Shown piece by piece: positions 1-64,000 of a stretch of DNA of 64,000 nt. The position numbers were made by a program, and so were the translations under genes. The number at the start of each line of letters is the position of its first letter. Position 1 is the first letter of the stretch. The DNA lies in assembly GCF_902168435.1 (NCBI RefSeq), contig NZ_LR656165.1, positions 248,001-312,000 of the forward strand. The letters run 5' to 3'. The stretch comes from Bacillus marasmi (GTDB lineage: Bacteria; Bacillota; Bacilli; Bacillales; Cytobacillaceae). The notes below the pieces were generated by a model that was not told where the DNA came from, searched no databases, and saw only the letters and a list, made by a program, of their open reading frames with translations.

Positions 1-39
1 CAGTCATTGCGATGAGCCTTTGTCTATTTCTTTATTGTA

Positions 40-2454
40 TTAACCTCTTAAAACGGCACCTGCTTGGTCTTTAACAGCTGTTAATACCTTTTCATGTGCT
101 TTTGTTACGTCTTCATCTGTTAAGGTACGCTCAGGATCAAAATATTTTAATGAGAAGGCAATCGATTTCTTACCTTGCTCCATTTTTTCACCTTCATATA
201 AATCGAAGACATAGACTTCTTTTAACAGGTTTCCACCAGCAGCAACGATGATTTGTTGTAATTCACCCGCTGATTTATCCTGATCAACCACTAAAGCAAT
301 ATCGCGTGTGATAGATGGGAAACGTGGAATGGACTCATAGCTAAGCGCAGGAGTTTCAGTTTCAAGAATCGCGCTTAATGATAATTCAAATACATATGTG
401 TCCTTTAAGTCTAAATCCTTTTGAACAGTTGGATGAACTTGGCCGACAAAACCAATGTCTTGGCCGTTTAAAAGGATTGCCGCAGTACGCCCTGGGTGCA
501 TATTTTCCAAAGTAGCTTGACGGTACTCGATTTTGTCCGTTAAGCCAAGCTTCGCGAACAGGCCTTCTAAAATTCCTTTAAGAACAAAGAAGTCAACCGG
601 CTTCTTTTCACCTTGCCATAGATGTGAATGCCAAAGACCAGTTATCGCTCCGGCAACATGCTCTTTTTCAACCGGCAATACATCTTTACCATTTTCAAGG
701 AAAACAGCTCCGACCTCATAAAGACTAATGCTATCATTTTGTCTTGCTGTATTATACTTTAACGCCTCCAAAAGCTGTGGCACAATGCTTAAACGAAGCA
801 TGCTGCGTTCTTCACTCATTGGCATTGCGAGGCGAATTGGCTCGCGTTTATCTAGAGCAAACTGCGTTGCTTTATCAACACTAGTTAATGAATAAGTAAC
901 GGCCTGATAAAGACCTGCTCCCTCTAAATAACGGCGAACCACACGGCGCTTTTGTTGGAAGTCAGTCAAGTAACCAGGGTTAGATGTACCAACAGGTAAA
1001 GTCATTGGCAGATGATCATAGCCATAAAGACGCGCTACTTCTTCAATTAAATCCTCTTCAATAGTAATATCGCCCCGTCTTGTTGGAACAGTTACAGTTA
1101 AGACATCATTATCAACTGCCACATCGAATTGTAGTCTATTAAAAATGTCTTGAACCTCTTCTAGAGTTAGTTGAGTGCCAATTACTGCGTTAATTTTCTC
1201 AAGAGAAATTGAAACAACTGCAGGATTTTGATCATACGTATCCACTTCCACTATTCCTTCAAGAACTTCACCGCCGGCATATTGCACCATTAATGCAGCT
1301 GCACGTTCCGCAGCTGCACGTACGCGATTCGGGTCAACGCCTTTTTCATAGCGGGTACTAGCTTCACTTCTTAAACCGTGATCTTTAGATGCTTTACGAA
1401 TGACACCACCTGTGAAGTAAGCAGATTCTAATAGTACTGTTGTTGTGTCAGCCTGTACTTCAGAGTTAGCACCACCCATTACACCTGCTAAAGCAACAGG
1501 TTCGGTTCCGTTTGTGATAACAAGATGGTCTTCAGATAAAGTACGTTTCGCATCGTCTAAAGTGATGATTTCTTCGTTAGCCTTCGCACGTCGAACCAAA
1601 ATTTCCTTCGAACCAAGACGGTCATAATCGAACGCATGTAATGGTTGACCGTATTCAAGCAAAATGTAGTTGGTAATGTCAACAACATTGTTATGTGGTC
1701 TAATACCAGCTGCCATTAGACGTGATTGCATCCATAATGGTGATTGACCAATTTTTACATTTTTAATCACTTTTGCAGTATAAATCGGGTTATCTTCATT
1801 CGCCTCAACACTTACTGTAATATAGTCAGATGCTTTTTCTGAAGAGGATTCGATTTCTGGCTGCGGAAGTTTTACTTGTTTGCCTAAAATAGCTGCTACC
1901 TCATACGCTACACCAATCATGCTTAAAGCATCAGCACGGTTCGGTGTTAAGCTTAACTCAAGAATTTCGTCATCGCGGTTAAGGAGGGCAAGCGCATCTT
2001 GACCAACCTCTGTATCGCTCGGGAACACGAAAATCCCCTCAGAATATTCTTTAGCAATAAGCTTGCTTTCAATGCCAAGCTCTTGAAGCGAACAGATCAT
2101 ACCGTTAGATTCTTCGCCGCGCAGCTTCGCTTTTTTTATTTTAAAATTACCCGGTAACACTGCACCAACTGTAGCGACTGCTACCTTTTGACCTTGAGCA
2201 ACATTCGGGGCACCACAAATAATTTGCACTGGGGCTTCTCCGCCAAGATCAACCTGGCACTTGCTTAATTTATCGGCATTTGGATGCTGCACTCGCTCAA
2301 CAACATGACCAACAACAACGCCCTTCATGCCTTCGTTAAGAAGCTCAACGCCTTCAACCTCAATCCCGCTTTTCGTGATTTTTTCAGCTAGCTCAGAAGC
2401 CGTCATTCCATCAAGATCAACGTATTCTTGGAGCCATTTATATGATACGAACAT
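40..2454 (-). CDS. pheT: Phenylalanyl-tRNA synthetase beta subunit
   Basis: This 804-residue protein is the beta chain of the alpha2-beta2 enzyme that charges tRNA-Phe in the cytoplasm. It has the usual order: N-terminal OB-fold tRNA-binding domain (about residues 40-155, with [14 protein letters not shown]), B3/B4 editing and B5 domains in the middle, and a C-terminal anticodon-binding FDX-ACB domain (from about residue 710, [14 protein letters not shown]). The length equals that of Bacillus PheT. It starts at ATG after a GGGGG ribosome site, lies 18 bp behind pheS, and so is controlled by the same T-box leader. Identity is secure. Confidence 0.98.
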
Positions 2455-2472
2455 AATCTTTTGTCCCCCTAA

Positions 2473-3516
2473 TTATAATGATTCATGTAAAGAGAATTGT
2501 TTTAAGAAGCGAATGTCATTGGTGTAGTAATGACGAATATCATCGACACCATACTTCAGCATCGCAATTCTTTCTGCACCGATACCGAACGCAAAGCCAG
2601 TGTATTTCTTCGAATCGAAGCCAGCCATTTCAAGCACGTTTGGATGAACCATTCCTGCTCCTAATACTTCAATCCAACCTGTTCCTTTACATACGTTACA
2701 GCCATGGCCGTTACAAATTTTACAAGAAATATCCACTTCAACACTTGGCTCAGTGAATGGGAAGAAGCTTGGTCTTAGGCGGATTTCACGATCTTCACCG
2801 AACATCTTTTTCGCGAATACATCAAGGGTACCTTTAAGGTCGCTCATGCGGATGTTTTCATCGACAACTAGCCCTTCAATTTGCATGAATTGATGAGAGT
2901 GGGTTGCATCATCATTATCACGACGATAAACCTTACCAGGACAAATAATTTTTACAGGACCTTTGCCTTGTTTCATTTCCATCGTACGTGCTTGCATTGG
3001 TGACGTGTGAGTACGTAGAAGGATTTCTTCTGTAATATAGAATGAATCCTGCATGTCACGAGCGGGATGTCCTTTTGGAAGATTTAGTGCTTCAAAATTA
3101 TAAAAATCCGTTTCTACTTCAGGACCTTCCGCAACGGTATAACCCATCCCAACGAATAAATCCTCAATTTCTTCGATGATGCGGGTAAGCGGATGGTGAT
3201 TGCCCACTTTTACCGGTCTGCCTGGTAGTGTTACATCAATTGTTTCGGCTGCCAATCTTTCATTGATAGCTGCAGCTTCCAGCTCCTGTTGCTTCGCTTC
3301 GATTTTAGTTGCGATTTCCTCACGAACTTCATTTACTAGCGCACCCATTTTCGGACGTTCTTCAGCTGAAAGCTTGCCCATACCTCTTAGTACTTCAGTA
3401 ATTGGACCCTTTTTTCCTAAATATGAAACGCGAATGTCATTAAGCTCTTTAAGATTTGCTGCTTGCTCGATTTTTTGTAAAGCTTCAGCCTGCAGCTCAG
3501 TTAATCTTTCCTGCAT
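2473..3516 (-). CDS. pheS: Phenylalanyl-tRNA synthetase alpha subunit
   Basis: This is the catalytic subunit of phenylalanyl-tRNA synthetase, which activates Phe with ATP and transfers it to tRNA-Phe. It is 347 residues long, close to the 344 of B. subtilis. An N-terminal coiled-coil arm (residues 1-90) precedes the class II core, with motif 2 around [10 protein letters not shown] and motif 3 near [23 protein letters not shown] site lies 9 nt before the ATG. It is the first gene of the pheST operon, preceded by a T-box leader with a Phe codon. Confidence 0.98.
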
Positions 3517-3562
3517 GTGTTTTTTCCTCCTTCGTTTTCTTGGTCATGCATTTTTTGCATAC

Positions 3563-3597
3563 AAAAAAACCTCGTGCCCGAAAAAGGGACGAGGTTT
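3563..3597 (-). terminator. T-box regulated terminator before pheS
   Basis: An inverted repeat of AACCTCGTCCC and its complement is followed by seven T residues on the minus strand. It overlaps the 3' half of the T-box, as expected for a terminator/antiterminator switch. Confidence 0.92.
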
Positions 3598-3874
3598 GGT
3601 TCGCGGTACCACCCTTATTAACAAGCACGTCAAACAATGCCTGTTCGCTTAATTGGATAACGACTTTTTAGCCGATGCATCTTTACACTAGAAAAGCGGA
3701 AGCGGCTCGCCTGTGTGGCAGCATGCTACTTTTCATAATGGTCCCGATGCCAACTCCGGAGGTGAACTTCACTTTCCCTTACCATAAAAATGCTTCCAGT
3801 CTCGGCATTTTCTCCCTAAATGGCTGGTGAAAAGCTACTTTTCTCCATCAACGTTTTTTTGGTCATGCAATTTG
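3563..3874 (-). ncRNA. T-box leader of pheST
   Basis: The leader RNA senses uncharged tRNA-Phe and allows read-through into pheST. The conserved T-box AAGGGTGGTACCGCG is read on the minus strand at 3602-3616. It is followed at once by a terminator with GAGG..CCTC-type stem arms and a run of T (3563-3597). A candidate UUC (Phe) specifier codon sits at 3764-3766 within TTCACCTCCGGA. An R1 repeat fragment (3691-3712) lies between the stem I region and the antiterminator, which is unusual. Confidence 0.93.
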
Positions 3875-3880
3875 CAGTTA

Positions 3881-3909
3881 ATTATAGTACATTTTACTAA
3901 CAGATTCAA
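3881..3909 (-). promoter_or_regulatory. SigA promoter of pheST
   Basis: On the minus strand TTGAAT (3904-3909) and TATAAT (3881-3886) are separated by 17 nt, which is a near-consensus vegetative promoter. Transcription would begin near 3874, giving a leader of about 360 nt before pheS. Confidence 0.8.
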
Positions 3910-3946
3910 ATATTTCTATAAAATTAATCGCCCATTTTGTTCTTTA

Positions 3947-4075
3947 TTAATTGGTGCTCCGGGCACTTTGCTTTCCGCGGGCGGTGCAGGGAGCCTCCTC
4001 GGCGCTATAACGCCTGTGGGGTCTCCCTATGCCCTTTTTACCCGCAGGATTCTTCATGCCCTCCGCCCCAATTAA
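3947..4075. repeat. R2-family intergenic palindromic repeat, copy 1
   Basis: This is a 129-bp G+C-rich block bounded by TTAATTGG and CCAATTAA, with internal arms such as CTCCGGGCAC. It shares the core GCTTTCCGCGGG and the stretch CTCCTCGGCGC..GCC..GGGGTCTCCC with the copy at 28728-28981. It fills the gap between the pheST promoter and ysgA. No ORF with a ribosome site is seen in it. Confidence 0.8.
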
Positions 4076-4091
4076 CAATCAAGTATTAGCA

Positions 4092-4844
4092 CTATTTAAA
4101 ATAATACAAAAGAATTCCTGTTGCGACGGCAACGTTTAGTGATTCGCTTTTGCCGTGAATCGGGATGTAGAGATTGCTTGTTGTTTGCTGGAGCAGCTCT
4201 TTTGCAACGCCGCTACCCTCATTGCCAACTATTAGAGCAAATTCGTGTGTCGGTGTTACTTCCCGATAATTTTGACCGTTTTCTAGTGATGTCCCATAAA
4301 CTGGTATGCCTTTTTGCTGTAAAGTTTCAATCCAATTATTTAGGTCACCTGTGATAATTGGCAGATGAAAATGACTGCCCTGTGCAGAACGCAACACCTT
4401 CGGATTATACACATCAACGCTGCCTTTGCCAACGATAACCCCGTCAATACCAGCAGCATCAGCTGTACGAATCATCGTGCCAACATTGCCAGGATCTTGA
4501 ACCGCATCAATTAACAAAAACGTTTTTGCGCTTGATACATCCAAGCTAACCTGCTCTTGCCGACAAACAGCAATGACTCCCTGCGGCGTCTCTGTATCTG
4601 ATAATGTTTTAATCACTTCTTCAGTAACAGTTGTTACCGGTATTGAGCCATAATTCCAATGCGGCGGAAGCTCGGCCGCTTCATTGACAATCAACTCAGT
4701 AATCACATTTTCCTGCTTCAACGCTTCCTCAACTAAATGATAGCCTTCAATCAAAAATGTTCCAGTTTTGTCTCGTTCTTTTTTAGTTAATAGCTTTTTC
4801 CATTCTTTTATTTGCGGATTTTTAACAGAGTGAATATGCTTCAC
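4092..4844 (-). CDS. ysgA: TrmH/SpoU-family RNA 2'-O-methyltransferase
   Basis: This predicted SPOUT-class enzyme transfers a methyl group from AdoMet to a ribose 2'-OH in rRNA or tRNA. It has an N-terminal substrate-binding domain (residues 1-95) and the SpoU motifs DAVQDPGNVGTMIRTADAAG, IVGNEGSG and SLNVAVATGILLY that form the trefoil knot. I chose GTG at 4844 as the start because AAAGGTG lies 7 nt upstream and the protein then begins like B. subtilis YsgA. An upstream TTG at 4868 is also in frame. It is monocistronic here, next to sspI as in B. subtilis. Confidence 0.93.
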   Translation of the reverse strand: MKHIHSVKNPQIKEWKKLLTKKERDKTGTFLIEGYHLVEEALKQENVITELIVNEAAELPPHWNYGSIPVTTVTEEVIKTLSDTETPQGVIAVCRQEQVSLDVSSAKTFLLIDAVQDPGNVGTMIRTADAAGIDGVIVGKGSVDVYNPKVLRSAQGSHFHLPIITGDLNNWIETLQQKGIPVYGTSLENGQNYREVTPTHEFALIVGNEGSGVAKELLQQTTSNLYIPIHGKSESLNVAVATGILLYYFK

Positions 4845-4970
4845 GTTTGTCACACCTTTAACTTTCAAATTCAGTTCTTCTATTATAACTTAATTTTCAT
4901 ACATAAAAAAATGATAATAGGGAAAAGATAGAATTTGAAATGGAAATGGATAATAAAGGAGCGAATACGA

Positions 4971-5180
4971 ATGAATTTTAATTTAAGAAATGCAGTTATC
5001 CACAATGTATCTGGAAATTCTCAGGATGAATTACGCGATACGATTGTTGATGCCATTCAAAATGGCGAGGAAAAAATGCTCCCTGGACTTGGTGTTCTGT
5101 TTGAAGTGATATGGCAAAATGCTTCTGAGGATGAGCGGTTGGAAATGCTGCAAACACTTGAAAGTGGTTTAAAACAATAA
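4971..5180 (+). CDS. sspI: Small acid-soluble spore protein I
   Basis: This minor spore-core protein has 69 residues and is made only in the forespore. The segment [19 protein letters not shown] is nearly identical to B. subtilis SspI, and the length matches (71 there). ATG at 4971 follows AAAGGAG at 8 nt; a longer upstream in-frame extension lacks a ribosome site. Its position beside ysgA is conserved in Bacillus. It shows that the organism forms endospores. No clear SigG promoter could be assigned by eye. Confidence 0.95.
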
Positions 5181-5234
5181 TCCTATGATGTGTTGTTTCA
5201 GCTTTATTTTTCAAAAAGCGCTGTTAAACATAAT

Positions 5235-5347
5235 TGTTGATTTCCGCTCCCAGGCACTTCGCTTTCCACGGGGCGTGCGGTGAGCCTGTAGTCTCACCTG
5301 TCCCGCTACTCCCGTAGGAGTCTACGTGCCTTCCGCTGCAATCAACA
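5235..5347. repeat. R2-family intergenic palindromic repeat, copy 2
   Basis: This 113-bp imperfect palindrome is bounded by TGTTGATT and AATCAACA. It contains GGCACTTCGCTTTCC near one end and GAGTCTACGTGCCTTCCGC near the other, shared with the copy at 28728-28981. It lies between the 3' ends of sspI and the M42 peptidase gene. Confidence 0.82.
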
Positions 5348-5395
5348 AGTGTAAAAATCAACATTGCTCTTAAACACAGCCTTTCAAAAAATAAT

Positions 5396-5433
5396 AAAGG
5401 GTACCGCGTTGGAATTGATGCGGTACCCTTTTT
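5396..5433 (-). terminator. Terminator of the M42 peptidase gene
   Basis: The stem AAAGGGTACCGC / GCGGTACCCTTT has a 12-nt loop and lies directly after the stop codon. T-rich flanks on both sides may let it work in both directions. Confidence 0.85.
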
Positions 5434-5437
5434 CTTA

Positions 5438-6523
5438 TTATTGATAAGTGATTTGGTCAACTGTTTCCTTGTCTAAACGTTTAATCGCTTCAACAATAAG
5501 TTTAACGGCATTTTCAAAATCATCTCGGTGAAGCATTGCTGCGTGTGAGTGGATATAGCGTGTTGCGATTCCGATTGATAATGCAGGCACACCGTTGTGT
5601 GAGAGGTGAATTGCACCAGAATCTGTTCCACCGCCAGGCATCGCTTCAAATTGATATGGAATCTCCTGTTCATCAGCAAGGTCGGTGATGAAATCGCGCA
5701 AACCTTTGTGAGATACCATTGAAGCATCATAAAGCACGATTTGTGGACCCGCACCCATTTTTCCAAGTGCTTCTTTTTCAGAAACGCCCGGAGTGTCGCC
5801 AGCAATACCGACATCAACGCCAAAAGCAATATCCGGTTCAATTTTATAAGAAGATGTTTTGGCCCCACGTAGGCCAACCTCTTCCTGAACCGTTCCCACC
5901 CCATAAACTTCATTTGGATGGTCAACACCTTGCAGGCGCTTTAATACTTCAATCGCAATCGCACAACCGATACGGTTATCCCACGCTTTTGCAAGGAGCA
6001 TTTTTTCATTGTTCATGACCGTAAACTCGAAATGAGGAACGACCATGTCACCTGGCTTAATGCCCCATTCTTTCGCTTCGTCACGACTGGATGCCCCGAT
6101 ATCGATAAACATATCCTTAATTTCAACTGGTTTCTTTCTTGCATCAGCAGATAGAATGTGCGGTGGCTTCGAGCCAATCACCCCGGTTACTTCACCTTTA
6201 CTTGTCACAATCGTAACCCGTTGGGCAAGCATAACCTGTCCCCACCAGCCTCCAACCGTTTGAAAGCGCAAGAAGCCTTTATCATCAATATTTGTAATCA
6301 TGAACCCTACTTCATCCAAGTGACCTGCAACCATAATTTTCGGTCCGCCGGCTTTACCTGTCTTCTTAGCGATTAAGCTACCAAGATTGTCAGTTGTCAC
6401 TTCGTCTGCGTAAGGAGCAATATATTTTTTCATCACTTCGCGCACTTCACGCTCGTTGCCGGGAATTCCTTTGGCATCAGTTAAATCTTTTAGCATGACT
6501 AACGTTTCATCTAATTTCGCCAT
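5438..6523 (-). CDS. ysdC: M42-family metallo-aminopeptidase (YsdC type)
   Basis: This 361-residue cytosolic zinc/cobalt aminopeptidase belongs to the glutamyl aminopeptidase/endoglucanase M42 family and is the same length as B. subtilis YsdC. Visible metal and catalytic motifs are AGHLDEVGF (metal His and Asp), AWDNRIG (bridging Asp), QEEVGLRGA (catalytic Glu pair), [19 protein letters not shown], and the late metal His in [14 protein letters not shown]. Family members form tetrahedral dodecamers that trim peptides from the N-terminus. The physiological substrate is unknown. An AGGGAG site lies before the ATG. Confidence 0.93.
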
Positions 6524-6596
6524 TTAGTTCGACTCCCTTAATATGTATTTGTACTTCATTATACAAAACGCTATGTTGTCTTGTAAAAAATTTGAG

Positions 6597-7088
6597 TTAA
6601 TAGCCTTGCTCTTGTCTCTCATAATTTACTTCGTTTTTCTTAATATATGCCTGTTCGATTTCGGCAGACGTAAATCCTAGTAATTGGGCGATGTAGAGAC
6701 ACTCTTGGAACATCTCTTGATATGCTTGTCGCGTCTTGCTTTGGCGGAACTGTTCGATTGTAGCATAGGTTGTTAAAAATTGTTCAGTCAACGACTCTGC
6801 TTGCGGTTTTTCATCGTTAAGATTGATTTCATCCGTAAAGCCCGCTTCAATGCCTAACGATAAAATGAAATGAATGCCGTCAACAAACTCTTCAAGAATG
6901 ACTTCCTTTTCTGACGCGGGCTTCAAACTCCAGAATTTAAAGCAGCGTGTTTCGTTCGCCAGTTCGCCCAATTCAACGAGCAAAGCAAGAACTTTTCGAT
7001 CGAATAAGTCTTCAGTTTGCAAATTATGCTGGGCTTCAATATGGCTATCTAGACCTTTTTGCATCGTAAATAGTTTCTCTAAATTCAT
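6597..7088 (-). CDS. dUTPase-like all-alpha NTP pyrophosphohydrolase
   Basis: This 163-residue protein resembles the all-alpha dUTPase/MazG-like superfamily (dUTPase_2 type), which hydrolyses dUTP or related dNTPs to the monophosphate and pyrophosphate. The two metal-binding motifs are present: ExxE in LVELGELANE (about residues 38-42) and ExxD in LEEFVDGIHF (about 67-71). It begins at ATG after GAGGAG and lies 13 bp behind the aminotransferase gene, so they are probably co-transcribed. The substrate (dUTP or dCTP) cannot be settled from sequence alone. Confidence 0.8.
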   Translation of the reverse strand: MNLEKLFTMQKGLDSHIEAQHNLQTEDLFDRKVLALLVELGELANETRCFKFWSLKPASEKEVILEEFVDGIHFILSLGIEAGFTDEINLNDEKPQAESLTEQFLTTYATIEQFRQSKTRQAYQEMFQECLYIAQLLGFTSAEIEQAYIKKNEVNYERQEQGY

Positions 7089-7101
7089 GTTTATTTTCTC
7101 C

Positions 7102-8724
7102 TCATATTGTTATTTCGTTCGTCATCGCTAATTGTTCATATTGCGTGACATTCTCAAGTAGTGACACCATTTTTTCAATATCCTCAACATCGTAATCACC
7201 GATAGTTGCAATCTGAATCCAATTTCGCTCACGTAAATAATCACTTCGATAATGAAGCTGATAGCCCTGGTAACGAATCAATTCACCAATGGCAGTTGAA
7301 GAGATCGACTTCGGGATGACAACTGTCATAATAATTGGAGAAGCGTGGTTTATCGGCGCAAGAATCTCCATTCCTCGCTCCTCTAAGTGATTTCGAATCA
7401 GGTGATAACGCTGGTTTATTTTCCGGATTCGCGCATCATTATCCATTTGTATTGCAGTATGTAATGCGTTGATAAGATTTGAAGAATGTGAAAATGGAAT
7501 GCTATCATTATCCTCATAAAGTCCGAGATCGATATAATTCGGTAGTCGCTTTGACGGCATGACGTGATGTTGGTGGAACACAAACGATAGCCCTGTGAAA
7601 GCTCCAAGCGCTTTACCACTGACACCAGACGCTAAATATACTCCTGCCAAATCAATAGGGACTGTCCCTAATGAACTAATGCAATCCACACAAAGCTTAA
7701 TGTCGTGTTGAGCAGCGATGGCTTTAACTGCATCAAGATCGTTTAGGATGCCAGTTGAGGTTTCACTATGAACCATCCAAATCCAGGCTGGTGGCGTTTG
7801 GTCAGTTTTTATTTTCCCAAGAATCTCTTGGGGTAAAATTGGTTGTCCCCAGTCCTTTTCGATTGTATCGAATATGAGGCCAAAGCGTTCAGCCTGCAAT
7901 TTAAGCCTTGTGCCAAATTCGCCATTGATTAAGATGAGTCCAGGTTTATTTAATAATGATAGCTGAGCGCCAATCATATCATTCGCTAACGTACCCGAAC
8001 CAAGAAGAATTTGCACATGCTGGCTGTTTGTAATTTGGCAAAGACGCTTTTTCGTGTTGGTTAAATGATCAATGAACGCTTCTGAGCGATGGGAAATTGG
8101 TTCAGCTGCAAAGGCTGCTTTGATTTCTGGTAAAATTGGAACAGGGCCAGGCAGAAAATGAATCATCGGTTTAATGATTCGGCCTGCAAGCGATTGGTCA
8201 AAGGTTTCCTTCGTTAAATACATCGGCTGATATTGGGCGTCCTCACTGCCCACTAGGTGAGCAAAGGGCTCGAACCCCATTTGTCGGTACAACTTAAGCT
8301 GGCGAGTCGTTCCAGAAATTACTGCCGCATCAAAGCCTTTCCTCAAACTATAGCGTGCCAAAAATTGTGCCAATCCGAGAAATACTCTGCCATGGCGATA
8401 TTCTTTTGCGACAGATAATAAGCGAATTTCACAAGGTTTTTTGGCTTCGATATGCTTCGGGAGCGCGGCTTCAACCTGTCCAATTTTTTTATCCAAGGAA
8501 AACGGGCGCTTGTCGCGGATTGCAATCATCCCGATGACCTGTGTTTCTTTTATACAAATAATATATGTATTTTCATCGTTGTAGGGGTCAATTAACATTT
8601 CTTGCTCATTTTCATGATGCTGCGGAATTTCCTTCACAAATGTTTGATAGTTGAGTTGATGGATTTGCTGAAATTCTTGGGGATGATTGGCGATTTTGAA
8701 TATGTAATCATGATTTTCGCTCAT
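7102..8724 (-). CDS. Fusion of GNAT acetyltransferase and class V aminotransferase
   Basis: This 540-residue protein has two enzymatic halves. Residues 1-175 look like a GNAT N-acyltransferase (VIGMIAI, EIRLLSVAKEYRHGRV and the helix LKLYRQMGFEPF). Residues 190-540 are a fold-type I PLP enzyme of the class V, alanine-glyoxylate/serine-pyruvate type: LLGSGTLANDM phosphate loop, Asp347 in CVDCIS for the pyridine nitrogen, and SGKALGA with Lys371 as the likely Schiff-base lysine. The start overlaps the end of the PlsY-like gene by 17 bp, suggesting translational coupling. Substrate and product are not known. Confidence 0.82.
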   Translation of the reverse strand: MSENHDYIFKIANHPQEFQQIHQLNYQTFVKEIPQHHENEQEMLIDPYNDENTYIICIKETQVIGMIAIRDKRPFSLDKKIGQVEAALPKHIEAKKPCEIRLLSVAKEYRHGRVFLGLAQFLARYSLRKGFDAAVISGTTRQLKLYRQMGFEPFAHLVGSEDAQYQPMYLTKETFDQSLAGRIIKPMIHFLPGPVPILPEIKAAFAAEPISHRSEAFIDHLTNTKKRLCQITNSQHVQILLGSGTLANDMIGAQLSLLNKPGLILINGEFGTRLKLQAERFGLIFDTIEKDWGQPILPQEILGKIKTDQTPPAWIWMVHSETSTGILNDLDAVKAIAAQHDIKLCVDCISSLGTVPIDLAGVYLASGVSGKALGAFTGLSFVFHQHHVMPSKRLPNYIDLGLYEDNDSIPFSHSSNLINALHTAIQMDNDARIRKINQRYHLIRNHLEERGMEILAPINHASPIIMTVVIPKSISSTAIGELIRYQGYQLHYRSDYLRERNWIQIATIGDYDVEDIEKMVSLLENVTQYEQLAMTNEITI

Positions 8725-9280
8725 GTTTGTTCAGCCTTTCCTTAATATTTTCGCTGTGGGCAAAATAAAGCACGATTGTGATTAGTACTATGATGAGAAT
8801 GCTAATGCTCGAGTATTTTAAAAAATATAGCATAACCGGGAGTAACAAAAATGAACCTAACCCTGCAAAAGTAAAGCTTTTCACAAATAAATAGATGACG
8901 AGGAAACCTATAATAATGACAGGGATTGCGAATGGTTCAAACGTGATGATCCCTCCGATAAATGTCGAAATCCCTTTTCCACCTTGGAATCGGAGGAGGA
9001 TAGGCAAAATATGGCCAAGGATTGCTAGAGCTAACCCAAGCAGTGTGATTTCATCTGTAAACTCGAAGTTCTTGGCGACAAGAATTACAAGTCCCCCTTT
9101 TAATGCATCTCCTAAGAAAGTGAGCACGAAGCCTTTCTTTCCAAGAATGCGGCCAGCATTTCTCGCACCAACATTTCCACTCCCCTGCTGACGTATATCT
9201 TCCTTACCAAACAGCTTCACGATAAAATACCCTGTCATAATATTTCCTAAGAAATAGGCAAAGAGAAAATACAGAATCAT
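8708..9280 (-). CDS. PlsY-family glycerol-3-phosphate acyltransferase paralogue
   Basis: This 190-residue integral membrane protein has about five hydrophobic segments and the PlsY signatures GSGNVGARNAGR and LRFQGGKGIS. PlsY enzymes transfer the acyl group of acyl-phosphate to glycerol-3-phosphate in the inner leaflet. It is probably an accessory paralogue, not the housekeeping plsY, because it is tied to a GNAT-aminotransferase gene that overlaps its 3' end. A GGAGGAGG site precedes the ATG. Its acceptor may not be glycerol-3-phosphate; that is inference from the neighbour. Confidence 0.83.
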   Translation of the reverse strand: MILYFLFAYFLGNIMTGYFIVKLFGKEDIRQQGSGNVGARNAGRILGKKGFVLTFLGDALKGGLVILVAKNFEFTDEITLLGLALAILGHILPILLRFQGGKGISTFIGGIITFEPFAIPVIIIGFLVIYLFVKSFTFAGLGSFLLLPVMLYFLKYSSISILIIVLITIVLYFAHSENIKERLNKHERKS

Positions 9281-9401
9281 GCTTGCTGCGCCTCCTCCTT
9301 GTTTTGGCTTGCATTCAATTAATAAGACGTTGCAACACGTGATTCCGTCTCTATTTTAAATGATAATATTTTCGATTGATGAAGGATATATGACATTTTG
9401 T

Positions 9402-9665
9402 TTATTTTATTAAAAAATAGCCAATGAGAACGACTTGGATAATGGCCAGCAGCGGGAAACCAAGCTTGAAGTTCGTATGTTTCGTTTTATGACGAAACAC
9501 TTGCATTGCAATCGTCATCGCGAGTGCTGCTCCAACAATCGCCGTTAGCCAAAGTGTACGTTCTGAAATTCGGTATTCGTGATTTCTTGCTCGTCTTTTA
9601 TCCTCCCCCATTAAAAAGAATCCAATAACGTTTATGATGATGACTATCCAGGTGATGATATTCAA
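9402..9665 (-). CDS. ysdA: DUF1294 membrane protein (YsdA-like)
   Basis: This is a small membrane protein of 87 residues with hydrophobic segments at about residues 3-19, 39-56 and 68-86, and the DUF1294 motif GEDKRRARNHEYRISE between the first two. Function is unknown in the family. The start is TTG, set 8 nt behind GGGAGGC. In B. subtilis ysdA also lies just beyond rplT. Here a NERD gene and the 52-bp array separate the two. It is divergent from the NERD gene. Confidence 0.85.
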   Translation of the reverse strand: MNIITWIVIIINVIGFFLMGEDKRRARNHEYRISERTLWLTAIVGAALAMTIAMQVFRHKTKHTNFKLGFPLLAIIQVVLIGYFLIK

Positions 9666-9762
9666 ATTTTTGAGCCTCCCTTTTATTGCTTTTGCTTGTA
9701 AAATATTTTTATTTTCCCTAAAATTAATATATCAATATAAGATTGGAGATGAAATATGGAAT

Positions 9763-10680
9763 ATGGAAATCTGTAAACAGCGTCCTGTACCTACTGCATT
9801 AACGTATATGAGGTCTCTAAATGCAAGAATAGAGTTGACTGACAAACAAAAACTTTACTGTTCGACCTTAGAAAAAGGGTATACTGGTGAACCCCTCTTC
9901 GATCAACTACTACTCTCAAACCTCACACTAAATTGCCTTGTCTTGAATGATGTCCTCCTAGAATCAAACAACAACGAATTTCAAATTGATACTTTTATAA
10001 TCACCCAAACCACATTATACCAATTGGATGTCAAGAATATGGAAGGTGATTATTATTTAGAAGATAATAAATGGTACACCTTCCCTAAAAATGATATTAA
10101 AAATCCAATGATACAGCTAGAACGAAGCGAAACTTTAATCCGCCAATTAAAGCGTGAACTTGGTTTTCAGTTAGAAATCAAGCCATTATTAATTTTCGTT
10201 AACCCCGGTTTTCAACTTTATCATGCTCCACCTTCAATGCCTATCATTTTTCCATCCCAACTATACCGCTTTATGAAAAAATTAAACAATCTACCTGCAC
10301 ATTTAACTGAAAAACATTATAATTTCGCTGAAAAATTGTTATCTTTGCACCTACCTGTGTCAAAGAATATGAAAATTCCAGCTTATACCTGGGAATCGAC
10401 GGGAAAAGGCATGCTTTGCGGGACGTGTTTTTCGTTGGATACGGTGGTAGTGGAGAATAAGTTGGTTTGTAGGAGATGTGGGGGGATTCATGAATTGGAT
10501 GCAGCCGTGATAAGGAATATTGAGGAATTGAAGTTTCTTTTTCCCGATTTGAGAATTACGACAAAGTTAGTTCAAGAATGGTGTGGTGTGGGGATTTCTA
10601 AAAAAACGATTCGGAGGATACTGATGAAAAATTACCAAAATTTAGGTCATGGCAAGTCGTCTCATTTTGTTGATTTTTAG
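9763..10680 (+). CDS. NERD-domain protein with C-terminal zinc ribbon and helix-turn-helix-like tail
   Basis: This protein of about 305 residues has a nuclease-related domain (residues 40-180): GYTGEPLFD, then FQIDTFIIT and LDVKNMEGDYY, which fit the D..(D/E)xK core of restriction-like nucleases. The C-terminus has a zinc ribbon (CGTC..CRRCGG, near residues 222-246) and a helical tail, RITTKLVQEWCGVGISKKT, that looks like a DNA-binding helix-turn-helix. NERD proteins are common in bacilli but poorly understood. ATG 9763 has only a distant GGAG; the better-placed ATG at 9756 encodes just six residues. The stop codon runs directly into the 52-bp array. Confidence 0.72.
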   Translation: MEICKQRPVPTALTYMRSLNARIELTDKQKLYCSTLEKGYTGEPLFDQLLLSNLTLNCLVLNDVLLESNNNEFQIDTFIITQTTLYQLDVKNMEGDYYLEDNKWYTFPKNDIKNPMIQLERSETLIRQLKRELGFQLEIKPLLIFVNPGFQLYHAPPSMPIIFPSQLYRFMKKLNNLPAHLTEKHYNFAEKLLSLHLPVSKNMKIPAYTWESTGKGMLCGTCFSLDTVVVENKLVCRRCGGIHELDAAVIRNIEELKFLFPDLRITTKLVQEWCGVGISKKTIRRILMKNYQNLGHGKSSHFVDF

Positions 10681-10692
10681 AGGGCACGAGCT

Positions 10693-11680
10693 ATGGTTAC
10701 CGCTCTCGCGTTTTTTCACGGTCCATGGGCACCATTCGTCCTCTATGGTTACCGCTCTCGCGATTTTGGGTGATCCATGGGCACCATTCGTCCCCTATGG
10801 TTACCGCTCTCGCGATTTTTGGTGGTCCATGGGCACCATTCGTCCCATATGGTTACCGCTATGACGTTTTTAGACGGTCCATGGGCACCATTCGTCCTCT
10901 ATGGTTACCGCTCTCACAATTTTGGGTGGTCCATGGGCACCATTCGTCCTCTATGGTTACCGCTCTCACAATTTGGGGTGGTCCATGGGCACCATTCGTC
11001 CTGCATGGTTACCGCTCTCGCGTTTTTCGGCGGTCCATGGGCACCATTCGTCCCATATGGTTACCGCTATGACGTTTTTAGACGGTCCATGGGCACCATT
11101 CGTCCCATATGGTTACCGCTCTTGTGTTTTTTGGTGGTCCATGGGCACCATTCGTCCCATATGGTTACCGCTATGACGTTTTTAGACGGTCCATGGGCAC
11201 CATTCGTCCTCTATGGTTACCGCTCTCACAATTTTGGGTGGTCCATGGGCACCATTCGTCCCCTATGGTTACCGCTCTCGCGTTTTTCGGCGGTCCATGG
11301 GCACCATTCGTCCCCTATGGTTACCGCTCTTGTGTTTTTTGGCGGTCCATGGGCACCATTCGTCCCCTATGGTTACCGCTCTTGTGTTTTTTGGCGGTCC
11401 ATGGGCACCATTCGTCCTCTATGGTTACCGCTCTCGCGATTTTGGGTGGTCCATGGGCACCATTCGTCCTCTATGGTTACCGCTCTTGCGATTTAGGGTG
11501 GTCCACGGGCACCATTCGTCTCCTATGGTTACCGCTCTCGCGTTTTTCGGCGGTCCATGGGCACCATTCGTCCCATATGGTTACCGCTATGACGTTTTTA
11601 GACGGTCCATGGGCACCATTCGTCCCCTATGGTTACCGCTCTAGCAGTATCGGCGGTGCATGGGCATGATACACACACAT
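10693..11680 (+). repeat. Array of 19 tandem 52-bp hairpin-forming units
   Basis: ATGGTTACCGCT recurs at 10693, 10745, 10797 and so on to 11629, always at exactly 52 bp (18 intervals, no indel). Each unit has a constant part (GGTCCATGGGCACCATTCG, then TCCYCT or TCCCAT, then ATGGTTACCGCT) and a 15-nt variable part of five main types. The arms ATGG-TT-ACCGC and GYGGTCCAT can pair around the variable part as a 9-bp stem with a two-base bulge. Unit 19 is degenerate. The G+C of a unit is about 56%, above the surroundings. No promoter or ribosome site was seen inside. Confidence 0.95.
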
Positions 11681-11705
11681 AATCTTACTCACACACAAAA
11701 AAAAC

Positions 11706-11744
11706 AAAAGCGCCATCCCCAACAAAGTGAGGATGGCGCTTTAA
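11706..11744 (-). terminator. Terminator of infC-rpmI-rplT
   Basis: The stem AAAGCGCCATCC / GGATGGCGCTTT is followed by T residues on the minus strand, just behind rplT. Confidence 0.9.
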
Positions 11745-11752
11745 AACAATAA

Positions 11753-12112
11753 TTACTTATTGTTTTGTTGTTTAGCAACTTCTGCTAATTGAGCGAATGC
11801 TTGTGCATCAGAAATAGCTAGGTCAGCAAGCATTTTGCGGTTTACTTCGATACCAGCAAGCTTAAGACCATGCATTAAACGGCTGTAAGAAAGACCGTTG
11901 ATGCGTGCTGCTGCGTTGATACGAGTGATCCAAAGTTTGCGGAAGTCGCGCTTTTTCTGGCGACGGTCACGAAATGCATATTGTAATGATTTCATAACCT
12001 GTTGGTTAGCAACTTTGTATAATGTATGTTTTGAACCGAAATAACCTTTTGCTAATTTAAGAACTTTTTTACGACGCTTGCGCGTAACTGTACCGCCTTT
12101 AACACGTGGCAT
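11753..12112 (-). CDS. rplT: 50S ribosomal protein L20
   Basis: This is L20, a primary 23S rRNA-binding protein needed early in 50S assembly. It has 119 residues, the same as in B. subtilis, and begins [20 protein letters not shown], the basic extension that reaches into the rRNA. It is the third gene of infC-rpmI-rplT. In Bacillus, L20 also binds the operon leader and causes premature termination; such a leader is present upstream (13030-13175). Confidence 0.98.
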
Positions 12113-12148
12113 GTAAATTCCCTCCTATATAAATCGTTGAGTTCGAGA

Positions 12149-12349
12149 TTACTTAAGATTAGTTAATAAGAAACGAATGCGTTTGAAATCGCCTTTTGAA
12201 ACCATTCCACTTTTGCGAAGCTTACGCTTAGCTTTAGTAGATTTGTTAGCAAATAAGTGGCTAGTATATGCGTGGTCACGCTTTAATTTACCTGTTCCGG
12301 TTTTTTTGAAACGCTTAGCAGCGCCACGGTGAGTTTTCATTTTTGGCAT
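12149..12349 (-). CDS. rpmI: 50S ribosomal protein L35
   Basis: This 66-residue basic ribosomal protein begins [20 protein letters not shown], the L35 signature. It sits between infC and rplT, an arrangement conserved in nearly all bacteria, and is co-transcribed with them. Confidence 0.98.
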
Positions 12350-12365
12350 TAGAGCTTCCTCCTTA

Positions 12366-12881
12366 TTACTTGTCGTTTTTAGGTGTTAAGACCATAAACA
12401 TGCTACGGCCGTCCATTTTCGGATGTGATTCAACTGTTGCAACTTCTTTGCACTCTTCCGCAAAACGAACTAAAACACGTTGACCAATTTCTTTATGAGT
12501 AATGGCACGTCCTTTGAAACGGATCGATGCTTTTACTTTATCGCCTTTTTCCAAGAACTTAATTGCATTTCTTAACTTCGTGTTAAAATCATGCTCATCA
12601 ATTGTTGGACTTAAGCGAACTTCTTTAGTTGTAATGATCTTTTGATTTTTACGCGCTTCTTTTTCTTTCTTTTGTTGTTCGAATCTAAATTTTCCGTAGT
12701 CCATAATACGGCCTACTGGAGGCTTTGCATTCGGAGCAACTAGTACGAGATCAAGATTAACGCGTGCAGCGATTTCAAGCGCTTCGGTTTTTGTCTTAAT
12801 CCCCAACTGCTCGCCATTTTGGTCGATGAGACGAACTTCACGGGCACGGATACCCTCGTTTAACAACATGTCTTTACTAAT
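12366..12881 (-). CDS. infC: Translation initiation factor IF-3
   Basis: IF-3 binds the 30S subunit, keeps it apart from 50S and checks start-codon pairing. The two domains are present: N-terminal [20 protein letters not shown], a lysine-rich linker, and a C-terminal domain ending [18 protein letters not shown] set the start at ATT 12881, because GGAGGTG lies 7 nt upstream and the protein then aligns with B. subtilis IF-3, which also uses AUU. Upstream ATG 12929 would put the ribosome site inside the gene. Product: 171 residues. Confidence 0.95.
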
Positions 12882-12899
12882 AGTTAGACACCTCCAAGG

Positions 12900-13175
12900 T
12901 TTTTTCAGCGAATACAACGTTTGGATCAAGAATTGAAATCGAAATTATGCAAATCAGCTTCCTTCCGAATCTCACCTAATGATTAGCACAAAGTTGAATC
13001 GACAGATTATAAACCGCTTATAATGCAAATAAAAAAGTGTGGGTGCAATACACCCACACTTACGTTAACATACAATAATAAACATGTTTATCGTAAACCT
13101 ACCGACAGCTAGGAGCGTCAATCAGGTGAGAAGCGGGTGCTTCTTCTTTTCTCAAACTCGTATTCAATTTACCTC
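12900..13175 (-). ncRNA. L20 leader of infC-rpmI-rplT
   Basis: The leader, about 290 nt from the promoter to infC, holds a strong terminator (AAGTGTGGGTG / CACCCACACTT, 13030-13061). Upstream of it is structured sequence with GACAGCTAGGAGCG and GAAGCGGGTGCTTC. This matches the B. subtilis autoregulatory leader in which L20 binding favours the terminator. The exact binding-site fold was not worked out. Confidence 0.8.
13030..13061 (-). terminator. L20-controlled attenuator
   Basis: An 11-bp perfect stem (13035-13045 with 13051-13061) is followed by TTTTTT on the minus strand, about 150 nt before infC. Confidence 0.88.
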
Positions 13176-13179
13176 GATA

Positions 13180-13209
13180 ACTATATCATAAATATAGACC
13201 ATGTGTCAA
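13180..13209 (-). promoter_or_regulatory. SigA promoter of infC operon
   Basis: TTGACA (13204-13209) and TATAGT (13180-13185) are 18 nt apart on the minus strand. This places the start of the L20 leader near 13173. Confidence 0.75.
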
Positions 13210-13302
13210 ACGATGTTTTTATCACAACAAAGAGAATCTTAACACATGGAATTGAATTTTGACAAGTCCTTTTTTATTTTCTCTGTTAGGTAAGAGTTAC
13301 CA

Positions 13303-15234
13303 TTAACGATTTACTTCAGCTTTTAGGTCTGCTAAAAATTGATCAAATGGTACAGTTTCTGAGTTTTGCTCACCATATTTACGTACGTTAACAGCTTTTG
13401 ATTCAACTTCCTTATCGCCGACAACGAGCATGTAAGGAATTTTTTGCATTTGTGCTTCACGAATTTTATAACCGATTTTTTCATTACGGCCATCCAATTC
13501 AACGCGGATACCTGATGCTTTTAGTTGAGCTTGAACTTCTTTCGCATATTCAAAATGAACATCTGGTGAAACCGGAATCACTTGAACCTGCACAGGTGCA
13601 AGCCATGTTGGGAATGCTCCTTTATATTCTTCAATCAAGAAGGCAACAAAGCGCTCCATTGTTGATACAACCCCACGGTGGATAACGACCGGACGGTGTT
13701 GTTTGCCGTCTTCACCAACGTAAGTTAAATCAAAGCGTTCAGGTAACAAGAAGTCTAGCTGCACAGTCGATAGTGTTTCATCTTTACCAAGTGCAGTTTT
13801 CACTTGAACATCTAGCTTCGGACCGTAGAATGCCGCTTCCCCTTCAGCCTCATAATAATCAAGTCCTAAGTCATCCATTGCTTCCTTCAGCATGCTTTGC
13901 GCTTTTTCCCACATCGCATCATCGTCAAAATATTTTTCAGTATCTTGTGGATCACGATAGGATAGACGGAATGAATAATCGCCAAGATTGAAATCCTTGT
14001 AAACCTCTAGAATTAGATTTACGACACGCTTGAATTCATCCTTAATTTGGTCGGGACGAACGAAGACGTGCGCATCGTTTAAAGTCATTCCACGTACACG
14101 TTGAAGGCCTGATAATGCTCCTGACATTTCGTAGCGGTGCATTGTGCCAAGCTCAGCGATACGAATTGGAAGCTCACGGTAGCTGTGAATTCCGTTTTTG
14201 TATACCATCATATGGTGCGGACAGTTCATTGGACGCAACACAAGCTGCTCATTGTCCATATCCATAATTGGGAACATATCCTCTTGATAGTGGTCCCAGT
14301 GACCAGAAGTTTTGTATAAATCTACACTTCCCATAATTGGAGTGTAAACATGATCATAACCAAGGCTCACTTCTTTATCAACGATATAACGCTCGATGAT
14401 ACGACGGATTGTTGCACCCTTCGGTAGCCATAGTGGTAAACCTTGACCGACTAATTGTGAGTTTGTGAAAATGTTTAACTCTTTACCAATTTTACGATGG
14501 TCACGTTCCTTTGCTTCTTCAAGCAAACGTAAGTGCTCTTGAAGGTCTTCTTTTTTGAAGAAAGCTGTTCCGTAAATACGTTGCAGCATTTTATTGTCGC
14601 TATCACCTCGCCAGTATGCTCCGGCAATGCTTAACAATTTGAATTCTTTAATTTTGCCTGTTGACGGTACGTGAACACCGCGGCAAAGGTCAAAGAAATC
14701 ACCTTGCTTATAAAGTGTAACTGTTTCTTCCTCAGGAATGGCTTCGATTAATTCAAGCTTGTATTCATCGCCAATTTCCTTGTAGATTTGGACAGCTTCA
14801 TTGCGGCTCACTTCTTCACGAACCACTTCGATATTTTCTTTAACGATTTTCGCCATTTCTTTTTCGATTAATGGAAGGTCTTCTGGTGTAAGCGATTCTT
14901 CAAGATCGATATCGTAGTAGAAACCGCCTTCGATGACTGGACCTACTCCTAATTTTACATTTTTATATAAGCGCTTGATTGCTTGAGCCATTAAGTGTGC
15001 AGTACTGTGGCGAAGCACTTCAAGAGCGTCTTGATGTTCTGGCGTTACAATTTCAATTGCTCCGTCTTCTTCAATCGCACGGCGAAGATCGACCATATTT
15101 CCGTTTAACTTACCGGCAATGGCTTTCTTTTTTAGTCCTGGACTAATGGAAGCAGCGATTTCTTCTGTTGTTGTTCCTTTAGGAAACTCCTTAACTGTTC
15201 CATCTGGAAACGTAATCTTAACAACATCTGCCAT
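13303..15234 (-). CDS. thrS: Threonyl-tRNA synthetase
   Basis: This 643-residue class II enzyme charges tRNA-Thr. The domain order is TGS (residues 1-64), the editing domain with [10 protein letters not shown] (HxxxH, about 77), the catalytic core with zinc-binding Cys in [12 protein letters not shown] and motif 3 in [14 protein letters not shown], and a C-terminal anticodon domain (from about residue 535). The length equals B. subtilis ThrS. AAAGGAGG precedes the ATG. Expression is set by the T-box leader upstream. Confidence 0.98.
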
Positions 15235-15272
15235 TGTAATATCCTCCTTTAATAAAGTAGCGCTTTAACGGG

Positions 15273-15291
15273 GTGGGGGACTGTCCCCCAC
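15273..15291 (-). other. Perfect G/C hairpin in the thrS leader
   Basis: GTGGGGGA and TCCCCCAC form an 8-bp stem with a 3-nt loop. It lies between the T-box terminator and the thrS ribosome site (about 25 nt upstream of it). It has no T run, so it is not a second terminator. Confidence 0.75.
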
Positions 15292-15304
15292 TGCTTTAAA
15301 GCAA

Positions 15305-15337
15305 TAAAAAAACTCGTCCCTGTAGAAGGGACGAGTT
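15305..15337 (-). terminator. T-box regulated terminator before thrS
   Basis: A 10-bp stem, 15311-15320 with 15328-15337, is followed by TTTTTTT on the minus strand. Confidence 0.92.
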
Positions 15338-15611
15338 GTATACACGTGGTTCCACCCTAGTTCACATTTTTCCGCAAGTTCTTATAGCGGAAAACGACTT
15401 TGGATCTGGTAACGGCAGGTTGCCGTCAACTATTACTAATGAATGACCATACGCTAAAGCTCATACATGGCTAATTCAGATTCACAGCTGAAGTTCAAAG
15501 GTGGTAAGCATTCGATTCGTGCTAGGAAGCTTCCAGCCAAGTCTTCCCTCTCTAGAAACCGTAAAAGAATACCCATGTCCTTATCATCACAAAAATGATT
15601 CAGTTATTATG
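15305..15611 (-). ncRNA. T-box leader of thrS
   Basis: The T-box AGGGTGGAACCACGTG is read on the minus strand at 15343-15358, followed by a terminator (AACTCGTCCC / GGGACGAGTT with T run). An ACCACC stretch at 15500-15505 offers the Thr specifier codon ACC. Uncharged tRNA-Thr is expected to stabilise the antiterminator. Confidence 0.93.
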
Positions 15612-15617
15612 TACGTT

Positions 15618-15646
15618 ATTATAGTGTGTCATTTCAGGAAAATCAA
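15618..15646 (-). promoter_or_regulatory. SigA promoter of thrS
   Basis: TTGATT (15641-15646) and TATAAT (15618-15623) are separated by 17 nt on the minus strand. The -35 box overlaps the ytxC stop codon. Confidence 0.78.
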
Positions 15647-16515
15647 GGGATTCTTTTGTCAATTTCCGAACGATCGTATCTTCGTTCATGAAATGCAGAA
15701 ATGCTATTAATCAGTACTCTTTCTTCAAAGATGTTACGGATGGTCCGGATTAATGGCTGGTCCGGCTCTTTACAGTATAAATATATATTTTCAGGTGCGA
15801 TTGATAACAGCGGAGCAATCGTCGTCGAGTCAACATAAACAGGGTGATTAAACAAAAGCTTTCGGTCAATCATTTTTGTCAATTGCATTTTCTTAAGCTC
15901 TGAAAACTGCGCGTCGAAAAACATAATATCCTCATCGATTAAGATGTGCAAGCAGGCTAATAACGATGACCTTGTTGATATGAACTCACGTAGAGTTTGG
16001 ATGAACATTTGGTATTCCTGCTCCATTTTATATTCATCTATGGAAAGCTCGACATACCTTTCGAGCCTAGCACAAAATTCACGAAGTCGAAATTTCACAA
16101 AAGAATCAAACGAAAACGAAATATTTCGCTTCATCACTTGGTGGATGGCTTTCTTAAGTAAATTTTTCTCTTCATAATCCTTAACAAACTCAGCTAATTC
16201 GCTTCGTTCTCCTTCTAAAATTGAATGAATAATATCAAGTATTTGCTGAATTTCTTCCTCATCTGAGTAAAGAAAGCGCTCGGTTAAAATGGACCGGAAC
16301 CAATCATCACATTTCGTATACAGGATAAATTCATAAAAAAGTTTCTTTATTCCATAAAAAGCTTTTTCAGTTAAAGCTTCAGTTAAAATTGTTACAATGC
16401 ATTGTTCCTCTTCAAGAAGAATGTGATTGTCAGGTTGAGAGGTTAATAGATTTTTTTTGACTAATTGATAAAACGGCATAGCATCCTCTCGGCGCTGAAA
16501 GTGGATTTCAATCAA
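15643..16515 (-). CDS. ytxC: Sporulation protein YtxC
   Basis: This protein of 290 residues matches YtxC-family proteins by position (between thrS and dnaI) and length (281 in B. subtilis). It is mainly helical, with charged stretches such as FYEFILYTKCDDWFRSILTE. No catalytic motif is seen and the family has no defined biochemical role. I took TTG at 16515 as the start, since GGGGGG lies 6 nt upstream. An in-frame ATG at 16650 has no ribosome site and would lie in the dnaI terminator. Confidence 0.82.
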   Translation of the reverse strand: MIEIHFQRREDAMPFYQLVKKNLLTSQPDNHILLEEEQCIVTILTEALTEKAFYGIKKLFYEFILYTKCDDWFRSILTERFLYSDEEEIQQILDIIHSILEGERSELAEFVKDYEEKNLLKKAIHQVMKRNISFSFDSFVKFRLREFCARLERYVELSIDEYKMEQEYQMFIQTLREFISTRSSLLACLHILIDEDIMFFDAQFSELKKMQLTKMIDRKLLFNHPVYVDSTTIAPLLSIAPENIYLYCKEPDQPLIRTIRNIFEERVLINSISAFHERRYDRSEIDKRIP

Positions 16516-16600
16516 CCAAATCCCCCCTTTTTGAAATCTCTGATTATATATATATGGGGGGATGTCCGATTTTAGAAGCTTTCCAGAGGGATTGAGGCTA

Positions 16601-16643
16601 TAAAAAAACCAGCGAACGATATAGCTTATGTTCACTGGTTTTA
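16601..16643 (-). terminator. Terminator of dnaB-dnaI
   Basis: The stem AAAACCAGTGAAC / GTTCGCTGGTTTT, with one wobble pair, is followed by T residues on the minus strand, directly after dnaI. Confidence 0.88.
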
Positions 16644-16653
16644 TAATCAAATA

Positions 16654-17586
16654 TTATAGGCGACGGTTTGGTCCATCAAGCTGGATTGATTCGGCTAAAT
16701 AACGAATCCGTTCCATGATCCGTCGCGCCTTCATTTTCTCTTCTTCGCCACGTTGAGTATAAGTTAAATGATGTTCTAACTCATGGAAATCGAAATTGGA
16801 GGTGAAGAAGGTCGGTAAATTTTCAAGCATTCGATATTGTAAAATTGGACCTAGTACCTCATCACGAGTCCAGCTTGACATCGTTTCCGCACCAATATCA
16901 TCAAGCATTAACACTGGCTGCTTTTTGATGGCTTCGACCTTTTCGTTCAGCGTCGAATCAGCTATCGAATTTTTCAACTCCCTAAAAAGTTCAGGCACAT
17001 AAACAATCATTGACGGAATCTTTTGGGCCGCTAATTCATTTGCAATGGCTCCTAATAAGAACGATTTACCAACACCGAATTGGCCATACAGGTACAAACC
17101 CTTTGGTTTATTTCCTGCAACATAGTTTTCCACAAAAAGGTAGGCCTTTTCCACTGCCTGTAGGCGTCCTTTTGTATTCACATCAATATCCTTAAAAGTC
17201 ACATGAAGCATGTCCTTAGGAAAATGCATACTTTGGATGAGCTTCTCGTTCTTTCTTTGCTCATCGTACATTATTTGACGAGGACAACGGTCATATTGGA
17301 TATCGATTGAATTTCTGCGAATCACTAGTTCCGGTTGGTAGCCCTTCATCAAATTATTACATGCATCAAGGCTGCTGCAGTTTCGGCATTCCTTACTTTG
17401 CGTCGAATATTCATAAAGCTTCATTAAGCTTCTTTCTACCATATCATTTGTGATTTCATCACGATGTTGTGATAAAAATGCGCGAACGTCTGGATTGTTC
17501 ATAATATTGGCACGCATTTTCTCATATCGCTTTTGGAAGCTTTCGTTTGCTCCTAACCGTTTTAGCGTATCTCTAATGTTTTCCAT
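16654..17586 (-). CDS. dnaI: Primosomal protein DnaI (helicase loader)
   Basis: DnaI loads the replicative helicase onto DNA at oriC and at restart sites. The 310-residue protein has an N-terminal zinc-binding helicase-interaction domain (Cys67, Cys70, Cys76 and Cys101) and a C-terminal AAA+ domain with Walker A GQFGVGKS (168-175) and Walker B VLMLDDIG. The length equals about that of B. subtilis (311). It is 17 bp behind dnaB, its partner in the primosome. Confidence 0.97.
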   Translation of the reverse strand: MENIRDTLKRLGANESFQKRYEKMRANIMNNPDVRAFLSQHRDEITNDMVERSLMKLYEYSTQSKECRNCSSLDACNNLMKGYQPELVIRRNSIDIQYDRCPRQIMYDEQRKNEKLIQSMHFPKDMLHVTFKDIDVNTKGRLQAVEKAYLFVENYVAGNKPKGLYLYGQFGVGKSFLLGAIANELAAQKIPSMIVYVPELFRELKNSIADSTLNEKVEAIKKQPVLMLDDIGAETMSSWTRDEVLGPILQYRMLENLPTFFTSNFDFHELEHHLTYTQRGEEEKMKARRIMERIRYLAESIQLDGPNRRL

Positions 17587-17603
17587 ATTATGCTATCCAC
17601 CTC

Positions 17604-19055
17604 CTATTTTCGCATATTTTTTATTTTTTCTTCTAATGCACGCTTTTTTGCTTCAAAATCAGAATCGTCCAGTTCTGATTGATTTTGACCTGAGCTTGGT
17701 TGGTTATTATCACTTAGAGGTTTATTGGTATTAGTTTTCATGTGATCATTAGAGCTGCTGTCCTTCTCATGAAACCACTCTGGCAAGAGCTCCGTTCGAA
17801 TTGGCTTTTTCGTTGTTGTACGCTTATTTTTAGAAGTATCACGCGGCGCCCATTGCTCGTATTTTTTGTATTCGCTACGGGCAAGTTGCATAGCATCCTT
17901 AACCCGTTTTACTTTCTTGCGTGCCCAATGGCTAGCAATTTTATCTGTTAAGCTTTTAGGCAGCTTCATATCATTTGTCTTCATGACATAATCTATTAGC
18001 ACATTTATGACTCCAGAAGGCAAATCCTTTTGAAACATAATGTCCTCTATAAGTTTTAAATCAACCTTTGACGGCTCTCCTCCACCTTGATCCTTTAAAA
18101 ATTTACGTGGAGAAGTCGTTTCTAAGTAATGAATAAACTTGTCTTCCTCCGTCATGTGCTCTTTCATCTCTTCTTTATATAAAGTTGGTTGAGTTCGGTC
18201 AACTAGCGTTGGAAGACCGCCTTGATAGAGCTCATACCAAATTTGAGCGCGATCTCTTAATACATCAATGTTTGTAATGCCGTTATCGGTAGCATCCATT
18301 AGGAGATTTTTCATTTCAATCGCATCAATTCCATATAAAAATGATAGTTTATTGATTGCGTCGATTACTTCTTCAGTTAACGCACTTTTGGGGACAATAT
18401 TTTCAGATAATCCCGCCATTAGTATATCAAAATCAATATAGGACTGGCTGATTTCAATTTCACCGGTCTCTTTTCTTCCAACGTACTCATTTCCCATTTC
18501 AGTAGGGATTTTTGCTGACCTTCGTGCCGATTCGATTGCTTTAGGAGAGACAAATTCAAAGATTTCATCATAATCTTTAGAAACATTTTCAAATTCTTTA
18601 AATGCCTCAGCAGATTTATTACTGAAGTAATGTTGAAGCTTTTTATACTGAGTATCACTAATATTTTTTGATAATGGAACATTCAATAAATCGGATGAAA
18701 AAAATTGTTCAGGAGTCTTCGGGGGCATTAATTGATAAATAAAATCTCTTCCCTCTTCATTATTTCTGACAAGAGTGGTAAGTAAATTAATTCCTTCTAG
18801 CTTGATTCTGGCCTCGTAAATTTCATTTAATTGGAGCCCCATAATATCCATTAAAAAATAATGAGTCTTTGGTTCAGACCATAAACGATTTCCCTCTATT
18901 TCAGCCCAAAGCGTCATATAGAGACTGAGACTAGTTGCACCTATTATGGGCTGGTATAAAAAAGTTAATACTTTGCGATCATATTCATGCAATAGCCCCT
19001 TTAAAGCAACCAAGTATCGATCTTGTGGAACAACTTCCTGCCAATGATAGGCCAT
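17604..19055 (-). CDS. dnaB: Replication initiation and membrane attachment protein DnaB
   Basis: This is the Bacillus DnaB primosome protein (not the E. coli helicase). It is recruited after DnaD and, with DnaI, loads the helicase at oriC. The protein has 483 residues: an N-terminal winged-helix oligomerisation domain (residues 1-100) and a C-terminal DnaB/DnaD (DDBH2) DNA-binding region (about 310-405, with YVMKTNDMKLPKSLTDKIASHW). The tail is rich in Asn, Ser and Gln and looks disordered. The operon order dnaB-dnaI is conserved. Confidence 0.96.
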   Translation of the reverse strand: MAYHWQEVVPQDRYLVALKGLLHEYDRKVLTFLYQPIIGATSLSLYMTLWAEIEGNRLWSEPKTHYFLMDIMGLQLNEIYEARIKLEGINLLTTLVRNNEEGRDFIYQLMPPKTPEQFFSSDLLNVPLSKNISDTQYKKLQHYFSNKSAEAFKEFENVSKDYDEIFEFVSPKAIESARRSAKIPTEMGNEYVGRKETGEIEISQSYIDFDILMAGLSENIVPKSALTEEVIDAINKLSFLYGIDAIEMKNLLMDATDNGITNIDVLRDRAQIWYELYQGGLPTLVDRTQPTLYKEEMKEHMTEEDKFIHYLETTSPRKFLKDQGGGEPSKVDLKLIEDIMFQKDLPSGVINVLIDYVMKTNDMKLPKSLTDKIASHWARKKVKRVKDAMQLARSEYKKYEQWAPRDTSKNKRTTTKKPIRTELLPEWFHEKDSSSNDHMKTNTNKPLSDNNQPSSGQNQSELDDSDFEAKKRALEEKIKNMRK

Positions 19056-19128
19056 AAAAACACAAACCTTTCATTCAATAAAATTGAAAAAAAGAGCTAA
19101 AACACGACTTTAGCTCTCACTAAATTTA

Positions 19129-19587
19129 CTAAATTTCCTTTTTTATTAATTCCTTTAGCTCATCGATAAATACATTAATATCCTTAAATTGACGGTAAAC
19201 GGAAGCAAAGCGGACATAAGCGACTTCATCGATTTTTGCTAGCCTGTCCATCACCATTTCGCCAATCATATCACTTTTAATCTCTGATACGCCTTGATTG
19301 CGAAGCTCCTTTTCAACTTCAATTGTAATTTCCTGGAGTTCTTTTAGGGCAACCGGACGTTTTTCACAAGCCTTAATTAAACCTCGTAAAATCTTTTCAC
19401 GATTAAACTCTTCTCGAGTTCCTTCTTTTTTAACCACAATAAGTGGAATTTCCTCTACTTTTTCAAAGGTAGTAAACCTATAACTACATTGTTCACATTC
19501 TCTCCTGCGGCGAATCGACTTTCCTTCATCAACTGGTCGAGAATCGAGAACACGTGTATTATGGTGTTGACATGAAGGGCATTTCAT
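19129..19587 (-). CDS. nrdR: Transcriptional repressor NrdR
   Basis: NrdR represses ribonucleotide reductase genes when dATP is high. The 152-residue protein has an N-terminal zinc ribbon with Cys3, Cys6, Cys31 and Cys34 followed by an ATP-cone (about residues 49-139, beginning [17 protein letters not shown]). The length matches B. subtilis YtcG/NrdR. In B. subtilis it also precedes dnaB. Its own targets are not in this window. Confidence 0.97.
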
Positions 19588-19722
19588 TCGTCAGCGCTCC
19601 AATTCTAAATAATTTTTCTTCATTGATTTCTATCCTCTTCTATCTTATAAAAAAGATGGTAATTGGACAAGTAGCTCCCATGATAATCAACTAAAAATCA
19701 CAAAACCTTATGTACTTTAAAC

Positions 19723-19764
19723 AAAAAAACTGCTTACCGATCCCCAAATCGGTAAGCAGCTTTT
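19723..19764 (-). terminator. Terminator of gapB
   Basis: The 12-bp stem CTGCTTACCGAT / ATCGGTAAGCAG is followed by TTTTTTT on the minus strand. Confidence 0.92.
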
Positions 19765-19784
19765 AGTTATTTTGAAATCATTTA

Positions 19785-20810
19785 TTAACAATTTACAGTG
19801 CTTTTAGACATTGCCTTTACAACATGTTTTAACAGGTCAACAACACGGCATGAATAGCCCCACTCGTTATCGTACCAAGCAAGTACTTTCACTTTGTTAT
19901 CGCCAATTACCATTGTCGATAATCCATCAATCGTTGCTGAATTTTCATTTGTATTAAAATCAATCGATACAAGCGGCTCATCAGTGATATCAAGGATACC
20001 TTTTAACGGACCTTTTGCAGCAGCGTAGAATACAGAATTCACTTCATCCACTGTTACATCTTTCTTTAAGTCCACAACTAAGTCCACCAAAGAAACGTTT
20101 GGTGTTGGGACACGAAGTGCCATTCCATGAAGCTTACCAGCCATTTGTGGTAATACTAAAGATAGTGCTTTTGCCGCTCCAGTAGAAGTTGGAATGATGC
20201 TTTGCGCACAAGCACGGGCACGACGTAAATCTTTATGTGGGTTATCAATGTTCTTTTGGTCATTTGTGTAAGCATGAACTGTTGTCATTAAACCGTTAAT
20301 GATTCCGAATTCTTCATCAAGAACTTTTACAACAGGTGCTAAACAGTTAGTTGTACATGAAGCGTTTGAAATAATATCATGTTTTTCGATATCTAATTTT
20401 TCGTCATTAACACCCATTACGATTGTAACATCTTCATTTTTACCAGGAGCAGTTAAAATAACCTTTTTAGCGCCTGCTTCTAAATGTAATGCTGCTTTAT
20501 CACGGGCATTAAATTTACCTGTAGCCTCGATAACAACATCGATGCCAAGCTCTCCCCATGGTAATTGCTTTGGATCACGGTTAGCGTATAATTGTACGCG
20601 TTTACCGTTTACAGTAAGAGCATCCTCACTTGGAATTACTTCACCAGGGAATTGTCCATGAGTAGTATCATATTTTATTAAATGTGCTAACGTTTCGGCC
20701 GGATAGCTGGCATTAATCGCTACCACATCGATATCATTTTCAAGGATTGCCTTTCTGAATACCATTCTTCCAATTCGTCCAAAACCATTAATCGCTACTT
20801 TTGCCTTCAT
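19785..20810 (-). CDS. gapB: Gluconeogenic glyceraldehyde-3-phosphate dehydrogenase
   Basis: This 341-residue enzyme interconverts 1,3-bisphosphoglycerate and glyceraldehyde 3-phosphate with NADP(H), working mainly in gluconeogenesis. It has the Rossmann motif INGFGRIGR, the catalytic Cys152 in SNASCTTNC, and the GapB-like [18 protein letters not shown]. Lack of the NAD-selective acidic residue after the second strand (AINASY) fits NADP use. ATG 20810 follows GGAAGGAG; the longer reading frame lacks support. Two CcpN-type operators lie at the promoter. Unlike B. subtilis, speD is not next to it. Confidence 0.96.
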
Positions 20811-20827
20811 TGTATGGCTCCTTCCGC

Positions 20828-20876
20828 AATATGTTATACTTTTATGTTCGCTTAGTTGTAAATAGTATAACATATT
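20828..20876 (-). promoter_or_regulatory. Paired CcpN-type operators at gapB
   Basis: AATATGTTATACT (20828-20840) and its exact reverse complement (20864-20876) form a 13-bp inverted repeat 23 bp apart. Each arm contains TATGTTATACT, which fits the published CcpN motif TRTGHYATAYW. CcpN represses gapB and pckA on glycolytic sugars in B. subtilis, so control by CcpN is likely. TATACT at 20864-20869 could be the -10 box. Confidence 0.78.
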
Positions 20877-20959
20877 AAAACGCATTTGTGAGCATTAATT
20901 TGCGGATTTTTAAAAAGTTTTATCCCTAGCAAGGCTTAAAGCAGTAATTATGCTACCAT

Positions 20960-20990
20960 AACAAAAGAGAAGCCACATAGCTTCTCCTTT
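20960..20990 (-). terminator. Terminator behind coaE
   Basis: The stem GAGAAGC / GCTTCTC with a 6-nt loop is followed by a short T-rich stretch on the minus strand. Confidence 0.75.
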
Positions 20991-21002
20991 GGGTTATACT
21001 AA

Positions 21003-21608
21003 TTAGCGATTTGTGTAGCCCCATTTCGTTAAAATCGTCAGCAGTTGTTGTTTGCTTTCCTCAATAGTACCATTGTTATCGATTATATCATCTGCCCATT
21101 GTTTTTTTTCTTTTAGGGGCAACTGTGATGCAATTCGTGATTTAGCTTCTGACTCAGTAAAATTATTTCGCGCTATCAATCTGTCAAGCTGTGTTTGTTT
21201 ATCGACAAATACCAGCAAAATTTTATCAACCATATGGGTAAGCTTGCTTTCAAACAAAAGCGGAATATCTAACACCACAAATTGATGTCCAGCGGCAACA
21301 TATTGTACTTTTTTCTGTAGCATATTTTGTCTTACAGCCGGATGGACAATGCTATTGAGGATTTTTCGCTTTTCTTCATTCGGAAAAATAATACTGCCTA
21401 ACTTCGGACGATCAATCGACCCATCCTCAAGTAAAATATCTTCGCCAAAATGCTCTACAATTTCGTAATATGCCTTTTCCCCTTTTTCGACCGCCAGGCG
21501 TGCCTCTTCATCTGCGTCAATAACAGGAATTCCTAGCTCCTTTAGCATGTTTGACACCGTGCTTTTCCCACTAGCAATTCCACCTGTTAATCCGATAATT
21601 ACAGCCAT
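21003..21608 (-). CDS. coaE: Dephospho-CoA kinase
   Basis: CoaE performs the last step of coenzyme A synthesis, phosphorylating the 3'-OH of dephospho-CoA with ATP. The 201-residue protein starts with the P-loop [12 protein letters not shown] (residues 6-17), has the DIPLLFE motif and a LID with [13 protein letters not shown]. It is 24 bp behind ytaF and probably in the polA-mutM-ytaF-coaE operon, as in B. subtilis. Confidence 0.97.
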
Positions 21609-21632
21609 AACATAACCCTTCCCGTAATAAAA

Positions 21633-22268
21633 CTAAAATTTATACATTCCAATAATGATTAATATGACGCCTGGGATAAATGAAAATTTTTGTATCCATT
21701 CATATTTTGAAAAAATACCGCCCAATCTCATCCCCATAAATACAAATAAAAAACTCATCACTGTCACAGAAACCGTTAATATCAGTGGTGAAAATCCCAA
21801 CATCGCCGCACCGATTCCGGCTCCCATTGCATCAAGTGACAAAGCTAAGCCAAGCATGAACGCTTCGATTCCAGTTATCACGCCTGATTGGTCGAAGTCA
21901 GCCGACAGCGGCTTTTTCAATATTTGTATCACTACACCTAACGACTTTATTTCAAAATTAATGATCGTACTTTCAATTTCCGTAGGTTCCGTAACCTTTT
22001 CCGGACGGAAAAATTGAAACAATACCCAAGCTCCAAGGAGAATTAATATGAATCCCCCAAGACTCTCAGCTAATTTCGTCGAAAACAATCGTTCTAAAAA
22101 GTGCCCAATGCTCATCGAGAAAAACAAAACAACTGCAGAGCAGCCCGAAATAATCAAGATTGATTTCAACGGGATACGAACTTTTCGTAATCCGTACGTT
22201 AACCCAACACTAAAACTGTCAAGACTGACAGCAAAAGCTAGCAGAAAAAGTGAGATCAAATGCGCCAT
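21633..22268 (-). CDS. ytaF: Sporulation membrane protein YtaF
   Basis: This 211-residue protein has six predicted membrane helices in two related halves, each with a D-containing helix (FAVSLDSFSVGLTYG near the N-terminus, LALSLDAMGAGIGAA in the second half). This is the MntP/YtaF arrangement. MntP homologues export manganese; YtaF is a sporulation membrane protein of unproven transport function. ATG 22268 follows AAGGGG. It lies in the polA-mutM-ytaF-coaE cluster. Confidence 0.92.
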   Translation of the reverse strand: MAHLISLFLLAFAVSLDSFSVGLTYGLRKVRIPLKSILIISGCSAVVLFFSMSIGHFLERLFSTKLAESLGGFILILLGAWVLFQFFRPEKVTEPTEIESTIINFEIKSLGVVIQILKKPLSADFDQSGVITGIEAFMLGLALSLDAMGAGIGAAMLGFSPLILTVSVTVMSFLFVFMGMRLGGIFSKYEWIQKFSFIPGVILIIIGMYKF

Positions 22269-22351
22269 TGTGATAAGCCCCTTCCTGTCAATCGCTATGA
22301 TAGTATATGGAAGGTGCCCATCCATTGTTATATGGCTCACAAAAGTTTATG

Positions 22352-23182
22352 CTATTTTAATTGCTGGCAAACCGGACAATAATGCGTCCCCCGTCCTCCA
22401 ACAACCATTTTTTGCAGCTCTGTTCCGCAGTTCACACACGGCTCAGCTTTCTTTCCATAAACAAACAGCTCCAATTGGAACATACCGATTTGACCCTGGG
22501 AATTTACATAGGAGCGGATCGTACTGCCACCTTTTTCAACAGCTTCCGTTAAGGTCGCAATAATCTCCCGATGTAATATCGCTATTTCACCACTGCTTAG
22601 AGATGATGCTAAACGTTCAGGATGAATACGAGCCCTAAATAAGGCTTCATCGACGTAAATATTCCCTAAACCAACCATTACTGTTTGGTCGAGGAGAAGC
22701 ACTTTTATTTTTCGATTAGACGATGCTAATTTCTCAGTCAGGAATTCTAACGTAAACTCAGGTGAAAACGGCTCTGGTCCTAACTGCGAAAGCGGAAGTT
22801 GATTAAATTCGGTCCCCTTTAAGAATAAATGCATCGTGCCAAATTTGCGGACATCCTTATAGCGAAGCTCAGTCCCATCAGTAAAATAAAAAATGACATG
22901 TGTATGTTTATCAACAGGCTCGTCACTTTCAAACAGGCCATATTTCCCTTCCATTCTTAAATGGGATACAAGTGCAAAATCATCACTATAAAAAATCAAA
23001 AATTTGCCTCGACGCCCCATTTCTAGAAAGGTTTGACCTTTAAGCGCATCCTGGAATTGTTCAACTTCTTCCGGATGCTTCACGATTTTCGGCCAAAAAA
23101 CCGCAACCCTGTCAATTTGTTTATTTAGGATTAATGCCTCTAAAGTACGTTTTATTGTTTCAACCTCTGGTAGTTCTGGCAA
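22352..23182 (-). CDS. mutM: Formamidopyrimidine-DNA glycosylase
   Basis: MutM removes 8-oxoguanine and formamidopyrimidines and nicks the abasic site. The 276-residue protein begins PELPEVETIKR, with Pro2 as the expected Schiff-base nucleophile and Glu3 as the catalytic acid. It has the H2TH region (LLDQTVMVGLGNIYVDEALF) and a C-terminal zinc finger (CVNC..CPVC). The start codon is TTG with GGTGGAGG 6 nt upstream. It lies 36 bp behind polA, which gives a small DNA-repair operon. Confidence 0.97.
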   Translation of the reverse strand: MPELPEVETIKRTLEALILNKQIDRVAVFWPKIVKHPEEVEQFQDALKGQTFLEMGRRGKFLIFYSDDFALVSHLRMEGKYGLFESDEPVDKHTHVIFYFTDGTELRYKDVRKFGTMHLFLKGTEFNQLPLSQLGPEPFSPEFTLEFLTEKLASSNRKIKVLLLDQTVMVGLGNIYVDEALFRARIHPERLASSLSSGEIAILHREIIATLTEAVEKGGSTIRSYVNSQGQIGMFQLELFVYGKKAEPCVNCGTELQKMVVGGRGTHYCPVCQQLK

Positions 23183-23218
23183 GCGCTGCCTCCACCTTTC
23201 ATCAATGCTGATTACTGT

Positions 23219-25852
23219 TTATTTCGCATCAAACCATGTAGGTCCGTAAGCGTAATCGACTTTTAATGGCACTTTCAGTTGGATTGCATTCTCCATCACA
23301 TCTGGCACAATTTTTTTCAAAATCTCAATTTCTTCCTCTGGTGTTTCAAAAATTAATTCATCGTGGACCTGAAGCAATAGTCTTGTTTTAACCTTTTCAG
23401 CCTTCAAACGGTCAGCCATATCAATCATCGCTTTTTTAATAATATCTGCCGCACTACCTTGTATCGGCGTATTCATTGCTGTACGTTCTGCAAAGCTTCG
23501 AATGTTAAAATTGCGAGCAGTAATCTCCGGGATATAACGTCGGCGCTGTAGCAAGGTAGAAACATACCCCTTTTGCTTTGCATCCTTGACGATTACCTCC
23601 ATGTATTCCTTCACACTTGGATAACTTTCCAGGTAGCGCTCAATAAATAATCCAGCTTCCTTTCGAGTAATTCCAAGCGATTGCGAAAGTCCATAATCAC
23701 TAATGCCGTATATAATCCCAAAATTTACAGCTTTTGCCTGACGGCGCATATTCGAGGTAACCTCCTCTGCGCTTACATGAAAAACATCCATCGCCGTTTT
23801 CGTATGAATATCAAGGCCAGCATTAAAGGCATGTATTAATTTTTCATCACCGGAAATATGAGCCATAACCCTTAACTCAATTTGCGAATAATCGGCAGCG
23901 AATATATACCAGCCCGGTTCAGATGGCACAAATGCCTGGCGAATTTTCCGCCCCTCCTCCAAGCGAATCGGGATATTTTGCAGATTTGGATCCGTTGAGC
24001 TTAAGCGACCCGTCTGGGTTAACGCTTGATTAAATCTCGTATGAACCTTTTTCGTAGTCGGATCCATGACCTTTAGTAAGCCCTCAATGTAGGTTGATTG
24101 CAGTTTACCAAGCTGACGGAAATGGAGAATTTCTTTAATTACGTCGTGACTATGCTCTAGTTTTTCCAATACATCAGCAGATGTCGAGTATCCAGTTTTT
24201 GTTTTTTTAACTGGGGGTAATCCTAGCTTCTCAAATAAAATAACCCCAAGCTGCTTCGGAGAATTGATATTGAATTCCTCCCCAGCTAATGAGTGGATAT
24301 TTCTTTCAAGCCCGAGCAAGGCTTGATTGTTTTCCTCACCCATTTTGCGAAGGCGTTCTTCATCGATGGTGATCCCTTGATATTCCATATCTGCCAAAAT
24401 AAGCGATAACGGCATTTCCAATTCAGTAAATAATTCATATTGCTGATTGTCCTTTAGCTCTTGGACGAGCTTTTCAGCTAAAACCATCATCGCATCAGCT
24501 TTACGAACTAAATGCTCTGCCACCTGCTGCTCTTGTGGTATATGTCGTTTCGCGCCCTTGCCATAAACTTGCTCATCTGTTAATACATCGCTAAATTGAT
24601 AGCGCTTCGCAATTGCGCTTACTTCATTAACCGCCTCTGCAGGATTCAAAATGTACGAAGCCAGCAATAAATCTAACTCAATCCCTGCTAAGTGAATGCT
24701 CTTATGCCTTAACGCTACTTCTGTCCGTTTCGCATCAAAGACAATTTTTTTCATGTTTTCATCTTCTGCCCATGTTTTAAACGCTGCAGATTTTAAGGCG
24801 TTTTCTAACGAAACATAGTAGTAGCCTGTTTCATTTGCAAAGGATAGCCCAATAATTTCAGCATGATGGTAATTTTCATCAAGCATTTCCAAATAAAAGG
24901 CAGTGTGTTCGGTTAGCATATTTTCTTGGATTTCCTCTACAATCCGGAAATCAAGCGGCTGTAGCTCGACAGATGTTTCCTCGTCCAAATCAGAGCCAAC
25001 TCGTTCCAATAATGTTTGAAACTCCAGCTCTTTAAAAATCTGAATGACTCGATCTTTGTGAATTCCTTCGTATTCAAGCTCTGAAAGCTGCAGTTCCACC
25101 GGAGCTTCGGTTGTGATGGTCGCAAGCTCTTTACTCATGATGGCCTGATCCTTAAATTCAGCTAATTTTTCCTTTAACTTCGCTCCACTCACTTGATCGA
25201 TTGATTCTAGTAGGTTCTCTAAGGTTTGGTGCTCTTTTAACAGCTTAATGGCGGTTTTTTCGCCAACCCCAGGAACTCCGGGGATATTATCTGAAGCATC
25301 ACCCATTAATCCCTTCATATCAATGATTTGACCTGGTGTAAGTCCATATTTTTCCTGAATATGTTGTGGAGTATAAACCTCCATATCAGTAATGCCCTTT
25401 TTAGTAATACAAACTGTAATATGATCTGAACTTAATTGAGTTAAATCCTTATCTCCTGAAATGACTTTAACGTGAAATCCATCTTTTTCAGCTTGCCTCG
25501 AGTAAGTACCAATAATATCATCTGCTTCAAAGTTTTCGAGCTGGTATCGCGAAACCCCGTATGCATCAAGGAGTTCATGTATAAACGGAAATTGCTCTGA
25601 AAGCTCAGGCGGCGTTTTTTGTCTTCCACCCTTGTACTCACTAAAGGTTTGATGGCGAAACGTCGTTTTTCCTGCATCAAAGGCAACCATAATGTGGGTT
25701 GGTTTTTCTTCTTCAATAATTTTCATTAAAATCATCGCAAAGCCATAAACCGCATTTGTATGTATCCCTTTTTGATTATTAAGTAAAGGTAATGCAAAAA
25801 AAGCTCGATAGGCTATCGAGTTTCCATCTATTAATATGAGCTTTTTATCCAA
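23219..25852 (-). CDS. polA: DNA polymerase I
   Basis: PolA fills repair gaps and removes RNA primers. The protein of 877 residues has a 5'-3' exonuclease domain (residues 1-290), a degenerate 3'-5' exonuclease-like domain (about 300-470) without the usual DxE motif, and the polymerase domain with motif A DYSQIELRVM, motif B RRQAKAVNFGIIYG and motif C QVHDELIF. The start is TTG 25852, with AAAGGAGG 8 nt upstream; B. subtilis PolA is 880 residues. It is first in the repair operon. Confidence 0.97.
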   Translation of the reverse strand: MDKKLILIDGNSIAYRAFFALPLLNNQKGIHTNAVYGFAMILMKIIEEEKPTHIMVAFDAGKTTFRHQTFSEYKGGRQKTPPELSEQFPFIHELLDAYGVSRYQLENFEADDIIGTYSRQAEKDGFHVKVISGDKDLTQLSSDHITVCITKKGITDMEVYTPQHIQEKYGLTPGQIIDMKGLMGDASDNIPGVPGVGEKTAIKLLKEHQTLENLLESIDQVSGAKLKEKLAEFKDQAIMSKELATITTEAPVELQLSELEYEGIHKDRVIQIFKELEFQTLLERVGSDLDEETSVELQPLDFRIVEEIQENMLTEHTAFYLEMLDENYHHAEIIGLSFANETGYYYVSLENALKSAAFKTWAEDENMKKIVFDAKRTEVALRHKSIHLAGIELDLLLASYILNPAEAVNEVSAIAKRYQFSDVLTDEQVYGKGAKRHIPQEQQVAEHLVRKADAMMVLAEKLVQELKDNQQYELFTELEMPLSLILADMEYQGITIDEERLRKMGEENNQALLGLERNIHSLAGEEFNINSPKQLGVILFEKLGLPPVKKTKTGYSTSADVLEKLEHSHDVIKEILHFRQLGKLQSTYIEGLLKVMDPTTKKVHTRFNQALTQTGRLSSTDPNLQNIPIRLEEGRKIRQAFVPSEPGWYIFAADYSQIELRVMAHISGDEKLIHAFNAGLDIHTKTAMDVFHVSAEEVTSNMRRQAKAVNFGIIYGISDYGLSQSLGITRKEAGLFIERYLESYPSVKEYMEVIVKDAKQKGYVSTLLQRRRYIPEITARNFNIRSFAERTAMNTPIQGSAADIIKKAMIDMADRLKAEKVKTRLLLQVHDELIFETPEEEIEILKKIVPDVMENAIQLKVPLKVDYAYGPTWFDAK

Positions 25853-25974
25853 GTAAACAGCCTCCTTTATATTGATTACCAAAATTATTCTTTAACCATT
25901 TTATCACGGTTTGTTTTAAATATGAAAAATTGAGAGTTTGTAAAAGCGGAAGACCTTACCCTGTGGCTAGGAAT

Positions 25975-26008
25975 GCAAAAAGACGAAGGGGGGAGCACCT
26001 TCGTCTTG
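25975..26008 (-). terminator. Terminator of phoPR
   Basis: The 10-bp stem AAGACGAAGG / CCTTCGTCTT is followed by TTTTTG on the minus strand, about 95 nt behind phoR. Confidence 0.88.
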
Positions 26009-26101
26009 ACTGCCATGCATATTTTGAGGGGGGATTACAATATTGAGTATATCGACGAATTATTAACAAATGATAAACGAATTATTAAAAGTTGTTTAAA
26101 A

Positions 26102-27874
26102 TTAAAGTATTGATAATTTCTTTCTCAAAGAAATGGTAAACATACTCCCTTGACCTACATTACTAGATACGGTGATCGTCCCTTTATGAGCCTCGACAAG
26201 GTGCTTAACAATTGCCAAACCAAGGCCTGTTCCTCCAGAGTCTCGGCTCCGAGCCTTATCCACTCGATAAAATCGTTCAAATATTCTTGGAATCTCTTGT
26301 TTTTCAATCCCAATCCCACTATCAGATATACGGACAAGAACGTGCTTATCCCTTAATTCTGTATCCACAGTTATTTTTCCATCTTTAGGAGTGTACATGA
26401 TGGCATTATTAATTAAATTGATAAACACTTGCTTTAATCGAGACGGATCGCCTTCAATGACCAAATCAGCTTCAGTAGTTTTGTATTGAATGGTAATTCC
26501 TTTATCCTCTGCTTTTTTATGAAGCATTTTTATGATGTCAGTAATTATCGGTACTAAATCAACTTCTTTAATGTCGAGCTTAAATTGATGCTGCTCAATT
26601 CTCGAAAGCTCTAATAATTCTTCTATGAGCGTTTGCAAGCGGTCACTTTCCACCAATATAATATTTAAAAATGCTTCTAATGTTTTTGGATCTTCCTTCG
26701 CACCATCCAACAGAGTTTCTGTAAATCCTTTAATAGAAGTAATTGGTGTTTTGAGCTCATGAGAAACGTTGGCGACGAAGTCTTTTCTTGTCTGTTCCAG
26801 ATTCTTAATTTCAGTAATATCGTGAAAAACAAGCAATGTCCCTTTCCATACATCGTTAGTGCCAATGATTGGCGCACCAAAAACCTCAAAATGTTTTATA
26901 TCAATTCCAATTGGAATCCGCAAATATCGCTTAACTTGCTGTTCAGTAATAAATATTTCTTCTACCAATTCAGCAATTTCCCGGTGTTCAATGACTTCGT
27001 GATAAAGTCTGTATAAATACTCCTGTGGCTTTACATTGAAAACTTGTTTATAAGCTCGATTAATTAACGAAACATAACCGCGATGATCGATTAAGATTAA
27101 TCCACTTCCCATGCTCTCGATTAAAGTTGACAAACGGTCCTGCTGCATTTCCTTTGCCTTCATCATCTCCTGGAGATTTCTTGCTAAAATATTTATAGAA
27201 GTGCTGAGCATTCCTGTTTCATCGACCTTATCTTCATAAGTTCGAGCACGATAGTTTCCTTTTGCTAATTCCATCGCAACATTTGTTGCTGATTCAATTG
27301 GTTTCGTATAGCGAGAAGTAATACTTGTCCCTAAAATGATGATGACAATTAACGCAATGACAAAGCTAATCGATAGAAGCCACCAAATTTGACTATAAGC
27401 TTCCTCCAACACATCCATTTTGGCGCTAAGAAAAACATAGCCTTCTATTTTGTTATTTTGTTCTATCGGATTCCAATAGTAATGGAGTTCCTTCCCATCA
27501 TTATTAACAACAAGATCCTGTTGATTCCTTTTTGTAGAAATAATATCTTTTAAGGTTCGATAATGCTCTTCATATTTAATCGCACCAGATATCTCTCCAC
27601 TATCATAAAGAAGATTCCCCTTCGTATCGGTAACTGAGACTCTCGCCTTGATGATGTCACTAAACTCATGAACTTGATTTTGATCGAGACTAGCAATCCC
27701 ACCGTTTTTTTTCATATAAATCGTTACTAAGTTATTTTCTTTTTGAAGCCTTTCATTAAAAGAATTAAAATAATAGCTCTTAAATAGTTGTCCGAGTAAT
27801 AATCCTAAGGCAACCAGTACAACAAATATTAATGTGATTAAGGCTAGTAATAGCCTAGTTCGGAATTTTATCAT
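26102..27874 (-). CDS. phoR: Phosphate sensor histidine kinase PhoR
   Basis: This 590-residue membrane kinase partners PhoP in the response to phosphate limitation. Two membrane helices (about 8-30 and 164-182) flank an extracytoplasmic PAS-like domain, followed by HAMP (to about 240), a cytoplasmic PAS (about 245-350), HisKA with His372 in VSHELKTPI, and an HATPase domain with N-box INNAIMYTP and GGTGLGLAI. The start overlaps the ancestral 3' end of phoP by 20 bp. The gene itself looks intact although phoP is interrupted. Confidence 0.95.
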   Translation of the reverse strand: MIKFRTRLLLALITLIFVVLVALGLLLGQLFKSYYFNSFNERLQKENNLVTIYMKKNGGIASLDQNQVHEFSDIIKARVSVTDTKGNLLYDSGEISGAIKYEEHYRTLKDIISTKRNQQDLVVNNDGKELHYYWNPIEQNNKIEGYVFLSAKMDVLEEAYSQIWWLLSISFVIALIVIIILGTSITSRYTKPIESATNVAMELAKGNYRARTYEDKVDETGMLSTSINILARNLQEMMKAKEMQQDRLSTLIESMGSGLILIDHRGYVSLINRAYKQVFNVKPQEYLYRLYHEVIEHREIAELVEEIFITEQQVKRYLRIPIGIDIKHFEVFGAPIIGTNDVWKGTLLVFHDITEIKNLEQTRKDFVANVSHELKTPITSIKGFTETLLDGAKEDPKTLEAFLNIILVESDRLQTLIEELLELSRIEQHQFKLDIKEVDLVPIITDIIKMLHKKAEDKGITIQYKTTEADLVIEGDPSRLKQVFINLINNAIMYTPKDGKITVDTELRDKHVLVRISDSGIGIEKQEIPRIFERFYRVDKARSRDSGGTGLGLAIVKHLVEAHKGTITVSSNVGQGSMFTISLRKKLSIL

Positions 27875-27923
27875 TTCCTTTTGGCTCCTCTAATTTGTAG
27901 CCAAGCCCCCGGATGGTTTTAAT
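27855..27923 (-). pseudogene. phoP: Untranslated remnant of the phoP 3' end (wing of winged helix)
   Basis: Reading on in frame past the TAA at 27924-27926 gives IKTIRGLGYKLEEPKGND and ends at TAG 27855-27857, overlapping the phoR start. This is the normal C-terminus of PhoP. Its conservation shows that the stop arose recently or is an error. Confidence 0.85.
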
Positions 27924-28592
27924 TTAAACCGGTTTTTTCGTATTTGGTTCGATTTTATCTCGAAGATGGCTAATGTGAACATCAACAATTCGAGTATCAC
28001 CAGCAAAATCGTAATTCCAAACGGCACTCAATAGTTGATCACGAGTCAAAACCTTGCCTTTATGTTTACCGAGATGTACAAGAAGTTCAAATTCCTTCGG
28101 CGTTAATTCTAATAACTCACCTTTATAAAATGCTTCATAATGGTCTGGATAAATCGCCAAATCCTTAATGGCTAGATGGTCAGTATCTTCACTTTCATTG
28201 TTAGCTAACTGAACGTGGTTTTGAACCTCCGTTCTGCGAAGAATTGCTTTTATCCGAGCCACTACTTCCCTTGGACTGAAAGGCTTTGTCATATAGTCAT
28301 CGGCCCCAAGCTCTAGTCCAAGTATCTTATCAAATTCATCATCCTTTGCCGTTAGCATCAGGATAGGTGTTAGCACCTTTTGTTGACGAAGTTGTTTACA
28401 TACTTCGATTCCATCAAGGCGCGGTAACATTAAATCAAGCACGATGAAATCAAATTCACCTTCAAGTGCTAAATTTCTCCCTGTTTCTCCATCCATTGCG
28501 GTCGTAACTTTATAGCCCGCTTGTTCTAAATTATATTGAAGTAAGGTAACAATGGATTGTTCATCATCCACTACTAATACTTTTTTCTGCAT
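27924..28592 (-). CDS. phoP: Response regulator PhoP, cut short by an in-frame stop
   Basis: This OmpR-family regulator controls the Pho regulon. The receiver domain is intact (Asp9, Asp10, phospho-acceptor Asp53 in IVLDLMLPR, Lys in MTKPFS). The DNA-binding domain runs through the recognition helix (TRIVDVHISHLRDKIE) but ends at TKKPV-TAA. B. subtilis has Tyr there, followed by IKTIRGLGYKLEEPK, and those residues follow in the same frame here. The truncated product is 222 residues; the ancestral gene would be 245. ATG 28592 follows GGAGG. A base-calling error or readthrough must be ruled out. Confidence 0.9.
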   Translation of the reverse strand: MQKKVLVVDDEQSIVTLLQYNLEQAGYKVTTAMDGETGRNLALEGEFDFIVLDLMLPRLDGIEVCKQLRQQKVLTPILMLTAKDDEFDKILGLELGADDYMTKPFSPREVVARIKAILRRTEVQNHVQLANNESEDTDHLAIKDLAIYPDHYEAFYKGELLELTPKEFELLVHLGKHKGKVLTRDQLLSAVWNYDFAGDTRIVDVHISHLRDKIEPNTKKPV

Positions 28593-28693
28593 ATAGTCCT
28601 CCAAATCCGTTTTCCCCGTTTTTCTACTTATTTTTCTCACCTTATTACTATATTATTAGAAAAATGAAACAAGCGCCAAAAATAACCGGATTC

Positions 28694-28710
28694 TTTACAA
28701 ACTTTTTACA
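28694..28710 (+). promoter_or_regulatory. Candidate PhoP box pair upstream of phoP
   Basis: TTTACA occurs twice, 28694-28699 and 28705-28710, as direct repeats with a 5-nt gap. Bacillus PhoP binds TT(A/T/C)ACA direct repeats about 11 bp apart. The site is on the strand opposite to phoP transcription, about 100 bp before its start, so autoregulation is possible but unproven. Confidence 0.45.
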
Positions 28711-28727
28711 CTTCTTAATATTGTAGT

Positions 28728-28981
28728 GTTGATTTCCGCTCCAGACACGTGCGGTCCATGGGGCTAACTGGGAGCCTGTCTAGCTGCAGCAGCTAGGGGC
28801 TCGGGGTCACAATTCAAACCGTCCAGAAGGTTAAAGGACAACCTTCTAGTCGGCTCGCCTTGTGCCTGTCACCCCTGGGCAAGCCGCTTCCGCTTTTCGT
28901 TCTCCTCGGCGCTTTGCGCCTGCGGGGTCTCCCATGCCAGCTACTCCCATAGGAGTCTACGTGTCTTCCTCTCCAATCAAC
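28728..28981. repeat. R2-family repeat copy 3, split by a nested R1 element
   Basis: The R2 left part (28728-28776, starting GTTGATTTCCGCTCC) and right part (28899-28981, ending CTCCAATCAAC) are separated by a complete R1 element at 28777-28898. The right part carries CTCCTCGGCGCTTTGCGCC and GAGTCTACGTG, as in the other R2 copies. The region lies between phoP and the mdh terminator. No ORF is supported in it. Confidence 0.85.
28777..28898 (-). repeat. R1-family 122-bp repeat, nested in R2
   Basis: On the minus strand this runs from GAAAAGCGGAAGCGG to AGCTAGACA. It is the same length (122 bp) and closely similar to the R1 at 62306-62427, in the opposite chromosomal orientation. Confidence 0.85.
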
Positions 28982-29015
28982 TTAGAAAAAATCACCACCG
29001 TGCATTAACACAGCC

Positions 29016-29052
29016 TAAAAAAAGATCCGAAGGTAGCCTTCGAATCTTTTTG
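29016..29052 (-). terminator. Terminator of mdh
   Basis: The stem AAAGATTCGAAGG / CCTTCGGATCTTT, with one mismatch, is followed by T residues on the minus strand. Confidence 0.85.
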
Positions 29053-29065
29053 TTTAAGTAATTTA

Positions 29066-30025
<960 letters not shown>

Positions 30026-30112
30026 TTAACAGAAAATTCTGAAAAATAAACATACCAAAAAGAAGCCAATCGTTGTAAAATATTGCCTAGTATTAGCTAA
30101 ACATAATATAGC

Positions 30113-30160
30113 AAAAGGCGCAAGCAATTTGCATTAAAGCAAATCGCCATTGCGCCTTAG
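30113..30160 (-). terminator. Terminator behind icd
   Basis: The outer stem AAGGCGCAA / TTGCGCCTT encloses a second stem (GCAATTTGC / GCAAATCGC) and is followed by a short T run on the minus strand. Confidence 0.78.
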
Positions 30161-30176
30161 CTTAACGGAATAAAAA

Positions 30177-31445
30177 TTATTCCATATTTTTGATTAATTC
30201 ATCACCGAATTCAGAACATTTTACTTCTGTTGCGCCATCCATTAGACGAGCAAAGTCATAAGTTACAACTTTAGAAGCAATTGTTTTTTCGATTGATTTT
30301 ACGATCATATCTGCAGCTTCGTTCCAGCCTAAGTGTTCAAGCATAAGAACGCCAGATAATAATTCAGAAGATGGATTTACTTTATCTAATCCAGCATACT
30401 TAGGTGCAGTACCATGAGTAGCTTCGAAGATTGCATGTCCAGTTTCGTAGTTGATGTTAGCTCCTGGTGCAATACCGATACCACCAACTTGTGCAGCTAG
30501 TGCATCAGAAATGAAGTCACCGTTTAGGTTCATTGTAGCAACTACATCAAATTCTTTTGGACGAGTTAAGATTTGTTGTAAGAAGATATCAGCAATCGCA
30601 TCTTTAACGATGATTTTGCCTGCAGCTTCTGCTTCAGCTTGTGCTTTGTTTGCAGCTTCTGCACCTTGTTCTTCAACTAATCTGTCATATTGAGCCCAAG
30701 TGAATACTTTATCACCGAATTCTTGTTCAGCAAGCTCGTAGCCCCAGTTTTTGAATGCACCTTCAGTAAATTTCATAATGTTACCTTTATGTACAATCGT
30801 TACTGATTTGCGTCCTTCTTTAATTGCATAATTGATTGCAGCACGTACTAAACGCTTTGTTCCTTCTTCTGAAACTGGTTTAATACCGATACCTGAAGTT
30901 TCAGGGAATCTGATTTTCTTAACACCTAGCTCAGTTTGTAAGAAGTTGATTAATTTTTTCACTTCGTCTGAACCTTTTTGGTACTCAATACCTGAGTAGA
31001 TATCTTCTGTGTTTTCACGGAAGATGACCATATCAGTGTCTTGAGGACGTTTTACTGGTGAAGGTACACCTTCAAACCAACGTACAGGACGTAAGCAAAC
31101 GAATAAGTCTAATTCTTGGCGTAGTGCAACGTTTAATGAACGAATTCCCCCACCAACTGGAGTTGTAAGAGGTCCTTTGATCGCAATTAGGTATTCATTA
31201 ATTAGATCTAAAGTCTCTTGTGGAAGCCATTCACCTGTTTGATTGAAAGCTTTTTCTCCTGCTAAAACTTCCTTCCAAACGATCTTCTTCTCACCTTTGT
31301 AAGCTTTTTCTACTGCTGCGTCTAATACGCGTGAAGCTGATGCCCAAATATCCGGACCAGTACCGTCACCTTCGATAAAAGGGATGATTGGGTTATTTGG
31401 TACATTTAATACTCCGTCTTTTACTGTGATTTTTTCTCCTAGCAT
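30177..31445 (-). CDS. icd: Isocitrate dehydrogenase (NADP)
   Basis: This 422-residue enzyme oxidatively decarboxylates isocitrate to 2-oxoglutarate. It has [12 protein letters not shown] near the N-terminus, the substrate-loop Ser in SLNVALRQ, and the NADP-site segment [17 protein letters not shown] with the Lys and Tyr typical of NADP use. ATG 31445 follows GGAGG and gives the same N-terminus as B. subtilis; an ATG 45 nt earlier is in frame but poorly placed. It is the second gene of the citZ-icd-mdh cluster. Confidence 0.97.
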
Positions 31446-31475
31446 ATCTTTTTCTCCCTCCATGTCCATGAAAAC

Positions 31476-31547
31476 GTGCAGACGACTCACTTAAGCAGCC
31501 CGGTAAAAAATAGTGACTATTTTTAAACCGGACTGAAGTCGCTGCAC
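31476..31547 (-). other. Long imperfect hairpin between citZ and icd
   Basis: GTGCAG-A-CGACT pairs with AGTCG-CTGCAC at the outside, and CCGGT..AAAAATAG pairs with CTATTTTT..ACCGG at the inside (31500-31530). No T run follows on the minus strand, so a role as a plain terminator is doubtful. It may be a processing or stability element of the citZ-icd transcript. Confidence 0.6.
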
Positions 31548-31627
31548 TTTTCATAAATTAACAAAAACTTTCCCCTATATATTACATCAGTTTTTGTCTA
31601 AATTGTAAACTTTCACGAAAAATTTTT

Positions 31628-32743
31628 TTATCTTTGTTCAACTGGCACATATGTTTGTAATGATGGACCAGTGTAATCCGCACGAGGACGAATTAAACGG
31701 TTGTTTTCGTATTGCTCTAAAATATGAGCTAACCAACCTGAGACACGGCTTACAGCAAAGATTGGTGTGAATAGGTCATGGTCGATACCTAAGCTGTGGT
31801 ATACAGATGCTGAATAGAAATCAACGTTCGGTGGAAGTTTTTTCTCACCTGTAACGATTGCTTCGATTTTAGTAGACATAACATACCATTGTGGCTCGCC
31901 TGTTAATTGAGTTAATTTTTCAGACATTGCTCTTAAGTGCTTAGCACGTGGATCACCTAAACGATATACGCGGTGACCAAAGCCCATGATTTTTTCTTTA
32001 TTAGCAAGTTTCTCGCGGATATATGGTTCAACATTATCTAATGTACCAATTTCAGAAAGCATTTTCATAACTGCTTCGTTAGCACCACCGTGTAAAGGAC
32101 CTTTTAGTGCGCCGATAGCAGATGTAATTCCGGAATATACATCAGATAAAGTTGCCACACAAACACGAGCTGTGAATGTAGAAGCGTTTAATTCATGGTC
32201 TGCATGAAGAACTAAAGCTTTGTTGAAAGCTTCAACAGCAATAGCATCTGGCTCTTTTCCAGATAGCATATATAGGAAGTTTTCAGCAATGCTGAAATCC
32301 TTGCGTGGAGCTACAGGCTCTAAACCTTTTCTAATTCTTGAGAATGCAGTAACGATTGATGGTAATTTTGCTTGTAAACGAATCGCTTTGCGATAGTTTG
32401 CTTGTTCGTCCATTAAATCTGCTTCGTCATCATATAAGCCAAGTAAAGAAACAGCAGAACGAAGTGCAGCCATTGGATGAACTTTATCAATCGGATACAT
32501 TTTGAAATGATCTAAAATTTCTTGTGGTAAACTTGCATTTTCAGCAAGTTGATTTTTTAGTTCAGCTAGTTCTTGCGCATTAGGTAGTCTGCGATGCCAT
32601 AAAAGGTAGATAACTTCTTCAAAAGTTGCGTTTTCTGCTAAGTCATCGATATTGTACCCAACATAAGTTAGGGTATCATCAATAATTGAACTGATAGATG
32701 AAGTTGTTGCTACTACCCCTTCAAGACCACGTGTAACTGTCAT
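31628..32743 (-). CDS. citZ: Citrate synthase
   Basis: This is the major citrate synthase, condensing acetyl-CoA with oxaloacetate. The 371-residue protein begins MTVTRGLEGVVATTSSISS, very like B. subtilis CitZ (372). Catalytic residues are visible as HADHELNAS (His), GFGHRVYR (His) and the C-terminal Asp/Arg region in FTPIFAVSRVSGW. ATG 32743 follows AAAAGGAG. The 478-bp upstream gap has palindromes that may bind regulators. CcpA and CcpC control citZ in B. subtilis. Confidence 0.97.
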   Translation of the reverse strand: MTVTRGLEGVVATTSSISSIIDDTLTYVGYNIDDLAENATFEEVIYLLWHRRLPNAQELAELKNQLAENASLPQEILDHFKMYPIDKVHPMAALRSAVSLLGLYDDEADLMDEQANYRKAIRLQAKLPSIVTAFSRIRKGLEPVAPRKDFSIAENFLYMLSGKEPDAIAVEAFNKALVLHADHELNASTFTARVCVATLSDVYSGITSAIGALKGPLHGGANEAVMKMLSEIGTLDNVEPYIREKLANKEKIMGFGHRVYRLGDPRAKHLRAMSEKLTQLTGEPQWYVMSTKIEAIVTGEKKLPPNVDFYSASVYHSLGIDHDLFTPIFAVSRVSGWLAHILEQYENNRLIRPRADYTGPSLQTYVPVEQR

Positions 32744-33070
32744 AAATAATCTCTCCTTTTCTAAATAAGAATTCCCCAAATACCCTTTGTCTGTCAAAAT
32801 TTGCTTAAATATCTGAAAAATCAGTTATTTATAAGCGAGTCAGAAAGATACCCCTCTGTACAATATATGGATAGTCAATGCTATCCTTAAAAAGTTAGCT
32901 GTAACCAGCTAATCCACAGACCAATAATATTTTGTTCGAATGAGCGCTTGTTCATAGATGCTCAAAATAGAAAGAAAGACTAGTAGGCTTCTATTTTGGA
33001 ATATTACTAATATCACCTTGTTTCAACCTATACTCCTAATGATTCTCCTCTATTTATAACCTTTCTCCCC

Positions 33071-33108
33071 ATTTGTAAAAAGTGAAAAGGTTTTCATTTT
33101 TTACAAAT
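33071..33108. promoter_or_regulatory. 38-bp palindrome with cre-like core upstream of citZ
   Basis: ATTTGTAAAAAGTGAAAA and its complement (one mismatch in 18) flank a central GG. The core TGAAAAGGTTTTCA resembles the CcpA cre motif, although the usual CG centre is GG here. It lies about 330 bp before citZ and 114 bp behind ytwI. It could also be a weak A+T-rich terminator of ytwI. Confidence 0.45.
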
Positions 33109-33109
33109 T

Positions 33110-33131
33110 CATTATAAGGATGGTTATAATG
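33110..33131. promoter_or_regulatory. Dyad CATTATAA-N6-TTATAATG upstream of citZ
   Basis: A perfect 8-bp inverted repeat has a 6-nt spacer. The inner part ATAA-N6-TTAT is close to the CcpC motif ATAA-N7-TTAT reported for the B. subtilis citZ and citB promoters, but the spacer is one shorter. Confidence 0.35.
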
Positions 33132-33221
33132 TTTTTTTGATATGATTGGACTTACAAATCCTATTATAAACAATTATCAGACTTTTGTGAACGAAAACGG
33201 CTTAATTTGTAAAAAAATAAA

Positions 33222-33689
33222 TTATTTTGCAATGAACAATTGGACGATTTTCATTGCCATATAAGCGATTCCCGCCCCAATTAGTGGGCCAACTGCGACG
33301 CCATGAAAAAGGGAAATAGATAGTATTGTTCCTAATACAAGGGCTGTTGTGATGTGCGGATCATCCGCCAATAAAGTGACGCCCCCCTTAGCTAACAGGG
33401 CAACTGCCATCCCAGAAAGTAATGCAATCCATGCATAGGGAGTTTTGAAAGCTCCAGATAAATCTTTAAAGCCGATTTGACCTGCTGCGATTGGTGCTAA
33501 AACTGCAATCGTAATCACCGTCACACCCCAGTTGATTCCTTTCGACTGAATATAATGAAAGACCTTACCATCTACTCCTACTAATTTCAGCACTAAAAGG
33601 AAGGCAACTGCAATGATCATCGATTGATTTTTCGAGAAAAATGCAATGATTAATAAAATGGCTAGAAATGCATAGGCTTCAAATTTCAT
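33222..33689 (-). CDS. ytwI: DUF441 membrane protein (YtwI)
   Basis: This 155-residue protein is hydrophobic throughout with about four membrane segments (near residues 5-35, 48-70, 80-105 and 115-150). It matches the DUF441/UPF0756 family by the segments DDPHITTALVLGTILSIS and HGVAVGPLIGAGIAY. Function is unknown. ATG 33689 follows AAAGGAG; a TTG two codons earlier lies too near the ribosome site. It lies between citZ and divergent ytvI, as in B. subtilis. Confidence 0.88.
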   Translation of the reverse strand: MKFEAYAFLAILLIIAFFSKNQSMIIAVAFLLVLKLVGVDGKVFHYIQSKGINWGVTVITIAVLAPIAAGQIGFKDLSGAFKTPYAWIALLSGMAVALLAKGGVTLLADDPHITTALVLGTILSISLFHGVAVGPLIGAGIAYMAMKIVQLFIAK

Positions 33690-33794
33690 TTTCAAACTCC
33701 TTTAACCACATTGAATGGCTTGATGATGGAATAAAGCAATATTTACTAAAAAATGTTAATATATTGTTATGTAAAAACGTAAAGGAGGATTTTA

Positions 33795-34910
33795 TTGAAT
33801 AAAACGAATCTGTTTCGATTTCTGCGCCTTCTCTTCGTAATCGGTATTGTTCTTATAGCTGTGCTTGGCTTTTATTACTTATCAAAAATAACCTATCCGT
33901 TTATCATCGGCTTTATCATTGCATTCATGATGAACCCGCTTGTTAATTTTTTAGAGACGAAGGCAAGACTGCCTCGTGCGCTTTCTGTGTTCATCACGCT
34001 AATCATTATTTTTGCCACTTTTGCAGGACTCATGACATTATTAATAGCAGAAATCGTCACCGGGGCAAATTATATTGCTGCGGTTGTGCCAAATCATCTT
34101 GACACCATCATTGCCTACATTCAAGATATGCTAGCCGGACAAATCCTTCCTTTTTATCATCAAATCGCTAATTTATTTCAAAATCTAGATTCAGGTCAGC
34201 AAGAAACCATCATGGAAAACATTGAAAACGTGGGTAAAACCTTTGGAACAACTGTTGGAAGTTTTATTAAAAACTTTTTTGGCAATATCCCAAACGTCCT
34301 TTCCTGGTTCCCAAATGCTGCAACCGTATTGATTTTTTCACTGCTGGCAACCTTTTTTATCAGCAAAGATTGGTATCGTTTATCGAATATGATTGGGAGA
34401 TTTTTACCACATCGCGCCAAAACAAGTGGAAGAACGGTTTTTATTGATTTAAAAAAGGCATTATTTGGTTTTTTAAAGGCTCAAGCAACACTAATTTCAA
34501 TGACAACAATCATTATTTTAATTGGATTATTAATTTTACGAATTGACTACGCCATTACAGTTGCTTTAATAACTGGTATTGTCGATGTAATTCCTTACTT
34601 AGGAACAGGTGCCATTTTTGTACCGTGGATTATCTATGAAATCATTACTGGTGACACAGGAATTGCGATTGGCCTAACAGTCCTATATATTGTTGTACTT
34701 GTTCAACGTCAACTTATGGAGCCAAAAGTTTTGTCCTCAAACATTGGCCTTGATCCTTTAGCCACCTTAATTGCGTTGTTTGTTGGCTTTAAGTTGTTAG
34801 GCTTTCTCGGACTTATCGCCGGACCTGTCCTATTAGTCATTATCAACACGCTTAATCGAGCCCATGTATTTCGCGACGTATGGGCTTATATAAAAGGAAC
34901 ACAGCAATAA
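33795..34910 (+). CDS. ytvI: AI-2E family transporter (YtvI)
   Basis: This 371-residue membrane protein of the AI-2E/PerM family has a paired N-terminal hairpin (residues 8-55), a hydrophilic insert (about 90-165) and a C-terminal membrane bundle with GIVDVIPYLGTG and the late motif KLLGFLGLIAGPVLLVI. Members move small solutes or ions, with most substrates undefined. In B. subtilis YtvI is a sporulation-associated membrane protein of unknown role. The start is TTG 33795 behind AAAGGAGG. A terminator follows. Confidence 0.9.
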   Translation: MNKTNLFRFLRLLFVIGIVLIAVLGFYYLSKITYPFIIGFIIAFMMNPLVNFLETKARLPRALSVFITLIIIFATFAGLMTLLIAEIVTGANYIAAVVPNHLDTIIAYIQDMLAGQILPFYHQIANLFQNLDSGQQETIMENIENVGKTFGTTVGSFIKNFFGNIPNVLSWFPNAATVLIFSLLATFFISKDWYRLSNMIGRFLPHRAKTSGRTVFIDLKKALFGFLKAQATLISMTTIIILIGLLILRIDYAITVALITGIVDVIPYLGTGAIFVPWIIYEIITGDTGIAIGLTVLYIVVLVQRQLMEPKVLSSNIGLDPLATLIALFVGFKLLGFLGLIAGPVLLVIINTLNRAHVFRDVWAYIKGTQQ

Positions 34911-34924
34911 ACTCAATATGAAAA

Positions 34925-34955
34925 GTGCTGACTGGCCTTCAGTCAGCATTTTTTC
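34925..34955 (+). terminator. Terminator of ytvI
   Basis: The 9-bp stem TGCTGACTG / CAGTCAGCA is followed by TTTTTT. Confidence 0.9.
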
Positions 34956-34971
34956 ATTAGCCTCTACTTTT

Positions 34972-35358
34972 CTATCTGATAATCGTAATTCTGCCCTTAT
35001 TCATCCATTTCGTTAAACCACGTGCAATCAACTTTTTAAAGAAAATCCGTGTATAGGGTATTAATAAAAATAACCCTACAAAATCTGTAATAAAGCCTGG
35101 TGATAACAATAGTGTTCCACCAATTAATACACATATTCCATCTAGTATCGCATCTCCTGGCATCTCTCCGTAGCTCATCTGCTCCTGGGCTTTTCTGATT
35201 GTTTCCAATCCTTCTTTCTTAGCCAAATATGACCCTACAATTCCTGATAGTATAATGAGGAGAATCGTTGGCAAAATGCCGATAAGTTTTCCCGAGTACA
35301 TTAAAAAGCCGATTTCTGCTGCCGGAATGATAATGATTAATAAAAATAAATATCGCAT
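34972..35358 (-). CDS. fxsA: FxsA family membrane protein
   Basis: This 128-residue protein has four hydrophobic segments and the FxsA signature EIGFLMYSGKLIG near the N-terminus, followed by GSYLAKKEGLETIRKAQEQM and a DAILDGICVLIGGTLLLSPG segment. E. coli FxsA affects phage T7 exclusion by F plasmids when overproduced. The natural role is unknown. It lies downstream of pyk, separated by a terminator. B. subtilis has the homologue ytzA in the same place. Confidence 0.9.
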   Translation of the reverse strand: MRYLFLLIIIIPAAEIGFLMYSGKLIGILPTILLIILSGIVGSYLAKKEGLETIRKAQEQMSYGEMPGDAILDGICVLIGGTLLLSPGFITDFVGLFLLIPYTRIFFKKLIARGLTKWMNKGRITIIR

Positions 35359-35387
35359 TTACCATACCTCCATACAAATTTCTACTA

Positions 35388-35420
35388 AAGAAAAGGATGG
35401 GAATATCCCCATCCTTCTTT
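35388..35420 (-). terminator. Terminator of pfkA-pyk
   Basis: The stem AAGGATGGG / CCCATCCTT with a short AT loop is followed by T-rich sequence on the minus strand. Confidence 0.85.
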
Positions 35421-35448
35421 TACGATTATCTCATTATTTTAAGCTTTT

Positions 35449-37209
35449 TTAAAGTACGCTGGCGTGGCCATTGTATATAACGCCTCTTGCTGCGTCAACA
35501 GTGATTTCTTGTCCATCTTTAAAGAGCTTAGTCGCAAGATCAACTCCGATGATGACAGGGATTCCTAAATTCAATCCCACTACAGCGCCATGGCTTGTTA
35601 GTCCACCTTCTTCAGTAATTAAGGCGCTACATTTTTCGATAGCTGGCACCATATCACGGTCTGAGCCGATTGTAACGAGAATGGAGCCTTCTTTGACCTT
35701 ATTTAATGCCTCAGTTGAATTTTGAGCCACAACAACCTTTCCATAAGCTGACTTTCTGCCAATGCCCTGTGCCTTTGCCAAAACGTCGCCGACGATGTGA
35801 ATTTTCATAAGGTTTGTTGTTCCCGCCTCTCCTACTGGAACTCCTGCGGTAATGACGACTAAATCGCCATGCTTAACAATCGTACTATCCACACTTGCAT
35901 CAACTGCGAAATCTAACATCTCATCAGTGGTCGTCGCCCTTTGGCTCAATTGTGGGTATACGCCCCACACAAGCGCTAACCGACGGCAAACATAGTCGTA
36001 GGAAGTAACAGCTACGATTGGGGCCTTTGGACGATATTTAGAGATCATTCGTGCAGTATGTCCGCTCTCTGTTGGGGTAATGATTGCACTTACATCTAAA
36101 TTTAATGCTGTATGAGCAACTGACTGACCAATCGCATCCGTCATATTATGCTCTGTGCTTTTACTGCGGTTTGATAATATTTCTTTATGCTCTAATGCCG
36201 TTTCTGCACGTGATGCAATATTGTGCATCGTCTGAACCGCTTCGACTGGGTATTGCCCAGCTGCAGTTTCACCTGAAAGCATAATTGCATCCGTTCCATC
36301 GAAGATTGCATTCGCTACATCGCTTGCTTCTGCACGTGTAGGACGTGGATTTCTTTGCATCGAATCAAGCATTTGAGTAGCTGTAATAACAGGTTTCCCA
36401 AGTGCATTACATTTATTAATCAATGCTTTTTGAACAAGCGGAACCTCTTCTGCTGGAATTTCAACCCCTAAATCACCGCGTGCCACCATTAATCCATTAG
36501 AAACCATGAGGATTTCATCAATATGATCTACACCTTCTTGGTTCTCAATTTTCGGAATAATATGGATATGATTCGCATTATGTTCTTCAAGCAGCTGACG
36601 GATTTCTAAAACATCCGTTGCTCTACGAACAAATGATGCTGCGATAAAATCAACATTTTGTTCAATTCCGAACAAGATATCTTGAGCATCTTTTTCGGTT
36701 ATTCCAGGTAGATTAACACGAACACCCGGAAGGTTAACACCTTTTTTATTTTTCAGCGTTCCGCCATTAAGAACCTTCGTGACAATCTCACCTAAGTCAT
36801 TGTCTATCTTTAAAACTTCCAGTCCTATTAACCCATCATCTAAAAGAATTGTTGAACCTGGTTGTACATCATCAATTAATCCTGGATATGTAACGGAAAA
36901 CTTATCTACAGTACCTAAAACCTCTGTCATAGAGATGCGTACTTCTTGCCCCACTGTAAGGTCAATTGCACCATTCTCCATATTGTTCGTGCGGATTTCT
37001 GGACCTTTCGTATCCAATAAAATCGCAACATTTTTCCCAGTAATTTTAGCAGCTTCGCGAATGTTTTTGATTCTTTCACCATGCTCCACATGATCACCAT
37101 GTGAGAAATTTAAACGAGCAACATTCATTCCAGCTTCAATTAATTGAGTAAGCTTATCTACACTTTCACTCGCTGGGCCAATCGTACAAACAATTTTTGT
37201 TTTGCGCAT
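35449..37209 (-). CDS. pyk: Pyruvate kinase with C-terminal PEP-utiliser domain
   Basis: Pyruvate kinase makes ATP and pyruvate from phosphoenolpyruvate. The 586-residue protein has the barrel core ([14 protein letters not shown]; catalytic Lys in [22 protein letters not shown]), the allosteric C-domain, and the extra C-terminal domain of bacilli that resembles PEP-utilising enzymes ([17 protein letters not shown], residues 530-560). The start is ATG directly behind pfkA (29-bp gap), so glycolytic pfkA-pyk form one operon. Confidence 0.98.
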
Positions 37210-37238
37210 TTTCTATCCTCCTGCCGGTTAAATATAAC

Positions 37239-38210
<972 letters not shown>

Positions 38211-38458
38211 TCATTAAAATAATAAGTCAAAAATATGTAAAAAATTTCTAGCTTAACATAAAAAATAAATATTGACTGTATTTATTATTAACAATCAATC
38301 TATGGAATATTTCTAAAATAACACGACAGATGTACGATAACAACTGTATACTCGCCTTTCATCCATAGACGGAATACTCCGCAAAATGCAACCGCTTTAA
38401 TGCGTTAATGAGGAGATGATTTATGAATCTTACGGTATATACATCCATATTTTTACAT

Positions 38459-38492
38459 AAAAAACCTGTGCTGAATAACAGTCACAGGCTTT
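38459..38492 (-). terminator. Terminator of accDA
   Basis: The stem CCTGTGACTG / CAGT-CACAGG-type pairing (38465-38488) is followed by TTTTTT on the minus strand, just behind accA. Confidence 0.85.
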
Positions 38493-38498
38493 TAGCAA

Positions 38499-39476
38499 TT
38501 ACTTAATAGCACTATATTCTGATGAAAAATCGAACTTGCCAATTGCTTTGAATTTATCATATCGGTCATTTACTAGTTCTTTTTCGGACAGTACGTGCAA
38601 TTCCTTAAGTGATTTCATGAGAACTTTTTCAATTTCTTCGGCCTGAAGATTAATATCTTTATGCGCTCCGCCTCTTACTTCCGGAATGATTTCATCAACA
38701 ATTCCTAATCTCTTTAAATCCGGGGCTGTAATTTGCATGGATTGAGCCGCTTGTTTTGCTAGAGCTGCATCACGCCATAATATAGATGCAGCACCTTCAG
38801 GAGAGATAACTGAGTAAGTAGAATTTTCAAGCATGTAAATACGATTCCCTACTCCAAGTGCTAACGCACCACCGCTACCACCTTCACCAATGACAACACA
38901 AATAACTGGCACTTTAAGGCTAGCCATTTCAAATAAGTTTCTGGCGATTGCTTCGCTTTGACCGCGTTCCTCAGCAGCTTTTCCTGGATAAGCACCCTTC
39001 GTATCAATAAAACAAACTATTGGACGACGAAACTTTTCAGCCTGCTTCATAAGACGTAGTGCTTTGCGATAGCCTTCCGGATGTGGCATTCCGAAATTAC
39101 GACGGATGTTTTCCTTTGTATCTTTACCACGTTGATGACCAATAATTGTTAACGGTAAACCTTTGAACTTTGCAATCCCGCCGACAATCGCTTCATCATC
39201 ACGGAAGGTTCTGTCACCATGGCATTCAACAAAATCTGTAAAGAGCAAAGAGATATAATCAAGTGTTGTTGGACGGTTTTGATGACGAGCAATTTGGACT
39301 CGGTCCCATGGATCCATATTTTCATATATCTCTTTTTCAAGCTTTTCCAATCTAATTTCTAGATTATGAATCTCAGCGGATAAATCAACATCTGTTGATT
39401 GAGTAAATTCCTTTAGCTCAGTGATTTTCTTCCGAAGCTCGACAATTGGACGTTCAAATTCTAGTTCTCCAGCCAT
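38499..39476 (-). CDS. accA: Acetyl-CoA carboxylase carboxyltransferase subunit alpha
   Basis: AccA and AccD together transfer CO2 from carboxybiotin to acetyl-CoA, giving malonyl-CoA for fatty acid synthesis. The 325-residue protein has the crotonase-like fold with [20 protein letters not shown] and [16 protein letters not shown], which form the oxyanion holes. Its start overlaps the accD stop by 16 bp, so translation is probably coupled and the subunits balanced. Confidence 0.97.
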
Positions 39477-40339
39477 TCGAGCTCACCTCCTGATTGATGA
39501 ATGTCGAGGATAGTTGCAACCTGTTCTTTCAATTCTAGTCTTGAAATAACGGCATCAAGCTGACCACATTTCAGCAAAAATTCAGCTGTTTGGAAATCCT
39601 CAGGAAGTTCCTCACGAATGGTTTGTTCAATGATTCTACGTCCAGCAAAACCAATTAAAGCACCTGGTTCGGCTAGATTATAGTCCCCTAATGATGCAAA
39701 GCTCGCCGATACACCACCAGTAGTAGGATGAGTCATGATTGAAATAATCAATCCTCCGTTATCACTAAATCGTTTTAACGCAACACTCGTTTTAGCCATT
39801 TGCATTAAGCTTAATGCACCTTCCTGCATTCTGGCACCACCTGATGCGGTAAAAATGATAAATGGAATCGACAATTCATCTGCCTTTTCAATTGCCCTAG
39901 TAATTTTTTCACCAACAACAGATCCCATACTCCCCATTCTAAAGGTAGAATCCATCACTGCAATCGCAATTGGCATATCATTTACTCTACCAGTGCCTGT
40001 GACAACTGCCTCATTTATGCCTGTTTTCACACGGTCACTTTCAACCTTTTCTAGATATTCTGGGAAATCTAGCGGATTAGTTGAAATCATATTTTGATTG
40101 ATTTCAACAAAGCTTCCCTCATCAAGAAAACATTCAATCCGTTCTCTTGAATTTTGTGGAAAATGATAATCACAATGTAAGCAAACCTTTAAATTCTTTG
40201 TCAATTCCTTTGTATACATGTTCTTTTTGCACTTTGGACATTTGGTCATAATTCCTTCAGGAACATCTTGATTGGCGTGATCTGATGGAATTGTTGCATA
40301 CTTTTTCTTTTTCGACTTTGTAAAAAGCTCTTTAAGCAA
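39461..40339 (-). CDS. accD: Acetyl-CoA carboxylase carboxyltransferase subunit beta
   Basis: This is the zinc-bearing partner of AccA (292 residues). Near the N-terminus CPKCKKNMY and CLHCDYHF give the four-Cys zinc ribbon, and the core has [12 protein letters not shown] and [17 protein letters not shown] 40339 is the better start: GGGGAGG lies 7 nt upstream and the protein then begins like B. subtilis AccD. An ATG nine codons earlier would overlap that ribosome site. Confidence 0.96.
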
Positions 40340-40504
40340 GGTCGTACCTCCCCTTGGATGATTCACTAATCTTTTGAACTACAAAAATTTAATATAAATA
40401 AAATCTGATTATTTTTTCGAAGTGGCCTGACCACTACCAAAAAAAAAAACTACCTGTCCTTCATTATACGATGGTTCTCAAAAGTTGTTTGTAAGAATCC
40501 GTCG

Positions 40505-41137
40505 TTAATAACTCGACAGTTTACGCAGTGAGTTAAAAGAGGAAATAATTCCTGCTTGATCTTTATTAAGTAAAGATTCTATGAGTGCGATATATTTTTC
40601 CTTCGGTGCTACCTTCTTTGCAATTTTTAATACAGCGTCATAGTCCTTCAAAATTAACCAGATTCTTAATATTAACCGATTTTCAGATAGTGTGACAATG
40701 TTAAAAAAATACTCATCGTCATCAAAATCATTAGTTGTTACCCATTGATAAAAATTGTTCAACTTTTCATCATTATTTCTTTGTACAATTAGTCGTAAAC
40801 AGTCCAATTCAATTAAATATTTTAATTCATGTACATCTTTTTTTGCTTCTTCATCCTGAAGAATAAATGTACTGATTAATTCAACCAGCCTGTGCCCCTT
40901 AAAATCCCTGATGAATGTTCCTTCACCTCTTCTAGTCTCAATTAAACCTAAAAGTTCTAATGACCGAAGTGCTTCCCTAACTGAAGAGCGCCCAACATTT
41001 AGGCGCTCGGTTAGTTCACGTTCAGATGGAAGTTTATCCCCAGGCTTTAGGTTATCCGAATGAATCATCAGTCTTAGCTGTTTTACAATTTCAAGATAAA
41101 CCTTTGAATTCTCCTGTGAGGTATTCACATTTTTCAC
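40505..41137 (-). CDS. GntR-family (FadR-like) transcriptional regulator
   Basis: This 210-residue protein has an N-terminal winged helix (residues 10-78; KLPSERELTERLNVGRSSVREALRSL, with GEGTFI as the wing) and a short helical C-terminal domain of FadR/FCD type. Conserved metal-binding His residues of the FCD domain are not evident. The start overlaps the malic enzyme stop by 4 bp (ATGA), so they form one operon, and accDA lies next. A role in sensing malate, pyruvate or an acyl-CoA is guesswork. Confidence 0.85.
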   Translation of the reverse strand: MKNVNTSQENSKVYLEIVKQLRLMIHSDNLKPGDKLPSERELTERLNVGRSSVREALRSLELLGLIETRRGEGTFIRDFKGHRLVELISTFILQDEEAKKDVHELKYLIELDCLRLIVQRNNDEKLNNFYQWVTTNDFDDDEYFFNIVTLSENRLILRIWLILKDYDAVLKIAKKVAPKEKYIALIESLLNKDQAGIISSFNSLRKLSSY

Positions 41138-42372
41138 TCACTTTTTCCAATATTCGCAAGTCTTTTCGTTTTTTCTTTAATTTCTTCAATATCAACTTTG
41201 ATACGAGCTACCCCAGTCTCCATTGCAGATTTGGCTACTGCTGCAGCAACAGCAGGTGCGACACGTGGATCAAACGGTCCAGGAATAACGTAGTCCGCAT
41301 TAAGCTCTTCATCACTAACTAGACTAGCAATGGCATCAACGGCAGCCATCTTCATTTCCTCATTAATATGTGTTGCTCTAACGTCTAATGCTCCACGGAA
41401 AATCCCAGGAAATGCAAGAACGTTGTTCACTTGATTAGGGAAATCTGAGCGGCCTGTTCCTACAACTGCTGCTCCAGCTTCTTTAGCAAGATGCGGCATG
41501 ATTTCTGGATTAGGATTTGCCATCGCAAAAATGATTGGATTTTCATTCATTGTTTTAACCATTTCAGGTGTCAATGCACCTTCTGCAGATACACCGATAA
41601 ATACATCAGCGCCATCAATAACATCAGCTAAGCTACCTTTACGATTTTCACGATTGGTGAATTTTGAAACCTCATCTTTGATATTATTCATACCTTCAGG
41701 TCGGCCTTCATAAATAGCCCCTTTAGTATCACACATAATGATATCGCGGACACCGTATGTATAAAGAAGCTTGATAATCGCGATTCCTGCAGCTCCCGCT
41801 CCATTTGCCACGACTTTAATTTCATTCATTTTTTTACCAGTTAGTTTTACGGCATTAACTAAGCCCGCTGCTGTAACAATTGCAGTCCCGTGTTGGTCAT
41901 CGTGGAAAACTGGAATGTTAGCTTCTTTTTTCAAGCGCTCTTCAATGATGAAGCAATTTGGGGCAGCAATATCTTCAAGATTAACACCGCCAAAAACTGG
42001 CTCTAATAGTTTAACTGTTTCAATGATTTTTTCAACATCAGTTGTATTTAAGCAAATTGGAAACGCATCAACGCCTGCAAAGCTTTTGAAAAGCACTGCC
42101 TTTCCTTCCATTACTGGTAAAGCTGCTGCTGGTCCAATATTCCCAAGTCCAAGTACTGCTGTTCCATCAGATACGACCGCAACCATATTTCCCTTCATTG
42201 TATAGTCATATACAGTTTCAGGGCGATCGTAAATTTCCTTGCATGGCTCTGCTACTCCAGGTGAATAGGCTAAACTGAGGTCCTTTGCATTTTGTACCGG
42301 TACCTTTGTTACTGTTTCTAATTTTCCTTTGTTCAAACTGTGCATGTGTAATGCTTCTTCTCTAATAGTCAA
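41134..42372 (-). CDS. ytsJ: NAD(P)-dependent malic enzyme (YtsJ type)
   Basis: This enzyme oxidatively decarboxylates malate to pyruvate. The protein of 412 residues has YSPGVAEPC, NIGPAAALPVMEGKA, the metal site ELVEDIAAPN-like FGGVNLEDIAAPN, PVFHDDQHGTAI, and the Rossmann loop NGAGAAGIAI. In B. subtilis YtsJ prefers NADP and supplies NADPH during growth on malate. I chose TTG 42372, with GGGAG 9 nt upstream, which gives almost the B. subtilis length (410). Confidence 0.95.
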   Translation of the reverse strand: MTIREEALHMHSLNKGKLETVTKVPVQNAKDLSLAYSPGVAEPCKEIYDRPETVYDYTMKGNMVAVVSDGTAVLGLGNIGPAAALPVMEGKAVLFKSFAGVDAFPICLNTTDVEKIIETVKLLEPVFGGVNLEDIAAPNCFIIEERLKKEANIPVFHDDQHGTAIVTAAGLVNAVKLTGKKMNEIKVVANGAGAAGIAIIKLLYTYGVRDIIMCDTKGAIYEGRPEGMNNIKDEVSKFTNRENRKGSLADVIDGADVFIGVSAEGALTPEMVKTMNENPIIFAMANPNPEIMPHLAKEAGAAVVGTGRSDFPNQVNNVLAFPGIFRGALDVRATHINEEMKMAAVDAIASLVSDEELNADYVIPGPFDPRVAPAVAAAVAKSAMETGVARIKVDIEEIKEKTKRLANIGKSE

Positions 42373-42513
42373 CTTTTTCCACTCCCTCAATTATACCAAG
42401 AAATAGCTTTAACGATTTGCTATTGAACCCCTTCTAGTGGTCTGACCAGTTGTCTTTATTAATATATAACATACCTAAATACATGTAAAGATTTTGATTA
42501 TTTGAAAATTTGA

Positions 42514-45500
42514 TTATTTTAATATTACATTATCAAATCCTAATAGACCTTGCAATTCCTTTATGCAAGAATCAGTTCCATCAACTTGTTCTGATTTTGC
42601 TAAACGCACAGTCTTTTCAAGACCTTCATAATATAGAACGACTTCGATCTCACCAGGATATTGATGTAATATGGTATGCAATTTATTAAGCAATTCTTGA
42701 GTTTGTTTTTCTGCCACAACCTTTAAAAAAAGCCTTGTTTTATTCTTTTTCGACAAATATCCCGAAATCCCTTTGCCGTCTTTAATAATAAATTGCAATT
42801 TCCCGTCTCTTTCCTCAACTCCCCCATCAAGGACCCACATCGTACCTTGCTGCAATAAATGACCCATTTTCTTAAATGCCTGCGGAAAGATTACGGCTTC
42901 GCATTCTGCACTTTGGTCACTTACCACTAAAAATGCCATCGGTTCACCTTTTTTAGTGCGGATTTTTTTTATATTAGAAACATAAACTGCTTTAACTGCA
43001 TGACGATTTCCAGGCTGCAAATCCGATAATGGAGTAAGCCCTTCAGCCCTTAATTCCTGTTGATAAGCTGCTAAAGGATGATCAGATAGGAAAAATCCTA
43101 ATATTTCTTTTTCATATGCGAGCTTAGCTTCAATTGTTAAAGGATCAACCTCGACATACTTCGGCTTTGGCATCAATTCATCTGCTTCAAAGAAATCAAT
43201 TTGCGCCCCTTCTTCTGGCATGAATAGCTGCGCATGCTCAATTGCTACATCAAGGCTAGCCAGCAAAACGGCACGGTCTTCGCCAAATTCATCAAAGCTT
43301 CCGGAAAGGACTAGCGCCTCTAGTGTTTTTCTATTTACAAGCTTAGGAGAAACTCTTAAGCAAAAATCAAATAAATCTTGAAATCTTTTTCGCCTTCTGG
43401 CTGCCATGATGGCCTTCAGCGCATTTCCACCAACACCTTTTATTGCCAATAAGCTATAACGGATACTGTCACCTTCAATTTTGAAGGTAGTATCACTATC
43501 GTTTACAGATGGAGGCAATAGCTTAATTTCCATTTGCGAGAGCTCATGTAAATACCCCATGAGCTTCGTCTCATTACCAACAGCAGAGGTTAATAGATTC
43601 GCCATAAAATAAACAGGATAGTGGGCTTTTAAATAGGCAAGCTGATAAGCAATAAAACTATAAGCTACCGCATGGCTTCGGTTAAAACCATAATTTGCAA
43701 AACGTACAATTAAATCATAGATTTCATTTGCTGTAGTCTCACTATATTGATTTTTCAACGCACCAGTTACAAAATGTTGACGTTCGCGATCGAGCGTTTG
43801 CTTTTGCTTTTTACTGACGGCACGGCGCAGTAAGTCAGCTTCACCTAAAGAAAACCCCGCCATACTTGAAGCAATTTGCATTATCTGCTCCTGGTAGATG
43901 ATAACACCGTATGTTTTATTTAATATCGGCTCTAAATCCCGATGCGGATAAGCAATCTGCTCCCGCCCATGCTTCCGATTAATAAATAATGGGATATTTT
44001 CCATCGGGCCTGGACGATAGAGCGCATTGACGGCAACAATGTCTTCAAATGCAGATGGAACAAGTTGCTTTAATACTTTGCGCATTCCATCTGATTCCAA
44101 TTGAAACACACCTGTTGTATTCCCAGCAGCTAATAATGCATAGGTTTTCTCGTCATTTATTGGAATGTTCCTAATATCAATCCGAGTTCTAGTGTACCGA
44201 TAAATCGTTTCAAGAATACTTTCAATGAAAGATAAGTTTCTAAGTCCTAGAAAATCCATTTTTAACAAACCGACTTCCTGAAGAGATTCCATTGCATACT
44301 GAGTTAAATACACCTCATTATGCCCAGCTTGGATCGGCACCGTTTCGACTAATGGCAATTCACTAATTACAACACCGGCTGCGTGTGTTGAAGTGTGACG
44401 TGGTAATCCTTCAAGCTTTGTCGCTGTTTCAAATAACCGTTGAAGTAAGTCCGCTTCCGTTATAAAAATTCTTAACCGCTCCGATTCTTGATATGCATCC
44501 TTTAAGGTGATTCCGAGTTTAGCAGGAACGAGTGAGGTCAGTTGATCCAGTTCTTTTGGATTCAATCCAAATACCCGGCCTACATCCTTCAATGCCGCCC
44601 TTGCTGCCAAAGTTCCGAAAGTGATAATTTGGGCAACATGAAGTTGACCATATTTTTGCATAACATATTGGATAACCTCTTCGCGGCGCGTATCGGGAAA
44701 ATCGATATCAATATCTGGCATCGTAATTCTTTCTGGATTTAAAAATCTTTCAAACAAGAGCCCATGTTCAATTGGATCAATATCAGTAATTTGCAGCACA
44801 TACGCAACCATCGAACCAGCCGCCGATCCACGTCCTGGACCAGTCAAAATGCCTTGTTCTCGAGCATATTTCATAAAATCCCAAACGATTAGAAAATAAT
44901 CGCTAAATTTCATTTTATTAATGATTGAGAGTTCGTACTGAAGTCTCTTCTTATGTAGCGTCGTCGGATTTTGATATCTCTTTTGAAAGCCAGCTAAGCA
45001 AATCTGTTCAAGTAAAGTCTCAGCATTCATACCGTTAGCAACAGGATATTTTGGGAGCCTTTGTTCATTCAAATTTAATTGAACCTGACAGTTTGCGGCA
45101 ATTTTCAATGTATTCTCAAGCGCATCTGGATAGTCTCCGTAAAGTTCCACCATCTCCGCTGGACTTTTCAGATAGTACTCGCTCGTTTCTAAGCGCTCTC
45201 GGTTCTCATCACTAAGCTTTACGCCATTTTTAATTGCTAATAAAACCTCGTGCGAAAACGCATCTTCCTTTTCTAAATACTGCACTGCATTCGTCACCAC
45301 GAGTGGAATATTTAACTTTTGTCCTAATGTCATGATTTCAGATTGGACGAAAGCCTCAGCTTTTAAGTTATGATTTTGCAACGATACATAGAAATTTTCT
45401 GGACCAAACATTGCCTGATAACGCTCTGCTGATTGATAGGCCTTTTCTATATCTCCGTTTAGTAGACTAGTTTCAATTTCCCCACTAACACCAGGAGTTA

Positions 45501-45870
45501 TAGCGATTAATCCGTCAGCATAGTGCTTTAACCACTTAATCGGCAGACCAGTCTTCGATTTCGTTTGTACTGCGCTGGATATTTTCAATAGATTCTGAAA
45601 GCCTGTTTGATTTTTAGCCAGGAGAACTAGAGGGAATGTTGGAGTTTGCGCATCATCAGCCTCAATATCCACGGTAAGGCCGAATATCGGTTTTATTGAA
45701 TGCTTTAGACATTCCTTATAAAAGTTGACCGTAGCATATAAAACATTTTTATCTGTCAAGGCAATCGCAGAATAGCCTTTATTCTTTGCATTTTGAACAA
45801 GCTGACGGATTTCCGCCGTGCTTGATAATAAACTATAGGAACTATAAACCTGCAGGTGAACGTAAGCCAT
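42514..45870 (-). CDS. dnaE: DNA polymerase III alpha subunit DnaE
   Basis: DnaE is the second replicative polymerase of low-G+C bacteria; it extends RNA primers before handing over to PolC. The 1118-residue protein has an N-terminal PHP domain (residues 1-210, YSSYSLLSSTAEIRQLV), the palm with active-site aspartates in MPDIDIDFPD (about 385-395), fingers with GRVFGL and HAAGVVISE, and a C-terminal OB fold (from about 960). The length is near that of B. subtilis (1115). It is monocistronic. Confidence 0.97.
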   Translation of the reverse strand: MAYVHLQVYSSYSLLSSTAEIRQLVQNAKNKGYSAIALTDKNVLYATVNFYKECLKHSIKPIFGLTVDIEADDAQTPTFPLVLLAKNQTGFQNLLKISSAVQTKSKTGLPIKWLKHYADGLIAITPGVSGEIETSLLNGDIEKAYQSAERYQAMFGPENFYVSLQNHNLKAEAFVQSEIMTLGQKLNIPLVVTNAVQYLEKEDAFSHEVLLAIKNGVKLSDENRERLETSEYYLKSPAEMVELYGDYPDALENTLKIAANCQVQLNLNEQRLPKYPVANGMNAETLLEQICLAGFQKRYQNPTTLHKKRLQYELSIINKMKFSDYFLIVWDFMKYAREQGILTGPGRGSAAGSMVAYVLQITDIDPIEHGLLFERFLNPERITMPDIDIDFPDTRREEVIQYVMQKYGQLHVAQIITFGTLAARAALKDVGRVFGLNPKELDQLTSLVPAKLGITLKDAYQESERLRIFITEADLLQRLFETATKLEGLPRHTSTHAAGVVISELPLVETVPIQAGHNEVYLTQYAMESLQEVGLLKMDFLGLRNLSFIESILETIYRYTRTRIDIRNIPINDEKTYALLAAGNTTGVFQLESDGMRKVLKQLVPSAFEDIVAVNALYRPGPMENIPLFINRKHGREQIAYPHRDLEPILNKTYGVIIYQEQIMQIASSMAGFSLGEADLLRRAVSKKQKQTLDRERQHFVTGALKNQYSETTANEIYDLIVRFANYGFNRSHAVAYSFIAYQLAYLKAHYPVYFMANLLTSAVGNETKLMGYLHELSQMEIKLLPPSVNDSDTTFKIEGDSIRYSLLAIKGVGGNALKAIMAARRRKRFQDLFDFCLRVSPKLVNRKTLEALVLSGSFDEFGEDRAVLLASLDVAIEHAQLFMPEEGAQIDFFEADELMPKPKYVEVDPLTIEAKLAYEKEILGFFLSDHPLAAYQQELRAEGLTPLSDLQPGNRHAVKAVYVSNIKKIRTKKGEPMAFLVVSDQSAECEAVIFPQAFKKMGHLLQQGTMWVLDGGVEERDGKLQFIIKDGKGISGYLSKKNKTRLFLKVVAEKQTQELLNKLHTILHQYPGEIEVVLYYEGLEKTVRLAKSEQVDGTDSCIKELQGLLGFDNVILK

Positions 45871-45953
45871 TTTTCCTCACACCCTCATCACTTCTATCTA
45901 TTTGTATTATAAGTGTTCTATCGTAAAAAGGAAAATACGTTCCCTTTTTTATC

Positions 45954-45999
45954 GAAAAGCGGAAACTAGACAGGAAAAGCGGAAGCGGCTCGCTGAAGC
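45954..45999 (+). repeat. Collapsed R1 element followed by a second R1 5' fragment
   Basis: GAAAAGCGGAA (start of R1) is joined directly to ACTAGACA (end of R1) at 45954-45972. One base further a new R1 start follows (GAAAAGCGGAAGCGGCTCGC, 45974). The same head-to-tail order with a 1-bp gap occurs at 62427-62429. Confidence 0.7.
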
Positions 46000-46084
46000 A
46001 AGACATTATATTTTATTCATATATTCATATTCTTTCGGGTTTGTCCATAAAATGTATTATGTCGAGATAAAAGGTGGATTTACC

Positions 46085-46423
46085 TTGAAGGAAGCAACTT
46101 TTTTTCATTCATTTTTAGAAAGTTATTTCATTGCACTCGGTGTTATTTTAGGTGGTTCTATCATTGGGGGCATTGCGACCTTTTTAACTGGAAATCCGCC
46201 GCTGACGGCCATCTATCGCCTCTCCAACCTCCTGCGGATTTGGGCAATTGTTGCTGCCATCGGTGGAACCTTTGACACTGTATACAGTTTCGAAAGAGGC
46301 CTGCTTCAAGGAGAAACAAAGGACTTATTTAAGCAATTTCTGCTCATCCTGTCCGCCTTAGGTGGTGCTCAAACCGGCGCTTTACTCATTAAATGGTTAA
46401 CCCAGGAGCACCTCGCACCATGA
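46085..46423 (+). CDS. ytrH: Sporulation protein YtrH
   Basis: This 112-residue membrane protein with about three hydrophobic segments (16-38, 47-70 and 88-107) matches YtrH (113 residues in B. subtilis), with the start FFHSFLESYFIALGVILGG and the Gly-rich SIIGGIATFLTG. It is needed for normal sporulation in B. subtilis and is expressed in the mother cell. TTG 46085 is set 7 nt behind AAAAGGTGG. The upstream in-frame extension runs through R1 repeat DNA and is not real coding sequence. Confidence 0.88.
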   Translation: MKEATFFHSFLESYFIALGVILGGSIIGGIATFLTGNPPLTAIYRLSNLLRIWAIVAAIGGTFDTVYSFERGLLQGETKDLFKQFLLILSALGGAQTGALLIKWLTQEHLAP

Positions 46424-46920
46424 GAATTCCGCCATATTATCATAAACCCTCATGGCAGGTTTTTTTTTCAGGAATGGCGATAGGCGGTTTAGTTTGCTGG
46501 GGCATTTTTTTATATATTTTTGGCGTCTGGCAGGAAAAGCAATCTGAGGAAATTCAAAAGCAAAAGGATATAATTAAAGAATTGACTGCCGAAAAAAATA
46601 TTTGGCAGGATGAATTTAGAGAATTGAATAAGCGGAATCTCGAAAAAATGACAGTGCAAGAAATTAAAATTGAGGTGACCAATTATAAAAAATATGATTT
46701 GGATCTTTTGAGCGTTTATGAGGTTGAAGATGGCATAAAGGAAGATATTAACATGGTCCTCGCCAAAGAAATAGAAACGGTTTACGAAAGCAGGGAAATG
46801 TTAAGGAGAGCAATTGAAAACAAAGTGGTTAAGGTTAACGACAAGCGCTATCGTCTCGAAATCAGAGAAATTTTCATTTACACGACACTATCCATTAAAG
46901 TCGAAATGCATTTGGATTGA
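46420..46920 (+). CDS. ytrI: Sporulation protein YtrI
   Basis: This 166-residue protein has one N-terminal membrane anchor (residues 11-33), a coiled-coil stretch (40-70) and a C-terminal domain exposed outside the membrane. The length and position match B. subtilis YtrI (167), a sporulation protein. ATG 46420 overlaps the ytrH stop as ATGA, so the two are translationally coupled. Confidence 0.88.
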   Translation: MRIPPYYHKPSWQVFFSGMAIGGLVCWGIFLYIFGVWQEKQSEEIQKQKDIIKELTAEKNIWQDEFRELNKRNLEKMTVQEIKIEVTNYKKYDLDLLSVYEVEDGIKEDINMVLAKEIETVYESREMLRRAIENKVVKVNDKRYRLEIREIFIYTTLSIKVEMHLD

Positions 46921-46923
46921 AAA

Positions 46924-46961
46924 AGGTTAGGAGGCTTACATAAGGGAAAGCCTCCTAAATT
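46924..46961. terminator. Bidirectional terminator between ytrI and nrnA
   Basis: The 11-bp stem TTAGGAGGCTT / AAGCCTCCTAA is flanked by A-rich sequence on one side and T-rich sequence on the other. It serves both convergent genes. Confidence 0.88.
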
Positions 46962-47888
46962 TTATTGCTGACAAAGCGCTTCAAGATCACGTACTACATC
47001 TTCCACTTCGTCCCATGAATAAATGGATGCACCAGATGCAAGCGGATGGCCGCCACCTTTATACTTTTTAGCAATCCCGTTAATAACGGGGCCTTTCGAA
47101 CGAAGTCGAACGCGAATTTGATCGTCTTCCTCAATAAAGAAAACCCAGGCAACCAAGCCTTCCACACCACCGAGAACACTGACAAGCTGTGATGCTTCTG
47201 ATGGTCTAGCGTCATATTTTTGCAAAAGCTCCTTCGATAAAATCATCGATGCAACCCCATTTTTTCTCGCTTCAAAATTCTGCAGGACATATCCATTAAG
47301 CTTTACAATATTAAGCTTTTGCTCGTACATTTTGTCATAAAGCTCAGTTCTTGAAAAATTATAATGAATAAGTTCACTAGCATAAATAAAGGTTCTATCA
47401 TTTGTACTAGGATATAAAAATCTTCCAGTATCTCCGACAATTCCTCCATAAAGGAGTCTTGCAGCTTCATCTGTCACGATTAAACCTTGATCCTTTGCAA
47501 ATTCATAAATCAATTCGCTACATGAGCTCGAGGTTGTATCGACCCAAACAATATCACCGTACGGATCCTCATTAGGATGGTGGTCAATTTTAATCAATCT
47601 ATCACCGGTTGTATAACGGGAATCATCGACTCTTTCTTGATTGGCTGTGTCACAAACGATTACTAGAGCACCTTGATATGTTTCATCAGGAATGACATCG
47701 AGTCTCCGCATAAAATTAAGCGACTCCTCTTCCTGACCAACAGCATAAACTTTTTTTTCAGGAAAGCTCGCTTTTAAAATTTCAACAAGACCACACTGAG
47801 ATCCATATGCATCTGGGTCTGGACGTACATGTCGGTGTACTATAATCGTTTCATATTGACGAATAGTTTCTAATATTTTTTCCTTCAT
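46962..47888 (-). CDS. nrnA: Bifunctional oligoribonuclease/pAp phosphatase NrnA
   Basis: NrnA degrades 2-5-nt RNAs and dephosphorylates pAp to AMP. The 308-residue protein has the DHH domain with HRHVRPDPDAYGS, VCDTAN and the name-giving DHHPNEDPYGD, and the C-terminal DHHA1 domain with the glycine-rich KGGGHPLASG. The length is close to that of B. subtilis NrnA (313). It is convergent with ytrI. Confidence 0.95.
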   Translation of the reverse strand: MKEKILETIRQYETIIVHRHVRPDPDAYGSQCGLVEILKASFPEKKVYAVGQEEESLNFMRRLDVIPDETYQGALVIVCDTANQERVDDSRYTTGDRLIKIDHHPNEDPYGDIVWVDTTSSSCSELIYEFAKDQGLIVTDEAARLLYGGIVGDTGRFLYPSTNDRTFIYASELIHYNFSRTELYDKMYEQKLNIVKLNGYVLQNFEARKNGVASMILSKELLQKYDARPSEASQLVSVLGGVEGLVAWVFFIEEDDQIRVRLRSKGPVINGIAKKYKGGGHPLASGASIYSWDEVEDVVRDLEALCQQ

Positions 47889-47996
47889 TTGCTAACTCCT
47901 TATTATGAAAATTCGAAATATGTAGCTTGTCATTGGAAAATCACATAAAATAAAGCTAAAATAGGAGAAGATTATCATAGCTTGGAGGAAAGTGAA

Positions 47997-48302
47997 ATGC
48001 CAATTATCGTTTTTTTCATCATGATTTGTCTTGCTTTTTATTTATACTATAAAACTAAATATTTCCGTTCCAATCGACCGGCTGAGAAACAATGGCTTGG
48101 TGCAAAATCTAGCATTATGCTTGGGCTTTTTGTAGGTTTGTTTGGAATCAATCAGCTTTTTTTGTTTGACACAACTGTAACCTACATTGTCGCTGCCATT
48201 TTTATTGTACTCGGCTTTCTTAGCGCCTTTAATGGTTTCAAGGCCTATCGATTTTACCTTCCTTATGTAGAAAAAGAAGCAAAGGATCTATTGGAAAACT
48301 AA
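47997..48302 (+). CDS. ytpI: YtpI family membrane protein
   Basis: This small membrane protein of 101 residues has three hydrophobic segments (3-20, 43-60 and 64-84) separated by the basic stretch YYKTKYFRSNRPAEKQW. The family has no known function. ATG 47997 follows GGAGG; a TTG five codons earlier overlaps that site. Its place between nrnA and ytoI is as in B. subtilis. Confidence 0.85.
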   Translation: MPIIVFFIMICLAFYLYYKTKYFRSNRPAEKQWLGAKSSIMLGLFVGLFGINQLFLFDTTVTYIVAAIFIVLGFLSAFNGFKAYRFYLPYVEKEAKDLLEN

Positions 48303-48313
48303 ATAGCTTTTTA

Positions 48314-48361
48314 TATAGGCTGGTCGGACTGCACATTTTCATGTTGCAGCCATCAGCCTAT
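48314..48361. terminator. Possible bidirectional terminator between ytpI and ytoI
   Basis: The imperfect stem TAGGCTGGTCGGACTGCA pairs with TTGCAGCCATCAGCCTA around a CATTTTCATG loop. T runs are short, so efficiency is uncertain. Confidence 0.55.
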
Positions 48362-49681
48362 TTAATTTCGGTCAATTAGTTGGCAAACTAGCAAGGCCTT
48401 CCCTACTAAAACCCCATCATTAAATACCTCGACATCTACTTTTCCCGATTTACGACCAGCCTCAAGCACCTTAGGAACGATTTCAATCATGCTGTCAATT
48501 TGAACCGGCTTTAAATAGTATATCGTCATATTTTCAACAACAAGGTCACCCTTTTTCGTGCTTCTAAATACGCGATTTGACGCCTCCGTTACAATGGTTG
48601 TCATTACTCCGTAAGAGATGGTTCCAAGATGATTGGTCATTTGTGGTGTAATTTCACATTGGTATACCTCTTCTCCCTTTGGTCTACCTTGAACAAGGGA
48701 AATTCGGTTCGTTACTGTATCATCAAGCGTTTCACCGACTTGCGGCTGACGTTGAATCATCTGTAGAGCTTTTAAAACATCCTGACGAGAAATCATTCCC
48801 TCTAATTTGTTCGAATCATCCACTACCGGCAATACTTCAATGCCTTCCCATACCATCATATGTGCAGACGATGCAACACTTGTTTTTCCACTCACAGTCA
48901 TTGGGTTTTTTGTCATAACCTTTTCAATTACTACATCAGGCTCATGACCGATTACGTCCTTCGAGGTAACCATCCCTTGTACCCTTAAATTATGATCGAC
49001 AACAGGAAAACGACTATGTAAGGTTTCACGATTTCGTTCATACCAATCGGAAACTGTTTGATCCGTTGTTAAATAAATTGTACTTTCAAGCGAGGTTAAT
49101 ATATCCTCAACAAGGACAATCTCTTTTTTTATTAATTGGTCATAAATAGCACGGTTAATCATCGTTGCTACTGTAAATGTATCATAGCTAGTTGAAATGA
49201 TAGGCATTTGCAGTTCATCCGCTAATTTTTTCACGTGCTCATCAGTATCAAAGCCACCAGTAATCAACACGGCAGCTCCAGCTTTTAACGCCAATTCATG
49301 CGCATTGGTCCGATTTCCGACGATTAATAAATTTCCGGCACCAGTATATCGCATCATTGCCTCAAGCTTCATCGCACCAATGACGAATTTATTTAGTGTT
49401 TTATGTAACCCCGCTCTACCGCCCAACACTTGACCATCGACAATATTAATAACCTCAGCAAAGGTTAGCTTTTCAATATTTTCGCGTTTTTTCCGTTCGA
49501 TTCGAATTGTTCCAACCCGCTCAATAGTACTGACATATCCTTTATTTTCAGCATCCTTAATTGCCCGATAAGCAGTTCCCTCACTGACATTCATTGCTTT
49601 AGCAATTTGGCGGACTGAAATTTTCTCACCCACTGGCAGTTCATCAATATAATGTAATATTTGTTCGTGTTTCGTAGCCAA
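48362..49681 (-). CDS. ytoI: YtoI: helix-turn-helix, DRTGG, CBS pair and hotdog domain protein
   Basis: This 439-residue protein is exactly the length of B. subtilis YtoI. It has a DNA-binding helix-turn-helix (residues 18-55), a DRTGG domain (about 70-180, LLIVGNRTNAHELAL), two CBS motifs that bind adenosine nucleotides (about 190-310) and a C-terminal thioesterase-like hotdog fold (about 330-435). It is probably a nucleotide-sensing regulator; its targets are unknown. TTG 49681 has AAAGGGTG 6 nt upstream, better than GTG at 49690. Confidence 0.9.
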   Translation of the reverse strand: MATKHEQILHYIDELPVGEKISVRQIAKAMNVSEGTAYRAIKDAENKGYVSTIERVGTIRIERKKRENIEKLTFAEVINIVDGQVLGGRAGLHKTLNKFVIGAMKLEAMMRYTGAGNLLIVGNRTNAHELALKAGAAVLITGGFDTDEHVKKLADELQMPIISTSYDTFTVATMINRAIYDQLIKKEIVLVEDILTSLESTIYLTTDQTVSDWYERNRETLHSRFPVVDHNLRVQGMVTSKDVIGHEPDVVIEKVMTKNPMTVSGKTSVASSAHMMVWEGIEVLPVVDDSNKLEGMISRQDVLKALQMIQRQPQVGETLDDTVTNRISLVQGRPKGEEVYQCEITPQMTNHLGTISYGVMTTIVTEASNRVFRSTKKGDLVVENMTIYYLKPVQIDSMIEIVPKVLEAGRKSGKVDVEVFNDGVLVGKALLVCQLIDRN

Positions 49682-49799
49682 GGCCTTCACCCTTTATAAA
49701 GTATTTCTAAAATAAAACTAGTCCTAGCAATATTCTTATTCTTTATTATAAAGTGAATGTTGGCTGTATTCAATTTTATATATTGATGAACTGGCAGAA

Positions 49800-50048
49800 C
49801 TACCCGTGAAATGAACGAACTTTCTTTTTTTGTCGTTTTTTTGGATAGGAACCACTGTCATATTTTTGCGGTTTGGATGAGTAAAGCACCCCTGTCAGAT
49901 TTCCGGCCATCACCATCAACGCAAATAATAGCCATGTAATGGCGAATATCCCCTCAGCGCCTGCTTCAAAAACCTGCAATTTTGGACCAGCATAATAAAT
50001 CATCCAACCACATAGCAGCATACATAAAATATATCGATTTCGCTTCAC
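49800..50048 (-). CDS. Small membrane protein of unknown function
   Basis: I do not recognise this 82-residue protein. It has two hydrophobic segments (about residues 6-20 and 31-56) and a basic C-terminal tail with KKRQKKKVRS, expected to lie in the cytoplasm. A GGGAGG site precedes the ATG. It lies alone between ytoI and ytkL, with no clear terminator on either side. Confidence 0.7.
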   Translation of the reverse strand: MKRNRYILCMLLCGWMIYYAGPKLQVFEAGAEGIFAITWLLFALMVMAGNLTGVLYSSKPQKYDSGSYPKKRQKKKVRSFHG

Positions 50049-50176
50049 GTCTCCATCCTCCCTTTAATAAGCTTGTTTCATTTTATGCTTAAAGGTTAGA
50101 AAAAAGTCATCAACATGGTGCAATTTCACATTGCAAAAATGCGGTTGGATGATAATTGAGAGGTTTCAGTACTCTG

Positions 50177-50857
50177 CTAGAGTTCAATACTTTCGCCTGG
50201 TTGGAGGATGATTCCTTGATTATTTTTCAGCAAATTGACAAAATCCTGTGGATCTTGAACAATTGGTGGAAAAGTATTGAAATGAATTGGCACAACCTTT
50301 TTCGCCTGTAAAAACTCCGCAGCAAGTGCAGCATCTTCAGGTCCCATCGTAAAATTATCACCGATAGGCAAAAACGCTAAATCAATTGGGTGCCGTTCGC
50401 CAATTAATTTCATATCAGAAAATAAGCCTGTATCACCAGCGTGATAAATGGTTTTTCCTTCAGCTGTGATAAGCACTCCTGCTGGCATACCTAAATAAAT
50501 TAATTGGTTATCACCCGTCTCTAGCCCGGTACCATGGAGAGCTGGTGTTAATTTTACTTTACCAAAATCAAACTGATAGGATCCGCCGATTGACATCCCA
50601 TGAGCTTCAACCCCTTGCCAGCCCAAATAGGTTGCCAATTCAAAATTACCAATAACCAACGACTTATTACGCTTCGCGAGTTCGACTGTATCACCAAGGT
50701 GATCGCCATGTCCATGTGTCACGATAATGACATCCGGCTTCTCCTCTAGAGCATCCAAATCCGTTAATGGGTTTCCTGAAATAAATGGATCAATTAATAT
50801 CACTTTATCCTTTAATTCAATTTTGACAACAGAATGTCCATGATAAGATACTTTCAT
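50177..50857 (-). CDS. ytkL: UPF0173 metal-dependent hydrolase YtkL
   Basis: This 226-residue metallo-beta-lactamase fold protein starts [13 protein letters not shown] and has the metal motif [10 protein letters not shown], a further His/Asp in YHAGDTG, and HFNTFPP near the C-terminus. The family (UPF0173) has no proven substrate. The length is close to that of B. subtilis YtkL (227). A GGAG site precedes the ATG. Confidence 0.92.
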
Positions 50858-51028
50858 TTTTCCATCTCCTTTAAATTACATTAATATTACATTTCCATAT
50901 TAATCGTTTTTTTCCTTTTTATACTTTCCGACTTTTTTTATAGGAATTTACTTTTTGTTTGTTTGTTGCTAATCTGAAAGGTGGGTAAACAAATACATGA
51001 TGGTTTTAAGGCATAAGGAGGCTTTACT

Positions 51029-52117
51029 TTGAAATTAAATGAAGTGTCACAATGGTTAAAGGAACAAGGTGCCGAGGTCTGCTTTCTCACCTCAAGCGAA
51101 AACGTCTTTTATTTAAGCGGATTTTTCAGCGATCCTCATGAACGTTTATTAGGGTTAGCCATATTCCAGGATGCTGAGCCTTTTTTAATTTGTCCCGGAA
51201 TGGAAGTCAATGAAGCGCGAAATGCTGGCTGGCCATACGAAATTATCGGCTACAGCGATATTGAACAGCCCTGGGAATTAGTACATAGTGCCATCAAGAA
51301 ACGGATAGATTCTGTTTCTGCGTTAGCGATAGAAAAAGAGCATATGAATGTTGAGCGTTACGAAACAGTGACTGCTATATTTGAAGGTGCTAAATTTGTT
51401 TCTGCTGAGGAAAAGCTTCGTCAGCTTAGAATGATTAAGAGCGATGCTGAGATTTCCAAGCTTCGTCAGGCCGGGGAGCTTGCGGATTTCGCCATTCAAA
51501 TCGGAATGGAAGAAATTTCGGAAGGTAAAACAGAGCTCGAGGTTCTTGCAGCGATTGAGTACGCCTTAAAGAAAAAAGGCGTCTCCCAGATGTCGTTCTC
51601 GACGATGGTGTTAACCGGAACGAATGCCGCCGCACCACATGGAACACCAGGTAATACTAAAATCCAAAAGGGTGACCTCGTACTGTTTGATTTAGGCGTG
51701 GTCGTAGATGGATATTGCTCCGATATCACAAGAACAATCGCCTATGGTGACATCAATGACAAACAAAGGGAAATATACGAAACGGTCCTTGCCGGTCAGC
51801 TTGCAGCCATTCAAGCAATTAAGCCTGGAGTTGCTTGTTCTACGTTAGATTTAACCGCTCGCAACATCATATCAGGTGCTGGCTACGGAGAATACTTTCC
51901 ACATCGTTTAGGGCATGGACTGGGGATTAGTATCCATGAATATCCTTCTGTGACGGAGAAAAACCCGTTGGCGCTTCAGGAAGGTATGGTATTTACGGTT
52001 GAACCGGGAATCTATGTACCTGATGTTGCCGGAGTTCGGATTGAGGATGATGTCCTCGTGACCGCTAACGGTTATGAGCTATTAACGAAATTCCCGAAGG
52101 AGCTGCAGCGGGTATAG
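51029..52117 (+). CDS. ykvY: M24-family Xaa-Pro peptidase (YkvY-like)
   Basis: This 362-residue cytosolic peptidase has a creatinase-like N-terminal domain (1-125) and the pita-bread catalytic domain with all metal ligands visible: Asp in FDLGVVVDGYCSDITRT, His in HRLGHGLG, Glu in FTVEPGIY and Glu in RIEDD. It resembles B. subtilis YkvY more than PapA/YqhT. It should release N-terminal residues ahead of proline. TTG 51029 follows AAGGAGG. A terminator ends a repeat-rich 3' region. Confidence 0.88.
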   Translation: MKLNEVSQWLKEQGAEVCFLTSSENVFYLSGFFSDPHERLLGLAIFQDAEPFLICPGMEVNEARNAGWPYEIIGYSDIEQPWELVHSAIKKRIDSVSALAIEKEHMNVERYETVTAIFEGAKFVSAEEKLRQLRMIKSDAEISKLRQAGELADFAIQIGMEEISEGKTELEVLAAIEYALKKKGVSQMSFSTMVLTGTNAAAPHGTPGNTKIQKGDLVLFDLGVVVDGYCSDITRTIAYGDINDKQREIYETVLAGQLAAIQAIKPGVACSTLDLTARNIISGAGYGEYFPHRLGHGLGISIHEYPSVTEKNPLALQEGMVFTVEPGIYVPDVAGVRIEDDVLVTANGYELLTKFPKELQRV

Positions 52118-52134
52118 CATGTTGTAGTTGAAGA

Positions 52135-52334
52135 GGCACTTAGATAATTAGTGGGATGCGTTAAGTACCCTGTTTTTCGAAAAAATAGTAAATGAAGGCA
52201 CTTAGCCGACTTTAACTACCCTAGATTTTTTTAAAATCGAAAAATTAGGGCACTTACACTGCTGTTTACTACCTTATTATTTTGGATCTAGAAAAATTAG
52301 GCACTTAACCTTCTATATTAAAAAGGTTAGTGCC
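52135..52334 (+). repeat. Degenerate GGCACTTA tandem repeat behind the Xaa-Pro peptidase gene
   Basis: GGCACTTA occurs at 52135, 52197, 52249 and 52300 (spacing 62, 52 and 51 bp). The first three copies are followed by TTAAGTACC, TTAACTACC or TTTACTACC and by A-rich GAAAAA..TAG. The last copy pairs with AAGGTTAGTGCC to make the terminator. The other units may be decayed copies of the same hairpin. Confidence 0.65.
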
Positions 52335-52341
52335 TCTTTTT
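52300..52341 (+). terminator. Terminator behind the Xaa-Pro peptidase gene
   Basis: GGCACTTAACCTT pairs with AAGGTTA-GTGCC (one bulged base) and is followed by CTCTTTTT. Confidence 0.8.
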
Positions 52342-52387
52342 ACCAGATTAACTGAATAAAGGGAACAAAACATCCAAAAAGAACAAT

Positions 52388-53500
52388 CTATAAGAGCGGC
52401 TCTGCATCACAATAAGGATATTGAAGCGCCTCAGCTACGGCCTTATAGGTCACACATCCCTTAAGGGTGTTAATCCCCTTCAGCAATGCCGGATTTTCCG
52501 TGCATGCCTTTTTATAGCCCTTATTAGCAATCTGCAAAGCATATGGCACTGTAACGTTAGTTAAGGCAATTGTCGACGTTCTAGGCACGGCACCAGGCAT
52601 ATTGGCCACCGCATAATGAACAACACCATACTTCTCATAGGTCGGCTGCTCATGAGTGGTAACGCGATCTGTCGTCGCAAAAATTCCACCTTGATCAATC
52701 GCGATATCAACCACAACCGAACCCGAGCTCATCCTTTGAATCATTTCCTCACTAACTAGCTTTGGGGCCTTTGCTCCAGGAATCAGTACGGCCCCAATCA
52801 CCAAGTCTGATTTTGCTACTGCTTCGGCAATATTAAAAGGGTTTGAGATTAGCGTAGATACATTATGACCAAACATGTCGTCAAGCTGACGCAGCCGCTC
52901 TGGATTCAGATCAATTATGGTTACCTTCGCTCCTAAGCCAATGGCCACTTTGGCTGCATTAGTGCCAGCCACACCCCCGCCAATAATCGTCACTTCGCCA
53001 CGGGACACACCGGGCACTCCTGACAAGAGAATCCCTTTCCCACCATTAACCTTTTCTAGAAATTGTGCTCCTACTTGAGGGGCCATCCGACCAGCCACTT
53101 CACTCATCGGTGTTAATAGCGGCAAGGAACCATTTGGTAGTTGAACGGTTTCATAGGCAATACCGATTACCTTATGGTCGACTAAAGCTTTTGTTAGCTC
53201 CGGTTCTGGTGCTAAATGCAAATAGGTAAATAAAATCAAATCCTCACGAAAATAGCCATACTCACTAGGAAGCGGTTCCTTGACCTTCATCACCATTTCG
53301 GCCGCCCACGCCTCAGCGCTACTTACAACAATGGTTGCGCCAACCTTAACATAGTCGTCATTCGTAAAGCCCGAGCCAATCCCTGCATTATTTTCCACCA
53401 AGATTTCATGACCATTTTTCCTTAGGTTCATCACTCCAGCTGGCGTAATGGCAACTCGATTTTCATTGTTTTTGATTTCTTTAGGTATCCCAATCCGCAA
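52388..53500 (-). CDS. ald: Alanine dehydrogenase
   Basis: Ald converts L-alanine and NAD to pyruvate, ammonia and NADH; in Bacillus it is needed for alanine use and for spore development. The 370-residue protein has the catalytic Lys in [10 protein letters not shown], His in [10 protein letters not shown], the Rossmann motif [13 protein letters not shown] and [17 protein letters not shown] 53500 gives [17 protein letters not shown] and a GGGAGG site at 8 nt. The C-terminus is a few residues shorter than in B. subtilis. Confidence 0.96.
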
Positions 53501-53572
53501 CCCCAAAACCTCCCAACAATGTACTTACCTTTATCTTAACATTGTTTGCCAAACAGCAAAAATATGATAAAA

Positions 53573-53596
53573 AAGACTGCCAATGTCGGCAGCCAA
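53573..53596 (-). terminator. Terminator behind the 52-residue gene
   Basis: GGCTGCC and GGCAGTC-type arms pair around GACAT and are followed by TTTTTT on the minus strand. Confidence 0.7.
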
Positions 53597-53609
53597 ATTA
53601 AAGGATTAG

Positions 53610-53768
53610 TTAAAGTAATGAATCTGTATCAGTTGCTTGGGTTGGCTCGGATGAATATTGATTAATAAAACCACTGCTATAAGCATCCATGATTTGGTCG
53701 CTAACTTGCTTCGTTCCTTGTTCATCGTAGAAATAAGTGTACTGCGGATTCTCTAGTGGCTTTTTCAA
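53610..53768 (-). CDS. 52-residue protein of unknown function
   Basis: A short frame starts at TTG 53768, behind GGGGAG, and encodes a hydrophilic acidic protein beginning KKPLENPQYTYFYDEQGTKQ and containing SDQIMDAYSSGFINQY, ending at TAA 53610. Its own terminator follows. It has no signal sequence or membrane segment. The length, ribosome site and terminator together make it a probable real gene. I do not recognise a family with certainty. Confidence 0.62.
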   Translation of the reverse strand: MKKPLENPQYTYFYDEQGTKQVSDQIMDAYSSGFINQYSSEPTQATDTDSLL

Positions 53769-53882
53769 GCTACCACTCCCCTCTCATTGCGCATTATTGC
53801 GACAATAATAGTGTTCTTCCAAGAGAAACTTATATACTAGCCAGTTAAATATTGTATAATATAAGTGAAGGAGGAGAGGAAA

Positions 53883-54332
53883 ATGACATTAAAATATAAA
53901 AAAATCTTAGTAGCAGTTGATGGTTCAAAAGAAGCAGAATGGGCGTTTAAAAAAGCCATTGAAGTTGCCAAAAGAAATAATGCCACACTTTTGTTAACGC
54001 ATATTATTGATACACGTACTTTCGCAACTGTCGAAGCTTACGACAGAGCAATTGCTGAAAGAGCGGACTCTTTCGCAGCAGAATTAATGCAAAACTATCA
54101 AAAGCAGGCTATTGATGCAGGCATTAAAGATGTGGATTATATTGTAGATTATGGCTCTCCGAAAGTGAAAATCCCTAAAGATATTGCCAATAATAACGGT
54201 GTAGATTTAATCATGTGTGGTGCGACTGGTTTAAACGCTGTTGAAAGATTCTTTATCGGCAGTGTATCTGAACATATCACTCGGTATGCAAACTGTGACG
54301 TTCTCGTCGTTCGTACACCAGAAGTTGAGTAA
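53883..54332 (+). CDS. Universal stress protein (UspA family)
   Basis: This 149-residue cytosolic protein has the UspA alpha/beta fold: ILVAVDGSKEAEWAF at the start and the ATP-binding motif GATGLNAVERFFIGSVSEHI near the C-terminus (G-x2-G-x9-G-S). The ATP-binding residues suggest the nucleotide-binding subclass. ATG 53883 follows GGAGGAGAGG. A TATAAT at 53855-53860 may be its -10 box. The role is general stress survival; the exact function is unclear. Confidence 0.92.
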   Translation: MTLKYKKILVAVDGSKEAEWAFKKAIEVAKRNNATLLLTHIIDTRTFATVEAYDRAIAERADSFAAELMQNYQKQAIDAGIKDVDYIVDYGSPKVKIPKDIANNNGVDLIMCGATGLNAVERFFIGSVSEHITRYANCDVLVVRTPEVE

Positions 54333-54344
54333 TAAAATACTTAC

Positions 54345-54377
54345 AAAAAGAGGTTGACCAATGGTCAACCTCTTTTC
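54345..54377. terminator. Bidirectional terminator between usp and argH
   Basis: The 15-bp near-perfect stem AAAAGAGGTTGACCA / TGGTCAACCTCTTTT serves both convergent genes. Confidence 0.9.
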
Positions 54378-54385
54378 ATATTAGT

Positions 54386-55762
54386 TTAGTTTTCCAAGCA
54401 TTGCTTTGCTTTTTCAAGCGCCAGCTTCACTTGTTTAAATCCTGTTCCACCTGCACTATTACGGCGTTCAACGGCAGTATATGGCTCGAGGGCATGATAA
54501 ATGTCCTCTTCAAATAAAGAGTTTGCTGCTTTATACTCATCAAGAGATAGGTCAGCTAGGTAACAACCTTTATTCACACAAGTAAGCACAAGTTTTCCAA
54601 CTACTTCATGCGCTTCTCTAAATGGCAAACCTTTTTCAGCTAAATAATCCGCTAGCTCTGTTGCATTTGAGAAATCATTTTTTGTAGCCTTCGTCATTTC
54701 ATCTGTGCGCACCTTCATTGTGCGAATCATACCAGCAAAGATTTTCAGTGAACCGGTAACAGTCTTAACTGTATCAAACATGCCTTCCTTATCCTCTTGC
54801 ATATCCTTGTTATAAGCAAGTGGTAAGCCTTTTAATACAGTTAATAAGCCGACTAAGTTCCCATATACACGTCCTGTTTTACCACGGATGAGTTCCGCCA
54901 TATCAGGGTTTTTCTTTTGCGGCATAATGCTAGAGCCTGTAGAAAAGCTATCATCTAATTCAATAAAACGGAATTCTTGGCTAGACCAAAGGATGATTTC
55001 TTCACTTAATCGAGATAAGTGCATCATCAAAATCGAGCTTGAAGATAAGAATTCCAGAATAAAATCACGATCACTAACCGCATCAAGGCTGTTTTCGTAG
55101 ATTCCATCAAATTCTAATAATTCCGCACTGTAGTGACGATTGATTGGGAAGGTTGTTCCCGCCAATGCACCCGCACCAAGTGGTGAAATATTCGTTCTGT
55201 TTAAGTTTTGCGTGTAACGTTCCTTGTCTCTTTCTAGCATCCAGAAATAAGCTAGAAGATGGTGAGCAAAAGAAATAGGCTGAGCACGTTGAAGGTGTGT
55301 GTATCCTGGCATGATGGTTTCAACATGTTTTTCAGCTTGCTCAACTAATGTAGATTGCAATTCCTCGATTAATTCAATAATAAGGCCAAGCTGATTACGC
55401 AAATATAAATGCATATCTGTTGCGACTTGGTCATTACGACTTCTACCTGTATGTAATTTCCCACCAACAGGTCCGATTTTTTCAGTTAAGAAGCTTTCAT
55501 TGTTAAGATGAATATCCTCGAGCTTTACGGAAAAAGGAAGCTTGTTTTGCTTTGCTTCTTCCTTTAATTCCTGCAGTCCTTTTTTAATCATCTCTCCCTC
55601 TTCAGGAGAGATGATTCCACATTTTGCAAGCATCGTAACATGGGCGATACTACCTTCTAAATCCTCAAACACTAATTGCTTATCAAAAGAAATGGAAGCG
55701 CCGAATTCATCTACCCATTCTTCTGCAGATTTTGTAAAACGTCCGCCCCAAAGCTTTTTCAC
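54386..55762 (-). CDS. argH: Argininosuccinate lyase
   Basis: ArgH splits argininosuccinate into arginine and fumarate, the last step of arginine synthesis. The 458-residue protein has the fumarase/lyase signature [12 protein letters not shown] (about residues 277-288), the [10 protein letters not shown] active-site segment and [13 protein letters not shown] near the C-terminus. Its start overlaps the argG stop by 4 bp (ATGA), so argG-argH are translationally coupled. Confidence 0.97.
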
Positions 55763-56964
55763 ACTGTCACCTTCTTGTTTTGTTCCATTGATTGAACTTT
55801 TGTTGGTAGACCAAATAATTTGATGAATCCAACAGCTGCATCATGATCAAAATTATCTTCAGTTGTATAAGTTGCTAATTTCTCATCATATAAAGAATAT
55901 GGTGATTTTCTTCCTTCAACAATCGCATGGCCTTTGAACAATTTTACACGAACTGTTCCAGTCACGAATTTTTGTGTTTCTTTTAAGAACGCTTTAAGCG
56001 CATCAGTTAGTGGTGAGAACCATAAACCGTTATAGATTACTTCGGAAAGCTTTTGTGAAATGATTGGTTTGAAATGAGCTACTTCTTTAACAAGAGTTAA
56101 ATCTTCAAGCTCTTTGTGCGCTTTAAGTAAAGTTAATGCACCTGGGATTTCATATACTTCACGAGATTTAATCCCAACAAGTCTGTTTTCAACATGGTCG
56201 ATACGGCCAATACCATGCTTACCAGCAAGCTCGTTTAATTTTAGAATGATTTCAGAAACTAGCATTGATTCACCATTTAATGTTACTGGCACACCTTGCT
56301 CGAAACCGATTTCGATTACATCAGGAGTGTCAGGAGCATTTTCAAGGCTTACAGTTAAATCATAAGCATCTTCTGGCGGTGCAGCCCATGGGTCTTCTAA
56401 GATTCCACACTCATTTGCACGTCCCCATAGGTTTTGGTCAATTGAGTATGGGCTATCTAAGTTAATCGGTACAGGAATACCGTGTTGTTTTGCATATTCA
56501 ATTTCTTCTTCACGAGACCATTTCCATTCACGAACTGGTGCAAGAACTTCTAAATCTGGATTTAATGCAGAGAATGATACTTCAAAACGAACTTGGTCGT
56601 TTCCTTTACCAGTACAACCGTGTGCTACGGCAACTGCTCCTTCTTTTTCTGCGATTTCAACTAATTTTTTAGAAATTAATGGACGAGATAATGCAGAAAC
56701 TAGTGGATATTTTTGCTCGTAATATGCTTGGGCTTGAAGTGCTACTAAAGCGAAATCTCTTGCAAATTCTTCTTTAGCATCAATAACATAGGATTCAATT
56801 GCCCCCATATCCTTTGCTTTCTTTTGAATAAAATCAAGATCTTTTCCTTCACCGACATCAAGACAGCAGGCTACAACATCATAACCCTTTTCCATTAACC
56901 ATTTTATTGCTACAGATGTATCTAAACCACCGGAGTATGCTAGAACTAATTTTGGCTTGCTCAT
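55759..56964 (-). CDS. argG: Argininosuccinate synthase
   Basis: ArgG joins citrulline and aspartate using ATP. The 401-residue protein has the PP-loop [25 protein letters not shown] and the substrate segment [15 protein letters not shown] 56964 follows GGAGG; the ATG twelve codons earlier has no good ribosome site. It is the first gene of argGH. Upstream is a TTGAATAAAAATTAAA stretch like an ARG box (57005-57020). Confidence 0.97.
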
Positions 56965-57004
56965 TAATTTGTTCCTCCATTCTATTGTATAAACATTCAA
57001 GTTT

Positions 57005-57020
57005 TTTAATTTTTATTCAA
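57005..57020 (-). promoter_or_regulatory. Candidate ARG box (AhrC/ArgR site) upstream of argG
   Basis: TTGAATAAAAATTAAA on the minus strand is close to the Bacillus ARG box CATGAATAAAAATKCAAK and lies 41 bp before the argG start. A second weaker TTGAATGTTTATAC-like sequence lies nearer the gene. Repression by arginine is expected but not shown by the sequence. Confidence 0.4.
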
Positions 57021-57243
57021 CATGTATACACTTTAGCAATTTTTCTTGGAAATTTCAAGCGCTATTCTACAAATCTCGCAAAAAATGTTTTCGTGATGAA
57101 TGTCACAAAACTGTCAATGGCGAAGACCGCTAATTTGTTGTAAAATTAAGACAATAAAAGAAAAGCAGATGGTACTTAACTTTCGTCAAAAACAAACGAC
57201 GAACCAAGGAAGCCTGAAGCTAAACAAAAGGAGGAGTTATAAT

Positions 57244-57564
57244 ATGGAAGGCTATTTTTTCCACGATAATCGCTTAGGAATTCCGGTACCTTCCTTGGAA
57301 AAGGATTGGGATGAGTACAACATGATGACACAGGAAGAAATTCTGTTTCACTGGGAAAATATTCGAGGTCAAATTCCAGACCGAATCTCGTCCTTAGAAA
57401 AGGAAATAGACAGGAAGCTTACTCAGCTTGCAGATGAAAATGATTTTATGAAATCCTGTCGCTTAAATAATGAAATTGCTGAACTTGCCTCTGTTATTAA
57501 TGATTTGTGGATCTGGTATCGTACATCTGATGAAACTACAAATGAATATAAATTAGATCAGTAA
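57244..57564 (+). CDS. Conserved-looking protein of unknown function, 106 residues
   Basis: I cannot assign a family. The protein begins EGYFFHDNRLGIPVPSLEKD and continues with a hydrophilic helical part (residues 30-90) with heptad-like Leu and Ile spacing that may form a coiled coil. It ends with acidic and polar residues. No signal or membrane segment is seen. ATG 57244 has AAAGGAGG upstream; the in-frame extension before it is intergenic DNA. A terminator is shared with moaB. Confidence 0.72.
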   Translation: MEGYFFHDNRLGIPVPSLEKDWDEYNMMTQEEILFHWENIRGQIPDRISSLEKEIDRKLTQLADENDFMKSCRLNNEIAELASVINDLWIWYRTSDETTNEYKLDQ

Positions 57565-57637
57565 TCACCTCTTCTAAAGTTCTCCACTTAGGTGGCCATC
57601 TCGATCTTCCATGTCGATATTCCATAGTTCTTATGAT

Positions 57638-57672
57638 TAAGGGGATGACTCCATTAATGAGTCATCCTTTTA
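57638..57672. terminator. Bidirectional terminator between the 106-residue gene and moaB
   Basis: AAGGGGATGACTC and GAGTCATCCTTTT form a 12-bp stem with a 7-nt loop, flanked by T-rich and A-rich stretches. Confidence 0.88.
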
Positions 57673-57683
57673 ATTATGTACAA

Positions 57684-58202
57684 TTATTTATGTAAATCTT
57701 TTTTTAGCTCGCCAACGACATGGCCTAATTCCGGTAATATCAATTTATTCATTGCGAGGCGAACCGCTCCTGTTGATCCAGGCGTTGAAAATACGACTTT
57801 ATTATTAACGACGCCTGCAACAGCACGTGACATAATGGCTGCTGATCCGATATCTTCCTGGTAACTCAGCAGGCGAAATATTTCTCCGAAGCCCGAGATT
57901 TCTTTTTCAAACAGAGCTCGCACGGTTTCAATCGTTACATCGCGTAATGCAATTCCCGTACCCCCATTTGTCAAAATTGCATCTATCTCTGAGTTTTCAC
58001 AGCCGGATAAAACCGCTGCCGAAATTGCCGCACCCTCATCCTTGACTATCACATAATCAGCAATAATATGTCCAGCTTCAGTTAAGAGCTCCTTCATTAG
58101 CTTTCCGCTTTTATCACTTTCCTCTGTTCTTGTATCACTTACTGTAATGATTTTGCATTTCACACTTCGCGGTGCTGATTTTTTATGCTCTGCTTTACTC
58201 AT
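57684..58202 (-). CDS. moaB: Molybdenum cofactor biosynthesis protein MoaB
   Basis: MoaB/MogA-family proteins adenylate molybdopterin before molybdate insertion. The 172-residue protein has the family motifs ITVSDTRTEESDKSG, TNGGTGIALRDVTIE and VFSTPGSTGAVRLAM. The length matches B. subtilis MoaB. Its start overlaps the EcsC-like gene by 4 bp. No other cofactor genes are nearby. Confidence 0.94.
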   Translation of the reverse strand: MSKAEHKKSAPRSVKCKIITVSDTRTEESDKSGKLMKELLTEAGHIIADYVIVKDEGAAISAAVLSGCENSEIDAILTNGGTGIALRDVTIETVRALFEKEISGFGEIFRLLSYQEDIGSAAIMSRAVAGVVNNKVVFSTPGSTGAVRLAMNKLILPELGHVVGELKKDLHK

Positions 58203-59050
58203 TGAAGTGTATCCCCTCTTTTTTCAATTAAGTATCTCATTTGATAGTATTTGTGGGCAAAATCTGTCACCCGTCTTGTGAACAAATAGTTCGTACTAGC
58301 TCCAATACCAATAGAAACAACTGGTATGCCCTTCATTGTTTTCTTTTTAAACAATGAAATAACAAGTAATTTAAAAAGCTGCTTGATGGGTTGTTCAATC
58401 CAGCTAATATCAGTTATCTCCTCTTTTCCTTCATAAAAGTATTTCATTTGATTGTCATTGAGATCACTGAGAAGCTCTTCCCAGGCATTCGCCTGTAAGC
58501 GCGTTGGAAGTGAAGCAGCGTTAAACACTTTAAGTGATGTCATCATTTCGAATGGGGTATTGACCTCAATCCCGTAGGTCATCGCAATCAGTTGTACGGC
58601 CCGGAGATTAATGACGGCCATCGCTGGAATATCCGAACCTAGCAGCATAGCACCGCCTGTTCCTGACACCCCTCCCTGAAGCATTGAATAGAAACGGTGA
58701 CGAGAAATTTGCTGTTCGGCAATATATTGAAGCTGTTCAATACTCAATTGTTGTAAATCTTCTATTTGAGTAATGTTAGGATTAAAAATGCGCCCAGATA
58801 AAATAATTCTTTCCTTCGCATCCACTTGTAGCTGAGCACCTTGAATCATCGCATGGAGATGAAATAGCCAGCTGTCGAGAACGGTAAAAAATTGGTCTTG
58901 GACATCCTCTGGTAACAATAAAAAAGCCCGTTCAATATATTTATCAAACGTTAATTCAAAATCATTCGGTTGATATTGTTCGAGCTGATTTCTCCATTCA
59001 ACTATTGTTTGTAATATCTTTTCTTCGTATTCGGTAAGGCTCACGTACAT
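58199..59050 (-). CDS. EcsC-family protein
   Basis: This 283-residue protein is of the EcsC type, named after the third gene of the B. subtilis ecs ABC-transporter locus. Recognisable segments are GTGGAMLLGSDIPAMAVINLRAVQ-like glycine-rich and small-residue stretches in the centre (about residues 127-150) and VVSIGIGASTNYLFTRRVTDFAHKYY near the C-terminus. It may be peripherally associated with the membrane. Function is unknown. It is translationally coupled to moaB. Confidence 0.78.
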   Translation of the reverse strand: MYVSLTEYEEKILQTIVEWRNQLEQYQPNDFELTFDKYIERAFLLLPEDVQDQFFTVLDSWLFHLHAMIQGAQLQVDAKERIILSGRIFNPNITQIEDLQQLSIEQLQYIAEQQISRHRFYSMLQGGVSGTGGAMLLGSDIPAMAVINLRAVQLIAMTYGIEVNTPFEMMTSLKVFNAASLPTRLQANAWEELLSDLNDNQMKYFYEGKEEITDISWIEQPIKQLFKLLVISLFKKKTMKGIPVVSIGIGASTNYLFTRRVTDFAHKYYQMRYLIEKRGDTLQ

Positions 59051-59104
59051 CCCTCCCCATTAACGTGTAGGTAAATAAAGTATAACATATCCATTTTATC
59101 TAAT

Positions 59105-59137
59105 AAAAAAAACTGCCGAGGTTTCTCGGCAGTTTTG
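59105..59137 (-). terminator. Terminator of ackA
   Basis: The 10-bp stem AACTGCCGAG / CTCGGCAGTT with a TTTC loop is followed by TTTTTTT on the minus strand. Confidence 0.92.
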
Positions 59138-59142
59138 TATGT

Positions 59143-60348
59143 TTAGACAGTTTGTAATGTGCCGTTTGCAAGACGGACTACGTCGCGGGCAATCATTACT
59201 TCTTCATTTGTTGGTACAATTAGAACCTTTACAGGTGAATGTGGATAGTTGATGAACGCTTCTTGACCACGGACCTTATTTAATGAAGGATCCCAATATA
59301 CGCCCATAAACTCTAGGCCTTGAAGAACACGTGCGCGAATGGCTTCACTGTTTTCACCGATACCAGCGGTAAAAATAATCGCATCGACACCATTCATCCG
59401 TGCTGCATATGAACCGATGTATTTGTGAATTCTGTTTCCAAATACTTCTAGAGCTAGCTCTGCGCGATCATTTCCTTTTTCAGCTTCCTCTTCAATATCG
59501 CGAAGGTCGCTTGAGAATCCGGAGACTCCTAGCATACCGCTTTCTTTATTCAAAACATCTAATACTTCATCAGCAGTTTTTCCTGTTTTCTCCATAATAT
59601 ATGGAATTAACGCTGGGTCAATATTTCCTGAACGTGTTCCCATTGTAACACCAGCAAGAGGTGTAAAGCCCATAGAGGTATCAATCGACTTCCCGCCTTC
59701 GATTGCTGCAATACTTGCTCCATTTCCTAGGTGACAGGAAATTAAGCGTAAGTTCTCAACTGGTCGACCCAGTAATTCAGCAGTACGTTCTGAAACATAT
59801 TTATGTGAAGTACCGTGGAAACCATATTTACGGATTCCGAAGTTTTCATAATATGCATAAGGTAAGCTATATAAAAATGAGCTTTCCGGCATCGTTTGAT
59901 GGAAGGCTGTGTCAAATACTGCGATAGCTGGTACATTCGGTAATACATTAGCAAACGCCTTAATACCAGTAATATTTGCTGGATTATGAAGCGGAGCTAA
60001 TTCAGATAGAGCTTCAATTTTTTGTAGCACTTCTTCATTGATTAAAACTGAATCATTAAATTCTTCCCCACCATGCACAACGCGATGACCGACACCCTCA
60101 ATTTCATCTAAAGATTGGATAATCCCTAACTCAGTCAATTTCTTCACTAACAGCTCTACTGCAACTTCATGATTAGGAATATCTGTTACTTCTTTTATTT
60201 TATCCCCATTTACGGTAATATTAAAAATCCCATCAGTTAGGCCAATCCGTTCGATTAACCCTTTTGTAATTACATGTTCACTCGGCATATCAAACAATTG
60301 AAACTTTAACGAAGAACTCCCTGCATTAATTGCGATAATTTTTGCCAT
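59143..60348 (-). CDS. ackA: Acetate kinase
   Basis: AckA converts acetyl-phosphate and ADP to acetate and ATP in overflow metabolism. The protein of 401 residues has [22 protein letters not shown], the catalytic segment [18 protein letters not shown] and [12 protein letters not shown] 60348 follows AAAGGAG; the longer frame is not supported. A cre site lies upstream of the promoter in the position used for CcpA activation in B. subtilis. Confidence 0.97.
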
Positions 60349-60453
60349 AAATCTTCCGCTCCTTTTTCTTTGTGCCACATCTAGGGTGATACCGAAAACG
60401 TGTACATTTTTTATTTTGCACAGTAACTCTAAATATCTCTCTCTTATTTCATC

Positions 60454-60482
60454 ATTAAATCATTGGCAATTAGTCTAATCAA
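60454..60482 (-). promoter_or_regulatory. Promoter of ackA
   Basis: TTGATT (60477-60482) and TTTAAT (60454-60459) are 17 nt apart on the minus strand, giving a start near 60447 and a leader of about 100 nt. Confidence 0.62.
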
Positions 60483-60496
60483 GTTATTTTTTATTA

Positions 60497-60510
60497 TGAT
60501 AACGTTTTCA
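60497..60510. promoter_or_regulatory. cre site (CcpA) upstream of ackA
   Basis: TGATAACGTTTTCA fits the cre consensus TGWNANCGNTNWCA at every fixed position. Its centre lies about 56 bp upstream of the inferred start, the geometry known for CcpA activation of B. subtilis ackA. Confidence 0.82.
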
Positions 60511-60609
60511 TTCCAAAGTAAATATATTCGAAATAAGTGATTATTTTTATTTTTCTGAAATAACTTTACAGAGCCAGGCGAAGCGAACCAACGACTGGCA
60601 ATACTGGTA

Positions 60610-61596
60610 TTATTTGTTTTCCTTTAGCCATAAATCTATTTGTGCAAAAATACTTTCAACGGCTTGCATATTTGATAATGAAGGCATGTTAACTAAAAGT
60701 GCTTGCTTAGGCGCCAGAACACCTTCAGCCTTCTTTTGTAGTATTAATATGCTTTTAGCAGCTTGTTTCGATTTAAAAATTGAAAGTGGCAATTGAAGAA
60801 TTCCTTGAATATTAGTGTTCTCCTTCAGAAGCTGGTGGAGCTTTGCTGCTTGCTCACTTTCAAATAAGCCATTCGGAATGATGAAAAATAGATATCCTCC
60901 ATCCTTTGTATGCTGAACACTTTGTTCAATCAAAAGGTGGTGAGCATAAGTATGTCCTTGATCTGCTTTAACTGCAAATTCAGCAGCTCGCTCGTCTATA
61001 GGATAATAACCTACTGGTAAATCGCAGATTACAACGTCTACAGGATCAACATATAGTGGCGCAATACTATCTTGATTATAAAATTCGATAGAATGCTGCT
61101 GTAAGTTGGCATTCACAAAGGCTAATCGAATTAATAATTCATCCACCTCAATACCGGTTGCATCTATTTCTTTACCCTGAAGTTGATTAATCACAGTTGC
61201 CAATAAGTTGCCCGTTCCAACAGCTGGATCTAACAGTGTAAGGGCTTTGTTTGTTACAAATTTGCTAACCAAATATCCCATCAGCATTCCAATTGCATCT
61301 GGTGTCATTTGATGGTTAGCCTGTACACTGTCCTTCATTCCTTTTAATATGACCAATTGATATGCTTTTCTAATTTCTTCTTTTTGGTATTTTGTCAGAT
61401 GCACTTGACTGTATAGCTTTTCAAGGCGTTTTTTATTTATTTCGCTCATATTTTCCTGAAGGATCGTCCCCTGGAATAAATTTTCGCCTGTTTCCGCAAG
61501 TGCTTCTAAATACGTACATGATATCTCTTCTTGTATTATAAGAGCTGTTTCATTAATGAATGTAAAGAGCTCTTCCACCGGCGATATTTTTACCAT
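60610..61596 (-). CDS. ytxK: YtxK: class I SAM-dependent methyltransferase, N6-adenine type
   Basis: This 328-residue protein has the architecture of N6-DNA methylase subunits (HsdM-like): a helical N-terminus (1-100) and a Rossmann domain with motif I LLDPAVGTGNLLATV and acidic VTGIEVDE-like loop. The catalytic motif reads CDLPVGYYP where typical enzymes have (N/D)PP(Y/F). B. subtilis YtxK has 329 residues and the same place beside ackA and tpx. The target is unknown and no specificity subunit is near. Confidence 0.9.
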   Translation of the reverse strand: MVKISPVEELFTFINETALIIQEEISCTYLEALAETGENLFQGTILQENMSEINKKRLEKLYSQVHLTKYQKEEIRKAYQLVILKGMKDSVQANHQMTPDAIGMLMGYLVSKFVTNKALTLLDPAVGTGNLLATVINQLQGKEIDATGIEVDELLIRLAFVNANLQQHSIEFYNQDSIAPLYVDPVDVVICDLPVGYYPIDERAAEFAVKADQGHTYAHHLLIEQSVQHTKDGGYLFFIIPNGLFESEQAAKLHQLLKENTNIQGILQLPLSIFKSKQAAKSILILQKKAEGVLAPKQALLVNMPSLSNMQAVESIFAQIDLWLKENK

Positions 61597-61678
61597 TACT
61601 TTCCTCCTAATTTATCCTATTTCCCTATTTTACCGAGCAATTGTACTAATCTCAAGCATATTTCTACAAATTCAGACA

Positions 61679-61712
61679 AAAAAATAAGCCCTACGAATAG
61701 GACTTATTGGGT
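61679..61712 (-). terminator. Terminator of tpx
   Basis: AATAAG-C-CCTA pairs with TAGG-A-CTTATT (one mismatch) and is followed by TTTTTTTG on the minus strand. Confidence 0.85.
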
Positions 61713-61719
61713 TTAATCA

Positions 61720-62220
61720 TTATTTTGCTTGTTTAGCGGCTTCAATTGCTGCTTCATAATTAGGATGATTTGTTGCTTCACTTACGTATTCTGCGTATGT
61801 AACAACATCATTTGAATCAATTACGAATACGGCACGAGCTAGTAGACGTAATTCTTGGATTGCCACTCCAAACGCTTCACCGAAAGAAAGGTCACGGTGG
61901 TCAGAAACTGTTTGAACCTTGTCAATTCCTGCTGCACCACACCAACGTTTTTGCGCAAATGGTAGGTCAACACTTACTGTTAAAATTTGTACATTATCTA
62001 AGTTAGCCGCTTCTTCGTTGAAACGACGAGTTTGTTGGTCACAAACGCCAGTATCTAAAGAAGGTACAACACTAATAAGACGTACGCTTCCTTTTGAATT
62101 ATCCAATGATACAGGAGATAAATCATTTGCCAAAACTGTAAAATTCGGCGCTTTGTCTCCTACTTTTACTTCTTGTCCTAACAATGTAACTGGGTTACCT
62201 TTAAATGTAATTGATGCCAT
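61720..62220 (-). CDS. tpx: Thiol peroxidase
   Basis: Tpx is a peroxiredoxin that reduces hydroperoxides with thioredoxin. The 166-residue protein has the peroxidatic Cys60 in DTGVCDQQT and the resolving Cys94 in KRWCGAAG, the spacing typical of atypical 2-Cys Tpx enzymes. ATG 62220 follows GAGGAGG; the upstream in-frame ATG codons are not supported. It probably has its own promoter in the repeat-containing gap upstream. Confidence 0.97.
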
Positions 62221-62305
62221 TATTATTTCCTCCTCATTTATTACAACGCTCATAGTGTTAATCATAACTTCAAATAATTATTTTTTCAAATAATAAGACT
62301 TATTA

Positions 62306-62427
62306 GAAAAGCGGAAGCGGCTTGCCCAGGGGCGACAGGCACAAGACGAGCTGGCTAAAAGGTCGTTCTTTGACCTTTTGGACGGATTGGCTTGTGACCC
62401 CGAGCCCCTAGCCGCTGGAGCTAGACA
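62306..62427 (+). repeat. R1-family 122-bp repeat, complete copy
   Basis: This runs from GAAAAGCGGAAGCGG to AGCTAGACA. Inside are paired blocks AGGGGCGACAGGCACAAG..CTTGTGACCCCGAGCCCCT and AAAAGGTCGTTC..GACCTTTT that can fold on themselves. It matches the nested copy at 28777-28898 over its whole length. It lies between tpx and ytfJ. Confidence 0.88.
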
Positions 62428-62428
62428 A

Positions 62429-62467
62429 GAAAAGCGGAAGCGGCTTGCTCAGGGGCGACAGGCACAA
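62429..62467 (+). repeat. R1 5' fragment in tandem with the complete copy
   Basis: The first 39 nt of R1 repeat again (GAAAAGCGGAAGCGGCTTGC, AGGGGCGACAGGCACAA), 1 bp after the complete element. Confidence 0.85.
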
Positions 62468-62480
62468 ATGATTCGCGACA

Positions 62481-62509
62481 AAATAAAACTCGCCCTCGGG
62501 CGAGTTATT
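62481..62509 (-). terminator. Terminator of ytfI-ytfJ
   Basis: The 9-bp stem AACTCGCCC / GGGCGAGTT with a 2-nt loop is followed by T-rich sequence on the minus strand. Confidence 0.82.
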
Positions 62510-62511
62510 TA

Positions 62512-63012
62512 CTAGATCTCTTGCTTTTGACCATTTCCACTACTGTCATTATTATTTTTATCTTGATTTGATTGATTATTTTGATCCTTCTTATTCATCA
62601 TCTGTTGAATTTTATCAACAGCCTGCGGAGCCAGGTCGAGGATTTTTTCATACAGATGAGTATTCTCGTCGAGATGGAGCATCTTCACACCATTAGAACT
62701 AACAATTAAAAAGGCAATCGGTGTGATTGAAACACCTCCACCACTACCACCACCAAATGGGTGCTTAGGTCCACCTTGGCCTTTTTCTTTATCTGAACCG
62801 GAGCCGCCATTTCCTCCACTGCCACCATTACCGGAATCAATAATAAACTCACTACCACCTGCAGCAAAACCAAAGCCAACCTTTGACACGGTTAAAATCA
62901 CGCTACCATCTGGCGTTTCAACAGGGTCACCGATAATCGTATTGACATCAATCATTTCCTTCAAATTTTCCATTGCTGTCGTCATAAGTCCTTGGATTGG
63001 GTGATCAGACAT
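62512..63012 (-). CDS. ytfJ: GerW-family sporulation protein YtfJ
   Basis: This 166-residue protein belongs to the GerW/YtfJ family of spore proteins. The conserved core is LMTTAMENLKEMIDVNTIIG and VILTVSKVGFGFAAGGSEF, followed by a glycine-rich linker (residues 62-95), the segment VSITPIAFLIVSSNGVKML, and a Gln/Asn-rich disordered tail. In B. subtilis it is forespore-expressed and affects germination. It lies 17 bp behind ytfI. Confidence 0.94.
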   Translation of the reverse strand: MSDHPIQGLMTTAMENLKEMIDVNTIIGDPVETPDGSVILTVSKVGFGFAAGGSEFIIDSGNGGSGGNGGSGSDKEKGQGGPKHPFGGGSGGGVSITPIAFLIVSSNGVKMLHLDENTHLYEKILDLAPQAVDKIQQMMNKKDQNNQSNQDKNNNDSSGNGQKQEI

Positions 63013-63029
63013 TCATTTTTCCTCCTAAT

Positions 63030-63731
63030 CTACACGCTTTTTGATTTATCCTTCGAAAATATCTTCAAGTGATTGGACTGGAATTTTGGGCGTCCGCCCT
63101 TCCAGTATTTCACTAGTTTAATACCTGCCAACATAGCATACCCGATTCGAAATTGAATCATACATTGAAAATGGGTTTCCGAAACAGGACGAAGAAAGCT
63201 CGGAGAAATCGAAAGCTTTGGCATCTCCTTAATTCGCATATAAAGACTTAACAAGCCTAACAAACTACCTTTAACCGACCAAAGGGCTCCCGTAAGCGTA
63301 CCCGTGGTGGCCGCATCTCCAACTCCTACTACTGAATGCCATTGAATATCATTTATTGAGACCTTACGAAGAAAGTTACGAATAATTTTGTGCATCGATA
63401 CAACATGTTTGATCAATGTTTCTAAATCTTTAATACCATGCATTAAATCATTAGCTGTGAATTTTTTCTTTTTCTGTTCAGGCTCAGCTTGTTCACCAGT
63501 CTGCGTTTTCTGTTTATAAACAATCGCAGCAGAATCATCATCAATTTTTATAACCGGAATAGAAATTTTATATGTTATAAGTCCAAACCAAATTTTTAAT
63601 TTCACATTTAACCGATCATCATCTTGTCGGTGATGGTAATTTATTAAAATGGTTAATTTTGTGATGATGATTAGGACAATTACGAGTAAAAGAACGATAA
63701 GACAAAGAGCTAACCATTTCAATAATTTCAC
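63030..63731 (-). CDS. ytfI: DUF2953 membrane-anchored protein (YtfI)
   Basis: This 233-residue protein has one N-terminal membrane helix (residues 5-27) and a large domain that matches the DUF2953 family (WFGLITYKISIPVIKI; WHSVVGVGDAATTGTLTGALWSVKG; FRIGYAMLAGIKL at the C-terminus). Function is unknown, but it is paired with the spore gene ytfJ. The start is GTG 63731, close behind AAAGG; TTG three codons later is an alternative. Confidence 0.87.
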   Translation of the reverse strand: MKLLKWLALCLIVLLLVIVLIIITKLTILINYHHRQDDDRLNVKLKIWFGLITYKISIPVIKIDDDSAAIVYKQKTQTGEQAEPEQKKKKFTANDLMHGIKDLETLIKHVVSMHKIIRNFLRKVSINDIQWHSVVGVGDAATTGTLTGALWSVKGSLLGLLSLYMRIKEMPKLSISPSFLRPVSETHFQCMIQFRIGYAMLAGIKLVKYWKGGRPKFQSNHLKIFSKDKSKSV

Positions 63732-63765
63732 GACCTTTCAGCCTCCCATTATTGGCTTAAACACA

Positions 63766-63796
63766 AAAAAATAAACCTGCTGAACTTCAGCAGGTC
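63766..63796 (-). terminator. Terminator of the RDD-protein gene
   Basis: The 10-bp stem ACCTGCTGAA / TTCAGCAGGT is followed by T-rich sequence on the minus strand. Confidence 0.88.
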
Positions 63797-63803
63797 AAAA
63801 AAA

Positions 63804-64000
63804 CTAATTTTTATAAATGACAGTTGTATCGACAAATAAATCATGAATTCCTTGTTTTTTCGGAAGGAATGCCACAATGATATATAAGATAAAAATCGTA
63901 ACAGATATGTAACGCCCAATGAACTCACGAAATATTACTGTACTCCACGTTAGAGGGGAGCCATCTAAATTCACCACTTTTAAACCAAATACCATTTTCC
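63804..64000 (-). CDS. yteJ: RDD-family membrane protein, 3' part (cut by window edge)
   Basis: The reading frame enters from the right edge and gives the C-terminal 65 or so residues of an RDD-family protein: GKMVFGLKVVNLDGSPLTW, FREFIGRY, a membrane helix (FILYIIVAFLP) and the closing KKQGIHDLFVDTTVIY. The true start is outside the window. B. subtilis has the RDD gene yteJ next to ytfI, which supports the symbol. Confidence 0.85.
   Translation of the reverse strand, partial: KMVFGLKVVNLDGSPLTWSTVIFREFIGRYISVTIFILYIIVAFLPKKQGIHDLFVDTTVIYKN

Follow-up and report, generated by a model that had tools for sequence, protein, structure and literature searches.

A NERD nuclease-like gene and its 52-bp tandem array: a candidate self-spreading satellite system of Bacillales

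RAYTs are HUH tyrosine enzymes that work on single-stranded hairpins. In ToxIN, a type III toxin-antitoxin system, a nuclease gene lies beside a short tandem-repeat array, and the repeats are an RNA antitoxin placed in front of the endoribonuclease gene. Iterons and parS-type arrays are rows of sites bound by an adjacently encoded protein. In REP/REPIN-RAYT systems (TnpA-REP, REPtron) a nuclease-type gene stands next to palindromic repeats that have many cognate copies at extragenic positions of one genome (see PMC2817692, PMC3116915, PMC8266576). NERD is named in a survey, where a legend deals with putative auxiliary genes of CRISPR and the text also places other proteins beside non-CRISPR repeat arrays (PMC10910872). 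Excerpts of two further papers put a NERD nuclease in a rare defence system (PMC12458937) and a NERD gene near upp, the latter in a passage that shows it without repeats (PMC12802215). Searches of the open-access literature yielded no account of NERD genes with tandem repeats or of 52-bp arrays in Bacillales.

The locus described here lies in a stretch of 64,000 nucleotides of Bacillus marasmi (the window), in which a NERD gene is directly followed by an array of 52-bp units. Like REP-RAYT, it joins a gene to repeats that also occur gene-free elsewhere in the genome. Unlike RAYTs, the NERD protein is PD-(D/E)xK-like and has no HUH/Y1 transposase domain; unlike REP sequences, which are short single or paired palindromes, the NERD arrays are tandem, of fixed period and with a median of 6.7 copies, and the evidence on them points to double-stranded sites. 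Because enzyme class and repeat form differ, the module is not a member of REP-RAYT, which is its nearest neighbour in proposed working. Regular repeats beside a nuclease gene also recall CRISPR and CRISPR-like 'hypervariable regularly interspersed repeat arrays'. The neighbours seen at the module, however, are not cas genes, and the variable segments of the window's units are not all different, with 10 distinct 15-mers among 18 units and one of them present four times. The 'spacers' recur, and a search with the entire array against 50,697 phage records (E 1e-5) gave no match; on these grounds we set CRISPR aside. In contrast to ToxIN, the NERD arrays stand mostly behind the gene, occur on either strand and carry no RNA signal. 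In contrast to iterons and parS arrays, no replicon or partition genes adjoin the window locus, the protein has no match in 72,556 plasmid records, and the B. marasmi genome (G000) holds several dispersed arrays per 400 kb. As far as the open-access literature shows, the module looks like an undescribed self-spreading DNA system.

The array and the NERD gene of the window

We find that ATGGTTACCGCT occurs in 19 mismatch-free copies between 10693 and 11640, all 18 spacings being exactly 52 bp. With up to two mismatches allowed, the window holds 23 matches versus 3.51 expected, a number reached in none of 100 shuffles, and TRF reports a single array in the window (10691-11642, period 52, 18.3 copies, 88% match, 0% indels). 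The array, placed at 10693 to 11680 on the plus strand from exact matches, TRF and a unit table, comprises 18 full 52-bp units and a degenerate 19th, and unit 1 starts 12 bp past the NERD gene stop, which ends at 10680. Exact matching, TRF and Pfam thus agree with the initial annotation on 19 units with 18 spacings of 52 bp behind a NERD gene, and the unit table returns its right-arm counts for units 1-18: GCGGT in five, GTGGT in seven, ACGGT in five and GTGAT in one. The left half-site of unit 1, TATGGTTACCG, occupies 10692 to 10702 (plus strand); its columns are invariant and largely kept in 13 related arrays from three species, and its ATGGTTACCG part recurs every 52 bp. The right half-site, GGGCACCAT, lies inverted at 10727 to 10735 (plus strand), pairs with the left one across related arrays, and has 18 occurrences, at 10727 and then every 52 bp to 11611.

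A protein-coding repeat was rejected, as the 988 bp contain three to five stops per plus frame and 13 to 17 per minus frame, the 52-bp period shifts the frame with every unit, and Pfam has no match in the longest ORF. In the gap between the array and rplT the sequence reads as a GC-rich inverted repeat with A and T runs at its flanks (11707 to 11742, no strand assigned), probably the rplT terminator. A comparable imperfect hairpin adjoins rplT in G003, a genome without the module. The only Rfam matches over gathering score in the window are a T-box leader (3582-3860, minus strand) and an L20 leader (13025-13154, minus strand), the array being without match. A further frame of the window, at 7102-8724 on the minus strand, fuses an acetyltransferase-like N-terminus (FeeM/GNAT models) to a class-V aminotransferase-like domain.

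The NERD - zinc ribbon - helix-turn-helix (HTH) gene, assigned from the Pfam match and residue conservation, spans 9763 to 10680 on the plus strand and encodes 305 aa counted from the ATG at 9763; the open frame reaches back to an ATG at 9634, and the protein query used in searches (9757-10677) carried two extra leading residues. The Pfam NERD model (PF08378) matches at E 2.8e-15, with 57.2 bits versus a cut-off of 22.1. A Pfam search to E 0.1 adds only an HTH_32 match below cut-off, and no HUH/Y1 transposase. The best PHROG match (E 3.7e-4) is of unknown function. In an alignment of 100 NERD-HTH proteins E43, Q74, D76, K91 and Q118 are conserved, as are C219, C222, C236 and C239, and the residue two before K91 is mostly E in the relatives and D in the window protein. 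The nine conserved residues recur in a second alignment, of 43, in which E43 and K91 are invariant and D76 and Q118 nearly so. Catalytic residues are nearly invariant both there and in an alignment of 68, drawn from the 77 kept proteins of a set of 80 named loci described below; proteins with internal stops or odd lengths were excluded (three of 103 for the alignment of 100, three of 80 in the named set). The nuclease-type residues are followed by two CxxC pairs (219-239) and these by a C-terminal HTH-like stretch. By its conserved residue pattern the protein is PD-(D/E)xK-like, with a predicted activity; matches to a solved nuclease are weak (PvuII, E 0.0015), and the zinc ribbon and C-terminal HTH read as such from conserved sequence. 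The module has plsY, DUF1294, rplT, rpmI and infC as neighbours.

Our main reading, to which we assign a probability of roughly 0.55, is that the array offers the adjacent gene's protein a row of binding sites in double-stranded DNA, and that gene and array form a candidate self-spreading satellite system. We infer binding, cutting and nuclease-driven spread, in the following manner. A NERD-HTH dimer would bind each unit through its C-terminal HTH, and the 52-bp spacing, about five helical turns, would align the bound copies along the same face of the double helix. The PD-(D/E)xK-like domain would then nick or cut at the array, and the repair that follows may lengthen it, homogenise it and occasionally copy it elsewhere. 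Gene and array together would make up a satellite system that spreads itself, or once did so, and works like REP-RAYT. Recombination alone could also move arrays.

Linkage, turnover and dispersal of arrays

Searches for relatives of the NERD-HTH protein gave matches in 180 of 193 family genomes and in 112 of 299 from a sample of the order, but, at a stricter profile threshold, in just four of 299 from a sample of the phylum, G000 included, which speaks against a wide spread outside Bacillales. Viral contigs, the 72,556 plasmid records and phages contain no relative of the protein that we could find, and carriage of the module by phage or plasmid was set aside on this ground.

Gene and array stand side by side in many genera. 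Among 103 oriented loci (58 best matches of the family and order searches, 40 hand-picked from the order list and five other G000 copies), 95 have a TRF-type array directly behind the stop, with a period of 51-53 bp or about two or three times that; these arrays start at most 178 bp past the stop, and a few overlap the gene end. Likewise, 75 of 80 loci from named genomes, the best 80 of 469 and overlapping with the 103, have an array behind the stop. Its period is 52 in 60 loci, 51 in 11, 53 in three and 102 in one, at a median distance of 65 bp, with a median length of 350 bp and 2.1 to 21.9 tandem copies (median 6.7). The named set spans Neobacillus, Cytobacillus, Mesobacillus, Lederbergia, Peribacillus, Alkalihalobacterium, Scopulibacillus, Ammoniphilus and others, and in G000 all six NERD-HTH genes have an array. 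The tie between array and NERD gene, a suspicion raised from the window alone, is strong. Unit sequences differ widely between arrays, and several gene-array families coexist in G000.

Thirteen loci over both sets (eight of 103 and five of 80) have no array directly behind the gene. At L031, L101, L208 and L248 less than 180 bp of contig is left behind it; at L101, L142 and L214 the array lies in front of the gene instead, and at L023 it lies 400 bp downstream. No array is present in the 572 bp that remain at L093 and L227, which probably represent a single locus, and at L114, L121, L127 and L216 none was found near the gene. An operator role in front of the NERD gene was rejected, since half-site copies at its promoter are not above chance (shared 10-mers in 14 of 96 versus 14.7 expected). 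Two G000 loci are out of the ordinary. One NERD-HTH copy (L073 / L279, C13:54826-55719) has internal stops by profile alignment and keeps a homogeneous 53-bp array (93% match), which is the best match of the 53-bp orphan array L312. The other (L069, C19:352177-352470) is a NERD match in a 661-codon open frame, with a TCTACGT-type 52-bp array about 1.7 kb off.

Arrays come and go between close species. In the DUF1294-rplT gap the NERD-array module is present in G000, G004 and G002 and absent from G003 and G001, that is, in three of five species. The ktrC-rnjA gap holds an array of about 1 kb in G000, and TRF finds none there in any of four congeners. The lonB-lon gap has an array in G000 and G004 and none in G001 and G003, and in G002 an array sits on the opposite side of lonB. 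Inspected by eye, the ktrC-rnjA gap of G001 (L338) shows two 52-bp units of another type with AGTAG/CTACT arms, a mini-array that may represent an early step in array formation. G001 is without the module at its rplT site and has a GC-rich stretch there (L187, ~1290-1430).

Could the arrays be of service to the host? The protein might bind them with a role in nucleoid organisation or in the insulation, termination or regulation of transcription, its nuclease-like domain being for upkeep only. The occurrence of the gene in 180 of 193 family genomes and its retention with the array at one site in three species fit such a role, as does the orientation of the gene behind the array, which converges on it at 45 of 63 loci by a rough ORF call (12 of 75 unscored). 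Yet array sites vary even within the genus, unit sequences differ widely, several gene-array families share one genome, and the catalytic residues are nearly invariant. We consider host service unlikely.

Arrays also occur away from the gene, and in G000 matching ones lie at other intergenic sites. In 20 gene-bearing genomes, 20 fixed stretches of 20 kb contained five period-52 arrays, and 20 stretches of G000, hand-placed away from sites already examined, contained eight of period 51-53, whereas 38 stretches (760 kb) of nine genomes without a protein match at the limits of the family and order searches contained none. The array load, 13 in 800 kb with the gene versus 0 in 760 kb without, gives P 1.7e-4, or P 0.005 without G000, and is confounded with taxonomy, since the nine genomes are partly of other families. 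A recount at one threshold agrees, and the NERD-HTH gene lies in none of the 78 stretches. A 54-bp, 2.2-copy repeat (L155) was left uncounted, and at L163 the array reaches the end of the sampled stretch. Extrapolated at the sampled density, G000 would hold on the order of 90 arrays. The same genome has 123-124-bp tandem repeats at L065 827-1339 and L312 16617-16988.

Six of the eight sampled orphan arrays of G000 have their best match, among 96 NERD arrays, in one of their own genome (P 1.5e-6); the other two, L319b and L329, have no good match to the NERD arrays of G000. In a biased sample of five further G000 orphan arrays, an own array ranks first in three, second in one and 38th in one. 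Orphan matching was done in G000 alone, and shared descent, rather than spread in trans, could be part of the source of its signal. The initial annotation had held that units at random sites without NERD genes, together with no covariation beyond chance and no transcript, would leave a plain tandem repeat. The outcome was mixed: arrays do sit at sites without NERD genes; on the other side, six of eight orphans match an own NERD array best and 760 kb of genomes without a match to the gene hold no array.

Another possibility is defence, in which a nuclease held on the arrays is released, or one that spares the arrays acts, when foreign DNA enters. NERD nucleases do figure in defence systems, as part of one paper states (PMC12458937). 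Matches of the window protein to known defence models are weak, with 29.2 bits against a cut-off of 460 for the MAD6 model and E 0.016 for MkoA; no NCBIfam model reaches its cut-off and PADLOC gives no good match. Given also that the module has no obvious partner gene, its neighbours being DUF1294 and rplT, and that the array is without match in phage records, a defence function appears improbable.

Half-sites and the RNA alternative

We turn to the form in which the array would be read. In 13 related arrays from three species, picked for shared TTACC-type units, the unit, written in degenerate form, runs TAT(G/C)GTTACCG, some nine variable bases, a run of T, some ten more variable positions, (C)GGGCAC(C/G)AT(A) and about six bases. 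The two unit ends are inverted half-sites: a left G goes with a right C, and the reverse. Over the 13 arrays 92.3% of cells are paired and seven cells carry double changes. One shuffle in 500, and no slid version out of six, reached the covariation score. The covariation rests on two column pairs, and two of the five measures fall within the shuffles (pairs with double changes, 2; pair types, 5). That half-site changes in related arrays stay paired was counted for the reading as double-stranded binding sites.

Inverted repeats are widespread among the arrays, 44 of 92 beating all 20 of their own shuffles where 4.4 are expected. Dyads were examined in 143 array consensus sequences from both locus sets, with exact duplicates removed and related loci among them, so that not all are independent. 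In 52-bp arrays, 50 of 51 strong dyads are odd in length, which means that the dyad is centred on a base pair; the ten strong 51-bp arrays are equally divided as to which dyad centre is odd. Odd dyads would be better explained by a fixed, rigid geometry than by a flexible RNA loop. Weak inverted repeats only are present in 55 of 106 consensus sequences of 52-bp arrays, and these weak dyads and the two unmatched orphans of eight were counted against the binding-site reading. Half-sites are mostly separated by 17-18 bp over the shorter gap and by 34-35 bp over the longer one, and the idea that half-sites are spaced by whole helical turns was dropped because of these values.

Which part of the protein follows the array? 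Over 93 loci array similarity correlates weakly but distinctly with protein similarity (Spearman 0.13, 0 of 500 permutations). When the rest of the protein is controlled for, residues 241-305 give a partial r of 0.149 (0 of 500 permutations), residues 1-40 one of 0.092 (0 of 500) and the nuclease core, 41-180, one of -0.016 (348 of 500). The order is unchanged among pairs below 55% identity (0.122, 0.070 and -0.043, respectively). This effect, small and with relatedness only partly removed, suggests that array sequence is read by the C-terminal HTH. TATCG and TATGG arms both occur in one genus, and such natural array pairs suit the study of how protein-DNA specificity switches.

The array might instead be transcribed into a structured RNA, perhaps one that acts on the NERD protein like the antitoxins of type III toxin-antitoxin systems. 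The 12-bp gap behind the stop makes read-through possible, and the units contain inverted repeats. The initial annotation had proposed a hairpin of ATGG..ACCGC with GCGGTCCAT, read from the plus strand and kept by wobble pairs. Within the window array this hairpin is paired in 95.8% of cells; over the 13 related arrays the figure falls to 51.3%, and the window's units show no compensatory change in it. One of its nine pairs does alternate, being G-C in eight of 16 distinct rows and G-U in the other eight; another pair is disrupted in four rows. A broader count used 418 units from the 52 of 92 arrays with an inverted-repeat score of at least 7. Among changed arm pairs G.T (126) hardly exceeds A.C (108), so neither strand is favoured. 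A folded transcript should tolerate C-to-T and A-to-G changes in the arms on one strand; these stand against the reverse changes at 494 versus 379 outside the arms and 133 versus 118 within them, so the arms show, if anything, less of this bias. Compared with shuffles, single-unit folds of three units have z-scores of -0.8 to -1.2 on the plus strand and of -2.0, -0.8 and -0.5 on the minus strand; the -2.0 was counted in favour of RNA, and the plus-strand values are little better than shuffles. Orientation with respect to the gene is not constant either: on the gene strand, 51 of 75 arrays are pyrimidine-rich, 14 purine-rich and 10 neither. Moreover, three arrays stand in front of the gene and orphan arrays lie at other loci. 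An RNA hairpin array, set aside on wobble counts, fold z-scores and pair counts, which all fail to support a plus-strand structure, is thus very unlikely, and the evidence points to sites that act as double-stranded DNA. Two of the earlier guesses fit, that the array is bound by the NERD protein and that it is a selfish minisatellite, and they may be one and the same thing. Slippage can create tandem repeats anywhere, but a plain minisatellite that came to lie behind a NERD gene by chance is in our view refuted by the linkage at 95 of 103 and 75 of 80 loci and by the one narrow period.

A second NERD subfamily and a possible wider class

Does the pairing extend beyond 52-bp arrays? We put forward, tentatively and at a little less than even odds, a class of Bacillales satellite DNA in which NERD-zinc ribbon nucleases would fall into families with separate sequence codes and would build, homogenise and spread arrays of whole-turn period. 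Dozens of these would occur per genome, several independent pairs would coexist, and code and specificity would change together. The periods would be whole helical turns, 52 bp being about five turns in the HTH subfamily and 20-21 bp about two turns in a second one. If this is true, most sampled genomes of a large family of soil bacteria would contain a bacterial equivalent of satellite DNA, served by a dedicated nuclease, and it would have stayed concealed until now as 'NERD domain protein' and anonymous tandem repeats. It would give NERD proteins of this kind a candidate substrate, and might be one reason why NERD is listed among CRISPR-associated genes in the legend of one survey (PMC10910872).

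The second subfamily comprises five other NERD genes of G000 and has relatives in 108 of 121 sampled genomes. It is 22-24% identical to the first where BLAST aligns the two, and a zinc ribbon was seen by eye in one of its proteins. One or more direct-repeat arrays with a period of 20-21 bp or a multiple are found at 27 of 34 loci (L280-L309, L063, L068, L070-L072), behind the stop at 12 and in front of the start at 18, with three having them on both sides; these counts were obtained at a low TRF score limit (40) and without a matched control. Four of five sampled G000 sites of 20-21-bp period (three in L313, one in L319) share words, by reading, with second-subfamily arrays. Repeats of 21 bp also occur in G072, which has the second subfamily, and in G026, which has neither, so that the background is less clean than for the 52-bp arrays. 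A second-subfamily gene also lies in L163, one of the control stretches that contain a 52-bp array.
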